Source: Daejeonella sp. JGW-45 (GTDB lineage: Bacteria; Bacteroidota; Bacteroidia; Sphingobacteriales; Sphingobacteriaceae). Taken from it: a DNA stretch of 64,000 nt. The stretch is taken from assembly GCF_029360805.1 (NCBI RefSeq), contig NZ_JARKNC010000010.1:186001-250000 (forward strand). The letters run 5' to 3'. Positions within the stretch are counted from its first letter, which is position 1. Each line of letters opens with the position of its first letter. Below are positions 1 through 64,000 of this stretch, piece by piece. The notes below the pieces were generated by a model that saw nothing but the letters and a program-made list of their open reading frames with translations, searched no databases and was not told where the DNA came from. A program made the position numbers and the translations under genes.

Positions 1-809
1 ACAAGCCATGGAATATTAAACCGTGTGAGCTCTGAGGCAGCATCCTGATCAAGGACAAATTCAACATTCTCAGAAAGCTGCAGGTAAGTTGCCGGAACGT
101 CTGAGGAAATTTCTCCCTCGACAGCTTTTTTAATAATGGAAGCTTTCTTTCTGTTCCACGCCATCAAAACAATCTCACGGGCTTTAAATATCGTTCCGAT
201 ACCCATTGTGATTGCTTTGGTAGGTACATTTTGTTTACCCCCGAAGTCGCGGGATGCATCACGGCGAGTCAGGTCGTCAAGAGTGACCAGCCGGGTGCCT
301 GAATTTGGTGCGGAACCAGGCTCATTAAATCCAATGTGGCCGGTACGTCCAATTCCCAGAATCTGGAGGTCCAGACCGCCAAGGTCTGTTATCTTTTTCT
401 CATAATCCAGGCAAAAAGCCGGTATGTCTTCAATTTTCAATGTTCCGTCCGGGATATGAACATTGTTCATGTCAATATCAATATGATCAAACAGATTTTC
501 CTTCATAAAGCTCACATAGCTTTGAGAAGATGTAGGTTTCATTGGGAAATATTCATCCAGATTAAATGTGATAACGTTCTTAAAACTTATTTTTTCTTCT
601 TTGTGAATTCTAACAAGTTCTTTGTAAACTCCTATAGGAGTTACACCAGTTGCCAGGCCAAGGATCGCATTTTCGCCATTTTGCTGCTTTTTTTGGATCA
701 GATCGCTAATGCGGCGCGCGACCTTCTTAGAAGCAATATCACTATCAGGGTAAACGGTAACAGGTAATTTTTCGAAGCGGGTCTCTTCAAGTAAATTTAA
801 TCGAGCCAT
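1..809 (-). CDS. nagB: Glucosamine-6-phosphate deaminase (NagB-type), 3' part cut by window edge
   Basis: Converts glucosamine-6-phosphate to fructose-6-phosphate and ammonia, the step that feeds amino sugars into glycolysis. The reverse strand reads open from an ATG at 809 to the window edge (269 codons, no stop). The isomerase/deaminase fold is recognisable: an early LGLATG phosphate-binding loop, FNLDEY with the catalytic Asp, and the active-site run GHIGFNEPGS with its His and Glu. Family knowledge: many Bacteroidota versions carry an extra C-terminal LmbE/PIG-L-like domain; the open end at residue 269, already the length of a simple NagB, leaves this possible but unseen. It is divergent from the first SusC gene, which suggests use of amino-sugar glycans. 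An exact TATATTTG -7 element lies 27 nt upstream of the start. Confidence 0.93.
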   Translation of the reverse strand, partial: MARLNLLEETRFEKLPVTVYPDSDIASKKVARRISDLIQKKQQNGENAILGLATGVTPIGVYKELVRIHKEEKISFKNVITFNLDEYFPMKPTSSQSYVSFMKENLFDHIDIDMNNVHIPDGTLKIEDIPAFCLDYEKKITDLGGLDLQILGIGRTGHIGFNEPGSAPNSGTRLVTLDDLTRRDASRDFGGKQNVPTKAITMGIGTIFKAREIVLMAWNRKKASIIKKAVEGEISSDVPATYLQLSENVEFVLDQDAASELTRFNIPWL

Positions 810-836
810 GAGGGACAGACTTTATTAGGTGAGACG

Positions 837-844
837 CAAATATA
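837..844 (-). promoter_or_regulatory. Candidate -7 element of nagB
   Basis: On the minus strand the bases read TATATTTG, an exact match to the Bacteroidota -7 consensus TAnnTTTG, 27 nt before the nagB ATG. No TTG is found at the expected -33 spacing, so this is a -7 match only. Confidence 0.45.
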
Positions 845-901
845 AAAAAATTAAACTTCAGGGCTTGTCATTGTGCCTTTTTCGTTTTCCGTCAATATTT
901 A

Positions 902-914
902 TGCGTTTTTATGC
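902..914 (+). promoter_or_regulatory. 13-bp candidate operator, copy 1
   Basis: TGCGTTTTTATGC, an imperfect dyad (GCGT...ATGC), lies in the 449-bp region between divergent nagB and the first SusC gene. The same 13 bases recur at 7605-7617, before the second SusC gene, and an 11/13 variant is at 7433-7445 beside the DeoR-type gene. Inference: binding site of that regulator. The rest of 810-1258 is AT-rich with no credible gene. Confidence 0.4.
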
Positions 915-1258
915 GGAAATTTTATTTTTAGAGAACTGAGTTATAGAGTTGATAATTTTGTAGCGTAACGCAATATTTACATACTTAGTGTACTCTGTAC
1001 ACATGATAGAGGTTCGTGACAACATTCTTTTCGATGTAATAATTTTAAAATAATTTGGCAAATAACCGCAAATAGAGTTAGTTTTACCCTGAAAATTTGG
1101 ACAATCCTGCAATAATCCGAAGAGTTGAGTAGTGTACGAACAAAGTATTAAGGACATTAGTATGATATACTACCCATACTATCCTATGAAAAACGAAATG
1201 CTTATTATTCACCAAAATCGATTATTAAATCACAATTATTTACATTAATCCCATTTAA

Positions 1259-4200
1259 ATGAGAAAAATTTACTCTTCCGGATGGCCAAAACACGTTCTG
1301 GCATTCGGTCTTATGCTTTCTTTAGTTATTCTCTGTGCCCAGGCTAATGCTCAAGCGCGCAGGTATGTAATTAGCGGAAAGGTAACAGACGCTAAAACAC
1401 AGGAAACGCTTCCGGGAGTTGCAGTAAGATTGACATCCACTACATCTGCAATTTCGACTAATATTGATGGTAACTACTCCCTTACAGCCAATGTAGCTCC
1501 GGGACAGTACACAGTTTCCTTTACTTACATTGGTTATCAGACGATTTCCAAAACAATTCAGCTTGGAGCGCAGGAGGCTGTGACGCTGAATGCTGAGATC
1601 AGCCAGGCAGCTGTAGGTCTTGATGAAGTCATCATAACCGGTACCTCTGAGGGAACAACCCGTCGTCAGTTAGGTAATTACGTTGGAACCGTGAGTGGTG
1701 AAGACCTGAACAAAGGCGCTGCTGGAAATGTTCTTACAGGACTTCAGGGTAAAGTAGCCGGTGCACAGATCACTCAAAACCAGGGAGACCCGGCGGGTGG
1801 TATGTCGGTTCGTTTGCGTGGTATCAGCTCTGTAAACTCATCTTCCGATCCTCTTTATATTATTGATGGTGTTATTGCCAACAATGGTACTTCAGGTGTA
1901 ACGGATAACCAGCAGAACAGACTTGTTGATATTAACCCTGCCGACATTGAGCGTATCGAGGTTCTGAATGGCGCAGCGGCTGCAGCGATCTATGGATCAC
2001 GTGCAAATGCCGGCGTTGTTCAGATCTTTACTAAGAGAGGAACTGCCGGCGAGCCTGTTGTCAGTTTTTCATCAACTTACACAAACAGCAACCTTCGTAA
2101 AAAACTGCCAGTGAATATGGCGCCGGTGAAATTCGGCGGACCAACTGATGGTCCGGGAGCATTAACTCAGGATATCATCAGTTTGGTTGGCGGGGTTCTT
2201 CCTACAAATACTACTCCGGTAACCCGTTACGATTATCAGGACTATATCTTCCGTAACGCCAGTGGCGTTGATAACAACTTCTCCGTAAGCGGAGGCGGTG
2301 AGAAAACCAAGTTCTATACTTCAGCTTCTTACTTCACCAATCAGGGTATCGTTCAGAATACAGATTATACCCGTTTCGGACTTAGAGCTAACGTTGATCA
2401 GACCCTTGCTAAATGGGCAACTTTCAGAGCTGGTTTGAACTTTGTACGTAGTGATGCAAATGAGAAACCATACGGAAACGGACTTATTGTTCCGGTAGGT
2501 ATTCAATGGATCATCGCAAACTTCCACGATATCCATAAACGTGATGCTTTGGGTAACCTTCAGGCTGTTGGTGAAAGAGGCCGCGTTAACCCGGTTTCGA
2601 TCATTGAGGATATTAAACAACGTCAGTTCACTAACAGGGTTCTTGCAAATGCCGGATTTAAGTTATTCCCGGTTAAGAACCTGACTGTGGATTATAATAT
2701 CGGTATAGACAACTCGGCTCAGGAAGGTACTCTTTTTGTTCCTCCGTATACTTACAACGTGAGTACAGCAGATGGTTCATACGGTGGTGGCCCGACTCTT
2801 GATCCGGCTCAGAACGGTTTTGCAAGCAAGCGCACTGCCAGTCAGTATCTATTTAACAACGATTTAAACATTACTTATGATTTTGCAATAACAAGTAAGA
2901 TCAGCTCTACCAGCCAGGTTGGATACTCTTACCAGTACCAAAACGCTTCAAGTAGCCAGGTTCAGGGCCGCGGTTTAGCGCCATTCGTTGAAACTGTGGG
3001 CGGTGCTAGTACTCAAGGTGTTTTTGGAGACGGTCGAAGTGAATTCGCTGTTGAAGGAGCTTACTTCCAGCAAAACTTTAAAGTGAATAACAATTTCTTC
3101 CTAACCGGTGCGGTTCGTGTCGACGGATCAAGTGTTTTCGGTGAAAATCAGCGTAATCAGACTTACTTAAAAGGAAGCGGTAGTTACGTTCTTTCTTCTA
3201 CCAAGTTCTGGGAAGGACTCGGTGTGTCTTCCTGGTGGGACGTATTCAAAGTGCGGGCTGCTTATGGGGAGTCGGGAAACTTAACTGGTATTGGTGCCTA
3301 TGAAAGACTGAACTCTTACAGCACATCGGCCTATCTTGGCAGAACTTCTTTTACGTCAAGCAATCAGCAGGCGAACGAGGATGTTAAGCCTGAACGCCAG
3401 AATGAGTTCGAGATCGGTACTGATTTATTCTTCCTTAAAAACAGGATAGGTGTTACTTTCAACTATTACAACAAGAAAGTAAGCGACCTTTTATTATCAA
3501 GACAGATCGCTCCAACCACAGGTTTTACCAGCAAACTGGATAACTTTGGTTCATTAGAAAATAAAGGTATCGAGTTAATGTTAACCGGTTCACCTGTAAG
3601 AACAACTGACTTTAACTGGGATGCAACCGTTATTTTCAACAGAAACAGGAACAAAGCGACTAATGTTGGCGCAGGAGTAACTGCATTTGCAAATAGTTCA
3701 TCCGGCCCGGTTTCATTGATCAACGGCCAGCCTCTGGGCTTGTACTATGGAACTTACTTTGCGAGAGATGCGCAAGGAAACTTATTGCTTAATGCGGCGG
3801 GGCTTCCACAAACAGAACGTGGTGTTCAAACCAGCCCAACCAACCCGACACCTCAGCGTGATGCTGCAGGGCAGCCGACAGGAACAGTTTTGCGTAAGGT
3901 TATTGGTAACCCTAATCCTGACTGGAATGGTTCACTTGTAAATGAATTAAGCTACAAAAAATTAGGATTCAGATTCCAGATCGACACTGAGCAGGGTGGA
4001 GAAAGATGGGCTGCTGACTGGAGAACAGCGCAAGGTGTTGGAGCAGGTAAAGTTGCAGAAGCCGAGCATCTTGGAAAAGTTCCACGTGGTTATGTTAATG
4101 CTAACTACAACATCGAAGAGTGGCGCTCACACCAAGGCGATTGGGTAAAACTGAGAGACGTTTCCTTAACTTACCGCGTAGGTGCTGTTTCTAAATATCT

Positions 4201-4375
4201 GAAAGATCTCACCCTTAGCGTTTCTGGAAGGAACCTGATATCATGGGATGATTTTGAAGGTGGTTATGATCCGGAAGTTAACTCAGGCGGACAAAGTTCA
4301 ATTGTTAGAGGTATCGATTTCGGTGCAGTTCCTGTTCCAAGATCTTTCCACTTTGGTTTACAGGCTAAATTTTAA
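1259..4375 (+). CDS. SusC-type TonB-dependent outer-membrane transporter (first pair)
   Basis: Outer-membrane channel that imports oligosaccharides or other large nutrients using TonB energy. At 1038 residues it has the usual SusC length. It begins with a signal peptide ending near residue 32 (ANAQA), followed by a CarboxypepD_reg-like beta-sandwich at about 36-125 (ISGKVTD, LPGVAV). The plug domain at about 125-265 contains VRLRGISS, PLYIIDGV and IERIEVLNGAAAAAIYGSR. The rest is the beta-barrel, ending in the aromatic-rich FHFGLQAKF. The SusD partner starts 11 bp downstream. Substrate cannot be read from sequence; the divergent nagB and the DeoR-type gene suggest amino sugars (inference). 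No glycoside hydrolase is encoded nearby within the window. Confidence 0.95.
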   Translation: MRKIYSSGWPKHVLAFGLMLSLVILCAQANAQARRYVISGKVTDAKTQETLPGVAVRLTSTTSAISTNIDGNYSLTANVAPGQYTVSFTYIGYQTISKTIQLGAQEAVTLNAEISQAAVGLDEVIITGTSEGTTRRQLGNYVGTVSGEDLNKGAAGNVLTGLQGKVAGAQITQNQGDPAGGMSVRLRGISSVNSSSDPLYIIDGVIANNGTSGVTDNQQNRLVDINPADIERIEVLNGAAAAAIYGSRANAGVVQIFTKRGTAGEPVVSFSSTYTNSNLRKKLPVNMAPVKFGGPTDGPGALTQDIISLVGGVLPTNTTPVTRYDYQDYIFRNASGVDNNFSVSGGGEKTKFYTSASYFTNQGIVQNTDYTRFGLRANVDQTLAKWATFRAGLNFVRSDANEKPYGNGLIVPVGIQWIIANFHDIHKRDALGNLQAVGERGRVNPVSIIEDIKQRQFTNRVLANAGFKLFPVKNLTVDYNIGIDNSAQEGTLFVPPYTYNVSTADGSYGGGPTLDPAQNGFASKRTASQYLFNNDLNITYDFAITSKISSTSQVGYSYQYQNASSSQVQGRGLAPFVETVGGASTQGVFGDGRSEFAVEGAYFQQNFKVNNNFFLTGAVRVDGSSVFGENQRNQTYLKGSGSYVLSSTKFWEGLGVSSWWDVFKVRAAYGESGNLTGIGAYERLNSYSTSAYLGRTSFTSSNQQANEDVKPERQNEFEIGTDLFFLKNRIGVTFNYYNKKVSDLLLSRQIAPTTGFTSKLDNFGSLENKGIELMLTGSPVRTTDFNWDATVIFNRNRNKATNVGAGVTAFANSSSGPVSLINGQPLGLYYGTYFARDAQGNLLLNAAGLPQTERGVQTSPTNPTPQRDAAGQPTGTVLRKVIGNPNPDWNGSLVNELSYKKLGFRFQIDTEQGGERWAADWRTAQGVGAGKVAEAEHLGKVPRGYVNANYNIEEWRSHQGDWVKLRDVSLTYRVGAVSKYLKDLTLSVSGRNLISWDDFEGGYDPEVNSGGQSSIVRGIDFGAVPVPRSFHFGLQAKF

Positions 4376-4386
4376 TAATACGTAAA

Positions 4387-5682
4387 ATGAAAAAGAAATA
4401 TATATCATATTTAATGCTGGCAGTTTTAGCCCTGAGCTTCACCGGCTGTGTTAAGAATTATTCAGACCCCGCGCGGGCAACTCAGGATGATGTAAATACC
4501 AGCACAAAAGGTCTTACAGGAGTTGCAGTATCGCTTCAATCGCGTTACGCTGCCGGCCGTGGAAATATTTACAATACTATTACTGCGAGCGGATTCCTGG
4601 CGAACGAGCTTGTTCTGCTTAACCAGGGTAATACAGCTGAACTTCAGTTAAGCCTCGGCGGAACGTCGCTTGATGGTGGCAATACCTTGCTTAGTAATCT
4701 TTGGTCGAATAGCAATAAAATTGTATTCGACGCTAACCTGGTTATTTCCAATTCTGCCAATATCGCTGATAAAGCTCTTGTAAGCGGCCTCGTTGGCTAT
4801 GCAAGTATCTTCAAGGCTTTAGCGATGGGTGATATGGCGGCTTTTTGGGAGAAGATCCCGGCTGGCACAGGTGAAAATGTTACTTTCATCACACGCGCCG
4901 AAGCCTATACAAAAATCGTTGCAGATATTGACCTGGCACTTGCTAACATTGCAGCGACGCCTATCAGCACTGCCTTTTTGGGAACTATTCCAGCAGGAAT
5001 TGACATACCTAATACATTGCGCGCGCTGAAAGCAAGATATGCTTTGTATGGAGGGAATTTGCCATTAGCCCTGGCAACTGCTAACTCTGTTGATTTGACT
5101 AAAAAATCGTCTTTTCAACATAACGCGACAATCAATCAGAATGGAATTTTCGTAGCCGTTACAGGTACTAATAACCTGTGGCAGCCTATCAGCAATACTT
5201 TGGGCCTGCCTGCAGGTTTAACACCAGATGCTGCTGATAAACGTATTCCATTCTACTTGTCAGAGAATCTTACTATTGCACCAAGATGGCGCATGGCCGG
5301 ATTTGCTTCAGCTCTTACTTCAGAATGGCCTGTATATCTTCCTGGTGAGATGACTCTTATCAAGGCAGAGGTTTATGCACGTCAGACAGCTCCAGACCTT
5401 GGAAACGCTCTTATCGAACTTAACAAGATCGTAACTAAGAAGCCGGCAGCTGATCCGTTCGGTGTTGGTGCCGACCTGACTCCTCTTGCCGGGTTGAATG
5501 CTACCCAGATCATAGCCGAGATCTATAAGCAACGTTCTATAGAAATGTTCTTGTCTGGTCAAAGATTGGAAGATTCTCGTCGTCTGGGAAGACCTCAGGC
5601 TGAAAGAAAACGCAATTTCGTAAATTACCCTTTCCGCGAAAGGGATCAGAATCCGAACACGCCAACAGATCCTACATTTTAA
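4387..5682 (+). CDS. SusD/RagB-like surface lipoprotein (first pair)
   Basis: Surface-exposed lipoprotein that caps the adjacent SusC transporter and binds its substrate. The start is a lipoprotein signal with lipobox LSFTGC, giving Cys21 as the lipid-modified residue. The body is helical and the C-terminus carries the family signature region (QRSIEMFLSGQRLEDSRRLG, near residue 380), in which the polypeptide describes an R-x-x-E-x-x-x-x-G-x-R pattern. At 431 residues it is shorter than most SusD proteins (about 500-600), like a compact subgroup. It follows SusC by 11 bp and is followed by a strong hairpin terminator, so the pair forms the core transcript. Confidence 0.92.
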   Translation: MKKKYISYLMLAVLALSFTGCVKNYSDPARATQDDVNTSTKGLTGVAVSLQSRYAAGRGNIYNTITASGFLANELVLLNQGNTAELQLSLGGTSLDGGNTLLSNLWSNSNKIVFDANLVISNSANIADKALVSGLVGYASIFKALAMGDMAAFWEKIPAGTGENVTFITRAEAYTKIVADIDLALANIAATPISTAFLGTIPAGIDIPNTLRALKARYALYGGNLPLALATANSVDLTKKSSFQHNATINQNGIFVAVTGTNNLWQPISNTLGLPAGLTPDAADKRIPFYLSENLTIAPRWRMAGFASALTSEWPVYLPGEMTLIKAEVYARQTAPDLGNALIELNKIVTKKPAADPFGVGADLTPLAGLNATQIIAEIYKQRSIEMFLSGQRLEDSRRLGRPQAERKRNFVNYPFRERDQNPNTPTDPTF

Positions 5683-5695
5683 CTAATGATAATCG

Positions 5696-5725
5696 AAAAA
5701 AAGGGAGCTTATGCTCCCTTTTTTT
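5696..5725. terminator. Rho-independent terminator after the first SusD gene
   Basis: A7 then GGGAGC-TTAT-GCTCCC then T7: a perfect 6-bp GC stem extended by A/T pairing. It lies between SusD and the next ATG at 5737. It can be read on both strands. Confidence 0.85.
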
Positions 5726-5736
5726 ATACACGGAAT

Positions 5737-6507
5737 ATGAAATCATATAGCCTTATTTTAATTTTTATTTTCGCCAGCTGTATGGGATTGAAAGCCCAGA
5801 CCCTGAAAATAATGTCTTACAATATTCATGTGGGGCAGGATGGGGCCAACAAGGACCAGTTGAAAAATATAGCTGAATTTATTAAGTCTTCCCGCGCAGA
5901 TATTATCGGCCTGCAAGAGGTCGATAGCGTATGTAACCGTTCCAATAAGGTGGACCAAATGAAATTTCTCGCTGAATATACCGGGATGCACTATGCTTAT
6001 GCCCGTCATTTTGCTTATGATGGAGGATCCTACGGGATTGGAATTCTGTCGCGGTACCCCTTAAGTGACATCAAAGATCATCGTGTTATCCTTACAAGTG
6101 ATGGGAAATCGGATGCAGCAACTAGGGCCTTGTTAACCGCTGCAATATCGCCGGCTGGCAAAAAGATTACTTTCGCAACTGTGCATATGGACTATCGGGA
6201 TTCAAGATCACGTGTCGCCCAATCAGATGAGATGGTAAGCTTGTTCAAAGGGATGAAGTATCCCGTCATTTTGACTGGTGATTTTAACGCTATCCCGGGC
6301 ACTAAAGAGATCCTAAATCTGGAAACCATCTTTACAGACACTGGGGTGAACTCAGACTTCACGTATCCGGTTGTTAATGCAAGCAAGAAGATTGATTTTG
6401 TGATGGTAAGTAAAGCCCACCTTAGCAAAGTGAAGAAGGCAGAGGTTTCTCCGGTCGCTTTTTCAGATCATCTGCCCATCATCTCGACCGTCAAAATTAA
6501 ATATTAA
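5737..6507 (+). CDS. Secreted endonuclease/exonuclease/phosphatase (EEP) family hydrolase
   Basis: Metal-dependent phosphodiesterase/phosphatase fold (DNase I, sphingomyelinase, inositol phosphatase superfamily). From the ATG at 5737 it has a signal peptide ending about GLKAQ and then the EEP motifs in order: KIMSYNIHVG (Asn ligand), IIGLQEVD (catalytic Glu), TVHMDYR, TGDFNAIPG (Asp/Asn), and SDHLPI (Asp-His pair). All catalytic positions look intact. An earlier in-frame ATG at 5686 would run through the terminator hairpin and place 17 residues before the signal peptide, so 5737 is preferred. The real substrate (phospholipid head group, sugar phosphate or nucleic acid) cannot be told. Its place after a SusC/SusD pair suggests nutrient scavenging outside the inner membrane. 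Confidence 0.85.
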   Translation: MKSYSLILIFIFASCMGLKAQTLKIMSYNIHVGQDGANKDQLKNIAEFIKSSRADIIGLQEVDSVCNRSNKVDQMKFLAEYTGMHYAYARHFAYDGGSYGIGILSRYPLSDIKDHRVILTSDGKSDAATRALLTAAISPAGKKITFATVHMDYRDSRSRVAQSDEMVSLFKGMKYPVILTGDFNAIPGTKEILNLETIFTDTGVNSDFTYPVVNASKKIDFVMVSKAHLSKVKKAEVSPVAFSDHLPIISTVKIKY

Positions 6508-6541
6508 CGTTTCAGGGGGTGTCAATAGCTTTTCGTTGCGG

Positions 6542-7306
6542 CTATATTATTTTTGTATTACCCTCATATGGCCGTAATTTCGGATCTGTGGGCGATAGGT
6601 CAGTAATCAGATAGTCTATTGTACTCAGAGAGCAAACCTTCATCTTCTTAACGGAATTCAGTTTTTCGCTTATACACATAATCGCGATTCTCGCAGAAGC
6701 CTTTATCATGGCTTTTTTAACCTGCAGTACCTCCCATTCAGAATCAGTTATCCCTTCCTTAAGGTCAATGCCATTCGTCCCCAGGAAGCAAAGATCTACA
6801 CCTATCTCCGAAAGATCAGAAATTGTTTTTGCACCCATATTTACCTGGGCATTTTTGTTAAGAGTTCCGCCTATCAGATTTACCGTTAACAGCTTCTTCT
6901 CAGCGAGTTCAAGAGCAACGACCGGACTTATTGTGAAAAAGGTTGCTTCCAGGTCGTCCGGGACCAGCCTTGCCATCTCAAGCATGGTTGTACCTCCGCC
7001 GGTAAGGACTGTCATACCTTCCGAGATCAGGCCTATAGCTTTCCGCGCAACTTCCTTTTTTGAATCCTGCGCATAAACATCTTTCTGCTCGTAGGGGAAA
7101 TGAAAAGACTTCGAAAGTGCACCTCCGTGGACTTTAATGATTTTGCCGCTTTCTGCCAGCTCATTCAAATCTCTCCGAACAGTATCCTCTGAAACCTGCA
7201 ATTGCAGTCCCAAATCTGACGAAAGTACCTTGTTATGCAGATTTATCTGGCGTATTATAAAAGCGTGCCGCTCCTTTTTTAGCATCCCTGTAGTAATTAT
7301 ATTCAT
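6542..7306 (-). CDS. DeoR-family transcriptional regulator
   Basis: Repressor of the DeoR/GlpR/AgaR class, which normally senses a sugar phosphate. The N-terminal winged helix has the family signature (VSEDTVRRDLNELAESGKI, about residues 38-56, then VHGGAL). The C-terminal DeoRC sensor domain (about 80-240) resembles ribose-5-phosphate isomerase and has TGGGTT, NLIGG and LGTNGID motifs. Length of 254 is typical. A second Met at residue 8 (MLKKERH, position 7285) matches the common family start better, so either start is possible. It faces the EEP gene tail to tail and is divergent from the second SusC gene. A variant of the shared 13-mer is 127 bp upstream. Inference: it controls the SusC/SusD pairs and nagB. 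Confidence 0.9.
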   Translation of the reverse strand: MNIITTGMLKKERHAFIIRQINLHNKVLSSDLGLQLQVSEDTVRRDLNELAESGKIIKVHGGALSKSFHFPYEQKDVYAQDSKKEVARKAIGLISEGMTVLTGGGTTMLEMARLVPDDLEATFFTISPVVALELAEKKLLTVNLIGGTLNKNAQVNMGAKTISDLSEIGVDLCFLGTNGIDLKEGITDSEWEVLQVKKAMIKASARIAIMCISEKLNSVKKMKVCSLSTIDYLITDLSPTDPKLRPYEGNTKII

Positions 7307-7432
7307 TTATAGTTCTTATTCCTCAACCCTAATGTTGCGGTTTTTTTCGGGAAAGCCAAATTTTGTGTCAAAAAAATGATTTTATAGTAGATATGCTAAA
7401 ATTCGAATTTGACTCAAGATTCCGCTTTATTT

Positions 7433-7445
7433 TGCGTTATCATGC
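7433..7445 (+). promoter_or_regulatory. 13-bp candidate operator, variant copy 2
   Basis: TGCGTTATCATGC matches the sequence at 902-914 and 7605-7617 at 11 of 13 positions. It is in the 385-bp divergent region between the DeoR-type gene and the second SusC gene. Confidence 0.35.
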
Positions 7446-7604
7446 AGTATTGATGTTTGAACATTTAATGACACATCACAGGCCAGAACTCCCAATAAAC
7501 ATCATTTAGGAGTTATAAATGGCCATTTCTAAAAAATTAATTTTGCCTCTAGCTCTGAAAATTTTGATCTCAAATGGCATCAGTTATTTTTTTCTGCTTT
7601 TTCT

Positions 7605-7617
7605 TGCGTTTTTATGC
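7605..7617 (+). promoter_or_regulatory. 13-bp candidate operator, copy 3
   Basis: TGCGTTTTTATGC, identical to 902-914, 74 bp before the second SusC ATG. With flanks it reads as a dyad TTGC...GCAA. An exact TAATTTTG (-7-like) occurs at 7538-7545, upstream of it, so a bound protein here could block transcription (inference). Confidence 0.4.
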
Positions 7618-7691
7618 AATAAATGCCAACTTAGATTAGTGTAACAAAAACGAAACAAATAATTTCCAAACTATCTCAATTCTTTACAACT

Positions 7692-10600
7692 ATGAAAAAA
7701 TCATTACTACTATTAGTGATGAGTTCGTTGTTATTTATTACCTCCGCCGTAGCCCAGGAAAAAATGGTTACGGGTACGGTGACAGACAACGACAAGCTCA
7801 CACTCCCGGGCGTATCGGTTAAAATTAAGGGAACCGCAACCGGCGTATCAACAGATGCCAACGGAAAATACTCAATCCGGGTAAACCAGGGCTCCGTACT
7901 CCAATTTACCTTCATCGGTTCGATGCCGAAGGAAATTACCGTTGGGGCTCAAGATGTGATAAATGTCACGCTTATTGCTGATACCAGGTCGCTCGACGAA
8001 GTCGTTATTGTGGGTTACGGCACGCAAAAGAAGGCTACCCTTACAGGGGCGATTTCTACAGTTGACGTTGATAAGGTTCTGGGTTCAAGGCCAACCACGG
8101 ATGTTGTTCGTGCCCTGCAAGGAGCAGTGCCTGGCTTGACAATTACTTCTCCGAGTGGCGCTTTGGGATCTAACCCAAGTATTCGTTTGAGAGGAATTTC
8201 CGGTTCACTGAATGGCGGAGGTGCACAGCCGCTTATCCTGCTGGATAATGTCGAGATAACTGACCTGCAAAATGTAAACCCGGATGACATCGAAGCAATT
8301 TCTGTTTTGAAGGATGCAGCCTCAGCTTCCATCTATGGAACACGGGCGGCCTGGGGTGTAATTTTAATAACCACCAAGTCTGGAAAAAAAGGAGCTCCTA
8401 CGAGGATCAACTATTCAAATAACATATCATTTGCCACACCGACACAGACTCCTGAAATGGCAGGGGCAGCTGAAGGTGCCGAAATGGCCTTAATAGCTTT
8501 TAGACGTACAAATCCAACCTTACCACGTTACGGAGTGGTAGGTATGTATGTGGATGATATCGCTGTTCAGAAAATGCGTGAATGGAAGCAGTTATATGGA
8601 AGTCAGGATTTGGGACGGGAGATGGTTCTTGGTCGCGATTTTGAAATCAGAGACGGTTTTTTCTTCCCTTATCGTGAATGGGATCCCGGAAAAGAATATA
8701 TGAACAAATGGTCTCCGCAGCAAAAACACGATCTGTCTTTTAGCGGTGGAAGTGAAAAGATCAGTTATAACTTTGGTGCCGGCTACCTGGGTCAGACTGG
8801 GGTCTTGAAAGTAAATCCGGATGAATTTAGCCGCTATAACGTGACTTTGAGCTTAAATTCGGATATCACGAATTGGTTTAGCGCAAGAGGCAGGACAATG
8901 CTATCCAACACTCTTACTACCCAGCCGTATTCATTCAACGGAGATACCTACGATCCATTGTACTATCTCTACAGATGGCCAAGCCAGTTCCCGTATGGCA
9001 CTTACAACGGCTTGCCCTTTAGAAATGCTGTGGAAGAGGTAAGGCAAGCTAAAATGTCTGAGGACAGAAATAATTTTTCAAGAATCGCTGTAGGCGGAAC
9101 ATTTAAGATTGTGAAAGGCCTTACCGTAGATGCCGACTATACTTACAGCGGGGTAAACGGCAGAGGCCGTCAAACCGGAGGAAGTGCTTCGGCTATCGAC
9201 TTTTGGTCTACCGGAGCTCAATTGACATACAGGCCGTTTACAACAGCCACTCATGACCGCGTTATTTATGATTCTGATTGGATAGCTTCTAACAATGGCA
9301 GGGTTGTAGCTACCTATCAGAAAAGTATAAAGGACCATGCGTTCAAAGTGATGGCAGGTGGCGAAGCCGAAACTTTTGAGTACGCTTCTCAGCGTTCTGA
9401 ACGCCGTGGCCTTATGGATCCAAATAAAGGTGAATTGGGCTTGACATCAGGCGATCAGTTTACCAGCGGTTCACATGGGCATTGGGCCACTAGCGGAATC
9501 TTTGGAAGACTGAATTACACCTTTAAAGACAAATATTTGTTCGAGGTGACCGGCAGGTATGATGGATCGTCACGATTTCCTGCAAATGACCGCTTTGCAT
9601 TCTTTCCTTCTGTTTCAGCAGGTTATGTAATCACTGAGGAGAAATTCATGAGCTTCGCGAGGCCAGTTCTTTCCACCTTGAAAGTCCGCGGATCATGGGG
9701 TACAGTAGGACATCAGAATGTTGGGAATGCATTCCTGTCTTTGATGTCAACAAATACTTCAGGATGGCTGGTAGGCCCTACTAACATGATCGGAGTCAGT
9801 ACTCCAAGCATTGTGCCGCCTTCCCTGACATGGGAAAAAGTTACAGATTTAAACTTTGGAGTGGATGCCAGGGTATTCGAGGAAAAATTAGGAATTAGTT
9901 TCGATTGGTATACACGCACCACCAGCGATATGATCAGCGCGGGGGTTACGTTGCCAAATTCGTTCGGTGCGTCAGCACCGCAGAGAAATTATGGTGAAAT
10001 GCAGGTTAAAGGTTGGGAATTAGCGCTTGATTTTGCCCACACATTTGGAAACGGGTTGCAGCTTAATCTAACCGGATCTTTGTCAGATTTTCAGGAAAAC
10101 CTAACCAAATTTGCCAATACAACCAAAACGGTTGGCAGTTTTTATGAAGGATCGAATCTGCGAGACATATGGGGGTATCAAACTGACCGCCTGTTTACCA
10201 ATGACGATTTTCAACAAGATGCAACGGGGAACTTGATCATGGTAAACGGCAGATATGTGTTAAAGCCAGGCATACCGAGTCAGGCACAATTTGAAACTGC
10301 ATCGTTCTTCTTTGGTCCCGGCGACGTGAAGTTTAAGGATATAAATGGTGATGGCGTGATCACAAGAGGCGCAAACACTGTAGATGATCCAGGCGATCAG
10401 GAAATTATAGGTAACTCAACGCCAAGATATCAATATGGCCTGAGACTGGGGACTAACTGGAAAGGCTTTGATTTTGATATTTTCTTCCAGGGTGTAGGCA
10501 GCCGGGACCTTTGGGTGCATTCACCGGCGACAGTACCTGGTGTGGGTATTGGTGAAGGTTGGTATGCGTCTCAACTTGATTACTGGACTCCGGAAAATCC

Positions 10601-10937
10601 AGGTGCATTTTATCCACGGCCTTCCAACGTTGGGCAAACTGCCAATACAACTAACTTCCTGCGTCAGACAAGGTATCTTCTTGATATGTCTTATTTAAGA
10701 GCTAAGAATCTGACATTCGGCTATACCCTTCCTAGCCGGATAAGCGAACGGGTCAAATTAAACAAAGCCAGATTATATTTTAGTGGTGAGAACCTTTTCG
10801 AGAAAGATAACCTGGGTGACATAAGTATCGATCCCGAAATGGATTACACAACTCTCGGTAGTAATGATCCAAGAACCTTCGGTCGGGTTTATCCATATCG
10901 CAGATCGTTCTCATTTGGCCTTCAGGTTACATTATAA
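7692..10937 (+). CDS. SusC-type TonB-dependent outer-membrane transporter (second pair)
   Basis: TonB-dependent importer of 1081 residues, a normal SusC size. It has a signal peptide (cleavage about SAVAQ), a CarboxypepD_reg-like domain (TGTVTDND, LPGVSVKIKG, about 25-100), then the typical SusC plug start DEVVIVGYGTQKKATLTGAI, VRALQGAVPGL, IRLRGISG and IEAISVLKDAASASIYGTRA. The beta-barrel ends with RRSFSFGLQVTL. The SusD partner begins 14 bp downstream. It differs clearly from the first SusC (only weak similarity outside the plug), so the two pairs probably import different ligands. It is divergent from the DeoR-type regulator. Confidence 0.95.
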   Translation: MKKSLLLLVMSSLLFITSAVAQEKMVTGTVTDNDKLTLPGVSVKIKGTATGVSTDANGKYSIRVNQGSVLQFTFIGSMPKEITVGAQDVINVTLIADTRSLDEVVIVGYGTQKKATLTGAISTVDVDKVLGSRPTTDVVRALQGAVPGLTITSPSGALGSNPSIRLRGISGSLNGGGAQPLILLDNVEITDLQNVNPDDIEAISVLKDAASASIYGTRAAWGVILITTKSGKKGAPTRINYSNNISFATPTQTPEMAGAAEGAEMALIAFRRTNPTLPRYGVVGMYVDDIAVQKMREWKQLYGSQDLGREMVLGRDFEIRDGFFFPYREWDPGKEYMNKWSPQQKHDLSFSGGSEKISYNFGAGYLGQTGVLKVNPDEFSRYNVTLSLNSDITNWFSARGRTMLSNTLTTQPYSFNGDTYDPLYYLYRWPSQFPYGTYNGLPFRNAVEEVRQAKMSEDRNNFSRIAVGGTFKIVKGLTVDADYTYSGVNGRGRQTGGSASAIDFWSTGAQLTYRPFTTATHDRVIYDSDWIASNNGRVVATYQKSIKDHAFKVMAGGEAETFEYASQRSERRGLMDPNKGELGLTSGDQFTSGSHGHWATSGIFGRLNYTFKDKYLFEVTGRYDGSSRFPANDRFAFFPSVSAGYVITEEKFMSFARPVLSTLKVRGSWGTVGHQNVGNAFLSLMSTNTSGWLVGPTNMIGVSTPSIVPPSLTWEKVTDLNFGVDARVFEEKLGISFDWYTRTTSDMISAGVTLPNSFGASAPQRNYGEMQVKGWELALDFAHTFGNGLQLNLTGSLSDFQENLTKFANTTKTVGSFYEGSNLRDIWGYQTDRLFTNDDFQQDATGNLIMVNGRYVLKPGIPSQAQFETASFFFGPGDVKFKDINGDGVITRGANTVDDPGDQEIIGNSTPRYQYGLRLGTNWKGFDFDIFFQGVGSRDLWVHSPATVPGVGIGEGWYASQLDYWTPENPGAFYPRPSNVGQTANTTNFLRQTRYLLDMSYLRAKNLTFGYTLPSRISERVKLNKARLYFSGENLFEKDNLGDISIDPEMDYTTLGSNDPRTFGRVYPYRRSFSFGLQVTL

Positions 10938-10951
10938 TTAATCAGAAAAAT

Positions 10952-12670
10952 ATGAAAAAGTATATAATTTTATTTTTGCTATGCCCATTGTTCCTTGTCA
11001 CCGCGTGTAAAAAGGACCTTCTGGAAAAGCTTCCTTTAGACAGGCTAACAGATGAAGATTATTGGTCAAGTGAAGCTAATGTCCGGACATTTGCATGGAA
11101 TTTTTATCCACGATACTTCCAGGGCTATGCTTCTGGGTTTGACTTAACGTGGGGCGGATTCTTTACTGGACAATCTTTGAATGATGATGTTGCAAGCAGT
11201 TCCAGGTTTACTCAGGTAACGCCAAGTTCAAATGCAACCTGGTCGGGTTCATTTTCATGGATCAGACGTGCTAATCTCTATATAGACAGGATAAAAACTG
11301 TACCCATGTCCGACGAAGCCAAAAAACACTGGACAGGAATTGCCAGGTTTTTTCGAGCCATGGAATATTCTAACAGGGTGAACGACTTCGGTGATTTCCC
11401 TTTCTACAGTGAGGTACTTGAAGAGAATGACCCTAAGCTTTATAAGCCCCGTGATCCTCGTGCCCTGGTAATGGATAGCGTGCTTGCTGATTTTCAGTAT
11501 GCTGCCGCAAATGTCCGGGTTTCCGATGGCGATAAGACTGTTATAAACCGTTATGCTGTATTGGCAAGGATGTCGAGAGTATTTCTTTTTGAAGGTACCT
11601 GGCAAAAATATCATGTTGGAAATGACGCGAAAGCAAAGGAATATTTGGAGGCTGCAAAGTGGGCAGCTAACGAAGTAATAACAAAAGGCAATTATGTAGT
11701 TGCCGCAGATTATAGAGGTTTATTCAACTCAGCAGATTTATCGGGTAATCCGGAAATCATTTTGTATCGCCGGTATGAAACCGGTTTGTTAACCCACAGT
11801 CTGATGAGCTATGTTAATAAGGAATCTCAGACCGGGTTTACCAAAGACGCGATCGATTCTTATTTAGCCAAAGATGGTTTGCCAATCAAATTATCTCCGC
11901 TTTATTTGGGTGATAAGGCAATTTATGCAGGTAGTTCTAAAAAATCTGCTGCTATGGTAAATCGTGATCCCCGCATTAATGAAACTTTTGCTGATAGTTT
12001 GAGAATATCCGGGCATGTTACTGAGTATGGATTATCAACCAGCGGATATGCTGTAGTTAAATTTTTAGATGAATCTGTAAGGAACCAGGCAGAAGGTTTA
12101 TCTTCAACTAATATTTCTGACTCACCCGAAATGCGTTTTGGGCAGGTGCTGATAAATTATGCCGAAGCATGTGCTGAACTGGGAACTTTAACACAAGCAG
12201 ACCTTGATAAGTCTATTAATAAACTGCGGGCGAGGGCAGACATAAAAATGCCGCCGCTTCAGGTGATGGGAACACAGCCGGCTGTAAATGGTAAAGTTTA
12301 TGATGATCCTGATAGAGATCCGGCCGTGCCATCTTTAATCTGGGAAATTCGCCGGGAAAGACGTGTAGAATTAATGGCGGAAGGCTTCAGGTACGACGAT
12401 CTCAGGAGATGGAAAAAGCTTGACTATGTTGATCAGCTTAAAAATAAGGACGCAAACCGCGGAGCGTGGATTAAGAAGGCCGACTATCCGAAGTCTACAG
12501 CAGTTATGATTGAGGGCAATGCGCCGGAAGGATACATCATTCCAATCCAGTCGGCTGCCAGCATCAGATTATTTGACAACCCAAGAGTTTATCTCTCTCC
12601 TATTGGCCCGGATCAAATTAAATTATACAAGGATCAGGGAGTTGAGCTTACACAAAACCCTGGTTGGTAA
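10952..12670 (+). CDS. SusD/RagB-like surface lipoprotein (second pair)
   Basis: Substrate-binding lipoprotein partner of the preceding SusC. The lipobox FLVTAC makes Cys19 the lipidated residue. The N-terminal SusD-like region (LLEKLPLDRLTDEDYWSS) and the C-terminal RagB region (IWEIRRERRVELMAEGFRYD followed by DLRRWKK, around residues 465-490) are both clear. At 572 residues it is full length. It closes the operon and is followed by a strong terminator. Confidence 0.95.
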   Translation: MKKYIILFLLCPLFLVTACKKDLLEKLPLDRLTDEDYWSSEANVRTFAWNFYPRYFQGYASGFDLTWGGFFTGQSLNDDVASSSRFTQVTPSSNATWSGSFSWIRRANLYIDRIKTVPMSDEAKKHWTGIARFFRAMEYSNRVNDFGDFPFYSEVLEENDPKLYKPRDPRALVMDSVLADFQYAAANVRVSDGDKTVINRYAVLARMSRVFLFEGTWQKYHVGNDAKAKEYLEAAKWAANEVITKGNYVVAADYRGLFNSADLSGNPEIILYRRYETGLLTHSLMSYVNKESQTGFTKDAIDSYLAKDGLPIKLSPLYLGDKAIYAGSSKKSAAMVNRDPRINETFADSLRISGHVTEYGLSTSGYAVVKFLDESVRNQAEGLSSTNISDSPEMRFGQVLINYAEACAELGTLTQADLDKSINKLRARADIKMPPLQVMGTQPAVNGKVYDDPDRDPAVPSLIWEIRRERRVELMAEGFRYDDLRRWKKLDYVDQLKNKDANRGAWIKKADYPKSTAVMIEGNAPEGYIIPIQSAASIRLFDNPRVYLSPIGPDQIKLYKDQGVELTQNPGW

Positions 12671-12714
12671 AATTACTAGTCGGTTAAAGACTGACCCCTA
12701 CATTTACTTATAAG

Positions 12715-12746
12715 AACCCCTGTCAGAAGTGACAGGGGTTTCTTTT
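12715..12746 (+). terminator. Terminator after the second SusD gene
   Basis: Perfect 11-bp stem AACCCCTGTCA / TGACAGGGGTT with loop GAAG, followed by TCTTTT. It also fits the convergent gene at 12760. Confidence 0.85.
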
Positions 12747-12759
12747 AGGCTCAATAGTT

Positions 12760-13356
12760 CTAGAATATTTTATATCCCAGGCTAAGATGCCATAAGTTTG
12801 TTTTCTGATCGTACTTCTTGGTCTTATTAATATTGCTTATGCCGGCTTCATATCTCACATCGAATGTAAGTTTCGAGATGTCCAGGCCCGCACCTCCTTG
12901 AATGCCCCAGGCCTGATCTTTGTAATTCCTGAAGTCTTTGATGTCCTGGGATGCAGTAGCAACCGGCTCTTCTTTATCCAGCATAAACGAAACGACAGGC
13001 CCTGCCATAAAGCGGAAATTAACCGGCCCGGCTCCTACTTTTGTCCCAAGCAATAATGGCAGGTCCAGTGTGGTGAAATTTATCTTCTCGTCACCGCTGT
13101 ATACCTGCGCTGCGGTGGGGTAGTTACTCCCTTTGCTTCCAAGGTATAATTCCGGCTGTAAATATAGTCCCCCCCCACCTAATCGTGCGAATACACCCGC
13201 CTGGAAACCTGTCCGGTTTTCCTCAGCGGCTATATCTGACTGAAGTTTGGAAACGTTCAGGCCCGCCTTGATCCCGAAATCGAATGATGGTAACTGGGCC
13301 ATAGCTGCTATGCCCGTTGAAAGTATTAGACAAGTAATTAATGTGATCTTCTTCAT
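12760..13356 (-). CDS. Outer-membrane beta-barrel (porin-family, PorT-like) protein
   Basis: Small outer-membrane barrel of 198 residues with a signal peptide (cleavage about AAMAQ). The first mature segment FDFGIKAGLNVSKL and alternating strands ending in LWHLSLGYKIF are typical of the Bacteroidota outer_membrane_beta-barrel/PorT-like domain. Specific function is unknown; members are usually small structural or gating barrels. It converges on the second SusD gene. Upstream, at 13393-13405 on the minus strand, TGCGTCTTTATGG resembles the shared 13-mer at 11 of 13 positions, which may be chance. Confidence 0.8.
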   Translation of the reverse strand: MKKITLITCLILSTGIAAMAQLPSFDFGIKAGLNVSKLQSDIAAEENRTGFQAGVFARLGGGGLYLQPELYLGSKGSNYPTAAQVYSGDEKINFTTLDLPLLLGTKVGAGPVNFRFMAGPVVSFMLDKEEPVATASQDIKDFRNYKDQAWGIQGGAGLDISKLTFDVRYEAGISNINKTKKYDQKTNLWHLSLGYKIF

Positions 13357-13448
13357 AATTTTAGGTTTTTTAATATGAGATCAAGTCCCGTACCATAAAG
13401 ACGCATTTTTAACAAAAAAGTTGCTTTTAATGCAATTTTGTAAATCAA

Positions 13449-13479
13449 TTGGCATTTATCGCTATAAAAGCTAATTTTG
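13449..13479 (+). promoter_or_regulatory. Bacteroidota-type promoter (TTG-N20-TAATTTTG)
   Basis: TTG at 13449-13451 and an exact TAnnTTTG (TAATTTTG) at 13472-13479 are 20 bp apart, the classical primary-sigma spacing in this phylum. The -7 element ends 14 bp before the ATG at 13494. Confidence 0.7.
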
Positions 13480-13493
13480 TACAAATTCAAATC

Positions 13494-13709
13494 ATGGCAG
13501 AGATCAGTATCAGCAATTCAGAGTGGGAACGTTTAAAGCTTAAGGTTAAACGTAAATACAATCACTTGGACGAGGCCGATTTAGCTTATCAGGAAGGCCA
13601 GGAAGAGCAATTGATCAGCCGTCTGATGTCAAGGATCAAAAGAAACAGGGAATATGTGGTATTTACCCTGAAAAAAGGCCTCGTTAATATCGAAACCAAC
13701 AGACTGTAA
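13494..13709 (+). CDS. Small CsbD-like stress protein
   Basis: A 71-residue soluble, highly charged protein. The pattern W-x-x-L-K-x-K-x-K-x-x-Y...L-D-E-A-D-L-x-Y-x-x-G-x-E-x-x-L resembles the CsbD family of small stress-induced proteins, whose biochemical role is unknown. The ATG at 13494 is chosen because it lies 14 bp after a very good promoter and matches the family start; an upstream in-frame extension would begin inside the promoter. It is monocistronic and may be stress-induced like its relatives (inference). Confidence 0.7.
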   Translation: MAEISISNSEWERLKLKVKRKYNHLDEADLAYQEGQEEQLISRLMSRIKRNREYVVFTLKKGLVNIETNRL

Positions 13710-13803
13710 TTCCTTTATTACAAGACTCAGGTTAAGTTTTCTGATAGAGACTATACTAAACAATATAGGTTTTTCGTACTTTTAATTATCATAGTTATAT
13801 AGT

Positions 13804-15534
13804 ATGAAGCAATCTTCGGACTCCAGATCTAATAAGCCGGCGTACAAAAGAAATATCCTTCTCGGGGCGGTTGCAATTGCCCTGGTTTCCTTATCATTCG
13901 TTGAGGATCTGTTTCAGGTTTCCAAAAACCTCGACATTTTCGCGTCTGTTTATAAGAATCTGAGTATTAATTACGTCGATAATGTTAATTCATCTAAAAT
14001 GATGAAAACGGGTATTGATGCCATGCTGGAAGAGCTGGATCCATACACCGAGTATATTCCTGAGTCAGATATTGAAGATTATAAACTGAAATATGTTAGT
14101 ACCCAATATGGGGGCATTGGTGCCACCATATCTAATCGTGACGGAAAAGTAATAGTTGCCGACCCTTACGAGGGTTTTCCGGCGCAAAAAGCAGGCATAC
14201 GAGCCGGGGATCAAATACTGGAGATTAATGGTGTTTCATTAAAAGGTAAAGCGAACGACCAGGTTAGCACCATGCTTAAGGGTTCTAAAGGAACAGCCGT
14301 TAAGCTCTTGCTTATGAGACCCGGTACTCCGAAAGAAATAGAGATTAATCTTCAGAGAGAAGAGATCAGGCAGGATAATGTACCCTATTACGGAATGCTG
14401 GAAGGTAACGTTGGATATATTAAACTGGATAAATTCCTGGAAAATTCAGCACAGGAAGTAAAAAGTGCGCTCCTGGATCTCAAAAAGAGCGATTTGAAAG
14501 GATTGGTGCTTGATCTCAGGTACAACGGCGGCGGTATCCTGCAGGAAGCTGTTAAGATCGTCAATCTTTTCGTCGATAAGGGTGTCACGGTTGTAATCCA
14601 GAAAGGGAGAAATCGTGAAAAGTCGATTACTTATAATACATTCAATACGCCTGAAGAAGCAACGCTGCCATTAATTGTCCTGGTGAATAATCGTTCAGCT
14701 TCTGCATCCGAGATAGTTGCCGGTTCCCTGCAGGACCTGGACAGGGCAGTGGTTATTGGCCAGAGGAGCTTCGGAAAAGGCCTGGTGCAGCAAACATTTA
14801 ATCTTCCATATAATAGCCTGGTTAAGGTTACAGTTGCTAAATATTATACACCGTCAGGCAGATGTATCCAGGCACTCGACTACACCCATCGCGACAGTGA
14901 AGGAAGTGTGGTTAAAGTGGCGGACTCCCTGATCACGGAGTACAAAACTAAGGCAGGAAGATCAGTATACGATGGAAGCGGAATTTACCCGGATGTTTTT
15001 GTCAAGCCGGTTAAATACAGCCTTATTACGCAAACATTAGCTTCAAAGTATTATATATTCGACTACGCAACGCTTTATCGCAATGAGAGGGCCTCGATTC
15101 CTGATGCCAGGACCTTTAAGCTCACTGATGCAGAATATGCTAAGTTTATAGCGTACCTGTCAAACCGGGATTATAACTATAACACAAGGACAGAAAGAAT
15201 CCTGAATGAACTTCGCGATGAAGCTGAGAGGGAGGGCAAGATGACCGATATCAAAACGGAATTTGACGCCTTGAAAGCGAAAGTATCGTATAGCAAGAAA
15301 AATGATCTCACACAATTTAAAGAGGAGATCAAGAAAGTCCTTGAGGCCGAAATTGTATCCAGATATTTCTTTGAAAAAGGACGTCTTGAGCAGGGTTTTA
15401 AATATGACGCAGATTTGAGTGAATCACTTCGGATCATTAATAATAAAACTGTCCTGGCCTCAATCCTTAACGGCGAGGGAAACTATAAATCTATTGGAAA
15501 GCCGGGAGCCGATTTTTCAGCGAACGCACAGTGA
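13804..15534 (+). CDS. S41 family C-terminal processing peptidase (CtpA/Prc-like) with PDZ domain
   Basis: Periplasmic serine protease that cleaves proteins near their C-termini. Of its 576 residues, the first 35 form an N-terminal membrane anchor (ILLGAVAIALVSLSF). A PDZ domain (about 95-180) carries YGGIGATI and AGIRAGDQILEINGVSL. The S41 catalytic domain has LVLDLRYNGGG, then NRSASASEIVAG with the nucleophilic Ser and RSFGKGLVQ with the general-base Lys. The last 150 residues are a helical C-terminal region common in Bacteroidota CtpA proteins. The gene stands alone and converges on a prolyl oligopeptidase. Confidence 0.92.
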   Translation: MKQSSDSRSNKPAYKRNILLGAVAIALVSLSFVEDLFQVSKNLDIFASVYKNLSINYVDNVNSSKMMKTGIDAMLEELDPYTEYIPESDIEDYKLKYVSTQYGGIGATISNRDGKVIVADPYEGFPAQKAGIRAGDQILEINGVSLKGKANDQVSTMLKGSKGTAVKLLLMRPGTPKEIEINLQREEIRQDNVPYYGMLEGNVGYIKLDKFLENSAQEVKSALLDLKKSDLKGLVLDLRYNGGGILQEAVKIVNLFVDKGVTVVIQKGRNREKSITYNTFNTPEEATLPLIVLVNNRSASASEIVAGSLQDLDRAVVIGQRSFGKGLVQQTFNLPYNSLVKVTVAKYYTPSGRCIQALDYTHRDSEGSVVKVADSLITEYKTKAGRSVYDGSGIYPDVFVKPVKYSLITQTLASKYYIFDYATLYRNERASIPDARTFKLTDAEYAKFIAYLSNRDYNYNTRTERILNELRDEAEREGKMTDIKTEFDALKAKVSYSKKNDLTQFKEEIKKVLEAEIVSRYFFEKGRLEQGFKYDADLSESLRIINNKTVLASILNGEGNYKSIGKPGADFSANAQ

Positions 15535-15539
15535 GATAC

Positions 15540-15640
15540 GAGCTGTGAGCAATGAGCTCCGGATTTCCGACGCTTAATGATCATTTATATAGTGCAACCG
15601 GGATATGCCCCATCTGAAAGAACCCCGTAGCTCACAGCTC
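15540..15640. repeat. Inverted repeat between convergent genes
   Basis: GAGCTGTGAGC at 15540-15550 is repeated inverted as GCTCACAGCTC at 15630-15640, with partly matching flanks (AATGAGCTC and CATTTCTCATC). It can form a long hairpin between the two convergent genes. It looks like one of the dispersed GA-rich repeats of this genus and may act as a bidirectional terminator. Confidence 0.6.
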
Positions 15641-15645
15641 ATTTC

Positions 15646-17784
15646 TCATCGCTGATATCTCAACCCCATATTATATAGCATAAACGCCCACTTATCCGCC
15701 TGCTCCTCGATTATTTTGGCAGTAGGCTTGCCAGCACCGTGACCGGCATTGGTTTCAATACGGATCAGCGCCGGACTTGCACCATTGTGATACTCTTGTA
15801 AACGCGCCGCAAATTTAAATGAGTGAGCTGGTACTACGCGGTCGTCGTGATCTGCAGTAGTAATCAGCGTTGCCGGATAGGATACGCCAGGCTTTAATGC
15901 ATGATACGGTGAATATTTAATAAGGTATTCGAACATTTCCTTAGAATCTTCCGCGGTTCCATAATCGTATGCCCAACCGGCACCGGCGGTGAACTTATTA
16001 TAACGAAGCATATCCAATACTCCCACTGCGGGTAGGGCAACTTTAAACAGGTCGGGTCTTTGGCTCATCACCGCAGCTACAAGCAGCCCGCCATTCGAGC
16101 CACCCGAAAGTGCGAGATAATCTTTTGATGTGTATTTATTGCTGGTCAAATATTCAGCAGCAGCGATAAAATCGTCAAATACGTTCTGCTTATTCATTTT
16201 CGTGCCGGCCAGGTGCCATTTTTCACCATATTCGCCGCCACCACGGAGATTTGGTACCGCATAGATCCCACCCTGTTCAAGAAGTACAATATTCGAAGTG
16301 CTGAACGCAGGTGTCAGGCTTACACTGAAACCGCCGTACCCATAAAGAAGTGTGGGGTTTTTACCGTTAAGTTCGACACCCTTTTTGTGCGTAATGATCA
16401 TGGGTATCTTAGTGCCGTCCTTAGATGTATAGAATATCTGCTTGGAGACATACAGGGAAGGATCAAACGAAACGCCAGGTTTTTTATACTCCACAGACTG
16501 TCCTGAGGCAATGATATATCTGAAAATGGTTGGAGGGTAGATATAGGAATTGAACGTGTAGTACAGTTCTTTCTCCGCTTTCTTGGCGTTAAAGCCGCTG
16601 GCCGAACCCACCCCCGGGAGTGTAACAGTGCGTTCAAGTCGACCCTCCATATCATATTGCATGACCAGGGAAGTTGCATCTTTCAGATAATTAGCAAAAA
16701 TCTTCCCTCCGGCAGTACTTACATTCAATACGTTTTCCGTTTCCGGAATCAGGTCTTTCCAATTTTCGGGCGATGGGTTTGACGCGTCAACCGTCACAAC
16801 CCGGTAGTTTGGAGCATTTAAATTAGTGTATATGTAAAGCTTGCCATCGATATTATCGATCACATAGTGCTCATTATCGAAGTTATTCACGACGTTAACA
16901 ATCGGGCTTCCCGGTTTCGAGAGGTCCTGTATGTAAAGCTCATTACCGGTAGTTGATTTAGCGGCAGTAATGACTAAGAACCTGTCGTCTTCAGTAACGC
17001 CCCCACTAATATACCTCCTGGGGGTTTTGTCTCCGCCAAAAACAAGCATATCATCCGACTGCTTTGTACCGATTTGATGGAAATACAACTTATGATACTG
17101 AGTTAACCCTGAGAGTTGGCTTCCTTCGTTTGGTTTATCGTAGCTGCTGTAATAAAAGCCTTCTTTTCCCTTCCATGATAAGCCTGAAAACTTCACGTCG
17201 ATCATAGTGTCACCAACCTGTTTCAGATCGGCGGTGTTTAGCACAACTACTTTACGCCAGTCGGATCCTCCTTCGGAGAGCTGATATGCAGCCATACCGC
17301 CGTCTTTGGTGAATTCTATTCCCGCCAGCGACGTTGTAGCGTCTTTAGAAAACTTGTTAGGATCTAAGAACACCTCCGGAGTGCCTTTGTCCTTTTGCCT
17401 GTATAAAACATATTGATTTTGTAAGCCATCGTTTTTGTAGAAATAGGTGTAGGCTCCTTCCTTAAACGGAGCGGTGAACTTTTCGTAATTCCATAATGTT
17501 TCCAGCCGCTTCTTGATATCAGAGCGGAATGGAATTTTAGACAAATAGTTTTGTGTGACCTTGTTTTCTGCTTCAACCCAGGCTTTTGTATCCGCGGCCC
17601 GGTCGTCCTCCAGCCACCGGTATGGATCTTTAACCGGAGTGCCGAAATACGTGTCTGTAACTTCAACTTTTTTTGTTTTAGGGTAGTTCATTGTATTTGG
17701 ATCGGGACTGGTATGCTGGGCAGTGGCGTTGTATGAACTCATCAAAGCAAAGCCTAGCAGGCTGAATGTTTTTATTGGTTTCAT
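15646..17784 (-). CDS. Prolyl oligopeptidase family serine peptidase (S9)
   Basis: Exported peptidase of 712 residues that cleaves after proline in short peptides. After a signal peptide (about NATAQ) comes the N-terminal S9 motif (PKTKKVEVTDTYFGTPVKDPYRWLED is described here only by its YRWLED core), then a seven-bladed propeller (about 80-430). The alpha/beta hydrolase domain has the nucleophile elbow LSGGSNGGLL, the acid in TTADHDDRVVPAHS and the His in NAGHGAGK, so the triad is complete. A TAAATTTG -7 element is 17 nt upstream (17802-17809). Confidence 0.93.
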   Translation of the reverse strand: MKPIKTFSLLGFALMSSYNATAQHTSPDPNTMNYPKTKKVEVTDTYFGTPVKDPYRWLEDDRAADTKAWVEAENKVTQNYLSKIPFRSDIKKRLETLWNYEKFTAPFKEGAYTYFYKNDGLQNQYVLYRQKDKGTPEVFLDPNKFSKDATTSLAGIEFTKDGGMAAYQLSEGGSDWRKVVVLNTADLKQVGDTMIDVKFSGLSWKGKEGFYYSSYDKPNEGSQLSGLTQYHKLYFHQIGTKQSDDMLVFGGDKTPRRYISGGVTEDDRFLVITAAKSTTGNELYIQDLSKPGSPIVNVVNNFDNEHYVIDNIDGKLYIYTNLNAPNYRVVTVDASNPSPENWKDLIPETENVLNVSTAGGKIFANYLKDATSLVMQYDMEGRLERTVTLPGVGSASGFNAKKAEKELYYTFNSYIYPPTIFRYIIASGQSVEYKKPGVSFDPSLYVSKQIFYTSKDGTKIPMIITHKKGVELNGKNPTLLYGYGGFSVSLTPAFSTSNIVLLEQGGIYAVPNLRGGGEYGEKWHLAGTKMNKQNVFDDFIAAAEYLTSNKYTSKDYLALSGGSNGGLLVAAVMSQRPDLFKVALPAVGVLDMLRYNKFTAGAGWAYDYGTAEDSKEMFEYLIKYSPYHALKPGVSYPATLITTADHDDRVVPAHSFKFAARLQEYHNGASPALIRIETNAGHGAGKPTAKIIEEQADKWAFMLYNMGLRYQR

Positions 17785-17801
17785 AGCAATTGGTTAAGTA
17801 C

Positions 17802-17809
17802 CAAATTTA
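17802..17809 (-). promoter_or_regulatory. Candidate -7 element of the S9 peptidase gene
   Basis: Minus-strand TAAATTTG, an exact TAnnTTTG match, 17 nt before the ATG, giving a very short leader. No -33 TTG at the right spacing. Confidence 0.35.
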
Positions 17810-17870
17810 AGAAAAGCAAGGAATAAAAGGCGTCACCGATTCTGCAACATTCGCGGCACCGGCTTAAAAC

Positions 17871-17897
17871 AAAAAAGCCCCTCATTTCTGAAGAGCT
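17871..17897 (-). terminator. tRNA-type terminator, copy 1 (after the GIY-YIG gene)
   Basis: On the minus strand AGCTCTTCA-GAAA-TGAGGGGCT followed by T6. Nearly identical hairpins recur at 18505-18531 and 18646-18671, the last directly after tRNA-Asp. Confidence 0.7.
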
Positions 17898-17899
17898 TT

Positions 17900-17962
17900 G
17901 CTAATGGTTCGAAACTCGAACCCGTCCCAACCGAAGGTCGGGATGACAGGACGGCATTCTAA
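17900..17962 (-). pseudogene. 3' half of a split tRNA-Asp-like element
   Basis: This segment matches the left part of the intact tRNA-Asp-like element at 18534-18618 with only two mismatches (acceptor 3' strand, T-arm, extra hairpin, CTGTCAT anticodon loop). The match stops at CTAA (17959-17962). The missing 5' half lies at 18451-18476, beyond the GIY-YIG gene. Confidence 0.65.
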
Positions 17963-18243
17963 TCAACTGCGCTAGATTCAAAACTGGACAAATAATTCCT
18001 GCTAGATCTTACCAGTGTTTGTATCTGTTTATGGCTGTACTTCTTCAATACTTTTTCTCTTTTTAACCCGTCACGTTTGGATATATGAAACTCGAGATAC
18101 ACTATTGCCCAAGGAAATTTGTTTCTGGTATAAGTTGACTCGCCCTTATTATGTTGCCGTAATCTTCTTAAAGGATTTTCTGTAAACCCTTTATAGTAAC
18201 TCCCATCCCTGAGGGACTGTAAGACGTAAATGTAGAATGCCAC
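17959..18243 (-). CDS. GIY-YIG nuclease-family protein
   Basis: Single-domain GIY-YIG protein of about 95 residues. The core is complete: FYIYVLQS (GIY-like strand), DGSYYKGFT (YIG-like strand), LRRLRQHN with the catalytic Arg region, and REKVLKKY with the conserved Glu. Most stand-alone family members are uncharacterised. A GTG at 18243 gives the usual family start just before AFYIYVLQ; an ATG at 18303 would add 20 atypical residues. The stop codon TAG lies exactly in the CTAA repeat where the split tRNA-Asp-like element resumes, and the last codons read D-arm-like DNA. Inference: the gene entered this tRNA locus as a small cassette. Confidence 0.8.
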   Translation of the reverse strand: MAFYIYVLQSLRDGSYYKGFTENPLRRLRQHNKGESTYTRNKFPWAIVYLEFHISKRDGLKREKVLKKYSHKQIQTLVRSSRNYLSSFESSAVD

Positions 18244-18450
18244 CACAATTGATCTTTGGAACAAATATGAAGGAAATCTTAACGTTTTTATAAGTAGGGT
18301 CAAGATACTTATTCTGCGGTTGAGCTCGAACCGAGCCGCATCTATGTAAAAGGCAGAGTTTTGAACTCGTGGTCCGTAGTTCTAATGTCTTTGATCTTTT
18401 AATAACTGTTATATCGCATAGCAACTTAAGCTTTTAGCCCCGAATACATA
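17963..18450. mobile_element. 488-bp segment with GIY-YIG gene inserted in a tRNA-Asp-like element
   Basis: CTAA occurs at both ends (17959-17962 and 18451-18454), as in a 4-bp target duplication. Left of it is the 3' half and right of it the 5' half of the tRNA-Asp-like element that is continuous at 18534-18618. The right part of the segment (about 18369-18440) resembles the tRNA-Asp start and its upstream flank at 18738-18811 (for example GTCCGTAGT and CAGCAACTTA-like stretches). No transposase and no clear terminal inverted repeats are seen. Insertion is inferred from the comparison; rearrangement of nested duplications is the alternative. Confidence 0.45.
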
Positions 18451-18476
18451 CTAACTCTAGGTCACGATGCCATTGC
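18451..18476 (-). pseudogene. 5' half of the split tRNA-Asp-like element
   Basis: Matches 18593-18618 of the unsplit element with two mismatches over 26 bases, including the acceptor-like GCAATGG. It starts exactly at CTAA, where the 3' half at 17900-17962 ends. Confidence 0.6.
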
Positions 18477-18504
18477 GGGGGCTTCAGTAAAATGTCTTAA
18501 ATGC

Positions 18505-18531
18505 AAAAAAGCCCCTCATTTCAGAAGAGCT
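18505..18531 (-). terminator. tRNA-type terminator, copy 2
   Basis: Same hairpin as 18646-18671 with one stem change (A at 18523). It follows the unsplit tRNA-Asp-like element. Confidence 0.6.
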
Positions 18532-18533
18532 TT

Positions 18534-18618
18534 GCTAATGGTTCGGAACTCGAACCCGTCCCAACCGAAGGTCGGGATGACAGGGCGGCATTCTAACTAT
18601 AGGTCACGATACCATTGC
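18534..18618 (-). pseudogene. Unsplit tRNA-Asp-like element (degenerate tRNA)
   Basis: On the minus strand it keeps the tRNA-Asp run GTTAGAATGCCGCCCTGTCA with anticodon GTC and a T-loop-like GTTCGAGT. The 3' side of the anticodon stem is lost and replaced by a hairpin (CCCGAC-CTTCG-GTTGGG). Its ends, GCAATGG and CCATTAGC, can still pair with one bulge. It is flanked by copies of the tRNA terminator. It is unlikely to be a working tRNA; it may be a relic or a tRNA-like RNA. Confidence 0.6.
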
Positions 18619-18645
18619 GGGGCTTCAGTAAAATGTCTTAAAACA

Positions 18646-18671
18646 GAAAAGCCCCTCATTTCTGAAGAGCT
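18646..18671 (-). terminator. Terminator of tRNA-Asp
   Basis: Minus-strand stem AGCTCTTCA / TGAGGGGCT with loop GAAA, followed by a short T run, 5 bp after the tRNA-Asp 3' end. Confidence 0.75.
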
Positions 18672-18676
18672 TTTTG

Positions 18677-18750
18677 CGGACCGGACGGGACTCGAACCCG
18701 CGACCTCCGCCGTGACAGGGCGGCATTCTAACCAACTGAACTACCGGTCC
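18677..18750 (-). tRNA. tRNA-Asp (GTC)
   Basis: Complete 74-nt cloverleaf: acceptor GGACCGG/CCGGTCC, D-arm GTTC...GAAT, anticodon stem CCGCC/GGCGG with loop CTGTCAC (anticodon GTC), and T-arm GCGGG-TTCGAGT-CCCGT. Discriminator is G. CCA is not encoded. It is the only intact tRNA-Asp in the locus; degenerate relatives lie to its left. Confidence 0.95.
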
Positions 18751-18866
18751 GTAGTATTAGTATTCTTAATTTTTAATAGTCGCCGTATCGCACAGCAACT
18801 TAGTTTTTACTATATCTGCTTTTCAAGCTAATCCTGAAAAGCTCAGGAAAGATACAATTTATTTTG

Positions 18867-18939
18867 TGATCCCGCTGGGATTCGAACCCAGGACCACTAC
18901 ATTAAAAGTGTAATGCTCTACCAGCTGAGCTACGGAATC
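18867..18939 (-). tRNA. tRNA-Lys (TTT)
   Basis: 73-nt cloverleaf: acceptor GATTCCG/CGGGATC (one T-G pair), D-arm GCTC...GAGC, anticodon loop ACTTTTAAT with anticodon TTT, and T-loop TTCGAAT. Discriminator is A. It lies upstream of tRNA-Asp on the same strand and may be co-transcribed. Confidence 0.93.
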
Positions 18940-19112
18940 ATTATTAGAACTACTTTTGAGATGCTTTTTCTTAAAAGTGAGGCAAATATACGGCAATAAC
19001 CCTTACAGTGCAAATAATAAAAAGCTTAATTTGTTGCCAGACCTTAATCTCCTAATATTCAATCAAAAACAATGAATTTTCGGAATAGTTTTGCCTGATC
19101 TCCCTGTATTGA

Positions 19113-20186
19113 TCAGGCAAATGAGCCTTCCTTCATCTTTTCCGCATTCTCTGCAAGCTGTAATTCGTCGATGATTTCCTGGATGTCGCCGTTCATTACG
19201 TTCGGAAGATTGTAAATTGTAAGCCCGATCCTATGCTCGGTAACCCGGCCTTGAGGGTAGTTATATGTCCTGATCTTCGCCGACCTGTCGCCGGTGGCCA
19301 CCATAGTCTTGCGTTTCTTCGAAGTTTCCTCCAGCATTTTTGCATGCTCAAGCTCATAAATCCGGCTTCGCAGAACAGCGAACGCCTTATCAAAATTCTT
19401 AAGCTGTGATTTCTGGTCCTGACACTGGGCCACGATGCCGGTTGGTAAGTGAGTTAAACGCACAGCAGAATAGGTTGTATTAACCGATTGCCCGCCCGGT
19501 CCTGAGGAACAGAACAGATCTTTTCGTACATCATTCATGCTGATCTGAACATCGAACTCATCTGCTTCAGGCAAAACAACAACGGAGGCTGCTGAGGTAT
19601 GCACGCGGCCGGCAGTTTCAGTGTCGGGAACCCGCTGCACCCGGTGGACGCCTGATTCGTATTTCAACTGTCCATATGCATCCTCGCCGTTTACATTAAA
19701 AACAACCTCTTTATAACCTCCCGCAGTGCCCTCGGTAACATCAACCACCTCCATTCTCCATCCTTTACGTTCACAGAAACGGGTATACATACGATAAAGG
19801 TCGCCGGCAAAAAGAGCCGCTTCATCGCCACCAGTACCGCCTCGGATCTCCACAATAGCATTCTTGCCATCTTCAGGATCCTGAGGGATAAGCATCATCC
19901 GGATCTTCTCCTCTAACTCCTCCTGTCGGGGAATGAGTTCTTCAAGTTCCATCTTAGCCATCTCCCGCATCTCCTCGTCCTTTTCAGTGGCGAGCAAGCC
20001 TTTGTTGGCTTCGATGTTACTCACAACAAGACTGTAGACCTTATATTCGTCCACAATTTTGGTAAGGTCCTTATATTCTTTATTGAGCTGGGCAAAACGC
20101 TTCATATCACTCATGGTAGCCGGGTTGCTTAGTTCCCGCTCCACATCCTGCCAGCGCTCTTTTATTAATTCTAGTTTATCTAACAT
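19113..20186 (-). CDS. prfA: Peptide chain release factor 1
   Basis: Recognises UAA and UAG in the ribosomal A site and releases the peptide. The GGQ catalytic motif is at residues 231-233 ([10 protein letters not shown]). The codon-reading tripeptide is P-D-T at 187-189 ([10 protein letters not shown]), the P-x-T form of RF1 rather than the SPF of RF2. The N-terminal helical domain and length (357) are normal. It is a single gene with an exact TATTTTTG -7 element 44 nt upstream, divergent from nothing and next to tRNA genes. Confidence 0.97.
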
Positions 20187-20230
20187 CTCTTACAGCGCAA
20201 AACCTGTTAAATGGCTTTGCTAATATTTTA

Positions 20231-20238
20231 CAAAAATA
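20231..20238 (-). promoter_or_regulatory. Candidate -7 element of prfA
   Basis: Minus-strand TATTTTTG matches TAnnTTTG exactly, 44 nt before the ATG. No matched -33 TTG. Confidence 0.4.
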
Positions 20239-20367
20239 CGGGTTTTTCATCATTTTATAATTGTTTTTTATCTACTATGAAGCTATCATGAGCATGCATC
20301 ACCGTAGCAAGCCGATGCTAATGATGGTTTCGGATAATAAATTAATCGCGATAAGAACAGGAATATT

Positions 20368-21135
20368 CTATGACTGTATGGCTCGGGCCAGATCGCGTTC
20401 GAAATACTCCAGTTTCAGATTTTCACCGTCAAAAACAGCATAGGAGTTATATATTAACCATTCACCAAGATTAATATACCTGCTGTTACCCAAACTGAGG
20501 TCGAGGGGAAGGTGCCTGTGACCAAAGATCATATAGTCGAAATGATCCTGTTGAAGCAGTTCCTGAGAATATTTATATAACCATTCCTTCCCGGCATCCT
20601 CGAAGACTTCCTCTTTAGCATTTTGAGCCCTGCTGCTCTTCGACCAGCGCTGTGCGATGCCAATTCCCAGGTTAGGATGAAGGCGGGCGAAAAGCCATTG
20701 ACATACTTTGCTGCGGAAGATCTTTTTCAGGATCTTATACATCTTGTCGCCCGGGCCAAGCCCGTCGCCATGATGAAGGTAAAACTTCTTACCGTTTCGT
20801 TCCATGATCAGCTCGTCCGAAACGATCTTAATTCCCATTTCCTGTCCGAAGTAATCGAACATCCACATGTCGTGATTACCCTTAAAAAAAGTGATCTTAA
20901 TGCCTGAATCACTTAATTCGGCAAGCTTGCCCTGGAAACGGATGAAGCCCCTCGGAATAACCGTGGCATATTCAAACCAAAAGTCGAATACATCACCCAT
21001 GAGAAAGATTTCAGCGGCGTCTGCTTTTATTAGATCAAGCCACCGTACTATCCGGTCTTCACGCTCACGGCTGCTCTTCCTGTCCGGAACCCCTAAATGA
21101 AAATCTGATGCGAAGTAAATCTTAGTGCCGGGCAT
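20368..21135 (-). CDS. lpxH: UDP-2,3-diacylglucosamine diphosphatase (LpxH-like)
   Basis: Calcineurin-like phosphoesterase that makes lipid X in lipid A synthesis at the inner membrane face. The metal-site motifs are in place: SDFHLG (Asp11, His13), MGDVFDFW (Asp48), KGNHD (residues 85-89), HHGDG and GHRHLPL. The family's specific FDFWFEY and the helical cap are present. Length of 255 is typical for Bacteroidota. It is monocistronic; TACTTTTG lies only 5 nt before the ATG and may be a chance match. Confidence 0.88.
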   Translation of the reverse strand: MPGTKIYFASDFHLGVPDRKSSREREDRIVRWLDLIKADAAEIFLMGDVFDFWFEYATVIPRGFIRFQGKLAELSDSGIKITFFKGNHDMWMFDYFGQEMGIKIVSDELIMERNGKKFYLHHGDGLGPGDKMYKILKKIFRSKVCQWLFARLHPNLGIGIAQRWSKSSRAQNAKEEVFEDAGKEWLYKYSQELLQQDHFDYMIFGHRHLPLDLSLGNSRYINLGEWLIYNSYAVFDGENLKLEYFERDLARAIQS

Positions 21136-21327
21136 GAGATCAAAAGTACAAAATTTTAATATCCTGACCTCAGATCAGGTCAAATGCCCTGGCATATTCG
21201 CCCAATTCGTAATACGAGTTAGTATTTAGTTTTTGTCTGATGTTCAGCTCTCTCTCCTCCGTCATTTCGTAAAAATAGGGAATTCAAACCAGAGACGTTG
21301 GAATGTTTTTGTGTGATGTATCTCTGC

Positions 21328-22113
21328 CTATATCCCAAGGAACCTCTTCAGGTTGCCCGACCTGATCATTTCCTTAGTGTCTTCATCTGCCTCATCAGGC
21401 CTCAGCGATTCTATTCGCAGCAAGCCGGTAGCATAATCCAATACCGGTGAGTGTGTTCCGAAACAGAACTTCTCCCTGCCGTAGGTTTTTAAAAGCCCTC
21501 CAAGATCCAGCACATTACGCCCGGATGTGTCCATAAGCACATTGCTTTTCTTAATCAGCTCGGTATCTTCTTCATTCAAAGCAACGTTGTTTGCCAGGTT
21601 TACTATAAGATATTTTGCATCCGGCACTTCACGGATTATGGGCATGACGTCGGCAAGCCTCCATTCTTTTTCTACATCAAGCCAGGAGCTCGGGCGGCTA
21701 TCCACCATCCGCAAGGATAGCGATACAGGCACACCACGGTCGCGGGCCATTTTAACCAGCTCGATACAGGCTGGATTTGAAAGCTCGTAGCCATGATATA
21801 TAGGATGAAGGCGTATCCCTTTCATTCCAAAGCGGCCGATAGAGGTCTCGAAATCTCCCTTCCATCCGTTGTATATCGGGTTGATCACCGCGAATGGAAT
21901 AAAACGGTTCTGGTAGGCTTTTTTGGAACGGATCTCCTCATACAGCTCTTCGTTGGCAAACTGGGTATTCTTATAAAAGATACCATTCAGGCTGCTGACT
22001 ACCGACATATCGGTGCCAAATTCCTCCATCCTCTCAGACAGGGCAGGGAAGTTATTATACTTTAATTGAAGAAATGGCCAGTGGCCGATGTATGAATTGC
22101 TATCAACCAACAT
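21328..22113 (-). CDS. Amidohydrolase-fold (TIM-barrel) protein lacking canonical metal ligands
   Basis: 261-residue protein of the amidohydrolase-2 type fold, cytoplasmic (no signal). The first strand reads VDSNSYIGHWP, where active relatives have D-x-H-x-H, and the last metal-Asp region reads CFGTHSPVLD, with His in place of the usual Asp. Other fold features (RLHPIYHGYEL, MDTSGRN) remain. Its start overlaps the end of the preceding hydrolase gene by 11 bp, so the two are surely co-expressed. It may be a non-catalytic partner or use a different metal site; the family assignment is good, the activity unknown. Confidence 0.75.
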   Translation of the reverse strand: MLVDSNSYIGHWPFLQLKYNNFPALSERMEEFGTDMSVVSSLNGIFYKNTQFANEELYEEIRSKKAYQNRFIPFAVINPIYNGWKGDFETSIGRFGMKGIRLHPIYHGYELSNPACIELVKMARDRGVPVSLSLRMVDSRPSSWLDVEKEWRLADVMPIIREVPDAKYLIVNLANNVALNEEDTELIKKSNVLMDTSGRNVLDLGGLLKTYGREKFCFGTHSPVLDYATGLLRIESLRPDEADEDTKEMIRSGNLKRFLGI

Positions 22114-23035
22114 GTTTACCTGCCTTTCTTAATATATTGTTATAGTTGTCAAAGAATATTTTCCTGCGTTGTGCATCAGTCATTTTTGCTGATATAATAT
22201 GACCTACTCCCTGGTAGAAGCTGTTGTCGCAGCCAAACAGCAGCCTGTCTTCGCCAATATACCTCAGCGCGAACTCGACCATATTGGCTATGTTATTACT
22301 CCCCGAAAGATCGACGTATACATTTGGCGAATGCTGCAATGCCTTACATGCATCTTCCCAGTCGACCCCGCCGGCCGTATGCGCGAACTGGAACATAGCT
22401 TCCGGGTAACGTTTTGCTATCTCCACGAAGTCTTCCGGAATTGAAATGTTTTTGGGCTCTCTCGCATTATACTTGACACGCGCCTTACCGATTGGTGAAT
22501 GCATCAGGATGATCAGCTTCAGGTCTATGAACTTTTCAATGATCGGATAGAATAGCGGGCTGTTTATCTTAACGTGGTTATAGAGCTTCATGCCGGTAAA
22601 GCCAAGGTCAACACAGCGCTTGATCTCTTCCATCGACTCTTTTTTGTAGGTGGGATTGAGGGTTAACTGCCCCAGAAACCTATCCGGGTGCGCTTTAACC
22701 GCTCCAATTATCGCATCGTTACATGCCCTGAACTCTTCAGGTAGTCCCTTGCTGCCCGGAGCCATAGGTTTGGATATTACCAGCTTGTCTATTCCGAGAC
22801 GGTCGGCATAACTGATGTTGGAAGCATTCGTTGCTCCCGCCAGGCCGAAGTGCGCATGTGAATCAATCTTGCGATATTTTTTTACTTCGGCCATCAGGTC
22901 GATCTTTTTTGCGGCTTCTGCCTCCACCCGGGATTCTTCTTCCCGGCCGGAACCCATAAGGGTATTACCTAAGAGAATACCAGCCGCCGAAGCTGCTGTA
23001 CCTCCCACAAACGTTCTGCGGTTTATTTTGAACAT
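22103..23035 (-). CDS. Exported amidohydrolase family protein
   Basis: 310-residue metal-dependent hydrolase. A Tat-type signal (NRRTFVGGTAASAAGILLG) predicts export after folding. The catalytic barrel has KIDSHAHFG with the H-x-H pair, MHSPIGKA and FQFAHTAGG with further His ligands, and LLFGCDNS with the Asp. The substrate cannot be told; relatives act on aromatic acids or lactones. It is the upstream member of a pair with the ligand-poor paralogue and lies near a Dabb protein. Confidence 0.82.
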   Translation of the reverse strand: MFKINRRTFVGGTAASAAGILLGNTLMGSGREEESRVEAEAAKKIDLMAEVKKYRKIDSHAHFGLAGATNASNISYADRLGIDKLVISKPMAPGSKGLPEEFRACNDAIIGAVKAHPDRFLGQLTLNPTYKKESMEEIKRCVDLGFTGMKLYNHVKINSPLFYPIIEKFIDLKLIILMHSPIGKARVKYNAREPKNISIPEDFVEIAKRYPEAMFQFAHTAGGVDWEDACKALQHSPNVYVDLSGSNNIANMVEFALRYIGEDRLLFGCDNSFYQGVGHIISAKMTDAQRRKIFFDNYNNILRKAGKHVG

Positions 23036-23152
23036 ATCTACTACTTAATTTACTGTGCTCCGAAAGCCTGTAGGCATCAACGGGCACGTACCCACAAGAT
23101 AGAAGTTTCCATGGAAATGGAAGATAATAATTTTAAGAAAGTTGTTTTTTCT

Positions 23153-23557
23153 TTAAACCTCGGAAGAATCGTAAACCACAACCTTCGACCAAAGATGGCT
23201 ATAGTCTTTTACGAACGCCAGATGTATAGGATGGACCTGGTAAGCAGCTTCTCCGGCAATATCACTAAAGAGCGTCAATGCTGATACTCCCCATGAGTCA
23301 TCCACTACCGGGCGCTTATCGGTTGCGGCAACCACGCCAATTAGAAGTTTTCGTACCGACTCGATCTTTTGAAGGGTTTTGAGGCCCCTTATCAGCTGTG
23401 CGCGATCTTCTGACGAAGCTGGGTTTTTAAGCCAGAAGTAAACCTGGTGTGCGATGACTTTCTCTTCTGCCACCATGGCCGTCGCCGGGCTTAGTGTTGT
23501 AACAGCTGCTAAGCCTGCGGCCGACGCAATGAATTTTCTTCTGCTGGGTGTTTTCAT
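23153..23557 (-). CDS. Exported Dabb (stress-responsive alpha/beta barrel) protein
   Basis: 134 residues starting at the ATG at 23557, which sits directly before a Tat-like signal (SRRKFIASAAGLAAVTTL). The mature part is a Dabb domain (IAHQVYFWLKNPAS, VSALTLFSD, HLAFVKDYSHLWSKVVVYDS). Dabb domains dimerise as ferredoxin-like barrels; secreted Bacteroidota members have no known activity. It lies 117 bp upstream of the amidohydrolase pair on the same strand and may belong to that pathway (inference). Confidence 0.8.
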   Translation of the reverse strand: MKTPSRRKFIASAAGLAAVTTLSPATAMVAEEKVIAHQVYFWLKNPASSEDRAQLIRGLKTLQKIESVRKLLIGVVAATDKRPVVDDSWGVSALTLFSDIAGEAAYQVHPIHLAFVKDYSHLWSKVVVYDSSEV

Positions 23558-23690
23558 GGAGTTTGCACGGTATGGTACTAACCTAGCATTTTTTTTTAAT
23601 AAAGCAAACGCGGGTCTCACGCCGGCTGACCCAGGAATTAACACACCAGCTCCTGTTTGATTTAATTTATCTGGGAAGAAAGACCGCTCA

Positions 23691-25412
23691 CTATGCTGTA
23701 GGAAGTGTGAACCAAAACGTGCTACCTTGTCCTAATACGGAATCTACGCCAATCGTACCCTTGTGGCGTTCGATAATTTGTGCTGAAATATAAAGGCCCA
23801 GGCCCAGACCTGAGAATTGTATACCGGAAGGATCGACCCGGTAATACCGGCCAAAGAGATGCGGAAGTTTCTCAGGGGGTATTCCAATCCCGAAATCCTG
23901 CACCGAGGTTTTTACCATTCCGTTCTCCCGCGCAACCTTTAGTTTTATAGTTTTCGAGTCGGGGGCATATTTTACCGCATTGTTAACCAGGTTAACAACA
24001 ACCTGGTCTATCCGCGGGTAATCTGCGCATACTTCGACTTCCTCGTCGCCTTCAAAAATGAAGTTGTAGCTCGAATCGGCTTTTACGTGATTGCAGCAGT
24101 CATTTATAAGCGTTGAAAGATTAAACTTGGTTTTGTTCAGCGGAAGCTGGCCATGCTGGATCTTTGAAACGTTCATCAGGTCTTCTGTCAGGTAAAGTAT
24201 CTTGAGCAGGTTCTTGTTGGCCTTATCAAGGAATTCAGGAATTTTTTCCGACCCCGGATTGGAACTTACTATTCTCGAAAGCAGCTGCATGGACGCCTTG
24301 AGAGAAGTAAGCGGGGTTTTTAATTCATGGCTCGCTATACTGATAAACTCGTCTTTCTGCTGGGATATTTTCCTCCGGTTAGTAACATCCATGAAGGTAC
24401 CGATGCCCCCCACCAGGTTTCCATACCGATCGCGAAGAGGTGCCGCATTCAGTGAGATATAAAAGCGTTCGGCGTTTTTAGGCTGCACAGCAATTTCATA
24501 ATCATAAACTTCCTTACCGCGGGCCATCATAACCATTATCGGGTGCTCTTCGGCTGGCAGGTCACTGCCGTCTATCTTCAGGTTTTTCCATTGATCACAG
24601 CCGAAAATGGTCGTCAGCTTTTCGTCTTTGCTGCCGCACAGGATCTTTTGAGCCATCGGGTTGGCGTATGTCAGGCGCCCTTCCAGGTCTACAATTACAA
24701 CTCCCTCAGCCATTGTTTCAAGTATCCGGGTTAACCGCTCCTGGTTATTTCGCAGATCTTCCTCGATCCTGGTTTTATCGCTGAGTGTTATTTCGAGCTC
24801 CCGCGTACGTTCCTTAACCGTGGCTTCCAGGTTTGAATTCAATAAGCGCGCTATTTTCTGTGCTTCTTCCAGTTGCTCATTTTTTTGCACCAGGATCTTT
24901 TCTGTTTCTTTTTGACTGCTCAGATCAGTCAGGATCATGCTCATGGAAACACCTTCGTCCAGATCCAGGGTTTTCATAGATATCAATACCGGCAAACCGT
25001 TGGAGGTTGAACTCCTTAGTAAAAGTTCTGCCTTAATGTTTTGATCCCAGGCTCTTAATATCAAGGCCCTGAAGGTGTTCTGATATTCTGGTATAATGAA
25101 TTTTACGAATTGTTGCCCGATCACTTTTTCCAGCGGCAGGCCCAGCATGGTAGCAAATTGTGAATTAGAGTAAAGGATGAGGTTATCTTTGTTTAAGGTA
25201 ACAGCGCCCTCTGTCATCTGCTCGATAAAGATCCGGTAAGTATGGTCCGCGCTTTTAAGCGAGTATACCTGGTGACCGTCCTTGTTTTTTACAACAAGGG
25301 CATCTACCTCGCCTGAACGTATCGCCTCAAGAGTGTCATTCGACTCCTCCAGTTGAATGCGGACCTCATTCAGCTCTGCCAGCAACTCTTCATATGACTT
25401 TGAACTTTTCAA
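23691..25412 (-). CDS. PAS-domain sensor histidine kinase of the Kai operon
   Basis: 573-residue soluble kinase. A short N-terminal coiled coil is followed by two PAS domains (about 55-180 and 225-345) linked by a coiled coil. HisKA carries the phospho-acceptor His362 in SHELKTPLTSLKAS, and HATPase_c has NLVNNAVKYAP, DFGIGIPPEKL and GLGLGLY. No receiver and no transmembrane helix. The start must be a TTG at 25412, since an in-frame stop lies just upstream and no ATG is near. It begins 9 bp after the second kaiB, so it is the likely output kinase of the Kai proteins, analogous to SasA but without a KaiB-like input domain (inference). Confidence 0.88.
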   Translation of the reverse strand: MKSSKSYEELLAELNEVRIQLEESNDTLEAIRSGEVDALVVKNKDGHQVYSLKSADHTYRIFIEQMTEGAVTLNKDNLILYSNSQFATMLGLPLEKVIGQQFVKFIIPEYQNTFRALILRAWDQNIKAELLLRSSTSNGLPVLISMKTLDLDEGVSMSMILTDLSSQKETEKILVQKNEQLEEAQKIARLLNSNLEATVKERTRELEITLSDKTRIEEDLRNNQERLTRILETMAEGVVIVDLEGRLTYANPMAQKILCGSKDEKLTTIFGCDQWKNLKIDGSDLPAEEHPIMVMMARGKEVYDYEIAVQPKNAERFYISLNAAPLRDRYGNLVGGIGTFMDVTNRRKISQQKDEFISIASHELKTPLTSLKASMQLLSRIVSSNPGSEKIPEFLDKANKNLLKILYLTEDLMNVSKIQHGQLPLNKTKFNLSTLINDCCNHVKADSSYNFIFEGDEEVEVCADYPRIDQVVVNLVNNAVKYAPDSKTIKLKVARENGMVKTSVQDFGIGIPPEKLPHLFGRYYRVDPSGIQFSGLGLGLYISAQIIERHKGTIGVDSVLGQGSTFWFTLPTA

Positions 25413-25421
25413 GAAATCAAA

Positions 25422-25727
25422 TTATGTTAATCCCAGACCCTTTAAAACTTTTTCTCTCTCCGACATATCGCCTATAAGTCGTCTGACGGGAAGAGGCGAT
25501 TTCTTTAACAGCAAAGGCACGGCAGCTACGTCTTCGGATTTTACCAGCTGCGGCTGCTGATGGATATCGATGATCTCCAGCTCATATCTCCCCTTTAAAT
25601 GCATTTCGCAAATATTCCGCAGATTATTGATAGCCTTAACTGAATTTGATGAAGTGCCTGAAACGAATAGCCTCAAAATATAGAATTCTTCGGTTGGGAC
25701 GCTCTCATCCATGGTAAAATTCTGCAT
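25422..25727 (-). CDS. kaiB: KaiB-like protein 2
   Basis: 101-residue KaiB homologue. It keeps the thioredoxin-like KaiB pattern: YILRLFVSGTSSNSVKAINN, a Pro-rich VPLLLKKSPLPVRRLIGDM and EREKVLKGLGL. Compared with KaiB 1 it has an N-terminal extension of about 13 residues and differs in the middle (IIDIHQQPQLVKSEDVAAV), so the two are old paralogues and not a recent duplication. It lies between kaiB 1 (gap 10 bp) and the kinase. Confidence 0.88.
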   Translation of the reverse strand: MQNFTMDESVPTEEFYILRLFVSGTSSNSVKAINNLRNICEMHLKGRYELEIIDIHQQPQLVKSEDVAAVPLLLKKSPLPVRRLIGDMSEREKVLKGLGLT

Positions 25728-25737
25728 GTTCGCTGTT

Positions 25738-26016
25738 TTACAATTGCCTGATATCCAAACCCACTAATACCTTTTCCTGATTGGAAAGATCCCCGATAAT
25801 CTTTCGTACTGGCTCCGGCACTTTCTTTACAAGAGTGGGGATAGCCAGGATCTGGTCTCCCTCAGCGAGCTGGGGATTTACCAGCAGGTCGATAACCTCT
25901 ATACTATATTGTCCTTTAAGATGCTCTTCACAGTATTTCTTAAGGTTATTGAGTGCGGTAACTGACCGGGACGTCTGTCCGGCTATGTAAAGCCGTAGTT
26001 GATATGCTTTTTCCAC
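25738..26016 (-). CDS. kaiB: KaiB-like protein 1
   Basis: 92-residue protein very close to cyanobacterial KaiB in motif layout: [57 protein letters not shown] and [11 protein letters not shown]. KaiB binds the CI ring of KaiC after a fold switch; the residues around the switch region are kept. The start codon is GTG at 26016, sharing its G with the kaiC stop (TAGTG), so translation is probably coupled. Confidence 0.92.
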
Positions 26017-27782
26017 TATTTTCCTTTCTTATTTTTAGAGCTGCTACTCGCTTCAGTGGCTGCGCGATATTTGCTGCCCTTGCGAAGCTCTGTTATTTGC
26101 TGCCGGTTTTGTTCCAGAACCTGCCTTTTTAACTCCTCTTCTATATAAACTTTGTTTAATTCTTCTTCCGCGGATTCAAATTCAGTTTTCAAAGCTTCGA
26201 TCTTAGCCTCAAGAAGCGACCGTTTTCTGACCAGTTCCCGGTCTTTTCTGCCGAGGGCATTGGTATGCAATATCCGGCCCGTTTGTTCCTGCAGGATCTG
26301 TGCCTCCCGGGCAGAGCCCGTAAGAATTCCCTCAGGGCCAAGATATACGTCGATAAGGTCGAGGCCTTTCTCAGTGATCACAAACTCGCGGACCTGGTTA
26401 GAATGAGCCATCCCCCTCGATTTCATGATGTACAAGCCGCGGTTGCGCTCTCCGTTTGATTCTATATCGCGGATAAGTATCCAGGCGTCAACCAATGAAG
26501 AGACACCCTCGTCTGTTTGCTCGTTGACAATGTTGTTCAGGCTCAGGGCTGTAAACAGAACCGTTATCTGTTCCGACTGAAAATAGTCGATCAGCCTTAC
26601 CAGCATTGATTTTACTTCACTGACCGATCCTACCGTGATCAGGTTTGTTATCGGATCCAGTACTACGACACTGGGCTTAAACTGCCTGATGGCTTTATGA
26701 ATAGCTACCAGGTGCATCTCCAATCCATATAAGGTCGGCCTGGAAGCATAGAATTGCAATAAACCTTTATTTACATGTTTTTGCAGGTCCATGCCGATCG
26801 ATCTCATATTACGGATAATCTGTTGCGGCGACTCTTCAAAAGCAAAGAAAAGTGTTCTCTCATTGCGCGCACAGGCGGCATTTACAAAACTGGCAGCAAC
26901 ACTTGTCTTACCGGTACCGGCAGTACCCGATACCAGGATGCTGCTGCCCCGGTAAAACCCGTCTTTCGTAAGCATTTTATCTAAAGCGGGTATTCCCGAT
27001 GACACACGCTCGGAAGAAACGGCCTTATCAAGGTTGAGTGATGTAACCGGTAAAACAGAGATCCCATCTTCATCTATAAGGAAAGGGTATTCATTTGTTC
27101 CATGGATCGATCCTCTGTATTTGACGACGCGTAAACGTCTTGTCGAGATCTGGTCTACAACGCGGTGGTCGAGTAGTATAACACAGTCCGATACATATTC
27201 TTCCAACCCTTGCTTGGTCAGGGTTCCTTCTCCACGCTCGCCCGTAATGATGGCAGTTACGCCTTTGTTTTTAAGCCATTGGAATAACCGGCGTATTTCA
27301 GCGCGTAGAATGGCCTCGTTTGTCAGGCCTGAAAATAAGTTTTCAATGGTGTCAAGTACAACACGCCGGGCACCTATGCTGTCAATAGCATAGCCCAGGC
27401 GAATAAAAAGGCCGTCGAGGTTATATTCACCGGTTTCGTGAATCTCGCTTTTATCAATATGGACGTAATCAAGCCGTATCCTTTTTTCGGCTTCGAGTTT
27501 CTTCAGGTCAAATCCCAGGGAGGCCACATTCGCCGCCAGTTCATCAGCTTTTTCTTCAAACGCCATGAATACGCCCGGTTCATTATATTCCATGGCACCC
27601 CTGACAATGAATTCCAGGGAAAATAATGTTTTGCCGCAGCCCGCGCTGCCGCAAATAAGAGTCGGTCGGCCGGTTGGTAATCCCCCTAACGTAATTTCAT
27701 CAAGCCCGCTTATTCCGCTGGGACTTTTGGGAATTGAAACAGCTTTAAATGCTTTTTGAGGTTGTTTCGCGTTTTTAACCAT
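26016..27782 (-). CDS. kaiC: KaiC-like clock ATPase/autokinase with C-terminal coiled coil
   Basis: 588-residue double RecA-like ATPase. CI has Walker A GSAGCGKT (45-52), catalytic Glu76-Glu77 and Walker B VVLD; CII has GTAGTGKT (286-293), Glu316-Glu317 and VVVLD. The autophosphorylation site of cyanobacterial KaiC (Ser-Thr) aligns here with Ser428-Ser429 ([10 protein letters not shown]). After residue 490 an extra tail of about 100 residues is predicted coiled coil (515-570) and ends basic. Such tails are known in KaiA-independent KaiC proteins. It leads the operon kaiC-kaiB-kaiB-kinase; no kaiA is present. An exact TATCTTTG -7 element is 48 nt upstream. Confidence 0.93.
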
Positions 27783-27830
27783 TTAATTTAGATATATATC
27801 TTGCAATAAGTTTTAGTTAATAATGATCAA

Positions 27831-27838
27831 CAAAGATA
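27831..27838 (-). promoter_or_regulatory. Candidate -7 element of the kai operon
   Basis: Minus-strand TATCTTTG, an exact TAnnTTTG match, 48 nt before the kaiC ATG. No TTG at -33. Confidence 0.45.
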
Positions 27839-28440
27839 TATCCTGTCTGTTTTTTCTTCCGCCCGGTATAAAACCCCATTTTTGTTTTTTTTTAATTTAA
27901 GTGCGGGTAATTATTGTATCCCGGTCATACCATTCGTTATTCTCCCGGTGTTCTGTCCTTATTACCATACTATGCCTTCTGAAAAACAGGTCAGTGTAGT
28001 CTTTTTGGTTCAAAAAAAAATCCCGTGGGGACGGGATTTCTTTTGTTGTTTAACTTTTAACTGAGGAAAAAGAACGATCTTATGGTTTAGAGGAATAAGA
28101 TACCAGGATAAGTGCAAAAAGCTTGCCAGCCGGATTTTCGGGATATCGCCGCTAAGTTTTTTGAGTTACTGAGATTTTACGCGGATAATAAACTTCTGTT
28201 AACGACATACGGGGCTGAGCCCTCTTGATGTCGGCGCCTTACATAAGATGTTCCGAACTCACTGATCTGCTTTGATGCCGCATTTGCATAGAATTAGGAA
28301 AAGGGTATTTGAAATATCATTTTAATTTTCTACTTTGTATTTAAAAGTACTTTATATTTAAATAGTTTATTGCTTGTGTTGCCAGCGCCCTTCTTAATCC
28401 GGATCTGGTAATGTACAGGTCTTTTGAGAATGGTTAATAG
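27839..28440. other. Gene-free region between kaiC and the DoxX-like gene
   Basis: About 600 bp with no convincing gene on either strand. It holds an orphan terminator hairpin (28018-28039), a structured stem (CGACAT 28203-28208 with ATGTCG 28228-28233, enclosing GGGC-TGA-GCCC) and a weak promoter-like pair before the DoxX-like gene (TTG 28309-28311, TACTTTG 28331-28337, 19 bp apart). A small RNA ending at the terminator is possible but not shown. Confidence 0.4.
28018..28039. terminator. Orphan bidirectional terminator hairpin
   Basis: AAATCCCGT-GGGG-ACGGGATTT, preceded by A's and followed by TCTTTTG. No gene ends next to it; the nearest is 235 bp away. Confidence 0.65.
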
Positions 28441-29154
28441 ATGAAAAAATTTGAAGAGTTATACCATTCCGCCAGAGCCGACAGATGGATGCAACGCTTT
28501 GCAGTGTTTTGTCGTGTCGCACTGGCAGCCAGTTTCATACCTTCAGGTTATGTAAAGATTATGGGCGAGCGATTCACCAGCCTCTCGTCCAACAACCCCT
28601 TAGGGCATTATTTCGACGCGCTTTATCTCACGGGATACTATTATACTTTTCTTGGAATTGTACAGATTATCACAGCGGTATTATTGCTGATTCCAAGAAC
28701 TTCCTTTCTCGGGGCACTTTCTTATTTCCCAATAATCCTTAATATAGTTGTTCTTACTTACGCCCTGCGATTCGACGGTACCCGGATCGTTTCTTTGCTT
28801 TTGCTGGCTAGCGTGTTTTTATTGGTTTGGGATTACAGACGTCTGAAGCTTATTTTCTCAGTTAGCGATAAGAAGGAAGACCATGCCGTCCAGGCAAAAC
28901 CGATGGGTAGAAAGACCCGCTTTTGGTTTTTCAGTGGATCTTTTTGTGCTGTAGCGTTTGTGATTGTTATAAACAGTTATTTATATGAGCTCCGTCCGGG
29001 CAACGCTATGGGCGAATGCCAAAGCCAGTGTGAGGATAGCAGGAACCCGGCTGCATGTGAAGCTTTTTGCGACTGCATACATAACGCGGGCCAGTCTCTT
29101 GATACTTGCTTGGCTATCTTTGATAAGGCAAAAGACGTTGTCAGGCGGTACTGA
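28441..29154 (+). CDS. DoxX-like inner-membrane protein with cysteine-rich tail
   Basis: 237 residues with four hydrophobic helices in the first 140 residues (AVFCRVALAASFIPSGYVKI, then LGIVQIITAVLLLIP, LNIVVLTYAL, LLLASVFLLV), the DoxX/MauE pattern, and a fifth helix at about 160-180. After this comes a periplasmic or cytoplasmic tail with six Cys (193, 197, 206, 210, 212, 223) in about 30 residues. DoxX proteins are small redox-linked membrane proteins, but this tail is not a standard part of them. It is monocistronic with its own terminator. Confidence 0.72.
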   Translation: MKKFEELYHSARADRWMQRFAVFCRVALAASFIPSGYVKIMGERFTSLSSNNPLGHYFDALYLTGYYYTFLGIVQIITAVLLLIPRTSFLGALSYFPIILNIVVLTYALRFDGTRIVSLLLLASVFLLVWDYRRLKLIFSVSDKKEDHAVQAKPMGRKTRFWFFSGSFCAVAFVIVINSYLYELRPGNAMGECQSQCEDSRNPAACEAFCDCIHNAGQSLDTCLAIFDKAKDVVRRY

Positions 29155-29221
29155 ACCAGTACCGAACCAAGTATTCTTGAATAGTTAAGTTCCCGGAAAC
29201 CGCGATTATCTTTCGCTTTGA

Positions 29222-29248
29222 AAGAGACCTCCGGGTCTCTCTCTTTTT
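29222..29248 (+). terminator. Terminator after the DoxX-like gene
   Basis: AGAGACC-TCCG-GGTCTCT followed by CTCTTTTT. The remaining 29155-29441 shows nothing else recognisable. Confidence 0.75.
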
Positions 29249-29441
29249 GGCTGTAATGCCAGTATCCTTAGTAAAGGGTTTAAGCCCTCAATTAATAAAA
29301 TATGCATGCTTGGTGTTGATTACACACTTTAATTGCGATATTGCTTTTGAAACTTAATCGAAATACCGGTTCTGATGTGTGGAGGCATTGAGTATTAACA
29401 CTATTAAACAGCTGCATATTACCTCTTAATAAATATAGCTA

Positions 29442-30746
29442 ATGAAGCACATGACTAATTACCGCTGGACCATTTGTTCTCTGGTATTCTTTGCAACCAC
29501 TATCAATTACCTTGACAGGCAGGTGATCAGTTTACTGAAACCCGTGCTGGAAAAGGAATTTTCCTGGAGCGAATCAGACTATGCAAATATCGTTGCTGCT
29601 TTTCAGCTTGCTTACGCGTTGGGTATGCTGGGGATCGGTAGTGTGATCGACAGGATAGGGAGCAAGATGGGTTATGCGATCTCTTTGTTCTTATGGAGCA
29701 TCGCCGCTATTATGCATGCTTTTGCCAGAACTACCTTTGGATTTGGCGCTGTCCGGGCAGCTTTGGGTGTAACAGAGGCGGGTAATTTTCCAGCGGCTAT
29801 TAAGGTGGTAGCAGAATGGTTCCCCAAAAAGGAAAGGGCACTTGCAACCGGTATCTTCAACTGCGGGACCAATATCGGGGCTGTCATCGCACCCCTGGTA
29901 GTGCCCTGGATCGCCATAACCTATGGCTGGCAAATGGCATTCATAGCTACCGGTGCAGTTGGTTTCGTCTGGCTCATATTCTGGTTTCTCATGTACGATT
30001 CGCCGGCTAAGCATAAACGCGTTTCGGAAGCCGAGCTGGCACATATTAACAGCGATCCTGATATGGACGCTGCTGTATTGGATAAGAATGAACCTGCCAT
30101 TCCGTGGACTAAGCTTCTCACTTACAAACAAACCTGGGCGTTTGCAGTTGGTAAGTTCCTGTCTGACGGCGTCTGGTGGTTCTTCCTGTTCTGGCTCCCT
30201 GCATTTTTAATTGCTGAGTATGGCCTTGAGGGTACGGAAATTAGTTTCCCTGTGGCAGTAGTATATATAATGGCAGGGTTTGGAAGTGTGCTGGGCGGCT
30301 GGCTGCCAATGTGGTTTGTGAAAAGCAAAGGCTGGAGTATGGTCAGAGCGCGGAAAACATCGATGCTCATCTATGCGATATTTCCATTGATGGTGATGTT
30401 TTCACAGGAGGCCGGCTCCTATAATATGTGGTATGCGGTCATAATCATTGGTATTGCGGCGTCTGCTCACCAGGCCTGGTCAGCAAACATTTTTACCACA
30501 GTTTCTGATATGTTCCCCAAAAGTTCCATCGGAGCGGTAATTGGGATTGGGGGAATGGTAGGTGGCTTCGGTGCTATCGCCGTCGCGAAAACTGCAGGGC
30601 TGCTTTTAGATTATTACCGGGCACTGGGCGAGGTAGAAACGGCATATTATATACTGTTCCTGTTCTGCGGAACAGCCTATTTGATCGCGTGGTTTTTAAT
30701 GTTCAGGGTACTGGTTCCCAGGATGACGCCTATTCAGGATCTATAA
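29442..30746 (+). CDS. MFS transporter, hexuronate/sugar-acid (ACS) type
   Basis: 434-residue permease with 12 predicted helices. The N-terminal half carries the anion:cation symporter family signature (INYLDRQVIS near helix 1, GSVIDRIGSKMGYAIS between helices 2 and 3, and RAALGVTEAGNFPAAIKVVAEWFPKKERA). This subfamily moves hexuronates, aldonates or related organic anions with protons (ExuT, GudP). It precedes two oxidoreductases of the Gfo/Idh/MocA type on the same strand, which fits import and oxidation of a sugar acid or polyol (inference). Confidence 0.85.
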   Translation: MKHMTNYRWTICSLVFFATTINYLDRQVISLLKPVLEKEFSWSESDYANIVAAFQLAYALGMLGIGSVIDRIGSKMGYAISLFLWSIAAIMHAFARTTFGFGAVRAALGVTEAGNFPAAIKVVAEWFPKKERALATGIFNCGTNIGAVIAPLVVPWIAITYGWQMAFIATGAVGFVWLIFWFLMYDSPAKHKRVSEAELAHINSDPDMDAAVLDKNEPAIPWTKLLTYKQTWAFAVGKFLSDGVWWFFLFWLPAFLIAEYGLEGTEISFPVAVVYIMAGFGSVLGGWLPMWFVKSKGWSMVRARKTSMLIYAIFPLMVMFSQEAGSYNMWYAVIIIGIAASAHQAWSANIFTTVSDMFPKSSIGAVIGIGGMVGGFGAIAVAKTAGLLLDYYRALGEVETAYYILFLFCGTAYLIAWFLMFRVLVPRMTPIQDL

Positions 30747-30823
30747 TTTAAAGTGAAATTGATTTTTTTCTGCTAATTTAAAAGCGGAATAATTCAGTTT
30801 CATCTTATCCTATTAATAAATGA

Positions 30824-30836
30824 CCGGCCTGGCCGG
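30824..30836. promoter_or_regulatory. GC-rich palindrome before the oxidoreductase pair
   Basis: CCGGCC-T-GGCCGG is a perfect 13-bp palindrome, 15 bp upstream of the ATG at 30852, in AT-rich surroundings. It could be an operator or a weak hairpin. Confidence 0.25.
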
Positions 30837-30851
30837 AAAAAATGAAATGAC

Positions 30852-32204
30852 ATGAGTAAAAAAGCAGAATCCCGGCGGGATTTTATCAGGAAAACAGTAA
30901 CCGGGGCAGCAGCACTATCCTTCGGTGGAATATTGCCCGGTTTCAGTGCAAGCAGTTACAACCGTATTCTCGGTGCAAACGAACGCATTAAGATAGCATC
31001 GATGGGAGTTAACTCCCGGGGTCTTGCGCTTGCAAATAACTTTGCAGCGCTAAAGGATTGTGAAATATACAATATCTGCGATGTAGACAGTCGCGCTGCC
31101 CAGGTTTGTATTGACAGCGTCCGGAAGATCCAGGGTACAAGCCCGACAGCAGTACCTGATTTCAGGAAAGCCCTGGAAGATAAGGATGTGGATGCACTTG
31201 TTGTAGCCGCGCCGGATCACTGGCATGCACCTGCAGCTTTGCTGGCCTCAGCCGCCGGAAAGCATGTTTATCTTGAAAAGCCATGCAGTCATAATCCTCA
31301 CGAAGGGGAATTGCTGATGGCGGCAGCTCTGAAATATAAGAATGTAATTCAGATGGGTAACCAGCGACGCTCATGGCCAAATGTGGCTAAGGGTATTGCG
31401 GAGCTTCACGCAGGAGTGATTGGCCGCCCCTATATGGCTAAAACCTGGTATACCAATAACCGGCCGTCAATCGGGGTAGGTAAGAACGTGCCTGTGCCAA
31501 CATGGCTCAATTACGATCTGTGGCAGGGCCCGGCTCCGAGAGTGGCTTATAAGGATAACCTGATACATTATAACTGGCATTGGTTCTGGCATTGGGGAAC
31601 CGGTGAAGCCCTGAACAATGGAACGCACATGGTCGACCTTGCCCGCTGGGGTCTTGGTGTTGATTATCCGACACAGGTTAGCTCCAATGGTGGTCGCTAC
31701 CGCTATCAGGACGACTGGGAAACTCCCGATACCCAGGTAATTAACATGGAATTTGGGAATAACTCTATGATCACCTGGGAAGGAAGAAGCTGTAACCCGC
31801 AAGCTATAGAAGGTGCGAGCGTAGGGGTTATGTTCTACGGTGAAAATGGCTCCATGCTGATCACCGGCGGCAATGCGTACACGATCTTTGATTTAAAGAA
31901 CAAGATCGTAAAAGAGGTGAAAGCTACTTCAGTAGTAAACACCAGCAGTCTGACAAGCCCTTCGCAGGCCCTGGATGCTTACCATCTTCAAAACTTCTTA
32001 GATGGTATCAAAGATGGTAAACCTCTTAACGCCGACATTGTTAGCGGACATAAGAGCACGCTGCTGGTGCAGCTGGGAAATATCGCACAGAGAACCGGAA
32101 GAGCCCTGGATATAGATCCATCAAATGGACGTATCAGGAACGACAAGCAGGCAATGAAGCTCTGGAAACGTGAATATGAAAAAGGCTGGGAACCTAAAGT
32201 TTAG
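30852..32204 (+). CDS. Tat-exported Gfo/Idh/MocA family oxidoreductase
   Basis: 450-residue NAD(P)-dependent dehydrogenase. A Tat signal (SRRDFIRKTVTGAAALSFGG) predicts periplasmic location. The Rossmann part has IKIASMGVNSRG and the family motif DALVVAAPDHWHAP followed by VYLEKPCSHN, with the catalytic Lys of the EKP motif. A C-terminal GFO/IDH alpha/beta domain follows. Substrate unknown; related exported enzymes act on sugars or inositols in glycan pathways. The next oxidoreductase starts 6 bp downstream, so they are co-transcribed. Confidence 0.88.
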   Translation: MSKKAESRRDFIRKTVTGAAALSFGGILPGFSASSYNRILGANERIKIASMGVNSRGLALANNFAALKDCEIYNICDVDSRAAQVCIDSVRKIQGTSPTAVPDFRKALEDKDVDALVVAAPDHWHAPAALLASAAGKHVYLEKPCSHNPHEGELLMAAALKYKNVIQMGNQRRSWPNVAKGIAELHAGVIGRPYMAKTWYTNNRPSIGVGKNVPVPTWLNYDLWQGPAPRVAYKDNLIHYNWHWFWHWGTGEALNNGTHMVDLARWGLGVDYPTQVSSNGGRYRYQDDWETPDTQVINMEFGNNSMITWEGRSCNPQAIEGASVGVMFYGENGSMLITGGNAYTIFDLKNKIVKEVKATSVVNTSSLTSPSQALDAYHLQNFLDGIKDGKPLNADIVSGHKSTLLVQLGNIAQRTGRALDIDPSNGRIRNDKQAMKLWKREYEKGWEPKV

Positions 32205-32210
32205 CAGTAA

Positions 32211-33581
32211 ATGAAAAGATCGATTTATATTTTAGGTTTAACTTCTGTCCTGGCGGGATCAGGATGCAGCAGTGATAATAAAAAGGAAGGCGTGCAGGAT
32301 TCGGCCACAGTAAAGCTGATCACCTTAGATCCGGGTCATTTTCACTCGGCATTGGTGCAGAAATCAATGTACAATGGCGTAAGCCCTGATGTGCATGTTT
32401 ATGCTCCTGAGGGACAGGAACTGCAGTCACACCTGAAGCTCGTTGATAATTATAACAAGCGGGAAACTGATCCCACCAAATGGAATGAGAAGATCTATAC
32501 CGGCGCCGATTTTTTTGAAAAAATGCTGGCCGATAAATCCGGTAACGTCGTAGTTATCGCGGGCAACAATCAAAAGAAGACCGAATATATCAGCCGCTCT
32601 GTAGATGCGGGCTTTAATGTACTGGCCGATAAGCCGATGGCCATAGATTCCGACGGATTTAATAAGCTGGTATCGGCTTTTGAAACGGCAGAAAAGAATA
32701 AGGTGCTGTTGTATGATATCATGACAGAAAGGTATGAGATCACGAGCATGCTGCAGAAGGAAATAGCAAACAGCCCGGAAATATTCGGACAGCTGGTTAA
32801 AGGCACCGTGGAAAATCCTGCTGTCGTTAAAAGAAGCGTGCATCATTTTTACAAGAATGTTTCGGGTGCGCCCCTCGTAAGACCGTCCTGGTTCTTTGAC
32901 GTCAATCAGCAGGGAGAAGGTTTGGTCGATATCACCACTCACATGGTCGACCTCATTCAATGGGCATGTTTTCCGGATAGTATCCTGGATTACAAAACCG
33001 ACATTGAAGTTAAAACTGCAAAGCGCTGGCCAACAACCATTAGCCGCTCGCAGTTTGAAGATGTAACTCAAAAGAAGGAATATCCCTCCTATCTGTCGCC
33101 ATACGTGAAGGGCGATTCTCTTGGCGTTTATTCGAATGGCGAGATCAATTACACCATAAAGGGTATCCATGCCAATGTTTCCGTGACCTGGGATTTTAAA
33201 GCTCCTGAGGGTACAGGTGATACACATTACTCCATCATCCGCGGAACTAAGGCAGACGCGATCATCATGCAGGGTAAGGATGAGGCTTATAAACCGGTTC
33301 TTTACGTGAAAACGAAGGCTGACCTGACCAAATTAAATGCAGTAAAGCAGCTTAAGGAGAAATATAAAGGTCTTGAGTTTAAGCCTAAGGGAGCAGGTCT
33401 GTGGGAAGTTTTCATCCCGGCAGAATACAAGGTGGGCCACGAGGAACACTTTGCACAGGTGACCAAAGCTTACCTGAGTTATCTTAAAGCCGGTAAACTT
33501 CCGGATTGGGAAGTTCCTAATATGCTTGCTAAGTACTATACTACTACGCAGGCCCGGGAAATCGCGCTTAAGAGCAAATAG
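32211..33581 (+). CDS. Lipoprotein oxidoreductase, Gfo/Idh/MocA type with putative oxidoreductase C-terminal domain
   Basis: 456-residue lipoprotein with lipobox LAGSGC (Cys19). The N-terminal half is a diverged Rossmann domain (VKLITLDPGHFHSALVQ, VVVIAGNNQKKTEYI, VLADKPMAID, where DKP replaces EKP). The rest matches the Bacteroidota 'putative oxidoreductase C-terminal' domain (VDITTHMVDLIQW). It follows the exported dehydrogenase by 6 bp and probably acts on the same compound. It ends directly against the stop of the convergent DUF3810 gene, leaving no room for a terminator. Confidence 0.85.
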   Translation: MKRSIYILGLTSVLAGSGCSSDNKKEGVQDSATVKLITLDPGHFHSALVQKSMYNGVSPDVHVYAPEGQELQSHLKLVDNYNKRETDPTKWNEKIYTGADFFEKMLADKSGNVVVIAGNNQKKTEYISRSVDAGFNVLADKPMAIDSDGFNKLVSAFETAEKNKVLLYDIMTERYEITSMLQKEIANSPEIFGQLVKGTVENPAVVKRSVHHFYKNVSGAPLVRPSWFFDVNQQGEGLVDITTHMVDLIQWACFPDSILDYKTDIEVKTAKRWPTTISRSQFEDVTQKKEYPSYLSPYVKGDSLGVYSNGEINYTIKGIHANVSVTWDFKAPEGTGDTHYSIIRGTKADAIIMQGKDEAYKPVLYVKTKADLTKLNAVKQLKEKYKGLEFKPKGAGLWEVFIPAEYKVGHEEHFAQVTKAYLSYLKAGKLPDWEVPNMLAKYYTTTQAREIALKSK

Positions 33582-34667
33582 CTAGTTGATCAGGCCTTCA
33601 CGGCGGTAATAGGCCATAGAAAGCCTGATCATCTTATTATAAGTCCGCATCCCCGCGGGTTGCTTATTGGCCTTCAGGTAATTATCATAAAAGATGCTGC
33701 TCAGCCGGGCAGCATCTCCCTGATATCTGGTCCAGTATTCGCGCTCTGTTTGCAGATCTTCAAGCACAGCAGGCAAAATCTTTCCCCGCATTTTTTTAAA
33801 AGCTATACTGTCGACCCGCCACACTTCGGCCATAAACTCTTGTGCAGCCAGATAATAGGCCGAATATTTCAATAGGGCGTTTCCGGATGATTTTCCTGCA
33901 ATGAAGCCAATGAAATTAGCTTCATCCTCAGCCCCGAATCCCATCTGATGGGCCATCTCATGACAGGCAACAAAAGGCCTCGTAAATACAGGCATTAAAC
34001 TATTGAAATGGGCTTCACCTGTAAAGGGATTGTAATACCCTGCAGTACCAAGATAATTCAACAACGGACTCAACAGGCTTTTCTTAGCTGCTGGCTTAAT
34101 AGCCGGAAGCGGCGGGTTAAATGTTTTCAGGCTGTTGATAGCTTCGACCGCAGGTTTTAGTATTTCCTGGTTTGAAACTGACATATCTTCGTTCCTCAGG
34201 ACCTGACGACTCGTATTTGCAGAATCGATAAGCATGGACGTGACGGTTAAAAGCTGTTCCTGGTCATATTCATAGTTCTGCAAACCCAGTCTCTCAGCGG
34301 CAGGCTGCCTGAAATAGTTAAGCGCCCACAGGAAATAAAATGCACAAACAGCGATCTGCAGTTTCACGATAAAGCCGAGGAACAGCAGGCCTGCGTGTCG
34401 AAATTCCTTTTTTGCCAGGAACCGCACCAGCCGGTAAAGTCCGCTTAGCAATAAGCCTATGATTATAATATACAGGAGATCGCCGACGCTAAACGGGACG
34501 TAGTTAAATAGAAATTGTACCCCGCCACGAATCAGCCTGTAGAGCCCCTGTGAGTAAAAGGCTTCAGTAAAGTCAGGATAGGCTTTCAGGCTAAAGATCA
34601 GGGCCAGGACAAGGGAGCATGCAGCTACCCATGTCAGCCCGCGTTTTAGTCTGCTCTTGTCACTCAT
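33582..34667 (-). CDS. DUF3810 membrane protein with HExxH motif
   Basis: 361 residues with three hydrophobic helices in the first 120 residues (VAACSLVLALIFSL, LLYIIIIGLLLSGLY, LQIAVCAFYFLWAL). The soluble part contains CHEMAHQMGFG (His-Glu-x-x-His) and a downstream EAN and EFMAEVWRVD, suggesting a zinc peptidase-like site. The domain is widespread in Bacteroidota but has no known role. It is single and convergent with the oxidoreductase pair. Confidence 0.85.
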   Translation of the reverse strand: MSDKSRLKRGLTWVAACSLVLALIFSLKAYPDFTEAFYSQGLYRLIRGGVQFLFNYVPFSVGDLLYIIIIGLLLSGLYRLVRFLAKKEFRHAGLLFLGFIVKLQIAVCAFYFLWALNYFRQPAAERLGLQNYEYDQEQLLTVTSMLIDSANTSRQVLRNEDMSVSNQEILKPAVEAINSLKTFNPPLPAIKPAAKKSLLSPLLNYLGTAGYYNPFTGEAHFNSLMPVFTRPFVACHEMAHQMGFGAEDEANFIGFIAGKSSGNALLKYSAYYLAAQEFMAEVWRVDSIAFKKMRGKILPAVLEDLQTEREYWTRYQGDAARLSSIFYDNYLKANKQPAGMRTYNKMIRLSMAYYRREGLIN

Positions 34668-34764
34668 TGTTGCAAAATAGATAATTCCGGCCGGAATTTA
34701 TGTTCATAGCGTATAGTGACAATTATTCTTACTTTTAGACGCTTTAATATAAAAGCTATACCAC

Positions 34765-35226
34765 ATGATTTCAATAAAGAACTACCAGGAGTTTGAAGCT
34801 TATCTGGGAAAAGATCTCGGCGTGTCGCCGTACCACAAGATAGATCAGCAGCAGATCAACCAGTTTGCCGATGCAACGCTTGATCATCAGTGGATCCATA
34901 CCGATGCTGCCAGAGCTGAAAATGAGGGACCCTTTAAAGCCACTATAGCTCATGGATATTTAACCCTTTCCCTGATCCCTTATTTATGGAAGAAGATCAT
35001 CGATATCCAGAATCTTAAAATGGAGATCAATTATGGCATAGAAGACCTGAGGTTCGGGCAGGCCGTGGTGGTTGGCAGCGAGGTGAGGTTAAGCGTAAAC
35101 CTTAAAGCGATTGCTAACCTGCGTGGGATAACTAAAGTGACTATCGGTGTAGAATTGCAGATAAAGGATCAAAAGAAACCTGCTTTTGCAGGTAACGTAG
35201 TGTTTCTTTACCATTTTATAGATTAA
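34765..35226 (+). CDS. MaoC-like (R)-specific enoyl-CoA hydratase
   Basis: 153-residue hot-dog fold hydratase. The hydratase-2 motif is present: FADATLDHQWIHTD with the catalytic Asp and His, followed by IAHGYLTLSL. The family adds water to trans-2-enoyl-CoA. It is convergent with thioredoxin, with 1 bp between stop codons. Confidence 0.88.
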   Translation: MISIKNYQEFEAYLGKDLGVSPYHKIDQQQINQFADATLDHQWIHTDAARAENEGPFKATIAHGYLTLSLIPYLWKKIIDIQNLKMEINYGIEDLRFGQAVVVGSEVRLSVNLKAIANLRGITKVTIGVELQIKDQKKPAFAGNVVFLYHFID

Positions 35227-35227
35227 C

Positions 35228-35530
35228 TCAGGAGCCTGCCTGCGCGTCAATTATAGCTTTTAACTGGCTTGCCTGGATTACTCCTGACTGGCGCCATTTA
35301 GCTTCACCATTCTTAAAAAGTATTAAGGTGGGAACGCTTTGGACATTATAATGCCGCGCGACCGCGGGATTTTTATCTATATCTACCTTAAGTATTCTCG
35401 CTTTGCCGCCAATCATCCCTTTTAGCTGTGTCAGGATGGGCGCCATCATTTTACAGGGGCCGCACCACTCGGCCGAAAAATCGACCAGAACGGGCTGGTC
35501 TGATCCTATTATCTCATTAAATGCTGACAT
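35228..35530 (-). CDS. trxA: Thioredoxin
   Basis: 100-residue cytoplasmic thioredoxin with the active site WCGPCK at about residues 22-27, cis-Pro in [11 protein letters not shown] and a C-terminal helix. Standard length, no signal peptide. It reduces protein disulfides. Confidence 0.92.
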
Positions 35531-35690
35531 AATTACTTTTTATATATGTTAATAATAGCGGCGATGGTAATTGGGTTTCAATTGTCTGTTAAAAACCATT
35601 AGCTGCAAAACAACGTATAAAGAATATACTTTTACGTAACTATTTTCAAGAGTATTTGTTTACCTTAATATTTTAGCCGTTACCCAGTAT

Positions 35691-38678
35691 ATGAGTTACA
35701 CCGCCGATCAGTTAATTAGTATCATTTCGGTCGTCCCCAAAGCCATTGCCGTTGTAGATAATAATATGAAGTACGTGGCTGCTTCCCACCGGTGGGTTGA
35801 AGATTACGGACTTCAGGGAAAAAACCTTATCGGCGAATCACACTATGATCTGTTCCCTGAGATCGGCGACGCATGGAAGGCCATACATTCCGAATGTCTG
35901 CGTGGTAAAGCTCAAACGAATCCACAAGATAAGTTTGTCAGGCTTGATGGTACAGTTCAATGGTTAAGATGGGATGTAAGCCCCTGGTTGGATCCCGAAG
36001 GGAATATTTTGGGTATGGTGATGTATTCTGAGGATATTACTGCCCAGATAGAAGAAGAGACCCAAATGAAAAGGGTTTTGGACCTCTATGAAGAGACTAA
36101 TGAGGCTGCCCGGATTGGCTCATGGGAGCATGATTTGATCACGGGGACTATATTCTGGTCGCCTATGGTAAAGCATATTTACGAAGTTGAAGAAGATTTT
36201 ATCCCCAGCCTCGAAAAGATCAGGGACTTTTTGAAAAAAGATTCTGATAAGGCTCAAATGGATTCAGTAGTTGATGAGGCTGTTAATGAACGGAAGTCAT
36301 TCGATATTGACCAGGAAATAATTACAGCTAAGGGTAAGGCCTTATGGTTACGGGTAAGGGGTAATCCGCAATTTAAGGATTCAGAATGCATACGTATTTC
36401 AGGAACAATTCAGGATATTCAGGAATTAAAGCTGCAAAGTATGCTGCTGAAAGACAGTGAAGAGAAATACAAATCCATTATTGCCAATTCGCTAACTGCA
36501 CATTTCCTGATCCACCCGGACGGTCGTATCCTCGAAGCTAATAAAACTGCCCTGGATATGTTTGGCTACACCATCGACGAAATGCGGACGCTGGGAAGGG
36601 CTGATCTTTTGGATACGTCGGATCCAAATCTCGCGGCCTACGTAAAAAGGCGCGAGGAAACAGGATCTGCTGAGGCAGAACTGACCGGTATACGCAAAAA
36701 CGGGGAACGCTTCCCGCACGAGATCTCGTCGGTTTCCTTTACCGACTCAAATGGTATCCGGCGGACCAGCGTATCGATGGTGGATATAACGGAAAGGAAA
36801 AGAGCCGAAGAAAACCTGAGATTGAGTGAGGCCGAGTTTAGGGCCGCTTTCGAGTACTCGGCCCTGGGAATGTCACTTATGGACATTGATGGCAGATGGA
36901 TCAGGATAAATGAGAGCTTCTGCCGGATCTTAGGTTACACCAACCGGGAACTGATGTCGCGCTCTTTATATGAATTAGCCCATGCCGATGATCGTGACAA
37001 GGACATTCCATTTGTAAGGGAGGTTTTAAGCGGGTCGAAGAAATCATATCACCTGGAAAAGCGTTACATTCATAAGAACGGAACAGTGGTTTGGGTCCAC
37101 CAGGCCAGCTCTGTGGTTCATGACATCGATTATAAACCATCGCACTGGACCGTTCAGATCCAGGACATCACGGAGCAGAAGGCTGTTGAGGATGCGTTAA
37201 GAGAGGAACGTGAGCTGTTGCGTACCCTGATTGATAATATCCCCACCGCTGTCTTTATTAAAGATCTTGAATCCCGCAAAATGCTGGTGAATAAAGCAGA
37301 GTGCGATTTTATGGGTGTTAAGGACGCTTCAGAGATCCTGGGCAAAAATGATTTTGAACTCTTCCCAATAGATTTTGCACGTATAACTGTTGCGGAGGAC
37401 CAGGAGGTTTTTACAACACGTAAGCCGATAATAAACCGCGAAAAAGTTATAACCTGGATAGACGGCCGCACGAGGTGTCTGCTGACCTCTAAAATTCCCC
37501 TCTTCGACAATGGCAAGATATCCGGCCTGCTGGGTATCACTTACGATATCACGCAGATCAAAGTAGCGGAAAGTGCACTTCTAGAAAGTGAAAAAAAGTA
37601 CCGGAGGATATTTGAGAATATCCAGGATGTATTCTACCAGACTGACCAGGAAGGAATAGTGACCGAGATAAGCCCATCAATAGAGAAACACTCAGGATAT
37701 TCCCGCGAGGAGGTTATCGGCAAGCCTGCAACCGATTTTTATTATAACCTGGAGGACAAGGAAGCATTGGTTGAATCCATCCGGGCAAATCGTATGGTCA
37801 GCGACTTCGAAGTGCGCCTGAAGACGAGATCCGGCGAGCGCAGGTACTCTTCTGTGAACGCCCAGTTAATTATACAAAATGGAGAAATAGTAGGTACGGA
37901 GGGCAGTATGCGTGATGTGACCGACAGGAAGGCCCAACAGGACTCATTACAGGCCTTGAACAACGACCTTAATACGCTGAACGACCAGAAGAATAAGCTG
38001 CTGTCCGTAATCGCTCATGATCTGAGAAACCCGATAGCGGGTTGTGTCGGTCTGCTTGAGGTTGTGTTTATGGATATTGAAAACACCAGCAAGGATGAGC
38101 TGGTAGAATACATGCAAATGATGCAGAAAGGGGTGTTGAATGCTCATGAACTACTTGAAGACTTGCTCGAGTGGGCAAGGATCCAGTTTCACTCCGTAGA
38201 TTTTATTCCAACGCGCGTTGATGATCTCGCAACAGAGATAAGACACACATTGAAAAAGTTAGAGCCGATTGCCGAAGCGAAGCAGATCCAGCTGAAGCAA
38301 GAAATGGCCGAGGGGATGTCTATTGATGCAGATAAGCACATGCTGGCGTCCATCATACGCAACCTGGTAACTAATGCGATTAAGTTCACCAATCAGCACG
38401 GACAGGTTGTAATAAATGTCAGACGCGAAAAGGGCGGATATTTGTTTTCTGTTCAAGACAATGGGGTAGGGATATCAAAAGAGGATATAGCCAAGCTGTT
38501 TAGCAGCGATACGGGCTTTAGCTCATACGGTACCCTTGGAGAAAAGGGTACGGGAATGGGGCTTGTATTATGCCGTAATTTCGTGGAAAAACACGGCGGT
38601 AAGATCTGGATCGAAAGTACGGTAGGCAAGGGCAGCACTTTTTATTTCAATATCCCCGACCAGGAAAAACTACACTGA
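35691..38678 (+). CDS. Multi-PAS sensor histidine kinase
   Basis: 995-residue soluble kinase with about six PAS/PAC modules in series (starts near 1, 132, 257, 383, 505 and 627; DITERKR and DITEQKA-like PAC ends). HisKA has the phospho-acceptor His776 in IAHDLRNPIAG, and HATPase_c has NLVTNAIKFTN, DNGVGISKED and GTGMGLVL. No transmembrane helix or receiver domain; it must signal to a separate regulator not encoded here. The PAS array suggests intracellular redox or ligand sensing. The gene is monocistronic with its own terminator. Confidence 0.9.
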   Translation: MSYTADQLISIISVVPKAIAVVDNNMKYVAASHRWVEDYGLQGKNLIGESHYDLFPEIGDAWKAIHSECLRGKAQTNPQDKFVRLDGTVQWLRWDVSPWLDPEGNILGMVMYSEDITAQIEEETQMKRVLDLYEETNEAARIGSWEHDLITGTIFWSPMVKHIYEVEEDFIPSLEKIRDFLKKDSDKAQMDSVVDEAVNERKSFDIDQEIITAKGKALWLRVRGNPQFKDSECIRISGTIQDIQELKLQSMLLKDSEEKYKSIIANSLTAHFLIHPDGRILEANKTALDMFGYTIDEMRTLGRADLLDTSDPNLAAYVKRREETGSAEAELTGIRKNGERFPHEISSVSFTDSNGIRRTSVSMVDITERKRAEENLRLSEAEFRAAFEYSALGMSLMDIDGRWIRINESFCRILGYTNRELMSRSLYELAHADDRDKDIPFVREVLSGSKKSYHLEKRYIHKNGTVVWVHQASSVVHDIDYKPSHWTVQIQDITEQKAVEDALREERELLRTLIDNIPTAVFIKDLESRKMLVNKAECDFMGVKDASEILGKNDFELFPIDFARITVAEDQEVFTTRKPIINREKVITWIDGRTRCLLTSKIPLFDNGKISGLLGITYDITQIKVAESALLESEKKYRRIFENIQDVFYQTDQEGIVTEISPSIEKHSGYSREEVIGKPATDFYYNLEDKEALVESIRANRMVSDFEVRLKTRSGERRYSSVNAQLIIQNGEIVGTEGSMRDVTDRKAQQDSLQALNNDLNTLNDQKNKLLSVIAHDLRNPIAGCVGLLEVVFMDIENTSKDELVEYMQMMQKGVLNAHELLEDLLEWARIQFHSVDFIPTRVDDLATEIRHTLKKLEPIAEAKQIQLKQEMAEGMSIDADKHMLASIIRNLVTNAIKFTNQHGQVVINVRREKGGYLFSVQDNGVGISKEDIAKLFSSDTGFSSYGTLGEKGTGMGLVLCRNFVEKHGGKIWIESTVGKGSTFYFNIPDQEKLH

Positions 38679-38697
38679 AGGAACCTGGGAATTGTAT

Positions 38698-38726
38698 AGA
38701 GCTAAAGTCTCCTTTAGCTCTTTTTG
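38698..38726. terminator. Bidirectional terminator between kinase and glucosaminidase
   Basis: Perfect 10-bp stem AGAGCTAAAG-TCTC-CTTTAGCTCT followed by TTTTTG; convergent genes on both sides. Confidence 0.85.
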
Positions 38727-38750
38727 TTGTGAATATCTTAATTCTTCTGA

Positions 38751-39278
38751 TTATAGTTTTCCTCTCAGAAGGTCATCACGGATATCTGTTAAACCTACAC
38801 GGTCCATTCTTGCCAGATAGTCGGACGTTTCTGAATAGTATTTCTGGATATGTGCCCGGTACGAATCTTTATTAACCGTTTTAAGCTTTGAAATTATAAA
38901 GCTCTGGAACAAAGCGTAGTCAATAACAGATTGTTTCCAGTCGGTGTAGAGCGCATGACCCCTGTTTATCCCGATAGCAGACGTAGGTCTGATCTCGGCC
39001 ATCTTCATACCAAACAGGTTGTGGTTTTCTTTGAAAATAGCTGAGGTGAAATTACCTGTTTCAAGTCTGGCCTGCGATAATGCGATTTCCGGATACTTGA
39101 TCTTCAGCTCTTTCATAAGAGCCACGAGAGCTTTCTCAGAAAAATCATTTGGTACACCAACGTTTTCAGATTGTTTTGTTTCTACTGGAGATGCGGTCAG
39201 AAGCCCCTTTGTCGGGTAAGCAAATCCTACTCCATAACCGATAGCTAATACCAGTACATGATAGAAATATTTCTTCAT
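38751..39278 (-). CDS. Exported glucosaminidase-domain protein (peptidoglycan hydrolase-like)
   Basis: 175 residues with a signal peptide (HVLVLAIGYGVGFAYP). The mature part is a FlgJ/LytG-type glucosaminidase domain with SQARLETGNFTSAIFKENHNLFGMK (described here by its cores ARLETG and NLFGM; the Glu is catalytic) and a tail with YFQSFI-like helix packing. It probably cuts the glycan strand of peptidoglycan. It converges on the multi-PAS kinase. A 17-bp perfect inverted repeat is just upstream of the start. Confidence 0.8.
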   Translation of the reverse strand: MKKYFYHVLVLAIGYGVGFAYPTKGLLTASPVETKQSENVGVPNDFSEKALVALMKELKIKYPEIALSQARLETGNFTSAIFKENHNLFGMKMAEIRPTSAIGINRGHALYTDWKQSVIDYALFQSFIISKLKTVNKDSYRAHIQKYYSETSDYLARMDRVGLTDIRDDLLRGKL

Positions 39279-39292
39279 AATTGTTCTTTAAA

Positions 39293-39309
39293 TAAGGAGG
39301 TACTCCTTA
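39293..39309. promoter_or_regulatory. Inverted repeat before the glucosaminidase gene
   Basis: TAAGGAG-GTA-CTCCTTA, perfect 7-bp arms, 14 bp upstream of the start codon on the minus strand, where it could be an operator or hide the ribosome site. The rest of 39310-39599 shows no gene. Confidence 0.35.
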
Positions 39310-39599
39310 GTTAATTCCTCAGTTAATTAGGTCGTGACAGAAGCGGTTTAGGAAGGAAGGTTGAATCTAAAACGCAATAAATTGCCGATTATTTCCGCGG
39401 ATATGTTTTTTCTGGGCCTGCCGGATAACCCGGAACGCTTGGCCGGGGACAGTTGAGCAGCAGGAGATTTGAAGATAGTTTGCTTCTATACTGCCTAAAC
39501 AGGGATTTAGGAAATCCCTCAGATAAAACACCCCTCTAAAATGCAAGACTAAGCCGGCGTATCAGCCAACATGTTTGTGACGGGAATCTGACAATCGCT

Positions 39600-40190
39600 C
39601 TAATTCTTTTGAGGGGGAGTGATCATAATGTGGGCACGGTGAGATCCCGGATCCATTAACCAGGGCATGCCTGCAACATCTGGCTTGGTAGGCAGGCCTG
39701 TGCTTTCCGGAGTAGCATAGGGGATATAAATAACATACCTTAGAAAGCCATCTTTTACAGTGCCGGCAGCAGGATCGAAATTCTCGGCCTTTGCCGTATA
39801 GACATATAAGGTTGTGGGCTGTTTCGGCATACTGAGTTTACCCGACTTTACTTCTGCGTCACGTATATCAGTTGCTTCTTTCGGCGACTTGCCCGAAAGC
39901 TTGAGATCCCTGCCGCGCTTCATAAACGGTTCCAGATCCTGGTGGTAACTGGCAACATTCAGACCGGCGATCTTTGGGTCGTCAGAAAGACAGATCATCT
40001 CATTTGATCCTTTCCTTAATTCAACCAGCTCACCTTTCTGATTATATCCAAGAACCGTTGCTTTATCGCGCTTGTCGGCCGGTGCGGCTAAAACCGCAGT
40101 TTTAATTTGAACTTCGGCAGAGGGTATCATTTGTGAGAATGCAGCTGATCCCGCGGATAGTAGTGCGAGAGAAAATATGATTGTTTTCAT
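39600..40190 (-). CDS. Secreted protein of unknown function
   Basis: 196 residues with a clear signal peptide (cleavage about SAAFSQ). I do not recognise the family. The mature part is rich in Lys and Asp, has one Cys only (CLSDDP), and ends in a Pro-rich stretch (GMPWLMDPGSHRAHIMITPP) with two His close together. A periplasmic or secreted soluble protein is expected. It is isolated by 320 bp on its 3' side and precedes cvfB on the same strand with a 65-bp gap. Confidence 0.7.
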   Translation of the reverse strand: MKTIIFSLALLSAGSAAFSQMIPSAEVQIKTAVLAAPADKRDKATVLGYNQKGELVELRKGSNEMICLSDDPKIAGLNVASYHQDLEPFMKRGRDLKLSGKSPKEATDIRDAEVKSGKLSMPKQPTTLYVYTAKAENFDPAAGTVKDGFLRYVIYIPYATPESTGLPTKPDVAGMPWLMDPGSHRAHIMITPPQKN

Positions 40191-40255
40191 AGCCTGATAT
40201 TAACAGCACATTTGCTTATTAATATTAGCTTTTTTTCTGCTGAATAACAAATTAA

Positions 40256-41110
40256 TTATCCTGCCGTCTCGTCTGCGGGCTTGATAACTAGTTTTACAGA
40301 ATCGTCGGATACAACTACAAGCCGCTCTTTATAAAGACTGCCAATAGCCTTTTTAAATGCCTTCTTGCTAATCTTCAACTGGTTATAAATATCTTCCGGT
40401 GAACTTTTATCTCCCAGGTTGATGATGCCACCGTTTTCTTGCAGTTCGATCATTAAGCTGTCCTTCAGGTCGAGGATGTGCCTGAAACCGATAACCTGCA
40501 AACTAAGGTCGATTTTATTTTCCTCGCGTATCTTTTTAACAAAGCCCCGTCTTACATCACCAGGCTGCAGGTCTTCAAATACTTCATTATGATAAAGTAA
40601 TCCGGCGTATTGCTGATTGATGATGGCGCTGTAGCCCAGGTCGCTTTCATCGAAGATCAGCAAACTCACTTCGTCTCCTTCTTCCAGGTCGTGTGAATCC
40701 TGGTCGATAAAATCGGTCAGGCGGGATGAAGCGGTGATCCGTTCATTTCTTTCGTCCGTATATAAGAAAACCACATATTTCTGGCCTATCTTCATGGGGC
40801 GCTTCTGCTCACGCTCGGGAACGAATACGTCCTTGCCGATACCCATATCAAGGAAGGCGCCCTGCTCGTTGGTGTCAACTACCTCCAAAAAAGCAAACTC
40901 ATCAACCATTGCCAGGGGCGTTTCAGTGGTCGCCATCAGGCGGCCGTCACTATGGATATAAACGAAGACATGGAGGTTATCTCCAAGTTCAATATCCTGC
41001 GGCGCATGCTGATAAGGTAAAACAACTTCTTTCTCACCATCGGTAAGGATCAAACCAGCGTTTGTTTTCTTTATGAACCTGAGTTCGTTGTATTTTCCAA
41101 TATCTATCAT
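40256..41110 (-). CDS. CvfB-like S1-domain RNA-binding protein
   Basis: 284 residues with S1-like beta-barrels in series (about 5-60, 68-130 with DTNEQGAFLDMGIGKDVFVP, 150-215) and a C-terminal winged-helix (about 225-280). This is the architecture of CvfB/YitL, a poorly understood RNA-binding regulator in Firmicutes and Bacteroidota. It is monocistronic. Confidence 0.85.
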   Translation of the reverse strand: MIDIGKYNELRFIKKTNAGLILTDGEKEVVLPYQHAPQDIELGDNLHVFVYIHSDGRLMATTETPLAMVDEFAFLEVVDTNEQGAFLDMGIGKDVFVPEREQKRPMKIGQKYVVFLYTDERNERITASSRLTDFIDQDSHDLEEGDEVSLLIFDESDLGYSAIINQQYAGLLYHNEVFEDLQPGDVRRGFVKKIREENKIDLSLQVIGFRHILDLKDSLMIELQENGGIINLGDKSSPEDIYNQLKISKKAFKKAIGSLYKERLVVVSDDSVKLVIKPADETAG

Positions 41111-41203
41111 GCCGGCGTTAAGAGTCTGATGCGGGGATTAATAATTTTCAAAGATACAAAACAGCGGGCTGCTTTATTGTCTGACAATTTATCATCCAAA
41201 ACA

Positions 41204-41233
41204 AAAAAGCCCCCGGTTGTCCGAGGGCTTTTT
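41204..41233 (-). terminator. Terminator after the superoxide dismutase gene
   Basis: AAAAAGCCC / GGGCTTTTT stem with inner CGG/CCG and loop TTGT, 16 bp beyond the SodC stop. Confidence 0.8.
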
Positions 41234-41248
41234 AATTGAAAGATTTGG

Positions 41249-41857
41249 TTAGTTACCTGAAATAACACCGCAGCCAATTCTGCTTCCGGCATTACCTGTA
41301 GGTTGTGTTGTATAATCATCAACGCCAGAGTGTACAATAACTGCGCGGCCGAGGATATTTGTCTTGTCATCGCCGCCAATTGTCCATCTGTCGGAAGAAA
41401 CGGTTACAGATCCTGAGCCTTCGGCATCCAGCTGCACATTACCTATATCGCCCGAGTGATAAGCTGCAGAACCCCACTTTCCATGTGCTTCATTGGTGGG
41501 ATTCCAGTGGCCGTGTGCGCCTTTCCCGGCGTCACCGCAATCGCCATGCTCATGTAAATGAACGGCAACTGTTTTGTTAGCCATCTTCGGAAATTTCACG
41601 TTAAGGCTCAGTTCTACGGTGCCGTCATCCTTTTTGGTGAATTGCGCAGTACCGCTTCCTGCTGTGTCGGTTTTGGTAGCAGATATGTCTGCATGAGCTT
41701 TATCAGCCATGCCCATCATCCCGCCGGTTGTATCGGTGCCCATGCTGTCAGCATGCATAGTTGAGTCGTCAGTAGTGCCGGTTTTGTTCGTGCTGGTGCA
41801 GGCTGCCGTTACTGCAATAAAGAATGAGAGGGCAAGCCATAATGTTGTTTTTTTCAT
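41249..41857 (-). CDS. sodC: Lipoprotein Cu/Zn superoxide dismutase
   Basis: 202-residue extracytoplasmic enzyme that removes superoxide. Lipobox AVTAAC gives Cys20; a Met/Asp-rich linker of about 45 residues precedes the domain. Copper ligands are in VHLHEHGDCG and IVHSGVDD, zinc ligands in HGHWNP and GDIGN; the disulfide partners are CGDAG and RIGCGVI. The site is complete. An exact TATATTTG -7 element is 52 nt upstream. Confidence 0.92.
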   Translation of the reverse strand: MKKTTLWLALSFFIAVTAACTSTNKTGTTDDSTMHADSMGTDTTGGMMGMADKAHADISATKTDTAGSGTAQFTKKDDGTVELSLNVKFPKMANKTVAVHLHEHGDCGDAGKGAHGHWNPTNEAHGKWGSAAYHSGDIGNVQLDAEGSGSVTVSSDRWTIGGDDKTNILGRAVIVHSGVDDYTTQPTGNAGSRIGCGVISGN

Positions 41858-41909
41858 AATGAGGTTTACTGGGTTTAATTAATAACAAATTGATGTAGAT
41901 AAGGTTTTA

Positions 41910-41917
41910 CAAATATA
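41910..41917 (-). promoter_or_regulatory. Candidate -7 element of sodC
   Basis: Minus-strand TATATTTG, exact TAnnTTTG, 52 nt before the ATG. Confidence 0.4.
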
Positions 41918-41999
41918 TCATACTAAAGGCTACCGCCTGTAACAATAGTGTCCGGTCTGAATTGCCAGGATTCCTTTATCTCATATAATAAGGATATTT

Positions 42000-44216
42000 T
42001 TGTGGTTAAATAAGACTCCATTGGCTAAAGTATTATTACTTACTCCCCCGTTCACCCAATTAAACACACCGTACCCTGCTACGGCGTACTTAAAAGGATT
42101 CCTGAATACCAGGGGTATTTCATCTGTACAGGCAGACCTGGGGATAGAGGTGATACTCAGGTTGTTCTCGGGCGATGGCTTAACATCGCTTTTTGACTAT
42201 GCCGGAATATATGGAGCCGAAGTGAGCGAAAATGCGCGGCGGATACTGGCTTTAAAAAGCCATTACATCAATACCATAGACGCCGTGATATCATTTCTTC
42301 AGGGCAGGAATCCGACCCTGGCGCACCTGATTTGTATGGAAGATTTTCTTCCCGAGGCCTCCCGCTTTGATCAGGTGGAGGAGCTCGACTGGGCTTTCGG
42401 CACTATGGGCAACCAGGATAAGGCGAAGCATCTTGCAACCTTATATCTTGAGGATATCTCCGACCTGATCGTTGAATGTGTGGATCCGAACTTCGGCTTT
42501 AGCAGGTATGCTGAGCGGCTGGGCCGTTCGGCTTCAAGTTTTGACGAACTTTATAGCTACCTCCGGCTCGATAATACCTATACTGATAATTTGCTTATCA
42601 CCATACTGGAAGAAAGGATGGCAGCGGTCAGGCCACAACTTGTTTCATTTTCAGTGCCCTTCCCCGGAAACCTTTATGCGGCCTTTCGTGCTGCGCACTG
42701 GATAAAACGTAATTATCCCACTGTTAAAATAGCTATGGGAGGGGGCTTCCCTAATACCGAACTGCGTTCCCTCTCTGATCCCCGGGTATTTGAGTTCTTT
42801 GATTTCATTTGCCTCGACGATGGGGAAGCCCCGATAGAGCACCTCGTCGAGTTTATAGACGGGAAACGAAATATCAGTGACCTTAAAAGAACATTTGCGT
42901 TGAAAGACGGAGCCGTGATCTACTATAACGGAAGCACGTCAAAGGATTATAAGCAATTCGAGGCAGGCACACCCGATTACAGCGACCTGCTGCTTGATAA
43001 ATATATTTCCGTTATCGAGATCGTCAATCCGATGCACCGTATGTGGAGCGACGGACGGTGGAATAAGCTGACAATGGCCCATGGCTGCTATTGGGGTAAA
43101 TGCACGTTCTGTGATATTTCATTAGATTATATCAAAGTATATGAGCCTATCGCAGCAGGTTTGTTGTGCGACAGGATGGAAGAGATGATACTGCAAACCG
43201 GGCAAAATGGGTTTCATTTTGTAGACGAGGCTGCTCCTCCCGCTTTAATGCGGTCTCTGGCCCTTGAAATCCTCAGGCGGAAGCTTACCGTAAGCTGGTG
43301 GACCAACATCCGCTTTGAGAAAAGCTTCACCAAAGATCTTTGCGTGCTCTTAAAGGCTTCCGGTTGCATCGCTATTTCCGGCGGACTTGAAGTGGCCTCA
43401 GATCGCCTGCTGCAGTTAATACAAAAAGGTGTTACTGTTGAGCAGGTGGCCCGTGTTACCAATAATTTCACCTCGGCCGGCATTATGGTTCATGCATACC
43501 TGATGTATGGATTCCCCACACAGACGGCGCAGGAAACTATCGATTCGCTCGAAATGGTTCGCCAGATGTTTGAATCCGGCATCCTGCAGTCTGCATTCTG
43601 GCATCAGTTTGCCATGACAGCCCATAGCCCTGTAGGCATGTACCCGGAACAGTTTAACGTAAATAAAGTCAGCAGCTCCATCGGGAGTTTTGCCAACAAT
43701 GATATCGTGCATGAGGATAAAGTCGGAGCCGATCATGAGCTTTTTAGCTATGGGCTCAAAAAGTCACTGTTTAATTATATGCATGGGATCTGCTTCGACC
43801 ACCCCCTGCAGAACTGGTTCGATCATAAGGTTCCGCGAACTAAAGTAGCGCCTGATTTTATTGAAAAAGCTATTAGTGCAGATGGTGCCTTCTTCGTCAA
43901 GCCGGATGCCAAGCTCGTCTGGCTGGGCTCAAAGCCATCAGTCAGCACCTTTATAAAAAGCAAAAAAGGGAAGCAATGGCCAACAGCTGAACTCGCTTTT
44001 TTTGATAAGAAGTCACAGTTTGCTATCCAGGTCGAAGAGTTTTACTCCGACTGGCTGCTTAACTTTCTGGATGAGGCGAGTCCAAATAATCCTGAGCGGC
44101 TTACTTTTCAAAAAGCTAAAGAGAGCTTTGAACAAGTAACCGGACATGACTTTGAGCCGTTCTGGTATAGTAAACCGCTGAATACCTTAAGGCAGTCGGG
44201 CTTGCTGGTGCTGTAG
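42000..44216 (+). CDS. B12-binding radical SAM protein of unknown substrate
   Basis: 738 residues. An N-terminal cobalamin-binding-like Rossmann domain (VLLLTPPFTQLNTPYPATAY, about 10-260) precedes the radical SAM core. The cluster Cys are 363, 368 and 371 (HGCYWGKCTFCD), a C-x4-C-x2-C spacing rather than the common C-x3-C-x2-C. The GGE-like site is SGGLEVASDR. The C-terminal 200 residues match no domain I know. No ATG fits; a TTG at 42000 lies 5 nt after AAGGA and is taken as start. It is unlinked to any pathway genes, so the reaction (methylation or rearrangement) is open. Confidence 0.82.
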   Translation: MWLNKTPLAKVLLLTPPFTQLNTPYPATAYLKGFLNTRGISSVQADLGIEVILRLFSGDGLTSLFDYAGIYGAEVSENARRILALKSHYINTIDAVISFLQGRNPTLAHLICMEDFLPEASRFDQVEELDWAFGTMGNQDKAKHLATLYLEDISDLIVECVDPNFGFSRYAERLGRSASSFDELYSYLRLDNTYTDNLLITILEERMAAVRPQLVSFSVPFPGNLYAAFRAAHWIKRNYPTVKIAMGGGFPNTELRSLSDPRVFEFFDFICLDDGEAPIEHLVEFIDGKRNISDLKRTFALKDGAVIYYNGSTSKDYKQFEAGTPDYSDLLLDKYISVIEIVNPMHRMWSDGRWNKLTMAHGCYWGKCTFCDISLDYIKVYEPIAAGLLCDRMEEMILQTGQNGFHFVDEAAPPALMRSLALEILRRKLTVSWWTNIRFEKSFTKDLCVLLKASGCIAISGGLEVASDRLLQLIQKGVTVEQVARVTNNFTSAGIMVHAYLMYGFPTQTAQETIDSLEMVRQMFESGILQSAFWHQFAMTAHSPVGMYPEQFNVNKVSSSIGSFANNDIVHEDKVGADHELFSYGLKKSLFNYMHGICFDHPLQNWFDHKVPRTKVAPDFIEKAISADGAFFVKPDAKLVWLGSKPSVSTFIKSKKGKQWPTAELAFFDKKSQFAIQVEEFYSDWLLNFLDEASPNNPERLTFQKAKESFEQVTGHDFEPFWYSKPLNTLRQSGLLVL

Positions 44217-44245
44217 TTAATTAACGCAATAAGATAATACCTTAC

Positions 44246-45799
44246 TTAATTTACACCACCTTTTCGTGTAGGAGAACGCTGCGCCGGCCATGCACCAGGC
44301 TTCCCGGTACGCGAATCTACAGGTAATATACTTTTATCGCGCGGAGTCTTTTGAGGATCCTCACTTGCCATGTAAACCAGGATAGCGGTAAGGATGGCAT
44401 TGTTCTGAACATCATCAAACACGATCTTATCATACGTATCACGGTTGGTATGCCAGGTATAGTTCCCGTATGACCATCCCAAAGAGCTCAATGAAAAGCC
44501 TGGAGCGCCAGCTGCTACAAATGAAGCAAAGTCAGAGCCGCCTGAACCAGGAGTACCAGGGAAGGTAGTTTGTATCTGGGAACGGATAGATTCAGGAACT
44601 GCAGCCAGCCAGCGTGGCAGGTACTCGGAGGCGTGCTGGAATCCCTGCCCGCTTAAAGTAACCACCCGGCCTGTGCCATTATCCTGGTTAAACAGAGCCT
44701 GAAGGTTTTTTACAATCTCCGGATGATCCTCGACAAAAGCCCTTGATCCGTTCAAACCCTGCTCTTCACTTCCCCAATGTCCAACGAGGATTGTTCTTTT
44801 AGGATTAGGATAAACCTTTTTAAGGATTCGCATGGCTTCCAGCATGGTTATAGTTCCTGTTGCATTATCTGTTGCGCCGGTACCGCCATCCCATGAATCG
44901 AAATGCGCGGATAACATCACATATTCGTCTGGTTTCTCTGTGCCTTTAATTTCGGCAAGAGTATTAAATGTAGGCACCATGCCGTGTTCCTTAGAATCAG
45001 CTTTTACACTGATCTTAGGCTTAATGCCCGATTCGGTCAGCCTGTAGAGCAAGCCGTAGTCTTCCAGCGAAAGATCTATTGTCGGGATCTTGGTTGTATG
45101 GGCGCCGAATATTTTATTGACACCAAATCCTGCCGACCAGTTGGAAGCCAGGATACCAGCAGCACCTGCCCGTTCCAGCGCCAGCGCAAAATTTTTGGCG
45201 CTTAAGCGTGTATTTAGCGTACGGTTGCGCCATGCAGCTGTTTGAACCTCCCGTTCAGCTTTCATCTTCTCAAAAGATTCCTTTGTTGCCCATTCCTGCC
45301 AGTTGTAGTCGGGGCGACCCGTAGGCTGGTTCATGGATATCATCACAAACTTTCCTTTAACTGAAGGAAGCCATTTCTGAAAGGTTATAGAATCAGGGTT
45401 ATCTGCCAGGATTATAGTTTCAGCTGTAACGGTCTTTCCACCCGTTGAAGGGCTCCAGGCGAGCTGCATGCCCTCAAGGGTTTTTACCCTTGGATATACC
45501 ATGTCAATGTGGGATACACCTCTTTCCCATCCGCGCCATTCTCCCCACTTCTCATTTCTTGCGGAGATTCCCCAGCTCTGATATTTTGCCACAGCCCAGT
45601 CGTGCGCTTGTTTCATCTGCGGTGTTCCCACAAGCCGCGGGCCGATGCCATCTGTCAGCTCGTGTGCCAGCTGCTTTAACTGTGAATTCTGGGTAGCTTC
45701 TTTTATGATATTGTCAACAACAGCACTATTGCCCTGTGAGAAAGCGAGATTTGCTGCAAAAAGCAATGAAACAGACAGGAGTTGAAACGATCTCTTCAT
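44246..45799 (-). CDS. Secreted M28 family zinc aminopeptidase
   Basis: 517 residues with a signal peptide (cleavage about NLAFSQ). A protease-associated (PA) insert (about 150-270) is followed by the M28 core with both zinc ions' ligands: LSAHFDSWDGG, GATDNATG, GHWGSEEQGL (Glu-Glu) and a final His in TWHTNRDTYD. Family members remove N-terminal residues from peptides. It is convergent with the radical SAM gene and has a TATATTTG -7 element 33 nt upstream. Confidence 0.92.
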   Translation of the reverse strand: MKRSFQLLSVSLLFAANLAFSQGNSAVVDNIIKEATQNSQLKQLAHELTDGIGPRLVGTPQMKQAHDWAVAKYQSWGISARNEKWGEWRGWERGVSHIDMVYPRVKTLEGMQLAWSPSTGGKTVTAETIILADNPDSITFQKWLPSVKGKFVMISMNQPTGRPDYNWQEWATKESFEKMKAEREVQTAAWRNRTLNTRLSAKNFALALERAGAAGILASNWSAGFGVNKIFGAHTTKIPTIDLSLEDYGLLYRLTESGIKPKISVKADSKEHGMVPTFNTLAEIKGTEKPDEYVMLSAHFDSWDGGTGATDNATGTITMLEAMRILKKVYPNPKRTILVGHWGSEEQGLNGSRAFVEDHPEIVKNLQALFNQDNGTGRVVTLSGQGFQHASEYLPRWLAAVPESIRSQIQTTFPGTPGSGGSDFASFVAAGAPGFSLSSLGWSYGNYTWHTNRDTYDKIVFDDVQNNAILTAILVYMASEDPQKTPRDKSILPVDSRTGKPGAWPAQRSPTRKGGVN

Positions 45800-45832
45800 G
45801 AATAAGCGGTTAGGAGTTTATAATGGTTGAGA

Positions 45833-45840
45833 CAAATATA
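45833..45840 (-). promoter_or_regulatory. Candidate -7 element of the M28 peptidase gene
   Basis: Minus-strand TATATTTG, exact TAnnTTTG, 33 nt before the ATG. Confidence 0.4.
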
Positions 45841-45988
45841 TAAAAATGTAGATATAGCACGGAAAGGGTATACCACCGTTTTATTTTTAGGCTCCGGTTC
45901 CGGCGATCAGATCATCATCGCACATGCCGGTGCTTCCGGTTTGAATAATTCTTCTTAATTTCCCCCCAACCTTACACAATAATCAAAC

Positions 45989-47116
45989 ATGATATCGTTA
46001 AAACCGGGCATAGCAAAGTTTCTTGCTGTTCTGGCGGGCTTAATTGCCAGTCATTCAACCGTATACTCACAATCCATATTTTCAGGTAAGGAAGCCTTGT
46101 TCACTACGCCGCGGCAATACATAGCCACGTTCTCTCATACGGCACCGGTAGTCGACGGGAAAATCGACGATGCAGTCTGGCAGAGCGCAGCCTGGACAGA
46201 CAAGTTCATTGACATTGAAGGTGAAAGCAAATCCTTACCGGCCTGGGACACCCGGGCCAAAATGCTTTGGACCGCAGAAGGCCTGTATATCGCGGCTGAA
46301 CTATTGGAACCTCATGTTTGGGGATACCTGAAAAACCACGACGATATAGTTTTCTATGATAACGACTTCGAAGTGTTCATCGATCCGGATAACGATACAC
46401 ACCGCTACTATGAGCTAGAAATAAATGCAGTGAATACCATTTTTGACCTGTTTATGCCTAAACCATACCGGAACAGCGGTGGTGCGATGTTCACGTATAA
46501 TACGCCGGGTATGAAGACCGCTGTCAGCGTGCAGGGCACGGTAAACAACCCCAGTGATACAGATAAAGGCTGGACAGTGGAAATGTTTATTCCATTTCTG
46601 GCTGTAACCATGGGCAATGTCGCTAAAGTGCCGGCCGATGGAGAGTTCTGGCGAATTAACTTCTCGCGGGTAGAGTGGGACGTGGAAGTGAAAGGCGGCA
46701 AATATGTAAAGCTAAAAGACGCAAACGGCCGTAACCTGCCTGAACATAATTGGGTATGGTCGCCACAAGGCGTTATCAATATGCATTATCCGGAACGCTG
46801 GGGCTATTTGTTTTTCAGTAAGCCCGACGCCGGAAAGCCGCTGGCAGAATACAAAATTCCGTACAGCGAGGAACAAAAAAAGCATTTATGGCTTGTTTAT
46901 TATCGTCAAAAGGAACATTTTCAAAAGAACCGTACCTATGCCAGGGACCTGAAAGAACTTGGGATAACTGCCACTGATATAAAAATCGATGGGAAGGATA
47001 ATAAATTATCAATGGAAGCTACGAGCAGGCAATTTATGGTTTACATAACCGGCGAGCAGGTAACCTACACTGTCAATGATGAAGGCCTGGTACAGGCCAT
47101 CAGACTTCCCAGGTAA
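45989..47116 (+). CDS. Secreted carbohydrate-binding family 9-like protein
   Basis: 375 residues with a signal peptide (about STVYSQ). The mature part begins with the CBM9-like pattern (APVVDGKIDDAVWQSAAWTD, LWTAEGLYIAAEL, YDNDFEVFIDPDND), a beta-sandwich that binds sugars. The C-terminal 90 residues lack a known domain. A role in binding plant or fungal polysaccharide is likely from the family. It is single and followed by an 11-bp tandem repeat. Confidence 0.85.
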   Translation: MISLKPGIAKFLAVLAGLIASHSTVYSQSIFSGKEALFTTPRQYIATFSHTAPVVDGKIDDAVWQSAAWTDKFIDIEGESKSLPAWDTRAKMLWTAEGLYIAAELLEPHVWGYLKNHDDIVFYDNDFEVFIDPDNDTHRYYELEINAVNTIFDLFMPKPYRNSGGAMFTYNTPGMKTAVSVQGTVNNPSDTDKGWTVEMFIPFLAVTMGNVAKVPADGEFWRINFSRVEWDVEVKGGKYVKLKDANGRNLPEHNWVWSPQGVINMHYPERWGYLFFSKPDAGKPLAEYKIPYSEEQKKHLWLVYYRQKEHFQKNRTYARDLKELGITATDIKIDGKDNKLSMEATSRQFMVYITGEQVTYTVNDEGLVQAIRLPR

Positions 47117-47144
47117 GCGTTAGTTAAGCCTTAGTGAATGCTCG

Positions 47145-47199
47145 AACGTAGGATAAACGTAAGATAAACGTAGAATAAACGTAGGATAAACGTAGGATG
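47145..47199. repeat. Five tandem 11-bp repeats
   Basis: Unit AACGTAGGATA repeated five times with few changes (third and sixth-ninth positions), in the short gap between convergent CBM9-like and YdcF genes. No hairpin; it is a simple microsatellite-like array of a kind prone to copy-number change. Confidence 0.8.
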
Positions 47200-47217
47200 A
47201 TACCTCCTTAGTCCTTT

Positions 47218-47976
47218 CTAACTATAGCCCTTAAGTTCATACATCAGCACGCCAACAATTTCACGCATGAGCCTTTCCCAATTGCGAATATTCCGGGTAT
47301 CCGGAATAAACAGGTCTTCGGGATAGTACCCTTGCTTGGCGGGTTCGGGGTCGGTAGAGTAAATATCTGCCGGTATCCCTGCCTTATCAAAACATCCTTT
47401 CGCCCTTCTCATATGAAACGCAGAGGTGATCAGTACCGGCGATGAGATTTTGTTTTGCTCTAAGATCTTTTTGGTTTCAACGGCATTCTCATAAGTATTG
47501 CGTGAAACAGTATCGATCAATATAACCGAATCGGGCACATGGCACTGTTTTACGAGGAACTCCCTGGCCAGCAATGCTTCGCGGGTATCGATCACCATGC
47601 TGCCTGAGCCTCCGCTGATCAGTATTTTGTCAACCTGCCCCTTTCTGTACATACTCAGCGCTTCCGTTAAGCGATCCACATCATCACCAAAAGTAAGGCG
47701 ATGCAGTTCCGGGTCGCGGGTCATAAAGCCCGACAAAACAATAGCTATATCATATTGTCCATTCTGAGTAAACGCGGTGTCTTTTAACTCCCAGGCCCTC
47801 ATTAGACGGCCGATGATAAACGGATTGCTGAAAATAAGCAGGAGCACCAGGGATGTAACAAGCAACCGCCGCTTTGTTTGAACCTTTCTAGCGAGCAGGG
47901 CTGCGAACAGGAGCAGCACAATGATCACCGTAGGGGATATCAGGAAGGTTAACAGCTTAGACAGGTAGAAAAACAT
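47218..47976 (-). CDS. YdcF/SanA family membrane protein
   Basis: 252 residues, N-terminal helices (LLTFLISPTVIIVLLLFAALLA and LLVTSLVLLLIFSNPFI) then a DUF218 domain with IAIVLSGFM, DRLTEALSMYRKG, ILISGGSGS, RNTYENAVETKKIL and VLITSAFHMRRAKGCF. The group includes ElyC/SanA, linked to envelope polysaccharide and antibiotic sensitivity. Mechanism unknown. Confidence 0.85.
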   Translation of the reverse strand: MFFYLSKLLTFLISPTVIIVLLLFAALLARKVQTKRRLLVTSLVLLLIFSNPFIIGRLMRAWELKDTAFTQNGQYDIAIVLSGFMTRDPELHRLTFGDDVDRLTEALSMYRKGQVDKILISGGSGSMVIDTREALLAREFLVKQCHVPDSVILIDTVSRNTYENAVETKKILEQNKISSPVLITSAFHMRRAKGCFDKAGIPADIYSTDPEPAKQGYYPEDLFIPDTRNIRNWERLMREIVGVLMYELKGYS

Positions 47977-48147
47977 TGAAGGATTCGCACATTATTTTGC
48001 TAAGGTAAATAAAGCCAATTTATTTGACATTAATATGAATTTTGACAATGGAACAGGCGTAACTATTCTTCCTGTATCCCGTACAACAGCCTAAGACAAA
48101 ACGGTTTCATTCAATACCGGGGATACATTTACGCTAGTTGCCGCCCA

Positions 48148-49086
48148 ATGCCAATTAAACCTCAACGGTTAATTTTCTTAATTTATCTATGCCTTTTGAT
48201 ACTGGCAGGGATGAATTCGGCCAGCGCACAGCAGAAAGCCATGTTCACCCAGTATATGTTCAATGGCCTGGTGGTGAATCCTGCGTATTCTGCTATCGAC
48301 GAAACGCTTAATATCACCGCTCTTGCCCGCCAGCAGTGGGTGGGATTTAAAGGAGCACCTAATACCCAAACCTTAACAGTGCACAGTCCGATAAAGCAAT
48401 CAAACACCTCCGCCGGGATCATCCTGATGCGGGATCAGATAGGAGAGGTTATCAGGGAAAATGGGGCCTTTGCTACCTTAGCTCACCGGGTGCAGCTGCA
48501 GGAAGGTACTTATCTTGCCCTGGGAGTAAATGGAGGCATAGGTAAATATGTTGGTGAATATAGCTTAACAGGCAGCGCATCTGCTGCTACTGATCCTGTA
48601 TTCGGAGATCAAAACTCTCTGCGCGGCAACTTTGGTGTTGGCCTGATGCTCTTCTCAGACAAGTTCTATGCAGGCATATCATCGCCTTTTTTTTATTATC
48701 GCGACCTGGGCGGCGAAGCGCCATCAGAAACAGCATACAAGCCACACTATATAATGCAGGGCGGCTATCTGGTAGACCTGGGACCTGAACTCAAGTTTAA
48801 GCCCAACGTTCTTGTCAAATATGTAAGCGGTTCACCAGTTCAGGTGGATGTAAACGCTAACTTCCTGCTCAAGGAAACGATCTGGCTTGGCGGTTCGGTT
48901 CGCTCTATGGATTCATTTGACGTACTTGCAGAGCTGCAGCTAACACCTAATATTCAGCTGGGATACTCGTATGATTTTACCACATCGAGGCTTGCTAAGG
49001 TCGAGAAAGGGTCTCATGAAATTGTATTGAATTTCAGGCTGTGGTCCAGGGGCAATTCTACTACACTGCCCAAATGTTATTTCTAA
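48148..49086 (+). CDS. PorP/SprF family type IX secretion outer-membrane protein
   Basis: 312-residue outer-membrane barrel with a signal peptide (about MNSASAQ). The start of the mature part, QKAMFTQYMFNGLVVNPAYS, is the PorP/SprF signature, and the C-terminus is barrel-like (LQLTPNIQLGYSYDF). Known members dock T9SS cargo or anchor adhesins. It is not next to other por/spr genes or to a large adhesin here, so it is an orphan copy. Confidence 0.88.
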   Translation: MPIKPQRLIFLIYLCLLILAGMNSASAQQKAMFTQYMFNGLVVNPAYSAIDETLNITALARQQWVGFKGAPNTQTLTVHSPIKQSNTSAGIILMRDQIGEVIRENGAFATLAHRVQLQEGTYLALGVNGGIGKYVGEYSLTGSASAATDPVFGDQNSLRGNFGVGLMLFSDKFYAGISSPFFYYRDLGGEAPSETAYKPHYIMQGGYLVDLGPELKFKPNVLVKYVSGSPVQVDVNANFLLKETIWLGGSVRSMDSFDVLAELQLTPNIQLGYSYDFTTSRLAKVEKGSHEIVLNFRLWSRGNSTTLPKCYF

Positions 49087-49087
49087 G

Positions 49088-49369
49088 CTATTCTACGCTC
49101 ACTGTAAGACCTTCCTGTTTAAGGATCTTTCTGTAGACTTCTACTTCCGTAAAGGAACCTTCCAGGATAACGCATTTCCCGTCATTATGCACCGTCCATG
49201 CTATCCGCTCAGCCTCCTTTTCTGTGTAGTCGAGGTATTTTACGAGGCAATTGATGACATGCTCAAAGGTATTGGTATCGTCATTCCAAAGAATAAGGCG
49301 ATGGGTGACTTTTAACGCCGCTAATACTTCTTCAAGCGTTAGAGTTTCTTCCTGTACCTGTGTTCCCAT
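49088..49369 (-). CDS. clpS: ATP-dependent Clp protease adaptor ClpS
   Basis: 93 residues. The ClpS core is clear: LILWNDDTNTFEHVINCL, EAERIAWTVHNDGKCVI with the ClpA/N-end binding His, and the terminal VEVYRKILKQEGL. It delivers N-degron substrates to ClpAP. It is convergent with PorP/SprF with 1 bp between. Confidence 0.93.
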   Translation of the reverse strand: MGTQVQEETLTLEEVLAALKVTHRLILWNDDTNTFEHVINCLVKYLDYTEKEAERIAWTVHNDGKCVILEGSFTEVEVYRKILKQEGLTVSVE

Positions 49370-49424
49370 TTTGCAAAAATACGGAATGGATAACGATTTC
49401 GATATTATAAATTGAGAATGCTAT

Positions 49425-49535
49425 AAAGGAATAAGGAACAGAGAATAAGGAACAAAGATTGAATAGTTTAACTATCCCTTTGATATGTTCATCTTCCGGT
49501 ATGCAGTCCTTGCTCTTTACTCCTTACTCCCTTTT
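49425..49535. repeat. Imperfect inverted GA-rich repeat pair
   Basis: AAAGGAATAAGGAACAGAG with continuation at 49425-49457, and an inverted relative (CCTTGCTCTTTACTCCTTAC) at 49508-49535. The arms match at roughly three quarters of positions. It lies after the SDR stop and may act as a terminator. A similar GGAACAG motif appears inside miaB. Confidence 0.5.
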
Positions 49536-49547
49536 AGATTAATCTGA

Positions 49548-50423
49548 TTAGCTTCCTTTCGCAGACCGTGTCATCTGCTCAAGCATATCCCACATTTCCG
49601 GAGTTATGGCCTCAAGACCGTTAAACTGACCGGCTCCCTGCAGCCATTCTCCTCCGTCTATGGTGATCACTTCGCCATTAATATATCCTGAAAAATCTGA
49701 GAGCATAAATGCAGCCAGGTTTGCCAGCTCCTGGTACTCACCCACGCGCCTGAGGGGAACCCGGTTCCTGAAATCGAACTTCCTGGCCATATCACCTGGC
49801 AATAGGCGGTCCCATGCTCCTTTAGTTGGAAAGGGTCCCGGCGCGATAGCATTGGTACGGATCCCGTATTTACCCCACTCTACCGCCAGCGAGCGCGTCA
49901 TTGCAAGCACGCCGCCTTTGGCGCAGGCAGAAGGCACGACATATCCCGATCCTGTAAAGGCATAAGTGGTGACGATATTCAATATAGTACCGGCTTGCTT
50001 CTCTTTGATCCAGTGCTTGCCGAAAGCCATGGTGCAGTTTGCCGTACCTTTAAGTACAATGTCAATGATAGTAGAAAAGGCATTGGCAGAAAGCCTCTCT
50101 GTTGGCGAGATGAAGTTGCCCGCTGCATTATTCAATAATCCGTGAACTCCTCCAAATGCTTCAATGGACGACTTCAGAACAGTTTCAATCTCGTCCGGAT
50201 TCCTTACGTCGCATTGCAGGGGAAGGACATTGCCGGCAGTTTCACTTTGCATCTCGGATGCGGCTTTTGTGAGTACATCCAACTTGCGGCTGGTAATAAC
50301 CACATTCGCCCCTAGTTTCAGGAAGTAGGTACTCATTGCACGCCCCAAACCAGTACCGCCGCCGGTTACGACAATAGTTTTTCCCGACAATGCGTCATCT
50401 CTTAGCATGGGTTCGTTGTACAT
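49548..50423 (-). CDS. SDR family oxidoreductase (2,4-dienoyl-CoA reductase-like)
   Basis: 291 residues from the ATG at 50423. SDR motifs are present: TGGGTGLGRAM (cofactor), NNAAGN, and an active site that lacks the usual Tyr-x-x-x-Lys spacing: VVPSACAKGG carries Ser/Ala where Tyr is expected, as in dienoyl-CoA reductases. Its ATG overlaps the stop of the enoyl-CoA hydratase gene (TGATG), so the two are translated together and act in fatty acid oxidation (inference). Confidence 0.85.
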   Translation of the reverse strand: MYNEPMLRDDALSGKTIVVTGGGTGLGRAMSTYFLKLGANVVITSRKLDVLTKAASEMQSETAGNVLPLQCDVRNPDEIETVLKSSIEAFGGVHGLLNNAAGNFISPTERLSANAFSTIIDIVLKGTANCTMAFGKHWIKEKQAGTILNIVTTYAFTGSGYVVPSACAKGGVLAMTRSLAVEWGKYGIRTNAIAPGPFPTKGAWDRLLPGDMARKFDFRNRVPLRRVGEYQELANLAAFMLSDFSGYINGEVITIDGGEWLQGAGQFNGLEAITPEMWDMLEQMTRSAKGS

Positions 50424-51190
50424 CAGGATGATTTCTGTTGGAGGTTTTGGATAATCGTCTTTAAAATAGAGCGCGTACTCGGCGACCACCATTGTTTTAG
50501 CATAATTTCCAGCATCTCAGATTGATCGGCGCCTACCTTCGCAAGGAGTTCTGCCCTTAAATTAGCTTTACTCTGCCGCCACGTGGTTGGGTCCATCTGT
50601 ATATATTTTTGTATGCTGCGCTCTGCCGCATGCAGAATACTTTCCGGTTTCACCAGCTCATCTACCAGCCCGGACTTGAGCGCCTCGCCGGTGTTCATCA
50701 GTTTACCCTCCAGCATATAGCGATAGGCCGTTGCATTGCCCAGCCAGAAGGAATACAGGTGAAAGATACTTTGCGGAACTATTATACCTACCGGTACTTC
50801 ATTAAGACCGATGATATATTTGCCTTCCGACATCACGCGGTAGTCACAGCAGATTGCCAGAACGCAGCCTCCCGCCGGACTGTGGCCGCTGATTGCAGCG
50901 ACCATGGGTTTACGAAAAGCAACAAGGGTTTTAACCAGATCCAGGAAGTCTATCCAGAATTGCCTGATGGCTGTTTCATCATAATTATAGAGTTCAATAA
51001 GGTCGAGTCCCGCGGAGAAGAAGCCTTCTTTCCCGCTGAGGATAAGCCCTGCAATATTATCGTCTTTCTCTATGCTCCGCACCATTTGCCCGATCTCTGA
51101 AACCATTTCCGCATTGATCGCATTTGAACGGCCTCTGTCAAGCTGAAGGACAGCTATTCTATCTTTGATATTAACTTTAATTGTATTCAT
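50423..51190 (-). CDS. Enoyl-CoA hydratase/isomerase family protein
   Basis: 255 residues of the crotonase fold. The oxyanion-hole motifs are GFFSAGLDL and ISGHSPAGGCVLAICCDYRV. The usual catalytic Glu positions are replaced (EVPVGIIVPQ), which leaves the exact reaction open (isomerase or hydratase). It is coupled to the SDR gene. Confidence 0.85.
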   Translation of the reverse strand: MNTIKVNIKDRIAVLQLDRGRSNAINAEMVSEIGQMVRSIEKDDNIAGLILSGKEGFFSAGLDLIELYNYDETAIRQFWIDFLDLVKTLVAFRKPMVAAISGHSPAGGCVLAICCDYRVMSEGKYIIGLNEVPVGIIVPQSIFHLYSFWLGNATAYRYMLEGKLMNTGEALKSGLVDELVKPESILHAAERSIQKYIQMDPTTWRQSKANLRAELLAKVGADQSEMLEIMLKQWWSPSTRSILKTIIQNLQQKSS

Positions 51191-51212
51191 TATCTTCTCT
51201 GTATTTCAGGTG

Positions 51213-53924
51213 CTACCTGACACTGTAACGGTATACCTGCCTGCCCGGCGAGCCCTTTAAATTAATTCCCTCGACAATGACTTTATAGTTTCCCGCGCCG
51301 TCAGCATTGAAGAACTCTACGCTCGATTTGCCATCATTATCGCTGATAACATTAGGGTTCCAGTACACCGTGGTTCTAAGGTCTGCAACCTTTGCATTGA
51401 TTTTAGGATCTTCGTAGTTAGGTGAGTAAAACTCACGGGCTTTATAGAAGCCTTTGGGGTTATAGCTGATAACACCCGGGGCATAGGTTCTGTAATCTTT
51501 ATTGCCCTCGGCCCGCTTGGTATTGATCACCAACACACCGCCTCCTCCGCGCATTCCGTAAATGGCTGTGTTACCCCCGCTTTTCAGGACCTCAATACTT
51601 TCCACATCATTTGGGTTTACAGATGAGATAAACTCCGGTTCAACATACATCCCATCTATAATGATCTGCATTGGAACAGGCCCGCGGAAGGAAGTGTTCA
51701 TACTCCTGGTTGAATAAACTATGCCGTTATTCACTATTATACCCGCCACCCGTCCCTGGATACATTGAGTGAGAAAGGAGCAGTTCCGAAGGTCTTCACT
51801 TTTTATTATCGCATCAGCGTGGCCGGCGCCGTTAAGATTGGATGAGTGTTTAAGTACTGGCTTTTTCTCAACAATCTTTACTTCGTCGAGAAGGATGCTC
51901 CGGCCAACTATCCCGTGAAGGCGCCAGTCGTCATATTGATTTTTGCTGTTTTGAAGGTAAGGCAAAATAGAGCGGTTTACGTTGATCTCTACCTGTGCCT
52001 CATTTTTGTTTTTGGTCACCAGCTGGGCAGGAATACGGTTAAGTTCAATCTCAACATTCTTACGATCGCGTTCGTTTCTGGCCTGGACAATGAATTTGGT
52101 GCTGTCGCTAAATACTAAATTGGGAAACCTGAAATCACCGTTGACATCGGTCAGCGTATCCAGCAGAAAGACGTCGCCAGCTGAAGAAAGTAAGGTAACG
52201 CGGCCACCCACCACAGGCTTACCATTCAGGGCTTTAACCCTTCCGCTTATTTCCATATTAGTCTCGGGCTGATACACGAGGTTAGGGTATGAGTTAGAAA
52301 GAATGTTTTTCCATTCGAAGCGCCGCCAGCCCTGGGTCATCAGCAAGATATCCAGGTGCCTTATCTTCGTTTCATTAATATCGGTGAAATAATGATTCGG
52401 TTGCTCGATAAATCCCTTCAGATCAGAGCTAAGCAAGAGGTTTGAAATGATAGTCGTTTCCGCAGATTCATTGAACGGGACTTTCGTCTCGTCGATCACC
52501 GCAATTGAAAAGCTGCCGCTGGCAGGCAGGCCTTTCGAATCTTTCACATCCAGCATCAGCTTAACCTTTTCACGCTTCTCGTAGCTGCTTTTTGCGGTTC
52601 CCACCTCTATCTTCATAAAATCGGAATGGTTAATAAAAACCAGCCGTTCTGCCACTGGCTGATTGCCTGGCGAGAATAGTGTTAATTGCAGAATACCTGT
52701 AGGAAAACGGCTCTTAGGTATTTTGGAGCTGAAGGATTGGGCATCGAGTTTATTCTTTGCTACAAAATGCACCACGCCATTTGTCTGGGCTACTAAAGTG
52801 AATTTAGAGTCAGGCTGGATCCCTACCGAAGTCGAAATGTGGACATGCAGATTATCAGGGTCCATGTTGTTAACAGTTAATACATAACCCTTCGGAGCCA
52901 CCCTTGGCAGCGGAAAGGTTCTTTCGGAGCCATCCTCAAATTTGATATGCGCTGTATAAGTTTCGTTTGCCAGCGGCTGTAACCTGAAATGTCCCATACC
53001 TGCATGTTCCGACTCGAAGTCAATTACCTTTGCGTTTGCCTCGTCGGAGATATATCCTGTTACCTTCATACCCAATCCGTCAGCGCCAACTGCTTTAAAA
53101 CCGACCCGCGAACGTATGCCTGCAACAAGATCACCGCTTTCGGGGAAGAACTGCACATCCGCCTGGTTGGATGTAGATTTAACGGGAAAGTTCTTTGATA
53201 CCAGTGTTTTGTCATCTACTTTGATGCTCGTCGATATTTTTCCTGATTTAAGTATGAAAGGCTGCGTGTTTGTAAAAGCGATCTGCAGGTCACCCTTCGC
53301 ATCGGTAATGCCTTTGCCTTTTGTAATATTCCTGAAGTCTAAATTCACACTGTACGTTACCTCCTTATTGGCCAAAGGCACCCCATCCATATCTGTGTAA
53401 TTAATATCAGCAATTACTTTTTCTGAGTTTCCCGTTTTACTGAATTGATAACTGACATTGGTCAGGATATTATTTGAAATGGAGTTCCCAATTGTAAATG
53501 TCTTATCAAAAAAATATTCTTCACCGAAATTACGCATCCATGTGGTATAAGCCCGGATGCGATAATTGCCCTCTTTAAGTGAATCGGCAAGCGCAAAATC
53601 TCCTGATGCAGTCCCGAACAGGAGGGGCAATTTTAAAGACTGCTTAACAGAGTCCTTTTCGTTGATCAACTCAACATACAGGATCTGGCTTAGAACAGAC
53701 AACTCATTCCTTTCAGCGTTGACGACATAAGCTTTGAACCATATATTATCCCCAATTGCGTAGTATGGCTTGTCCATGTGCAGATGGACTTTCTCCTGCG
53801 GGTATTCGGAGCGATATTTTTCGATCTGCGCTAAGATCTTCTTCAGGGCTTCATCCTCCTGGATAAAACCGAATATAATTGTTGTAATCAGAACAGGTAT
53901 CAGTAAAAGCAGGCGCTTTTTCAT
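51213..53924 (-). CDS. Macroglobulin-domain protein with TonB-type plug domain but no barrel
   Basis: 903 residues from the ATG at 53924; an upstream start at 53972 would precede the signal peptide (LLLLIPVLITTIIFG) by 16 residues. MG2-like repeats begin at KVHLHMDKPYYAIGDNIWF (about 50-400), a carboxypeptidase-regulatory-like domain is near 560-640 (ISGRVKALNGKPVVGGRVTL), then a TonB plug (CIQGRVAGIIV, FRGPVPMQIIIDGMYV, VESIEVLKSGGNTAIYGMRG, about 715-835). No transporter barrel follows, only 85 residues. The family is widespread in Bacteroidota with unknown role, probably periplasmic or surface-bound. Confidence 0.82.
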   Translation of the reverse strand: MKKRLLLLIPVLITTIIFGFIQEDEALKKILAQIEKYRSEYPQEKVHLHMDKPYYAIGDNIWFKAYVVNAERNELSVLSQILYVELINEKDSVKQSLKLPLLFGTASGDFALADSLKEGNYRIRAYTTWMRNFGEEYFFDKTFTIGNSISNNILTNVSYQFSKTGNSEKVIADINYTDMDGVPLANKEVTYSVNLDFRNITKGKGITDAKGDLQIAFTNTQPFILKSGKISTSIKVDDKTLVSKNFPVKSTSNQADVQFFPESGDLVAGIRSRVGFKAVGADGLGMKVTGYISDEANAKVIDFESEHAGMGHFRLQPLANETYTAHIKFEDGSERTFPLPRVAPKGYVLTVNNMDPDNLHVHISTSVGIQPDSKFTLVAQTNGVVHFVAKNKLDAQSFSSKIPKSRFPTGILQLTLFSPGNQPVAERLVFINHSDFMKIEVGTAKSSYEKREKVKLMLDVKDSKGLPASGSFSIAVIDETKVPFNESAETTIISNLLLSSDLKGFIEQPNHYFTDINETKIRHLDILLMTQGWRRFEWKNILSNSYPNLVYQPETNMEISGRVKALNGKPVVGGRVTLLSSAGDVFLLDTLTDVNGDFRFPNLVFSDSTKFIVQARNERDRKNVEIELNRIPAQLVTKNKNEAQVEINVNRSILPYLQNSKNQYDDWRLHGIVGRSILLDEVKIVEKKPVLKHSSNLNGAGHADAIIKSEDLRNCSFLTQCIQGRVAGIIVNNGIVYSTRSMNTSFRGPVPMQIIIDGMYVEPEFISSVNPNDVESIEVLKSGGNTAIYGMRGGGGVLVINTKRAEGNKDYRTYAPGVISYNPKGFYKAREFYSPNYEDPKINAKVADLRTTVYWNPNVISDNDGKSSVEFFNADGAGNYKVIVEGINLKGSPGRQVYRYSVR

Positions 53925-54030
53925 TGGGTTAGTTTTTTGCGGGTCTAAACCCTTTAAATGAGAATACCTCAATTTACGAAAAAATTGAGGTATTACTTTT
54001 ACCGGCCAGAGTATTTTTACAAGGGCAAGC

Positions 54031-54567
54031 TTAAAACGAATTCTTCCACATCATACTTTCTACAGGTTTCGTGGTTTTATTATTGTATTTGGCACTGCCC
54101 TTCGTGTTATACATAGTTTCTACATCACCGTCGACCACGAAATAAATGAGCTGTCCGATTGGCATCCCGGCGTAGATCTTTACCGGCTGAGCACAGGATA
54201 TTTCCAGGGTCCATGTATTGCAAAAGCCAACATCACCCTTCCCGGCAGTAGCGTGGATGTCTATTCCTAACCGCCCGGTACTTGATTTCCCTTCGAGAAA
54301 AGGTACATGCTTATGTGTTTCGGTATATTCAAGAGTTACCCCCAGGTAAAGAGTATTCGGCTGCAGTATAAAGCCGTCTTTAGGTATCTCAAAATGATCG
54401 ATCTCGTTATGGGCTTTTGCATCAAGCACCCGGTTCTTGTAGGTTGCAAGATATTTCCCCAGATGTACATCATAGGAATTGGTACCCAGGCAGTCTTTTT
54501 TGAAGGGTTCGATAATAATATTCCCTCTGTCAATTTCTTCCAGGATCAGCTTGTCGGAAAGGATCAT
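54031..54567 (-). CDS. dcd: dCTP deaminase
   Basis: 178 residues, the normal size. Motifs: LGTNSYDVHLG, LGVTLEYTE, FLEGKSSTGRLGIDIHATAGKGDVGF (described by its cores SSTGRLG and TAGKGD; active site) and PIGQLIYF. It turns dCTP to dUTP for dTTP synthesis. It is divergent from the PPTase gene. Confidence 0.93.
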   Translation of the reverse strand: MILSDKLILEEIDRGNIIIEPFKKDCLGTNSYDVHLGKYLATYKNRVLDAKAHNEIDHFEIPKDGFILQPNTLYLGVTLEYTETHKHVPFLEGKSSTGRLGIDIHATAGKGDVGFCNTWTLEISCAQPVKIYAGMPIGQLIYFVVDGDVETMYNTKGSAKYNNKTTKPVESMMWKNSF

Positions 54568-54609
54568 AAATAAGCTTAAGATTTGGCCTAAATTATGATT
54601 TATTTGAGA

Positions 54610-54617
54610 TAGTTTTG
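54610..54617 (+). promoter_or_regulatory. Candidate -7 element of the PPTase-lipB operon
   Basis: TAGTTTTG, exact TAnnTTTG, 20 bp before the ATG at 54638. The nearest TTG is 24 bp upstream, slightly too far. Confidence 0.35.
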
Positions 54618-54637
54618 CAGGTATTTTGTTTTTTAGA

Positions 54638-55285
54638 ATGTCGCTCGTTTATCATAAGGAATTAGACCCGCATACATCTTTTGCGATATGGAAGATCGAG
54701 GAATCTGCGGATGAGCTGCTGGCAAAGCTGCAGTTGAAGTCTCACGAGATCTCGTACCTCGATACCCTGGTAAATGGGAAGCGGAATCTGCATTGGCTGA
54801 GTACCCGTGTATTGCTCCGTCGTATGATGAATACCGAAGAGTATATCGACTGCCAGGTAGATCCCAGCGGCAAGCCTTACCTGACAAATTTCCCGCATCA
54901 CATTTCTCTGAGCCACTCGTTTGATTATGCAGCGGTTATGGTGAGCAGAACCCGGCGCGTCGGTATAGATATTGAGCTTATAAAGGATAAGATCGAACGC
55001 ATAGCTCATAAATTTATGAATGCCGGCGAGCTTGCCTTTATATCGCAAGACCGTATCGAACACCTTTACGTATGCTGGTGTGCCAAAGAGGCCATTTATA
55101 AATTGCACGGAAAGAAGAATATCAGTTTTTTAGACCATATACGGATCATGCCTTTTAATTATCCTGGATCGGGAACTTTCGAAGCGATGCTGGATTTAGG
55201 CACACGTATTAATACGTATACTGTGCATTATGATAAGTTTGACGGATATATGATCGGTTACGTGTCAGATAATAATGAAGAATAA
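54638..55285 (+). CDS. 4'-phosphopantetheinyl transferase superfamily protein
   Basis: 215 residues from the ATG at 54638 (a TTG 12 bp earlier is less likely). Sfp-type motifs: HISLSHSFDYAAV, VGIDIELIKDKIERIA and CWCAKEAIYKLHGKK, the magnesium- and CoA-binding sites. It loads acyl-carrier or peptidyl-carrier proteins; no carrier or synthase gene is near. It overlaps lipB by 11 bp. Confidence 0.88.
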   Translation: MSLVYHKELDPHTSFAIWKIEESADELLAKLQLKSHEISYLDTLVNGKRNLHWLSTRVLLRRMMNTEEYIDCQVDPSGKPYLTNFPHHISLSHSFDYAAVMVSRTRRVGIDIELIKDKIERIAHKFMNAGELAFISQDRIEHLYVCWCAKEAIYKLHGKKNISFLDHIRIMPFNYPGSGTFEAMLDLGTRINTYTVHYDKFDGYMIGYVSDNNEE

Positions 55286-55970
55286 GAAAATTATATTTCA
55301 GGACTGGGGTATGCTGGATTACCAGGCCGCCTGGGATAAGCAGGAAAGTATTTTTGCTGCAACCATAGCGGCAAAGGTTACTAATCGAACTAACAATTCT
55401 GACAATCCGGTTCCCAACCATCTTATCTTCGTTGAGCACCCTCATGTCTATACGCTCGGCAAAAGCGGCCAGCCTGAGAACCTGCTGCTGGACGAGGCAG
55501 GCCTGCAGGAGAACGACGCCACCTATCACAAGATCAACCGGGGGGGCGACATTACGTATCACGGTCCCGGGCAAATAGTCGGCTACCCTATCCTCGATCT
55601 CGATAACTTCTTCACAGATATTAACCTTTACCTCCGCACCCTGGAGCAGGCTGTAATCGATACCCTTGCCTGGTACGGTATAGCGAGCGGTCGTTACCCC
55701 GGCTACACAGGAGTCTGGCTGGATGCGGATAACACTAAAGCCCGGAAGATCTGTGCGCTGGGTGTCAGATGCAGCCGCTGGGTAACCATGCACGGATTTG
55801 CCTTCAATGTGAATACCGATCTCGGCTATTTTAAGAATATTATACCATGCGGAATTGACGATAAAGACGTAACCTCAATGAAAAGGGAGCTGGGGAAGGA
55901 CGTTAATTTAGAAGAAGTTAAGACGGTCCTTTTCAACAATATAGTGAAGTTGTTTGAAATGCAGGCATAA
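55275..55970 (+). CDS. lipB: Octanoyltransferase LipB
   Basis: 231 residues. Moves octanoyl from carrier protein to lipoyl domains. Motifs: RGGDITYHGPGQIVGYPI, KICALGVRCSRWVTMHGFA with the catalytic Lys, and IIPCGIDDKDVTSM with the catalytic Cys. Start overlaps the PPTase stop region. It ends at a strong bidirectional terminator. Confidence 0.94.
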   Translation: MKNKKIIFQDWGMLDYQAAWDKQESIFAATIAAKVTNRTNNSDNPVPNHLIFVEHPHVYTLGKSGQPENLLLDEAGLQENDATYHKINRGGDITYHGPGQIVGYPILDLDNFFTDINLYLRTLEQAVIDTLAWYGIASGRYPGYTGVWLDADNTKARKICALGVRCSRWVTMHGFAFNVNTDLGYFKNIIPCGIDDKDVTSMKRELGKDVNLEEVKTVLFNNIVKLFEMQA

Positions 55971-55974
55971 TAAC

Positions 55975-56011
55975 AAAAAAGCCCTTCCTGGTTTAGGAAG
56001 GGCTTTTTTTC
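55975..56011. terminator. Bidirectional terminator between lipB and groEL
   Basis: Perfect 15-bp stem AAAAAAGCCCTTCCT / AGGAAGGGCTTTTTT with loop GGTTT, for both convergent genes. Confidence 0.9.
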
Positions 56012-56025
56012 TAAGCAAGGGTTTC

Positions 56026-57666
56026 TTACATCATTCCACCCATGCCGCCGCCACCCATTGGAGGCATACCTGCGCCACCTGCATTTTCTTCAGGATCATC
56101 AGCAAGTACAACTTCAGTAGTCAGAAGCATTGCGGCTATTGAAGCTGCATTTTCTAAGGCTACACGTCCAACTTTAGTCGGGTCAATTACGCCGGCACCG
56201 ATTAAGTTCTCATACACATCAGTGCGTGCATTGTAACCATAATCAGCTTTACCTTCTTTCACTTTTTGAACTACGATAGAACCTTCAATACCTGCGTTTT
56301 CACAGATCTGGCGTAACGGCTCTTCAATAGCTCTGCGGATGATCTGAATACCAGTGTTCTCATCATCGTTGTCGCCTTTAAGAGCAGCAAGAGATTCAAC
56401 TGCGCGGATGAAAGCAACACCACCGCCTGCAACGATACCTTCTTCGACAGCCGCACGGGTTGCATGTAAAGCATCATCAACACGGTCTTTCTTTTCTTTC
56501 ATCTCAACCTCAGTAGCTGCACCAACATATAGTACGGCAACACCGCCTGAAAGCTTAGCTAAACGCTCCTGTAATTTTTCTTTATCATAATCAGACGTAG
56601 TGGTTTCTACCTGTGCCTTGATCTGATTTACACGAGCCTTGATATCTTCTGATTTACCTGCACCGTTGATAACGATTGTGTTGTCTTTATCAACAACAAC
56701 CTTCTCAGCAGTACCCAGGTAAGTAAGGTCAGCATTTTCCAATTTATATCCTCTTTCTTCAGAGATAACTGTACCGCCAGTTAAGATAGCGATGTCCTCA
56801 AGCATTGCTTTACGACGGTCGCCGAATCCGGGAGCTTTAACAGCAGCTACTTTCAGCGAACCACGGATCTTATTAACTACAAGTGTAGCTAAAGCTTCTC
56901 CATCAAGGTCTTCAGCAATGATCAATAGTGGTTTTCCTGTCTGAACTTGTTTTTCCAATACCGGAAGAAGTTCTTTCATTGAAGAGATCTTCTTGTCGTA
57001 GATAAGAATGTATGGGTTCTCAAGCTCAACCTCCATCTTGTCGGCATTGGTAACAAAGTATGGAGATAAGTAACCACGGTCAAATTGCATACCTTCAACT
57101 GTTTTCACTTCAGTTTCAGTGCCTTTTGCTTCTTCTACAGTGATCACGCCATCTTTACCAACTTTTGCCATTGCATCAGCGATAAGAGTACCAATTACTT
57201 CGTCATTGTTAGCAGAGATAGAAGCAACTTGTTTGATCTTGTTGTTATCCTCACCAACTTTTTGAGACTGGCTCTTCAGGTTAGCAACAACGGCAGTAAC
57301 GGCTTTATCGATACCGCGTTTCAAATCCATCGGATTTGCTCCGGCAGCAACGTTCTTAATTCCGGCTGTAACGATAGCCTGAGCTAAAACAGTAGCAGTA
57401 GTTGTTCCGTCGCCTGCGATATCAGCAGTTTTAGAAGCTACTTCTTTAACCATTTGGGCACCCATGTTTTCAAGGGCATCCTTTAATTCGATTTCTTTAG
57501 CAACAGTTACGCCATCCTTGGTGATAGCTGGTGAACCGAATTTTTTATCAATAATTACGTTCCGGCCTTTAGGTCCTAAAGTTACTTTCACCGCATTTGC
57601 CAGAATATCCACGCCTCTTTTCAGAGCATCACGTGCTTCAACATTGTATTTAACTTGTTTCGACAT
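56026..57666 (-). CDS. groEL: Chaperonin GroEL
   Basis: 546-residue 60-kDa chaperonin. Early [28 protein letters not shown]-like ATP site ([15 protein letters not shown]), [12 protein letters not shown], and the Gly/Met-rich tail GGGGMGGMM all agree. It is the second gene of the groES-groEL pair, with 127 bp between them that holds a hairpin repeat. Confidence 0.98.
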
Positions 57667-57752
57667 TTTAAATGAGTTTAGATGTTGGAGTTTATCAAAT
57701 TAAGTTTGAAAAATCACTCCGGGTTTTAATGTTTATTGAGATGAGTTCTGAT

Positions 57753-57792
57753 GCCGGAAGCCTGATGTCAGACCTCGGACTTCCGTCTTCCA
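57753..57792. repeat. Hairpin-forming dispersed repeat between groES and groEL
   Basis: On the minus strand ACGGAAGTCC...GGCTTCCGGC with GAGGTCTGACATCA between: arms pair with one bulge. The GGAAGTCCGAGGTCTGACATCA style is typical of short dispersed repeats in Bacteroidota. It could change the ratio of groES to groEL transcript. Confidence 0.55.
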
Positions 57793-57793
57793 T

Positions 57794-58087
57794 TTATAGT
57801 GTTGCGAAAATATCAGCCTCACGCATGATCAGGTATTCTTTACCGTCGTGAGTGATTTCAGTACCAGCATACTTTCCGTATAACACTACGTCTCCTACTT
57901 TGTAGGCCATAGGGATTAAATTTCCAGTTTGCTCTGCATACTTTCCAGGACCTACAGCTACAACTGTTCCTTTTTGTGGTTTTTCTTTAGCAGTATCAGG
58001 AATATAAAGTCCTGATGCGGTTTTTTCTTCAGCAGGAGCAGCTTCTATAACTACCCGGTCTGCGCTAGGTTTGATATTTAATGCCAT
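57794..58087 (-). CDS. groES: Co-chaperonin GroES
   Basis: 97 residues: [40 protein letters not shown] and the end [14 protein letters not shown]. Closes the GroEL ring. Leads the groESL operon. No CIRCE element is seen upstream. Confidence 0.97.
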
Positions 58088-58146
58088 AGTTTAATTATGT
58101 ATTTATTTGATTGAATTTTATGTCTCTTGATCGTCACTAATTATGC

Positions 58147-58176
58147 CAAAGCATGAAGCCTGCAGATTCTTGTCAA
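58147..58176 (-). promoter_or_regulatory. Weak promoter-like pair before groES
   Basis: Minus strand: TTG (58174-58176) then 19 bp then ATGCTTTG (58147-58154). The -7 keeps TTTG but not the TA. Confidence 0.3.
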
Positions 58177-58261
58177 ATTTTCCTTTTTAATTATCGAACC
58201 CGCGATCTCTAACTATCTGCGGTGTCATGCTGTCAGTCAAATGTCAGGTTTTTGGCAATAA

Positions 58262-58288
58262 AAAAGGCCTCCCAAAAGGCGGCCTTTT
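58262..58288 (-). terminator. Terminator after secG
   Basis: AAAAGGCC / GGCCTTTT stem with inner CC/GG and AAAA loop, 21 bp beyond the secG stop. Confidence 0.75.
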
Positions 58289-58308
58289 CATAATATTTAA
58301 GTTATTTT

Positions 58309-58653
58309 TTATTTTTTGTTCGTATCAGCTGGCGCAGCCGGAAGCGGCAGGCTCGAAGGAGCTGCGACCGGAACCGCTGGTTTATTGATCTGGTCCTGGA
58401 TCTCTCTTCCTTCCTGATTAACAGCACCACCCTTATCTACAACTACGTTAACAAGCAGTGATAATACCATAAGGCTAACGGCAAGAACCCATGTTCCTTT
58501 CTCCAAAAAGTCTCCCGTGCGCTGTACACCCATAATATTATTAGATCCGGCAAACCCTGAAGACAGGCCGCCACCTTTAGGGTTTTGGATTAAAACGATC
58601 AGTACCAGTAAAACACAAACAATGATCGCCAGGATAACAATTGTATATAACAT
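58309..58653 (-). CDS. secG: Preprotein translocase subunit SecG
   Basis: 114 residues with two helices (YTIVILAIIVCVLLVLIVLI and WVLAVSLMVLSLLVNVVV) around the SecG loop QNPKGGGLSSGF. A Pro/Ala-rich tail of about 30 residues is common in Bacteroidota. Last gene of the miaB operon. Confidence 0.92.
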   Translation of the reverse strand: MLYTIVILAIIVCVLLVLIVLIQNPKGGGLSSGFAGSNNIMGVQRTGDFLEKGTWVLAVSLMVLSLLVNVVVDKGGAVNQEGREIQDQINKPAVPVAAPSSLPLPAAPADTNKK

Positions 58654-58659
58654 ATTTCT

Positions 58660-59931
58660 TTAATTTACTTTCTTTTCTAATTCACGAATTTGGTCGGCAA
58701 AGTACGGGCTTTTTTCCGGAAACTTCAAACTTAATTTTTTGTAAGTGTCAATAGCTTTGTGAAATAACATCTGATCTGTATAGATCTGAGCAAGCGTTTC
58801 CGAAACAAGGTCATTAGGATCCTCCGCACTTTTCCGCGCTTTGTTCTCCGTGTCCAGCTTATCAGAATTAGGCGCTTTGATCTGCGGCTCTTCCCGGAGG
58901 AACTTTTCAAGTATGTAATCCTCTTTTCGTTTTACCTGAAATGGCACGGTTCGCGGCGCATTTTCAAACTGATCAACCGGCGATTGCAGATGAAAGATGT
59001 TTTCGATTATCTGGCTGCTCAACTGATCCACGGTGTTCCTTTTAATGCTTTGGGTAGTATCCAACTGAAAGTTCACGTATGGCTGATAATTTTCCGTATG
59101 TTCTTTCCTGGTTTTATTGAGCCACCACAGGAACGAGTAAGGCATCTTATCATCGTCATACTTCGAAACCTTTTGCTGCTCTTCGGCATTGACGTTATGA
59201 GAGATGTTTTCCGCAATATCTGCTTCCGGGCGGAAAACATTCTCCGTTTGGTCAATAAGAGGCTCAGTGATCTCTTCTTCTTTCAGATAATCGGCAGGAA
59301 TAGCATGTTGCTTGATCAGGAGGTCCAGTTCATCTTCTTCGGAAGGTGCCGCTTCGGCTGCTGAAACAGGTGATTCTTTTTTAACATCGCTATCCGCCAG
59401 ATCTGCAGCCGGTTCGGGTTCAGGCTTTTCCTCCTTTTCAATCGGCGCATCATCAATTTCCGGCTGAAAGAGAACTTCGTTCTCAGGGCTTTCAGCTTCG
59501 GGACTTAAAATATGCTCAATATCCTCTAAGCCCCTGATTTCCTCAATCTGATCATCATCACCGTCCAGATCCTGCGGTACGATCGGCTCAGATGGATCCG
59601 GTTCAAAGAGCGTATCTTTGACGGGATCAGGATCCATGTTGCTTTTCTCTGGTTCGGCCAGAACCGGCGCCGGACTAACCTCCTCGCGCGTTTCCGCGCT
59701 CTTTAAACGTTCAGCATCTTCTATGAGCGTCCGCAGGATATTGCCATTGCCTGAATATAATGCGGCCCGGGCTAATGAACTTTCAAAATCTGCCGAATCT
59801 GCCTGGAGAAGCGAGCGGGAATAAAAGGCCCGGATCAGTTGTGAATAAGGATACTTCTCAATTAAACTCTCAAGCGCTTTTGAGTTATCAGCCTGTATGG
59901 CAGATGGATCATAAATAAGATCCGAAAACAT
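58660..59931 (-). CDS. TPR-like protein of unknown function
   Basis: 423 residues from the ATG at 59931; a TTG at 60015 inside lptE is unlikely. N-terminal helices (ALESLIEKYPYSQLIRAFYSR-like, TPR-like) and a C-terminal TPR (LVSETLAQIYTDQMLFHKAI, YKKLSLKFPEKSPYFADQI) flank a very acidic, Pro/Glu-rich linker (about 100-260). Cytoplasmic. Its constant place between lptE and secG suggests an envelope-linked scaffold (inference). Confidence 0.7.
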   Translation of the reverse strand: MFSDLIYDPSAIQADNSKALESLIEKYPYSQLIRAFYSRSLLQADSADFESSLARAALYSGNGNILRTLIEDAERLKSAETREEVSPAPVLAEPEKSNMDPDPVKDTLFEPDPSEPIVPQDLDGDDDQIEEIRGLEDIEHILSPEAESPENEVLFQPEIDDAPIEKEEKPEPEPAADLADSDVKKESPVSAAEAAPSEEDELDLLIKQHAIPADYLKEEEITEPLIDQTENVFRPEADIAENISHNVNAEEQQKVSKYDDDKMPYSFLWWLNKTRKEHTENYQPYVNFQLDTTQSIKRNTVDQLSSQIIENIFHLQSPVDQFENAPRTVPFQVKRKEDYILEKFLREEPQIKAPNSDKLDTENKARKSAEDPNDLVSETLAQIYTDQMLFHKAIDTYKKLSLKFPEKSPYFADQIRELEKKVN

Positions 59932-60001
59932 TTTTTTATTAAGCTCCTGAGAATTGTTCTGTTCCACTATGCTGTTCTGATTTTTGAAATCTAAAAATTT
60001 T

Positions 60002-60532
60002 TTACCAATTGGCAAAAGCCTTGTTAAAAATAAGCTCCGACAATTGCCGGTTAATAAGTGTGATCAGTTTTTGCTGCTGGGATTCTATGGAGCCCTGCGT
60101 TAAGCTGAATTCCTGGTTGGCAGAGAAGCTTTCTTCAAAACCAAGTTCGGGCTTAAGCGCATTGGTGTATTTTACGCTTACGGTTACGGTGATCCGTGTC
60201 AGCCCCGCGCGGTCGTTTCCCTGAATGGCTACCGGGCGCACTGAATAATCGGTTATCCGGCCCTCAAAGTTGGCGTCCGCCTCTGAGCGTATGATGCTGA
60301 GCCTCGACTGGTTCCTGATCCTTTCTTTCAAAGCCTCCGTAAACTGTGAGCTTAAGTAAGGGATCACCAATGTTGCATTATTCTCGAAGAACTGTACCGA
60401 AATAGTTTTCATTTCTTCAGGGATCGATGCACCTGTGAAGGTATACACACCACAGCCCTGGGCCAGGAATATCACGGGCAGCATGACGTAGATACAAGCG
60501 AGTTTAACACGTTTATACATCCTTAAAAACAT
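60002..60532 (-). CDS. lptE: LptE-family LPS assembly lipoprotein
   Basis: 176 residues with lipobox IFLAQGC and GVYTFTGASIPEEMKTISV after it, the Bacteroidota LptE pattern. It works with LptD in placing LPS in the outer membrane. Its ATG overlaps the previous stop (TAATG); a second Met at 60520 is also possible. Confidence 0.87.
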   Translation of the reverse strand: MFLRMYKRVKLACIYVMLPVIFLAQGCGVYTFTGASIPEEMKTISVQFFENNATLVIPYLSSQFTEALKERIRNQSRLSIIRSEADANFEGRITDYSVRPVAIQGNDRAGLTRITVTVSVKYTNALKPELGFEESFSANQEFSLTQGSIESQQQKLITLINRQLSELIFNKAFANW

Positions 60533-61761
60533 TAAAGTTCAAGTTCTTTGATTTTACGGTATAAGGTCCTTTCAGAGATCCCGAGCTCCCCGGCAGCCAG
60601 TTTACGTTTGCCCTTATGCTTCTTGAGCGCTTTTTTGATCAGGTCTGATTCTTTGTCGACGAGCGACAAAGATTCTTCCACTTCTTCGGCCTCATGGGTT
60701 ATTTCGTATGACTTATCATTCGGCTGATGGATCACCAGCTTATGAGGATCTGCCGGGTGATTGGCTGAAGGTAATTCTATATCCCGGTAAAGCTGGTTGA
60801 TCACCTGTTGATTTGAAGAAAAGTCGGCGGCATTGCCCCCATTCTGTATGATATCAGCAACCAGCTTTTTAAGGTCGGTCATGTCTTTTTTCATGTCAAA
60901 CAGAACCTTGTACAGGATATCCCTCTCCGAGAAATCATCCTTGTCGGGGTTATGTACACGCATCGGCAGCGTACTGCCAGCCTCTTTGGGAATATAGTTC
61001 AGCAGGCTCTGTGCGGTAAGATTTCTCTCCTTCTCCAGCACTGCGATCTGCTCGGCAATGTTTTTCAGCTGGCGTACGTTTCCCGGCCAGCTGTAATCCA
61101 TAAGTAATTGCTGTGCACTCTGGTCGAGCTGTACCGAAGGGCTGCGGTATTTATCTGTAAAGTCTGCAATGAATTTTCTGAACAGCAGATTGATGTCCTC
61201 TTTCCTTTCGCGCAAAGCGGGCACTTTAAGCGGTACAGTATTCAGCCGGTAGTAAAGATCCTCTCTGAACTTTCCGGCTATCACCGCATCAAAAACATCT
61301 TTGTTTGTCGCTGCTATTACCCTCACATTAGTCTTTTGTACCTTTGAAGATCCTACCCGGATGTACTCACCTGTTTCAAGAACCCTCAGCAGGCGGGCTT
61401 GTGTTCCGAGCGGCAATTCTGCCACCTCATCAAGAAATATCGTGCCACCGTCAACTACTTCAAAGTATCCTTTCCTGGCATCGGATGCGCCGGTGAATGA
61501 TCCTTTCTCGTGACCGAACAGTTCCGAGTCTATAGTTCCTTCCGGAATCGCACCGCAGTTAACCGCTATGAACGGCCCGTGCTTGCGGGCACTCATAGAA
61601 TGAATAATATGCGAAAAAACTTCTTTACCGCTTCCGCTTTCGCCGGTTATTAAAACTGAAATATCCGTTGGCGCAACCTGACGCGCTATATCAATAGCCC
61701 TGTTTAGGAGCGGCGAATTTCCAATTATTCCAAAACGGTTCTTTATGTCCTGAACGTCCAT
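60532..61761 (-). CDS. Sigma-54-dependent transcriptional activator without sensor domain
   Basis: 409 residues. The AAA+ domain starts almost at the N-terminus: Walker A GESGSGKE (40-47), the sigma-54 contact loop GSFTGA (87-92, Ser for the usual Ala) and GGTIFLDEVAEL. A linker of about 130 residues leads to a Fis-type HTH (KRKLAAGELGISERTLYRKI). No receiver or PAS domain, so control is probably by level or partner. It lies inside an envelope operon. Confidence 0.92.
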   Translation of the reverse strand: MDVQDIKNRFGIIGNSPLLNRAIDIARQVAPTDISVLITGESGSGKEVFSHIIHSMSARKHGPFIAVNCGAIPEGTIDSELFGHEKGSFTGASDARKGYFEVVDGGTIFLDEVAELPLGTQARLLRVLETGEYIRVGSSKVQKTNVRVIAATNKDVFDAVIAGKFREDLYYRLNTVPLKVPALRERKEDINLLFRKFIADFTDKYRSPSVQLDQSAQQLLMDYSWPGNVRQLKNIAEQIAVLEKERNLTAQSLLNYIPKEAGSTLPMRVHNPDKDDFSERDILYKVLFDMKKDMTDLKKLVADIIQNGGNAADFSSNQQVINQLYRDIELPSANHPADPHKLVIHQPNDKSYEITHEAEEVEESLSLVDKESDLIKKALKKHKGKRKLAAGELGISERTLYRKIKELEL

Positions 61762-61797
61762 TTTCTTATCTCCCTGGCTTATATAAGCCTCAATCTC

Positions 61798-63297
61798 TTA
61801 TTTAGTTGTCACTATTTTACCGATCAGTGTTGCCGGCGTACACCTCTCGATCATCACGTTTACATAATCTCCCGGTTTATGGTCGCCTGACACGGGAAAT
61901 ATCACTGTGATGTTATATTCTGTCTTGCCTGAAAAATCCAGGTCTGATTTCTTGGAAAGCCCGTCGATCAGTACCCTGTAGGTTTTACCAAGATGCTTCA
62001 GCAGGCGTTTATGCGACCCTTCCTGCTGCTTGGCAAGTACCTCATTAAAGCGGCGTGTTTTAACATCCTGCGGGATATCATCCTCAAAACGTTTTGCTGC
62101 CAGGGTTCCCGGCCGTTCTGAATAGGTATACATGTATGCAAAGTCATATTGCACATAATCCATCATGCTCAACGTATCCTGATGTTCTTCTTCAGTTTCT
62201 GTGCAGAAACCTATGATCACATCCGTGGAAATTGCACAATCAGGTATGATGCGTTTAATTGTATCAACACGCTCCAGGTACCATTCACGGGTATAAGTTC
62301 GGTTCATCAGATCGAGCACACGTGAATTTCCCGACTGCACCGGCAGGTGGATATGATTACAAATGTTATCATACTTCACCATGGTGTGCAGTACTTCGTC
62401 TGTTATATCTTTCGGATGCGACGTTGAAAAACGTACCCTCAAATCCGGGTCTATCTGGGCAACCATCTCCAGAAGCTGGGCGAAGTTTGTTGATTGCTGT
62501 GAATTGCCGGTTGCCAGCAGCTCTGCTGTAAGTTCTCCATTTTCTATCTCCTGTTCCCCATTCCCCGAACTCCATTTATACGAATCCACATTCTGCCCTA
62601 ATAAAGTAACCTCCTTATAGCCGTTATTAAAGAGCTCGGTTGCCTCCTGAACGATAGAGTAAGGGTCGCGGCTCCGTTCACGTCCGCGGGTAAAAGGAAC
62701 CACGCAGAAAGAACACATGTTGTCACAACCACGCATGATTGAAACAAATGCCGAGATGCCATTGCTGTTTAAACGTACCGGGCTGATATCAGCGTAGGTT
62801 TCCTCACGCGACAATAACACGTTCACAGCACGGCCGCCTTCATCCGCCTGGTTGATCAGGTTGGGAAGGTCGCGGTATGAATCCGGTCCGATAACGATAT
62901 CGACCAGCTTCTCTTCTTCCAAGAATTTAGATTTAAGCCGTTCCGCCATACACCCGAGTACGCCGATAGTCATCCCGGGGCTTTTTTTCTTGGCGGCGCC
63001 AAATTCTCTTAAACGGTTCCTGACCCGCTGCTCAGCATTGTCGCGGATCGAGCAGGTATTAATAAAGATAACATCAGCTTCTTTATATTGAGAAGTGGTC
63101 TCAAATCCCATATCAAGCATGATCGAAGCAACGATCTCGCTGTCTGCGAAGTTCATAGCACAACCATAGCTCTCTATGTAAAGCTTACGGCCTGTGTATT
63201 TCGCCGTTCGCTCAATCACTAAAGCTTCTCCCTGCCTGGATTCGTCATGAAGCGTGGGATGTAGAGTATCTTTAAAATCAGCTGGCCTGTCAAACAT
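61798..63297 (-). CDS. miaB: tRNA-2-methylthio-N6-dimethylallyladenosine synthase MiaB
   Basis: 499 residues. Methylthiolates i6A37 of tRNAs. UPF0004 domain ([43 protein letters not shown]), radical SAM Cys in [14 protein letters not shown] and a C-terminal TRAM domain. An extra 28 codons (62488-62571) follow QNVDSYKW and precede [13 protein letters not shown]; they are low-complexity and repeat-like. The gene is otherwise complete. It leads the operon to secG from a very good promoter. Confidence 0.95.
62488..62571 (-). repeat. In-frame repeat-like insertion within miaB
   Basis: 84 bp, 28 codons. On the minus strand it contains GGGGAATGGGGAACAGG, like the GA-rich repeat at 49425-49457, then GGCAACCGGCAACTCACAG. 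The region lies in a variable loop of MiaB. Confidence 0.5.
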
Positions 63298-63318
63298 CTA
63301 TAAAACTATATTAAACCA

Positions 63319-63349
63319 CAAAATTACGAATTTTTCCCCTTAATGACAA
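63319..63349 (-). promoter_or_regulatory. Bacteroidota-type promoter of the miaB operon
   Basis: Minus strand TTG (63347-63349), 20 bp, TAATTTTG (63319-63326): exact -7 and correct spacing, 21 nt before the ATG. Confidence 0.7.
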
Positions 63350-63447
63350 TTTGGCAGTGATGGTTTTTGAATAAGATGACTAAATTGGGACTAAGAAATA
63401 AGCAGCAGGATACGATAATGCCTTATTATTAAACGTTTAGCAGATAT

Positions 63448-64000
63448 ATGGTGCAAAAAAGTTCAGGAATCAAAAAATGGAAGTGGCTTGTTTCTATTCT
63501 GTTGATCTCTTGTATCCTGATCACATCCTCGGCGATTTACCTCAACTACCGGTGGAAGCCTGTTCTGACCAGCAGGATAAAAAATGCAGTTGAAACGTCT
63601 ACAAACGGCTTGTACAGTATTGACTTCGAGAATATCCGCACCAATATGGTTACCGGAAGGATAAGCGTAGAGAATATTGTCTTCCTGCCCGATACCTCAA
63701 TCTTCGATAAGATGAGTGCAGATAGCCTGGCGCCAAGGCATCTTTACAAGGTTGAAGTGAACGAGCTTATACTTAAGCGGGTGCACCCCTGGAAAATCTA
63801 TTTCAATGGAATCCTGGAGATGGGTTCTGTGGTCATAGATAAACCGAAGCTGGAAATAATTTTTACGAACAGCAAAAGAAACAAAGCCACAGTCAAACCG
63901 GATGTCAGAACCGCCTGGCAGCGTCTTGCGCCGTATTTGCGGTCGCTGAAAGTCAAGGACATCACGTTCCAGGATGCCGACTTTCAATACGTTGACAAAA
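63448..64000 (+). CDS. AsmA-like membrane-anchored protein, N-terminal part (cut by window edge)
   Basis: 184 codons open from the ATG at 63448 to the window end. An N-terminal helix (WLVSILLISCILITSSAIYL) is followed by a beta-rich stretch (YSIDFENIRTNMVTGRISVE, ILKRVHPWKIYFNGILEMGS, KVKDITFQDADFQYV) with the pattern of AsmA/TamB-like long periplasmic proteins of Bacteroidota. The family members move or shield lipids at the envelope. Divergent from miaB. The rest lies outside. Confidence 0.65.
   Translation, partial: MVQKSSGIKKWKWLVSILLISCILITSSAIYLNYRWKPVLTSRIKNAVETSTNGLYSIDFENIRTNMVTGRISVENIVFLPDTSIFDKMSADSLAPRHLYKVEVNELILKRVHPWKIYFNGILEMGSVVIDKPKLEIIFTNSKRNKATVKPDVRTAWQRLAPYLRSLKVKDITFQDADFQYVDK

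Follow-up and report, generated by a model that had tools for sequence, protein, structure and literature searches.

Integrative elements and genomic islands that occupy tRNA genes keep an intact tRNA gene and carry a partial copy of it at their other end, and REP/REPIN repeats accompany RAYT transposases of the HUH (Y1) type, an arrangement in which a nuclease gene is flanked by palindromic repeats. Besides, a mitochondrial endonuclease ORF of Allomyces reportedly carries its own copy of a gene end. The nearest precedent for the locus described here is SegB of phages T4 and T6, a free-standing GIY-YIG homing endonuclease whose gene lies beside tRNA genes (PMC13096335). In the portion of that paper available, SegB reportedly cleaves within tRNA genes and, via homologous recombination, drives tandem repeats of a 718-bp unit consisting of tRNA-Tyr and segB, and segB co-localizes with phage tRNAs with no apparent isotype preference (PMC13096335). 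Among the literature matches listed, from a search with most subscription journals and all preprints outside its coverage, the arrangement is undescribed in bacterial chromosomes, and no role is given to small GIY-YIG genes in Bacteroidota.

We analyzed a 64,000-nucleotide stretch of Daejeonella sp. JGW-45 (GCF_029360805.1, contig NZ_JARKNC010000010.1, positions 186,001 to 250,000 of the forward strand), hereafter the window, in which a GIY-YIG nuclease gene on the minus strand is flanked by an intact tRNA-Asp gene and palindrome-broken tRNA-Asp copies. The same layout was found at many different tRNA genes across Bacteroidota, frequently as tandem arrays, and these units of a GIY-YIG gene and a broken tRNA look like an undescribed family of selfish elements targeting tRNA genes. 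The window locus is probably a decayed member of this widespread family, and we favor, with similar confidence, the reading that its members are selfish modules of a homing-like kind that would each be specific for a single tRNA gene and would spread by recombination started by the nuclease.

All features of the locus lie on the minus strand and are given in that order. A tRNA-Lys gene (TTT; 18866-18939), identified by tRNA calls, is the conserved upstream neighbor, the Lys-Asp order being present in 17 same-genus genomes. The called intact tRNA-Asp gene (GTC; 18676-18750), hereafter T, has a leader at 18751-18810, of which a decayed copy lies farther on, and is followed by a terminator-like hairpin (copy 1; 18637-18673). 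Next come a broken copy, T'a (18534-18622), composed of T19-38 (18578-18597), a 19-nt palindrome (18559-18577), and T51-65 (18544-18558); terminator copy 2 (18507-18533); T'b (18451-18480), the 5' part of a further broken copy; the decayed tRNA-Asp leader with a tRNA 5' end (18362-18428; matches of 71% and 78%); the stand-alone GIY-YIG nuclease gene of UPF0213/SLX1-like type (17959-18303); a second palindrome-broken copy, T'c (17900-17974), composed of T13-38 (17944-17969), a palindrome identical to that of T'a (17925-17943), and T51-61 (17914-17924); and terminator copy 3 (17863-17899). The terminators and T'b were delimited by repeat comparison, and each tRNA-Asp copy in the window is followed by its own copy of the tRNA-Asp terminator. 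In the broken copies, tRNA positions 39-50 are swapped for the palindrome TCCCGACC-TTC-GGTTGGGA, which contains one G-T pair.

An earlier note on this DNA had described a continuous tRNA-like element at 18534-18618 whose two halves recur on either side of the nuclease gene. The repeats and the open gene stand: 17870-17962 and 18504-18596 are 97% identical over 93 nt, far above chance, and the 5' half at 18451-18476 matches 18593-18618 with two mismatches. The interpretation of these elements as continuous or as split at CTAA did not hold, since the supposedly continuous element is itself a broken tRNA-Asp, with the palindrome in place of positions 39-50; neither ARAGORN nor Rfam gave a tRNA call for T'a. 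The intact gene at 18676-18750, which adjoins the element and belongs to the same duplication, had been missed. Nor do both halves end exactly at CTAA, because the left copy continues as tRNA-Asp to 17969 by BLAST (T13-38, 92%) and to 17974 in an ungapped comparison at 87%; thus, the final codons and stop of the GIY-YIG gene lie within tRNA-derived sequence. CTAA as a target-site duplication was rejected, as it is the tRNA D-loop motif TTAG, that is, ordinary tRNA sequence. Both halves are accounted for by tandem duplication of a unit in which a tRNA, the nuclease gene, and a broken tRNA are joined.

The same note had read these repeats as a 488-bp homing cassette bounded by CTAA, with an occupied and an empty site side by side. 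Both halves do match an unsplit copy, and the segment indeed contains the gene with its stop codon in the left CTAA, but it also holds the decayed tRNA-Asp leader and 5' end, the left copy runs past CTAA, and the edges differ in relatives. The gene is directly flanked by the intact tRNA-Asp on one side and a palindrome-broken copy on the other in G001 and Segetibacter, and it is preceded by another broken copy in G009; in G010, only a tRNA-Asp 3' end lies directly upstream of it, with the intact tRNA 2.5 kb off. The refuting case named in the note, the same gene in relatives without the split halves, is not applicable in that wording: relatives keep a broken copy, yet the gene does not split it. 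The cassette is refuted in this form, and we regard such an origin as highly improbable.

The reading frame of the nuclease (17959-18303, minus strand) is open from TTG at 18303 and ends with TAG at 17959-17961; GTG at 18246 or 18243 is the likely start codon. The protein has 114 aa at most and matches PF01541 with an E value of 3.7e-14; its only Pfam matches are GIY-YIG and the overlapping T5orf172 model, and NCBIfam gave no match. It keeps the invariant residues of our alignment A1 (among them Y, Y, G, R, H, and N) and the near-invariant E, which we take to be catalytic. A profile of A1 matched the solved structures 1zg2 (E 1.8e-14), 1ywl (2.3e-13), and SLX1 chains (4.4e-8 to 4.5e-7), and by this comparison UPF0213 and SLX1 are the nearest solved relatives of the nuclease. 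A phage or plasmid origin was rejected, as the 20 phage and 6 plasmid records matched were all below 60% identity (at most 40.3% among the matches listed). As to an integrase, no frame longer than 114 aa was found between the window's tRNAs and the left broken copy. A group I intron with a homing endonuclease in the tRNA gene was likewise rejected, since Rfam gave no intron match in 17500-19200 of the window (E up to 10), in 10 loci at the gathering cut-off, or in 36 loci with E up to 0.01.

Small GIY-YIG genes are very common in Bacteroidota, with a match at E <= 1e-9 in 91 of 148 genomes. Among all 81 small hits in a first sample of 60 genomes, 44 had a called tRNA or tmRNA no more than 500 bp away, in 43 cases on the same strand, compared with 202 of 20,000 random places (1%), and the other 37 were away from any called tRNA; in a second, profile-selected sample, 26 of 29 lay near a tRNA, all on the same strand, both searches having been seeded with tRNA-linked proteins. 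Outside Bacteroidota, only 1 of 43 loci of named relatives was within 500 bp of a tRNA. Beside 36 loci, mainly tRNA-unlinked ones, an Rfam scan for other RNAs yielded a single sRNA hit above the cut-off, distant from the gene (L027), and four hits below the cut-off at L069. At L013 the gene starts directly after the tRNA, and at L023 it starts 12 nt after it.

A broken copy of the neighboring tRNA was present at 52 of 65 tRNA-linked loci, compared with 2 of 325 control searches, and was lacking within 600 bp at the remaining 13; these counts come from a masked search, with row-by-row pairs limited to the same tRNA and pieces found by BLAST, which favors good ones. The copy lay on the opposite side of the gene from T in 47 of the 52. 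A hairpin, defined as a perfect stem of at least 6 with a loop of up to 8 within 30 nt of the broken edge, occurred at the break in 36 of 52 loci, compared with 7.8 expected by shuffling and 7.4 at random places; the other 16 had no perfect hairpin there. A looser count, within 45 nt of any tRNA-piece end and thus including terminators past the tRNA 3' end, gave 45 of 52, compared with 296 of 2,000 in the control. ARAGORN calls a few broken copies tRNAs (L013, L064, L238, and L241).

In nine T' copies, pairing within the palindrome was complete (72 of 72 cells, compared with 87.5% after shuffling; 0 of 500 shuffles were as high). Two of eight palindrome pairs had changes on both sides, which fall into two sequence classes, and on this one measure the palindromes did not surpass shuffles (469 of 500). 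Lineages of the tRNA class carry different palindromes at an identical tRNA position. The Asn break 25|36 recurs in G012, G056, and G041, which represent several host families, and the Asp break 38|51 recurs in the window's genus, G058, G107, Segetibacter, one Cryomorphaceae genome, and one Saprospiraceae genome; other breaks within an isotype were Asp 41|51, 51|60, and 50|59 and Asn 57|61, and those of Ser and Leu vary.

Based on a tree of 81 tRNA-linked proteins, isotype required 27 changes, compared with 58.2 after shuffling (lowest of 200, 53), whereas host family required 52, compared with 55.3 (lowest, 51); this test of target-tied spread is indirect, and the protein trees, built from about 80 columns, leave many forks open. 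The Ser-TGA proteins were scattered (6 changes for 6 rows). Thus, the protein lineages appear largely to follow tRNA isotype and not host family, and to be spread over many host families. Among 17 same-genus tRNA-Asp (Lys-Asp) sites, 3 were occupied and 12 were empty in the stretch read, while one of the other 2 had a T' beside T with the gene 2.5 kb off and one had a T' without a gene, that is, a scar. Compared with the 12 empty genomes, T next to the element has nearly the same sequence as T in 8 and differs in the anticodon stem from T in the other 4; a recoded, cleavage-resistant T was therefore not seen for tRNA-Asp.

The same observations bear on passive hitch-hiking, in which a tRNA is duplicated in tandem, one copy decays, dispersed palindromes land there, and GIY-YIG genes settle because tRNA flanks tolerate insertions. 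Palindromes of the TCCCGA..TCGGGA type are in fact dispersed in some genomes (105 in G043 and 64 in G032), the window locus is visibly decayed, and G018 has a broken copy without a gene. However, many T' copies are near perfect but for the insert (T17-73 at 100% in L003 and T36-75 at 100% in L051), which implies that the insert is not late decay at those loci; besides, break positions recur and the protein lineages track isotype instead of host. We consider hitch-hiking improbable and retain the selfish modules as the preferred reading. For the earlier note's proposal that GIY-YIG genes standing alone may move at tRNA loci with no transposase, the associations give strong support (nearness to tRNAs, broken copies, arrays, isotype lineages, and occupied, empty, and scarred sites), and from them we infer movement.

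The arrays repeat a unit of GIY-YIG gene and broken tRNA, mostly 315 to 516 bp long, with room for the GIY-YIG gene only and no integrase; many of the genomes are drafts, and arrays may be misassembled. Three 323-bp units followed by an intact tRNA-Ser (L223) and a tRNA-Leu followed by three 345-bp units (L224) represent the two mirror layouts, [T'-G]n-T and T-[G-T']n, where G is the GIY-YIG gene. One intact tRNA stood at one end in 11 of 14 arrays read in detail. The arrays L231, L238, and L241 depart from this pattern, and an array of eight units (L222) had no intact tRNA in the fetched stretch. A fixed element border 14 to 15 nt inside the gene (L012, L025, and L053) was rejected, since L041, L064, and L067 have longer or complete second genes; those borders are thus read as array-unit remnants.

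As a mechanism, we propose that the minimal unit is G together with T', one tRNA's copy broken by a short insert, usually a palindrome, beside an intact T. A single homologous crossover, instead of gene conversion, between the chromosomal T and the T' of an incoming [G-T'] unit would yield T-[G-T']n if it fell 3' of the palindrome and [T'-G]n-T if it fell 5' of it. Either would leave one intact T, so that the host would retain its tRNA, and arrays could arise by unequal crossover or repeated events. The nuclease would start recombination by a break at the palindrome-marked position. It may cut the palindrome of T' as a cruciform or hairpin, which we slightly prefer given that T shows no recoding and that, among solved structures, UPF0213 and SLX1 come closest to the nuclease. 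Alternatively, it may cut the intact T as in classical homing, the palindrome rendering T' uncuttable, but such an enzyme should cut its own genome too. The protein lineages would be largely specific for a single tRNA and would have spread among host families.

A nuclease acting on RNA should also be considered, that is, a host-useful system in which it acts on the tRNA or on T' RNA (in regulation, quality control, phage defense, or toxin-antitoxin function), with T' as a decoy or regulator. In the window, terminators and a paired hairpin are retained in the T' copies, and the fold of T'a is stronger than that of its shuffles (z, -2.4). In L013 and L023 the gene starts at or near the tRNA end, so that it could ride on the tRNA transcript. 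However, in many cases T' is missing a large share of the 5' or the 3' part of the tRNA, T'c reached a z of only -1.7, tandem arrays of like units and patchy presence suit a selfish element better, and UPF0213 and the nuclease SLX1 are the closest proteins of solved structure. T' as a stable structured RNA was not retained, as the two fold scores are not decisive, and an RNA-level role seems unlikely to us.

Another alternative is a REP/RAYT-like system, in which mobility belongs to the palindrome, the GIY-YIG protein acts as its transposase-like partner, and tRNA genes provide one favored site of insertion. A sister GIY-YIG clade, the single branch that unites 25 of the 31 tRNA-less rows, lies among palindromic repeats. 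CTTCGA..CTCAG occurs at 8 sister-clade loci and nowhere in a 400-kb control; genome-wide, on both strands, CTTCGA-N4-CTCAG was counted 27 to 54 times in G020, G031, G039, G052, and G057, 19 times in G041, and 6 times in G044, all of which have a sister-clade gene, and 0 to 5 times in 12 of the 21 genomes searched. By contrast, CTTCGA repeats are also many in G001 (62) and G032 (48), where no GIY-YIG locus with that flank was seen, and the tRNA-class palindromes vary at one tRNA position, as if the tRNA context were the specific part. Dispersal of the same palindrome was found in several sister-clade genomes; the count made for the tRNA class covered the general TCCCGA..TCGGGA type only. We regard this alternative as quite unlikely. 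A wider view, which we put forward tentatively as less probable than not, is that the tRNA-directed modules represent a novel class of mobile element. Each would combine a minimal nuclease of the SLX1-like GIY-YIG type with a copy of a single tRNA or tmRNA gene broken by a palindrome; each lineage would be addressed to that one gene, would enter it through recombination that the nuclease starts and that leaves the host an intact tRNA in every case, and would then amplify in tandem. The palindrome would serve as hairpin substrate and the tRNA flanks as address, while the sister clade would drive dispersed palindromic repeats, one enzyme family being behind both the tRNA-bound modules and the REP-like repeats of Bacteroidota.

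If the modules are tRNA-specific and selfish, this would explain the number of small GIY-YIG genes, their place beside tRNAs, and the many broken tRNA copies. It would also provide a mobile system of minimal size in which the address of each lineage is short and known, and how a selfish nuclease targets an essential gene without host death would become testable.

Compared with known systems, the modules share an intact tRNA and a partial copy with integrative elements but lack an integrase, often have a palindrome in the partial copy, and form mirror-symmetric and tandem layouts. As in REP/RAYT systems, palindromes flank the nuclease gene (36 of 52 tRNA-class loci and 8 sister-clade loci), although the nuclease is GIY-YIG instead of an HUH (Y1) transposase and the palindrome lies inside a tRNA copy. 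As with the Allomyces ORF, the element restores host gene function and a displaced fragment remains, whereas that case concerns a protein gene in a mitochondrion, with no palindrome-broken tRNA. Enzymes of the SegB type have an extra DNA-binding region beyond the GIY-YIG domain, unlike the window protein (114 aa at most), which has a GIY-YIG domain match only. UPF0213 and prokaryotic SLX1-like proteins (1zg2, 1ywl, and SLX1) belong to the same sequence family as the nuclease, and the available part of the source draws no link between them and tRNA genes (PMC1564403). SegB is phage-borne and without isotype preference, whereas the genes here are chromosomal with largely isotype-specific lineages, and its description, in the portion available, contains no palindrome-broken tRNA copy (PMC13096335). 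Nevertheless, both place a GIY-YIG gene by tRNA genes and form tandem units of tRNA and nuclease (PMC13096335), and the modules, if selfish and tRNA-specific, would be a counterpart on the chromosome of the tRNA amplification by SegB that was recently reported in phages. Judged from their sequences, they share with free-standing homing endonuclease genes an intact nuclease domain, occupied and unoccupied alleles of one site, and, by the indirect test on the tree, target-tied spread.

On the minus strand of the window, tRNA-Lys (18939-18866) is followed by the leader of tRNA-Asp, an intact tRNA-Asp (18750-18676) and, directly past the latter, its terminator. Further along the same strand lie a broken tRNA-Asp copy (T'a, 18622-18534), a terminator copy between T'a and 18480, the 5' part of a further tRNA-Asp copy (18480-18451), a decayed copy of the tRNA-Asp leader with the tRNA 5' end (18428-18362), the GIY-YIG gene, which ends at 17959, a second broken copy (T'c, 17974-17900), and a third terminator copy (17899-17863). 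The encoded protein matched PF01541 with an E value of 3.7e-14, and the family profile placed UPF0213 proteins and SLX1 as its nearest solved relatives. The stop codon falls within tRNA-derived sequence, and T'a and T'c carry an identical 19-nt palindrome substituting tRNA positions 39 to 50. The earlier note had described a 488-bp GIY-YIG segment splitting a tRNA-Asp-like element between CTAA repeats, with an unsplit copy adjacent. Observation and interpretation were each right in part: the gene does sit amid tRNA-Asp-derived sequence, and a homing-type reading is kept below, but the "split element" consists of two partial tRNA-Asp copies explained by tandem duplication of a larger unit, and the CTAA at either edge is simply the tRNA-Asp D-loop motif. 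The locus is one decayed member of a large, apparently undescribed family.

The window's genome contains five GIY-YIG matches, three of them small; a called tRNA is near two of the small genes, namely, tRNA-Asp in the window and tRNA-Arg-CCT at L003, and a partial tRNA-Met is near the third (L001). The proteins closest to that of the window (57 to 58% identity) come from genomes G001, G009, and G010; their genes all adjoin tRNA-Asp sequence and have a palindrome-broken tRNA-Asp copy after them. The gene comes directly past the intact tRNA and terminator in G001, an extra broken copy separates the gene from the intact tRNA in G009, and just the tRNA-Asp 3' end stands directly upstream in G010, with the intact tRNA-Asp 2.5 kb off. 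Among 20 same-genus genomes searched, the window's own included, 17 had a readable Lys-Asp locus, G014 yielded tRNA-Lys alone, and G011 and G017 yielded no match. Both occupied and empty sites exist, a comparison that the earlier note had proposed: 3 of the 17 loci were occupied, and 12 lacked both the gene and any broken tRNA-Asp in the part read, which reaches about 450 bp beyond the intact tRNA. G010 has a broken copy between tRNA-Lys and tRNA-Asp, its gene being 2.5 kb away, and G018 has one on either side of the intact tRNA-Asp and no gene. Besides, at seven of the 17 loci (L089 and L091 to L096, in G007, G016, G008, G002, G006, G003, and G019) a piece of the tRNA-Lys 3' end, with a hairpin-like stretch ahead of it, stands between tRNA-Lys and tRNA-Asp; no GIY-YIG gene was present there or elsewhere in the stretch read.

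Linkage to tRNA genes extends well beyond this locus. The window protein, itself tRNA-linked, had 81 matches in 60 genomes (its own and 59 relatives), and 44 of these had a called tRNA or tmRNA no more than 500 bp away, as did 202 of 20,000 random draws (400 kb, 18 of the same genomes). All but one of the linked matches (43/44) were on the same strand as the tRNA or tmRNA and 36 were downstream of it, spanning eleven isotypes (17 anticodons) and tmRNA. A second sample took the best match in each of the 29 top-scoring genomes of the 91 matching A1, a family profile of small GIY-YIG proteins, the own genome excluded (L193 to L221; L205 and L208 duplicate loci of the first sample); 26 of 29 were likewise within 500 bp, every one on the same strand, a rate biased because A1 was built from tRNA-linked proteins. 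Named loci from the Asp-lineage alignment were so linked in 5 of 16 cases from Bacteroidota (the 16 include four with less than 160 bp of upstream sequence and, once more, the three loci of G001, G009, and G010) and in 1 of 43 others. This last locus (L146, Candidatus Doudnabacteria) has its gene 138 bp downstream of tRNA-Ala, with no broken tRNA-Ala copy evident save a weak 18-nt match. ARAGORN called a few broken copies as tRNAs (L013, L064, L238, and L241), so that "called" is not always "intact." At L238 (651-731), a palindrome-bearing broken tRNA-Val copy was named tRNA-Lys, and public genomes may list such copies as odd tRNA genes. Since the genes at L020, L053, and L232 lie downstream of tmRNA, tmRNA genes seem to be targets as well; the L020 and L053 proteins cluster in the protein tree, and the L232 protein is separate.

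Pieces of the locus's own tRNA were sought within 600 bp on either side, with called tRNAs masked, at 65 linked loci (40 and 25 from the two samples), a set from which tmRNA loci, loci on the opposite strand, repeated loci, and any second match at a locus had been removed. A broken copy was found in 52 of the 65 (28 and 24), in 47 cases on the opposite side of the gene from the intact tRNA, and in 2 of 325 random windows. A hairpin (perfect stem of 6 bp or longer, loop of at most 8, within 30 nt of a broken edge) was present at 36 of the 52 loci, where 7.8 were expected from shuffled windows and 7.4 from random places. The 16 loci missed in this way include some whose palindrome is imperfect, the window locus (one G-T pair) among them, and some, belonging to other tRNAs, without an evident palindrome. 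For several tRNAs the break position recurs. The Asp break at 38|51 (tRNA positions flanking the break) was seen in the window's genus, G058, G107, Segetibacter sp. 3557_3, a Cryomorphaceae genome, and a Saprospiraceae genome, with others at 41|51 (G031), 51|60 (L195), and 50|59 (L204); Asn broke at 25|36 in G012, G056, and G041, from three families, and at 57|61 in G091 (L201); Met broke at 34-37|47-48 in three genomes, Arg-CCT mostly at 17 or 21, and Val mostly after 28 to 30; Ser and Leu were variable. Palindrome sequences at one break position differ among lineages. All 72 palindrome cells were paired across nine Asp copies, taken from five same-genus genomes (shuffled mean, 87.5%); 2 of 8 pairs had changed on both sides, a measure that taken singly does not surpass shuffling (469 of 500) because the Asp rows form two classes. 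Extra broken tRNA-Asp copies also occur upstream of the intact one in three genomes (L135, 1674-1849; L142, 1754-1819; L017, 439-600 in gene-strand coordinates), and in all of them similarity stops in the T-loop, at tRNA position 60.

In places, neighboring GIY-YIG matches to A1 were regularly spaced. Twenty array places selected for this regularity had full units spaced mostly 315 to 516 bp apart (720 in one array), and 17 had a called tRNA or tmRNA within the stretch. L223 comprises three 323-bp units of broken tRNA and gene and then an intact tRNA-Ser; L224 has an intact tRNA-Leu and then three units of gene and broken tRNA spaced at 345 bp. L222 has eight units of about 365 bp and no intact tRNA in the stretch fetched. 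Both mirror layouts were seen, and 11 of 14 arrays examined in detail had a single intact tRNA at one end. The exceptions are L231, with the intact tRNA between genes, L238, with two identical intact tRNA-Val genes, and L241, where the insert is present in one of two called tRNA-Ser. The genome G107 has 21 matches; 13 of its GIY-YIG copies form three arrays (L222, L228, and L236), two of which carry an intact tRNA at one end. The Segetibacter locus L135 reads broken, broken, intact, gene, broken, and at least the start of a second gene. After the broken copy, 14 to 15 nt of the gene start are repeated at L012, L025, and L053, and a longer or complete second gene follows at L041, L064, and L067.

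A tree of 81 tRNA-linked proteins, built without six repeat loci, required 27 changes for 15 tRNA labels (14 isotypes and tmRNA; minimum, 14); shuffled labels gave a mean of 58.2 and a lowest value of 53 in 200. For 23 host-family labels, 52 changes were required (shuffled mean, 55.3; lowest, 51). Thus, protein identity tracks the tRNA and hardly the host family, with many forks open and Ser-TGA exceptional at 6 changes for 6 rows. In another tree of 80 protein cores, from which L050 was excluded, 25 of 31 rows without tRNA fell on a single branch (support, 93). Sister-clade genes at L027, L032, L048, L052, L059, L065, L066, and L078 lie amid CTTCGA..CTCAG palindromic repeats, which at L027 and L066 flank the gene on both sides in inverted orientation. 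Genome-wide, these repeats number 27 to 54 in G020, G031, G039, G052, and G057, 19 in G041, and 6 in G044, and 0 to 5 in 12 other genomes, with G001 (62) and G032 (48) as exceptions; G039 has at least 11 inverted pairs 28 to 40 bp apart. L068, L077, and L079, also without tRNA, have other repeats on both flanks, of types TCATTGCGG.., CCTGAGGAACGAAGGAACT, and CGCTTCAGTCGAGATGACG. At L050 (G041:C65), the GIY-YIG domain is in frame within a long ORF, which we take to resemble a type I restriction HsdR subunit. A recent insertion of this kind into an HsdR gene is reported for Methylococcus (PMC1564403).

A crossover between a chromosomal intact tRNA and the broken copy of an incoming unit would give either mirror layout, and this model would account for the two layouts, the kept intact tRNA, the one broken junction, and the arrays; it is silent on the nuclease cut site. 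The nuclease might cut the intact tRNA, as in classical homing, with the palindrome protecting the broken copy, but the intact tRNA is not recoded, as judged for Asp alone. Alternatively, it might cut the palindrome within the broken copy, which would sidestep that problem and fit both the palindromes flanking the sister clade and the kinship to SLX1, named in PDB entries as a structure-specific endonuclease subunit. We infer that cutting of the palindrome is slightly favored. As homing is the most likely mode of working, we class the family as a putative free-standing homing-type element; the literature searched gave no account of a nuclease gene with a broken tRNA copy beside an intact tRNA. 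A classification of SLX1-like GIY-YIG proteins has been published (PMC1564403). In function, the closest precedent is the phage protein SegB, a GIY-YIG homing endonuclease reported to cut within tRNA genes with no apparent preference for isotypes and to lead to tandem repeats of tRNA-Tyr and segB (PMC13096335).
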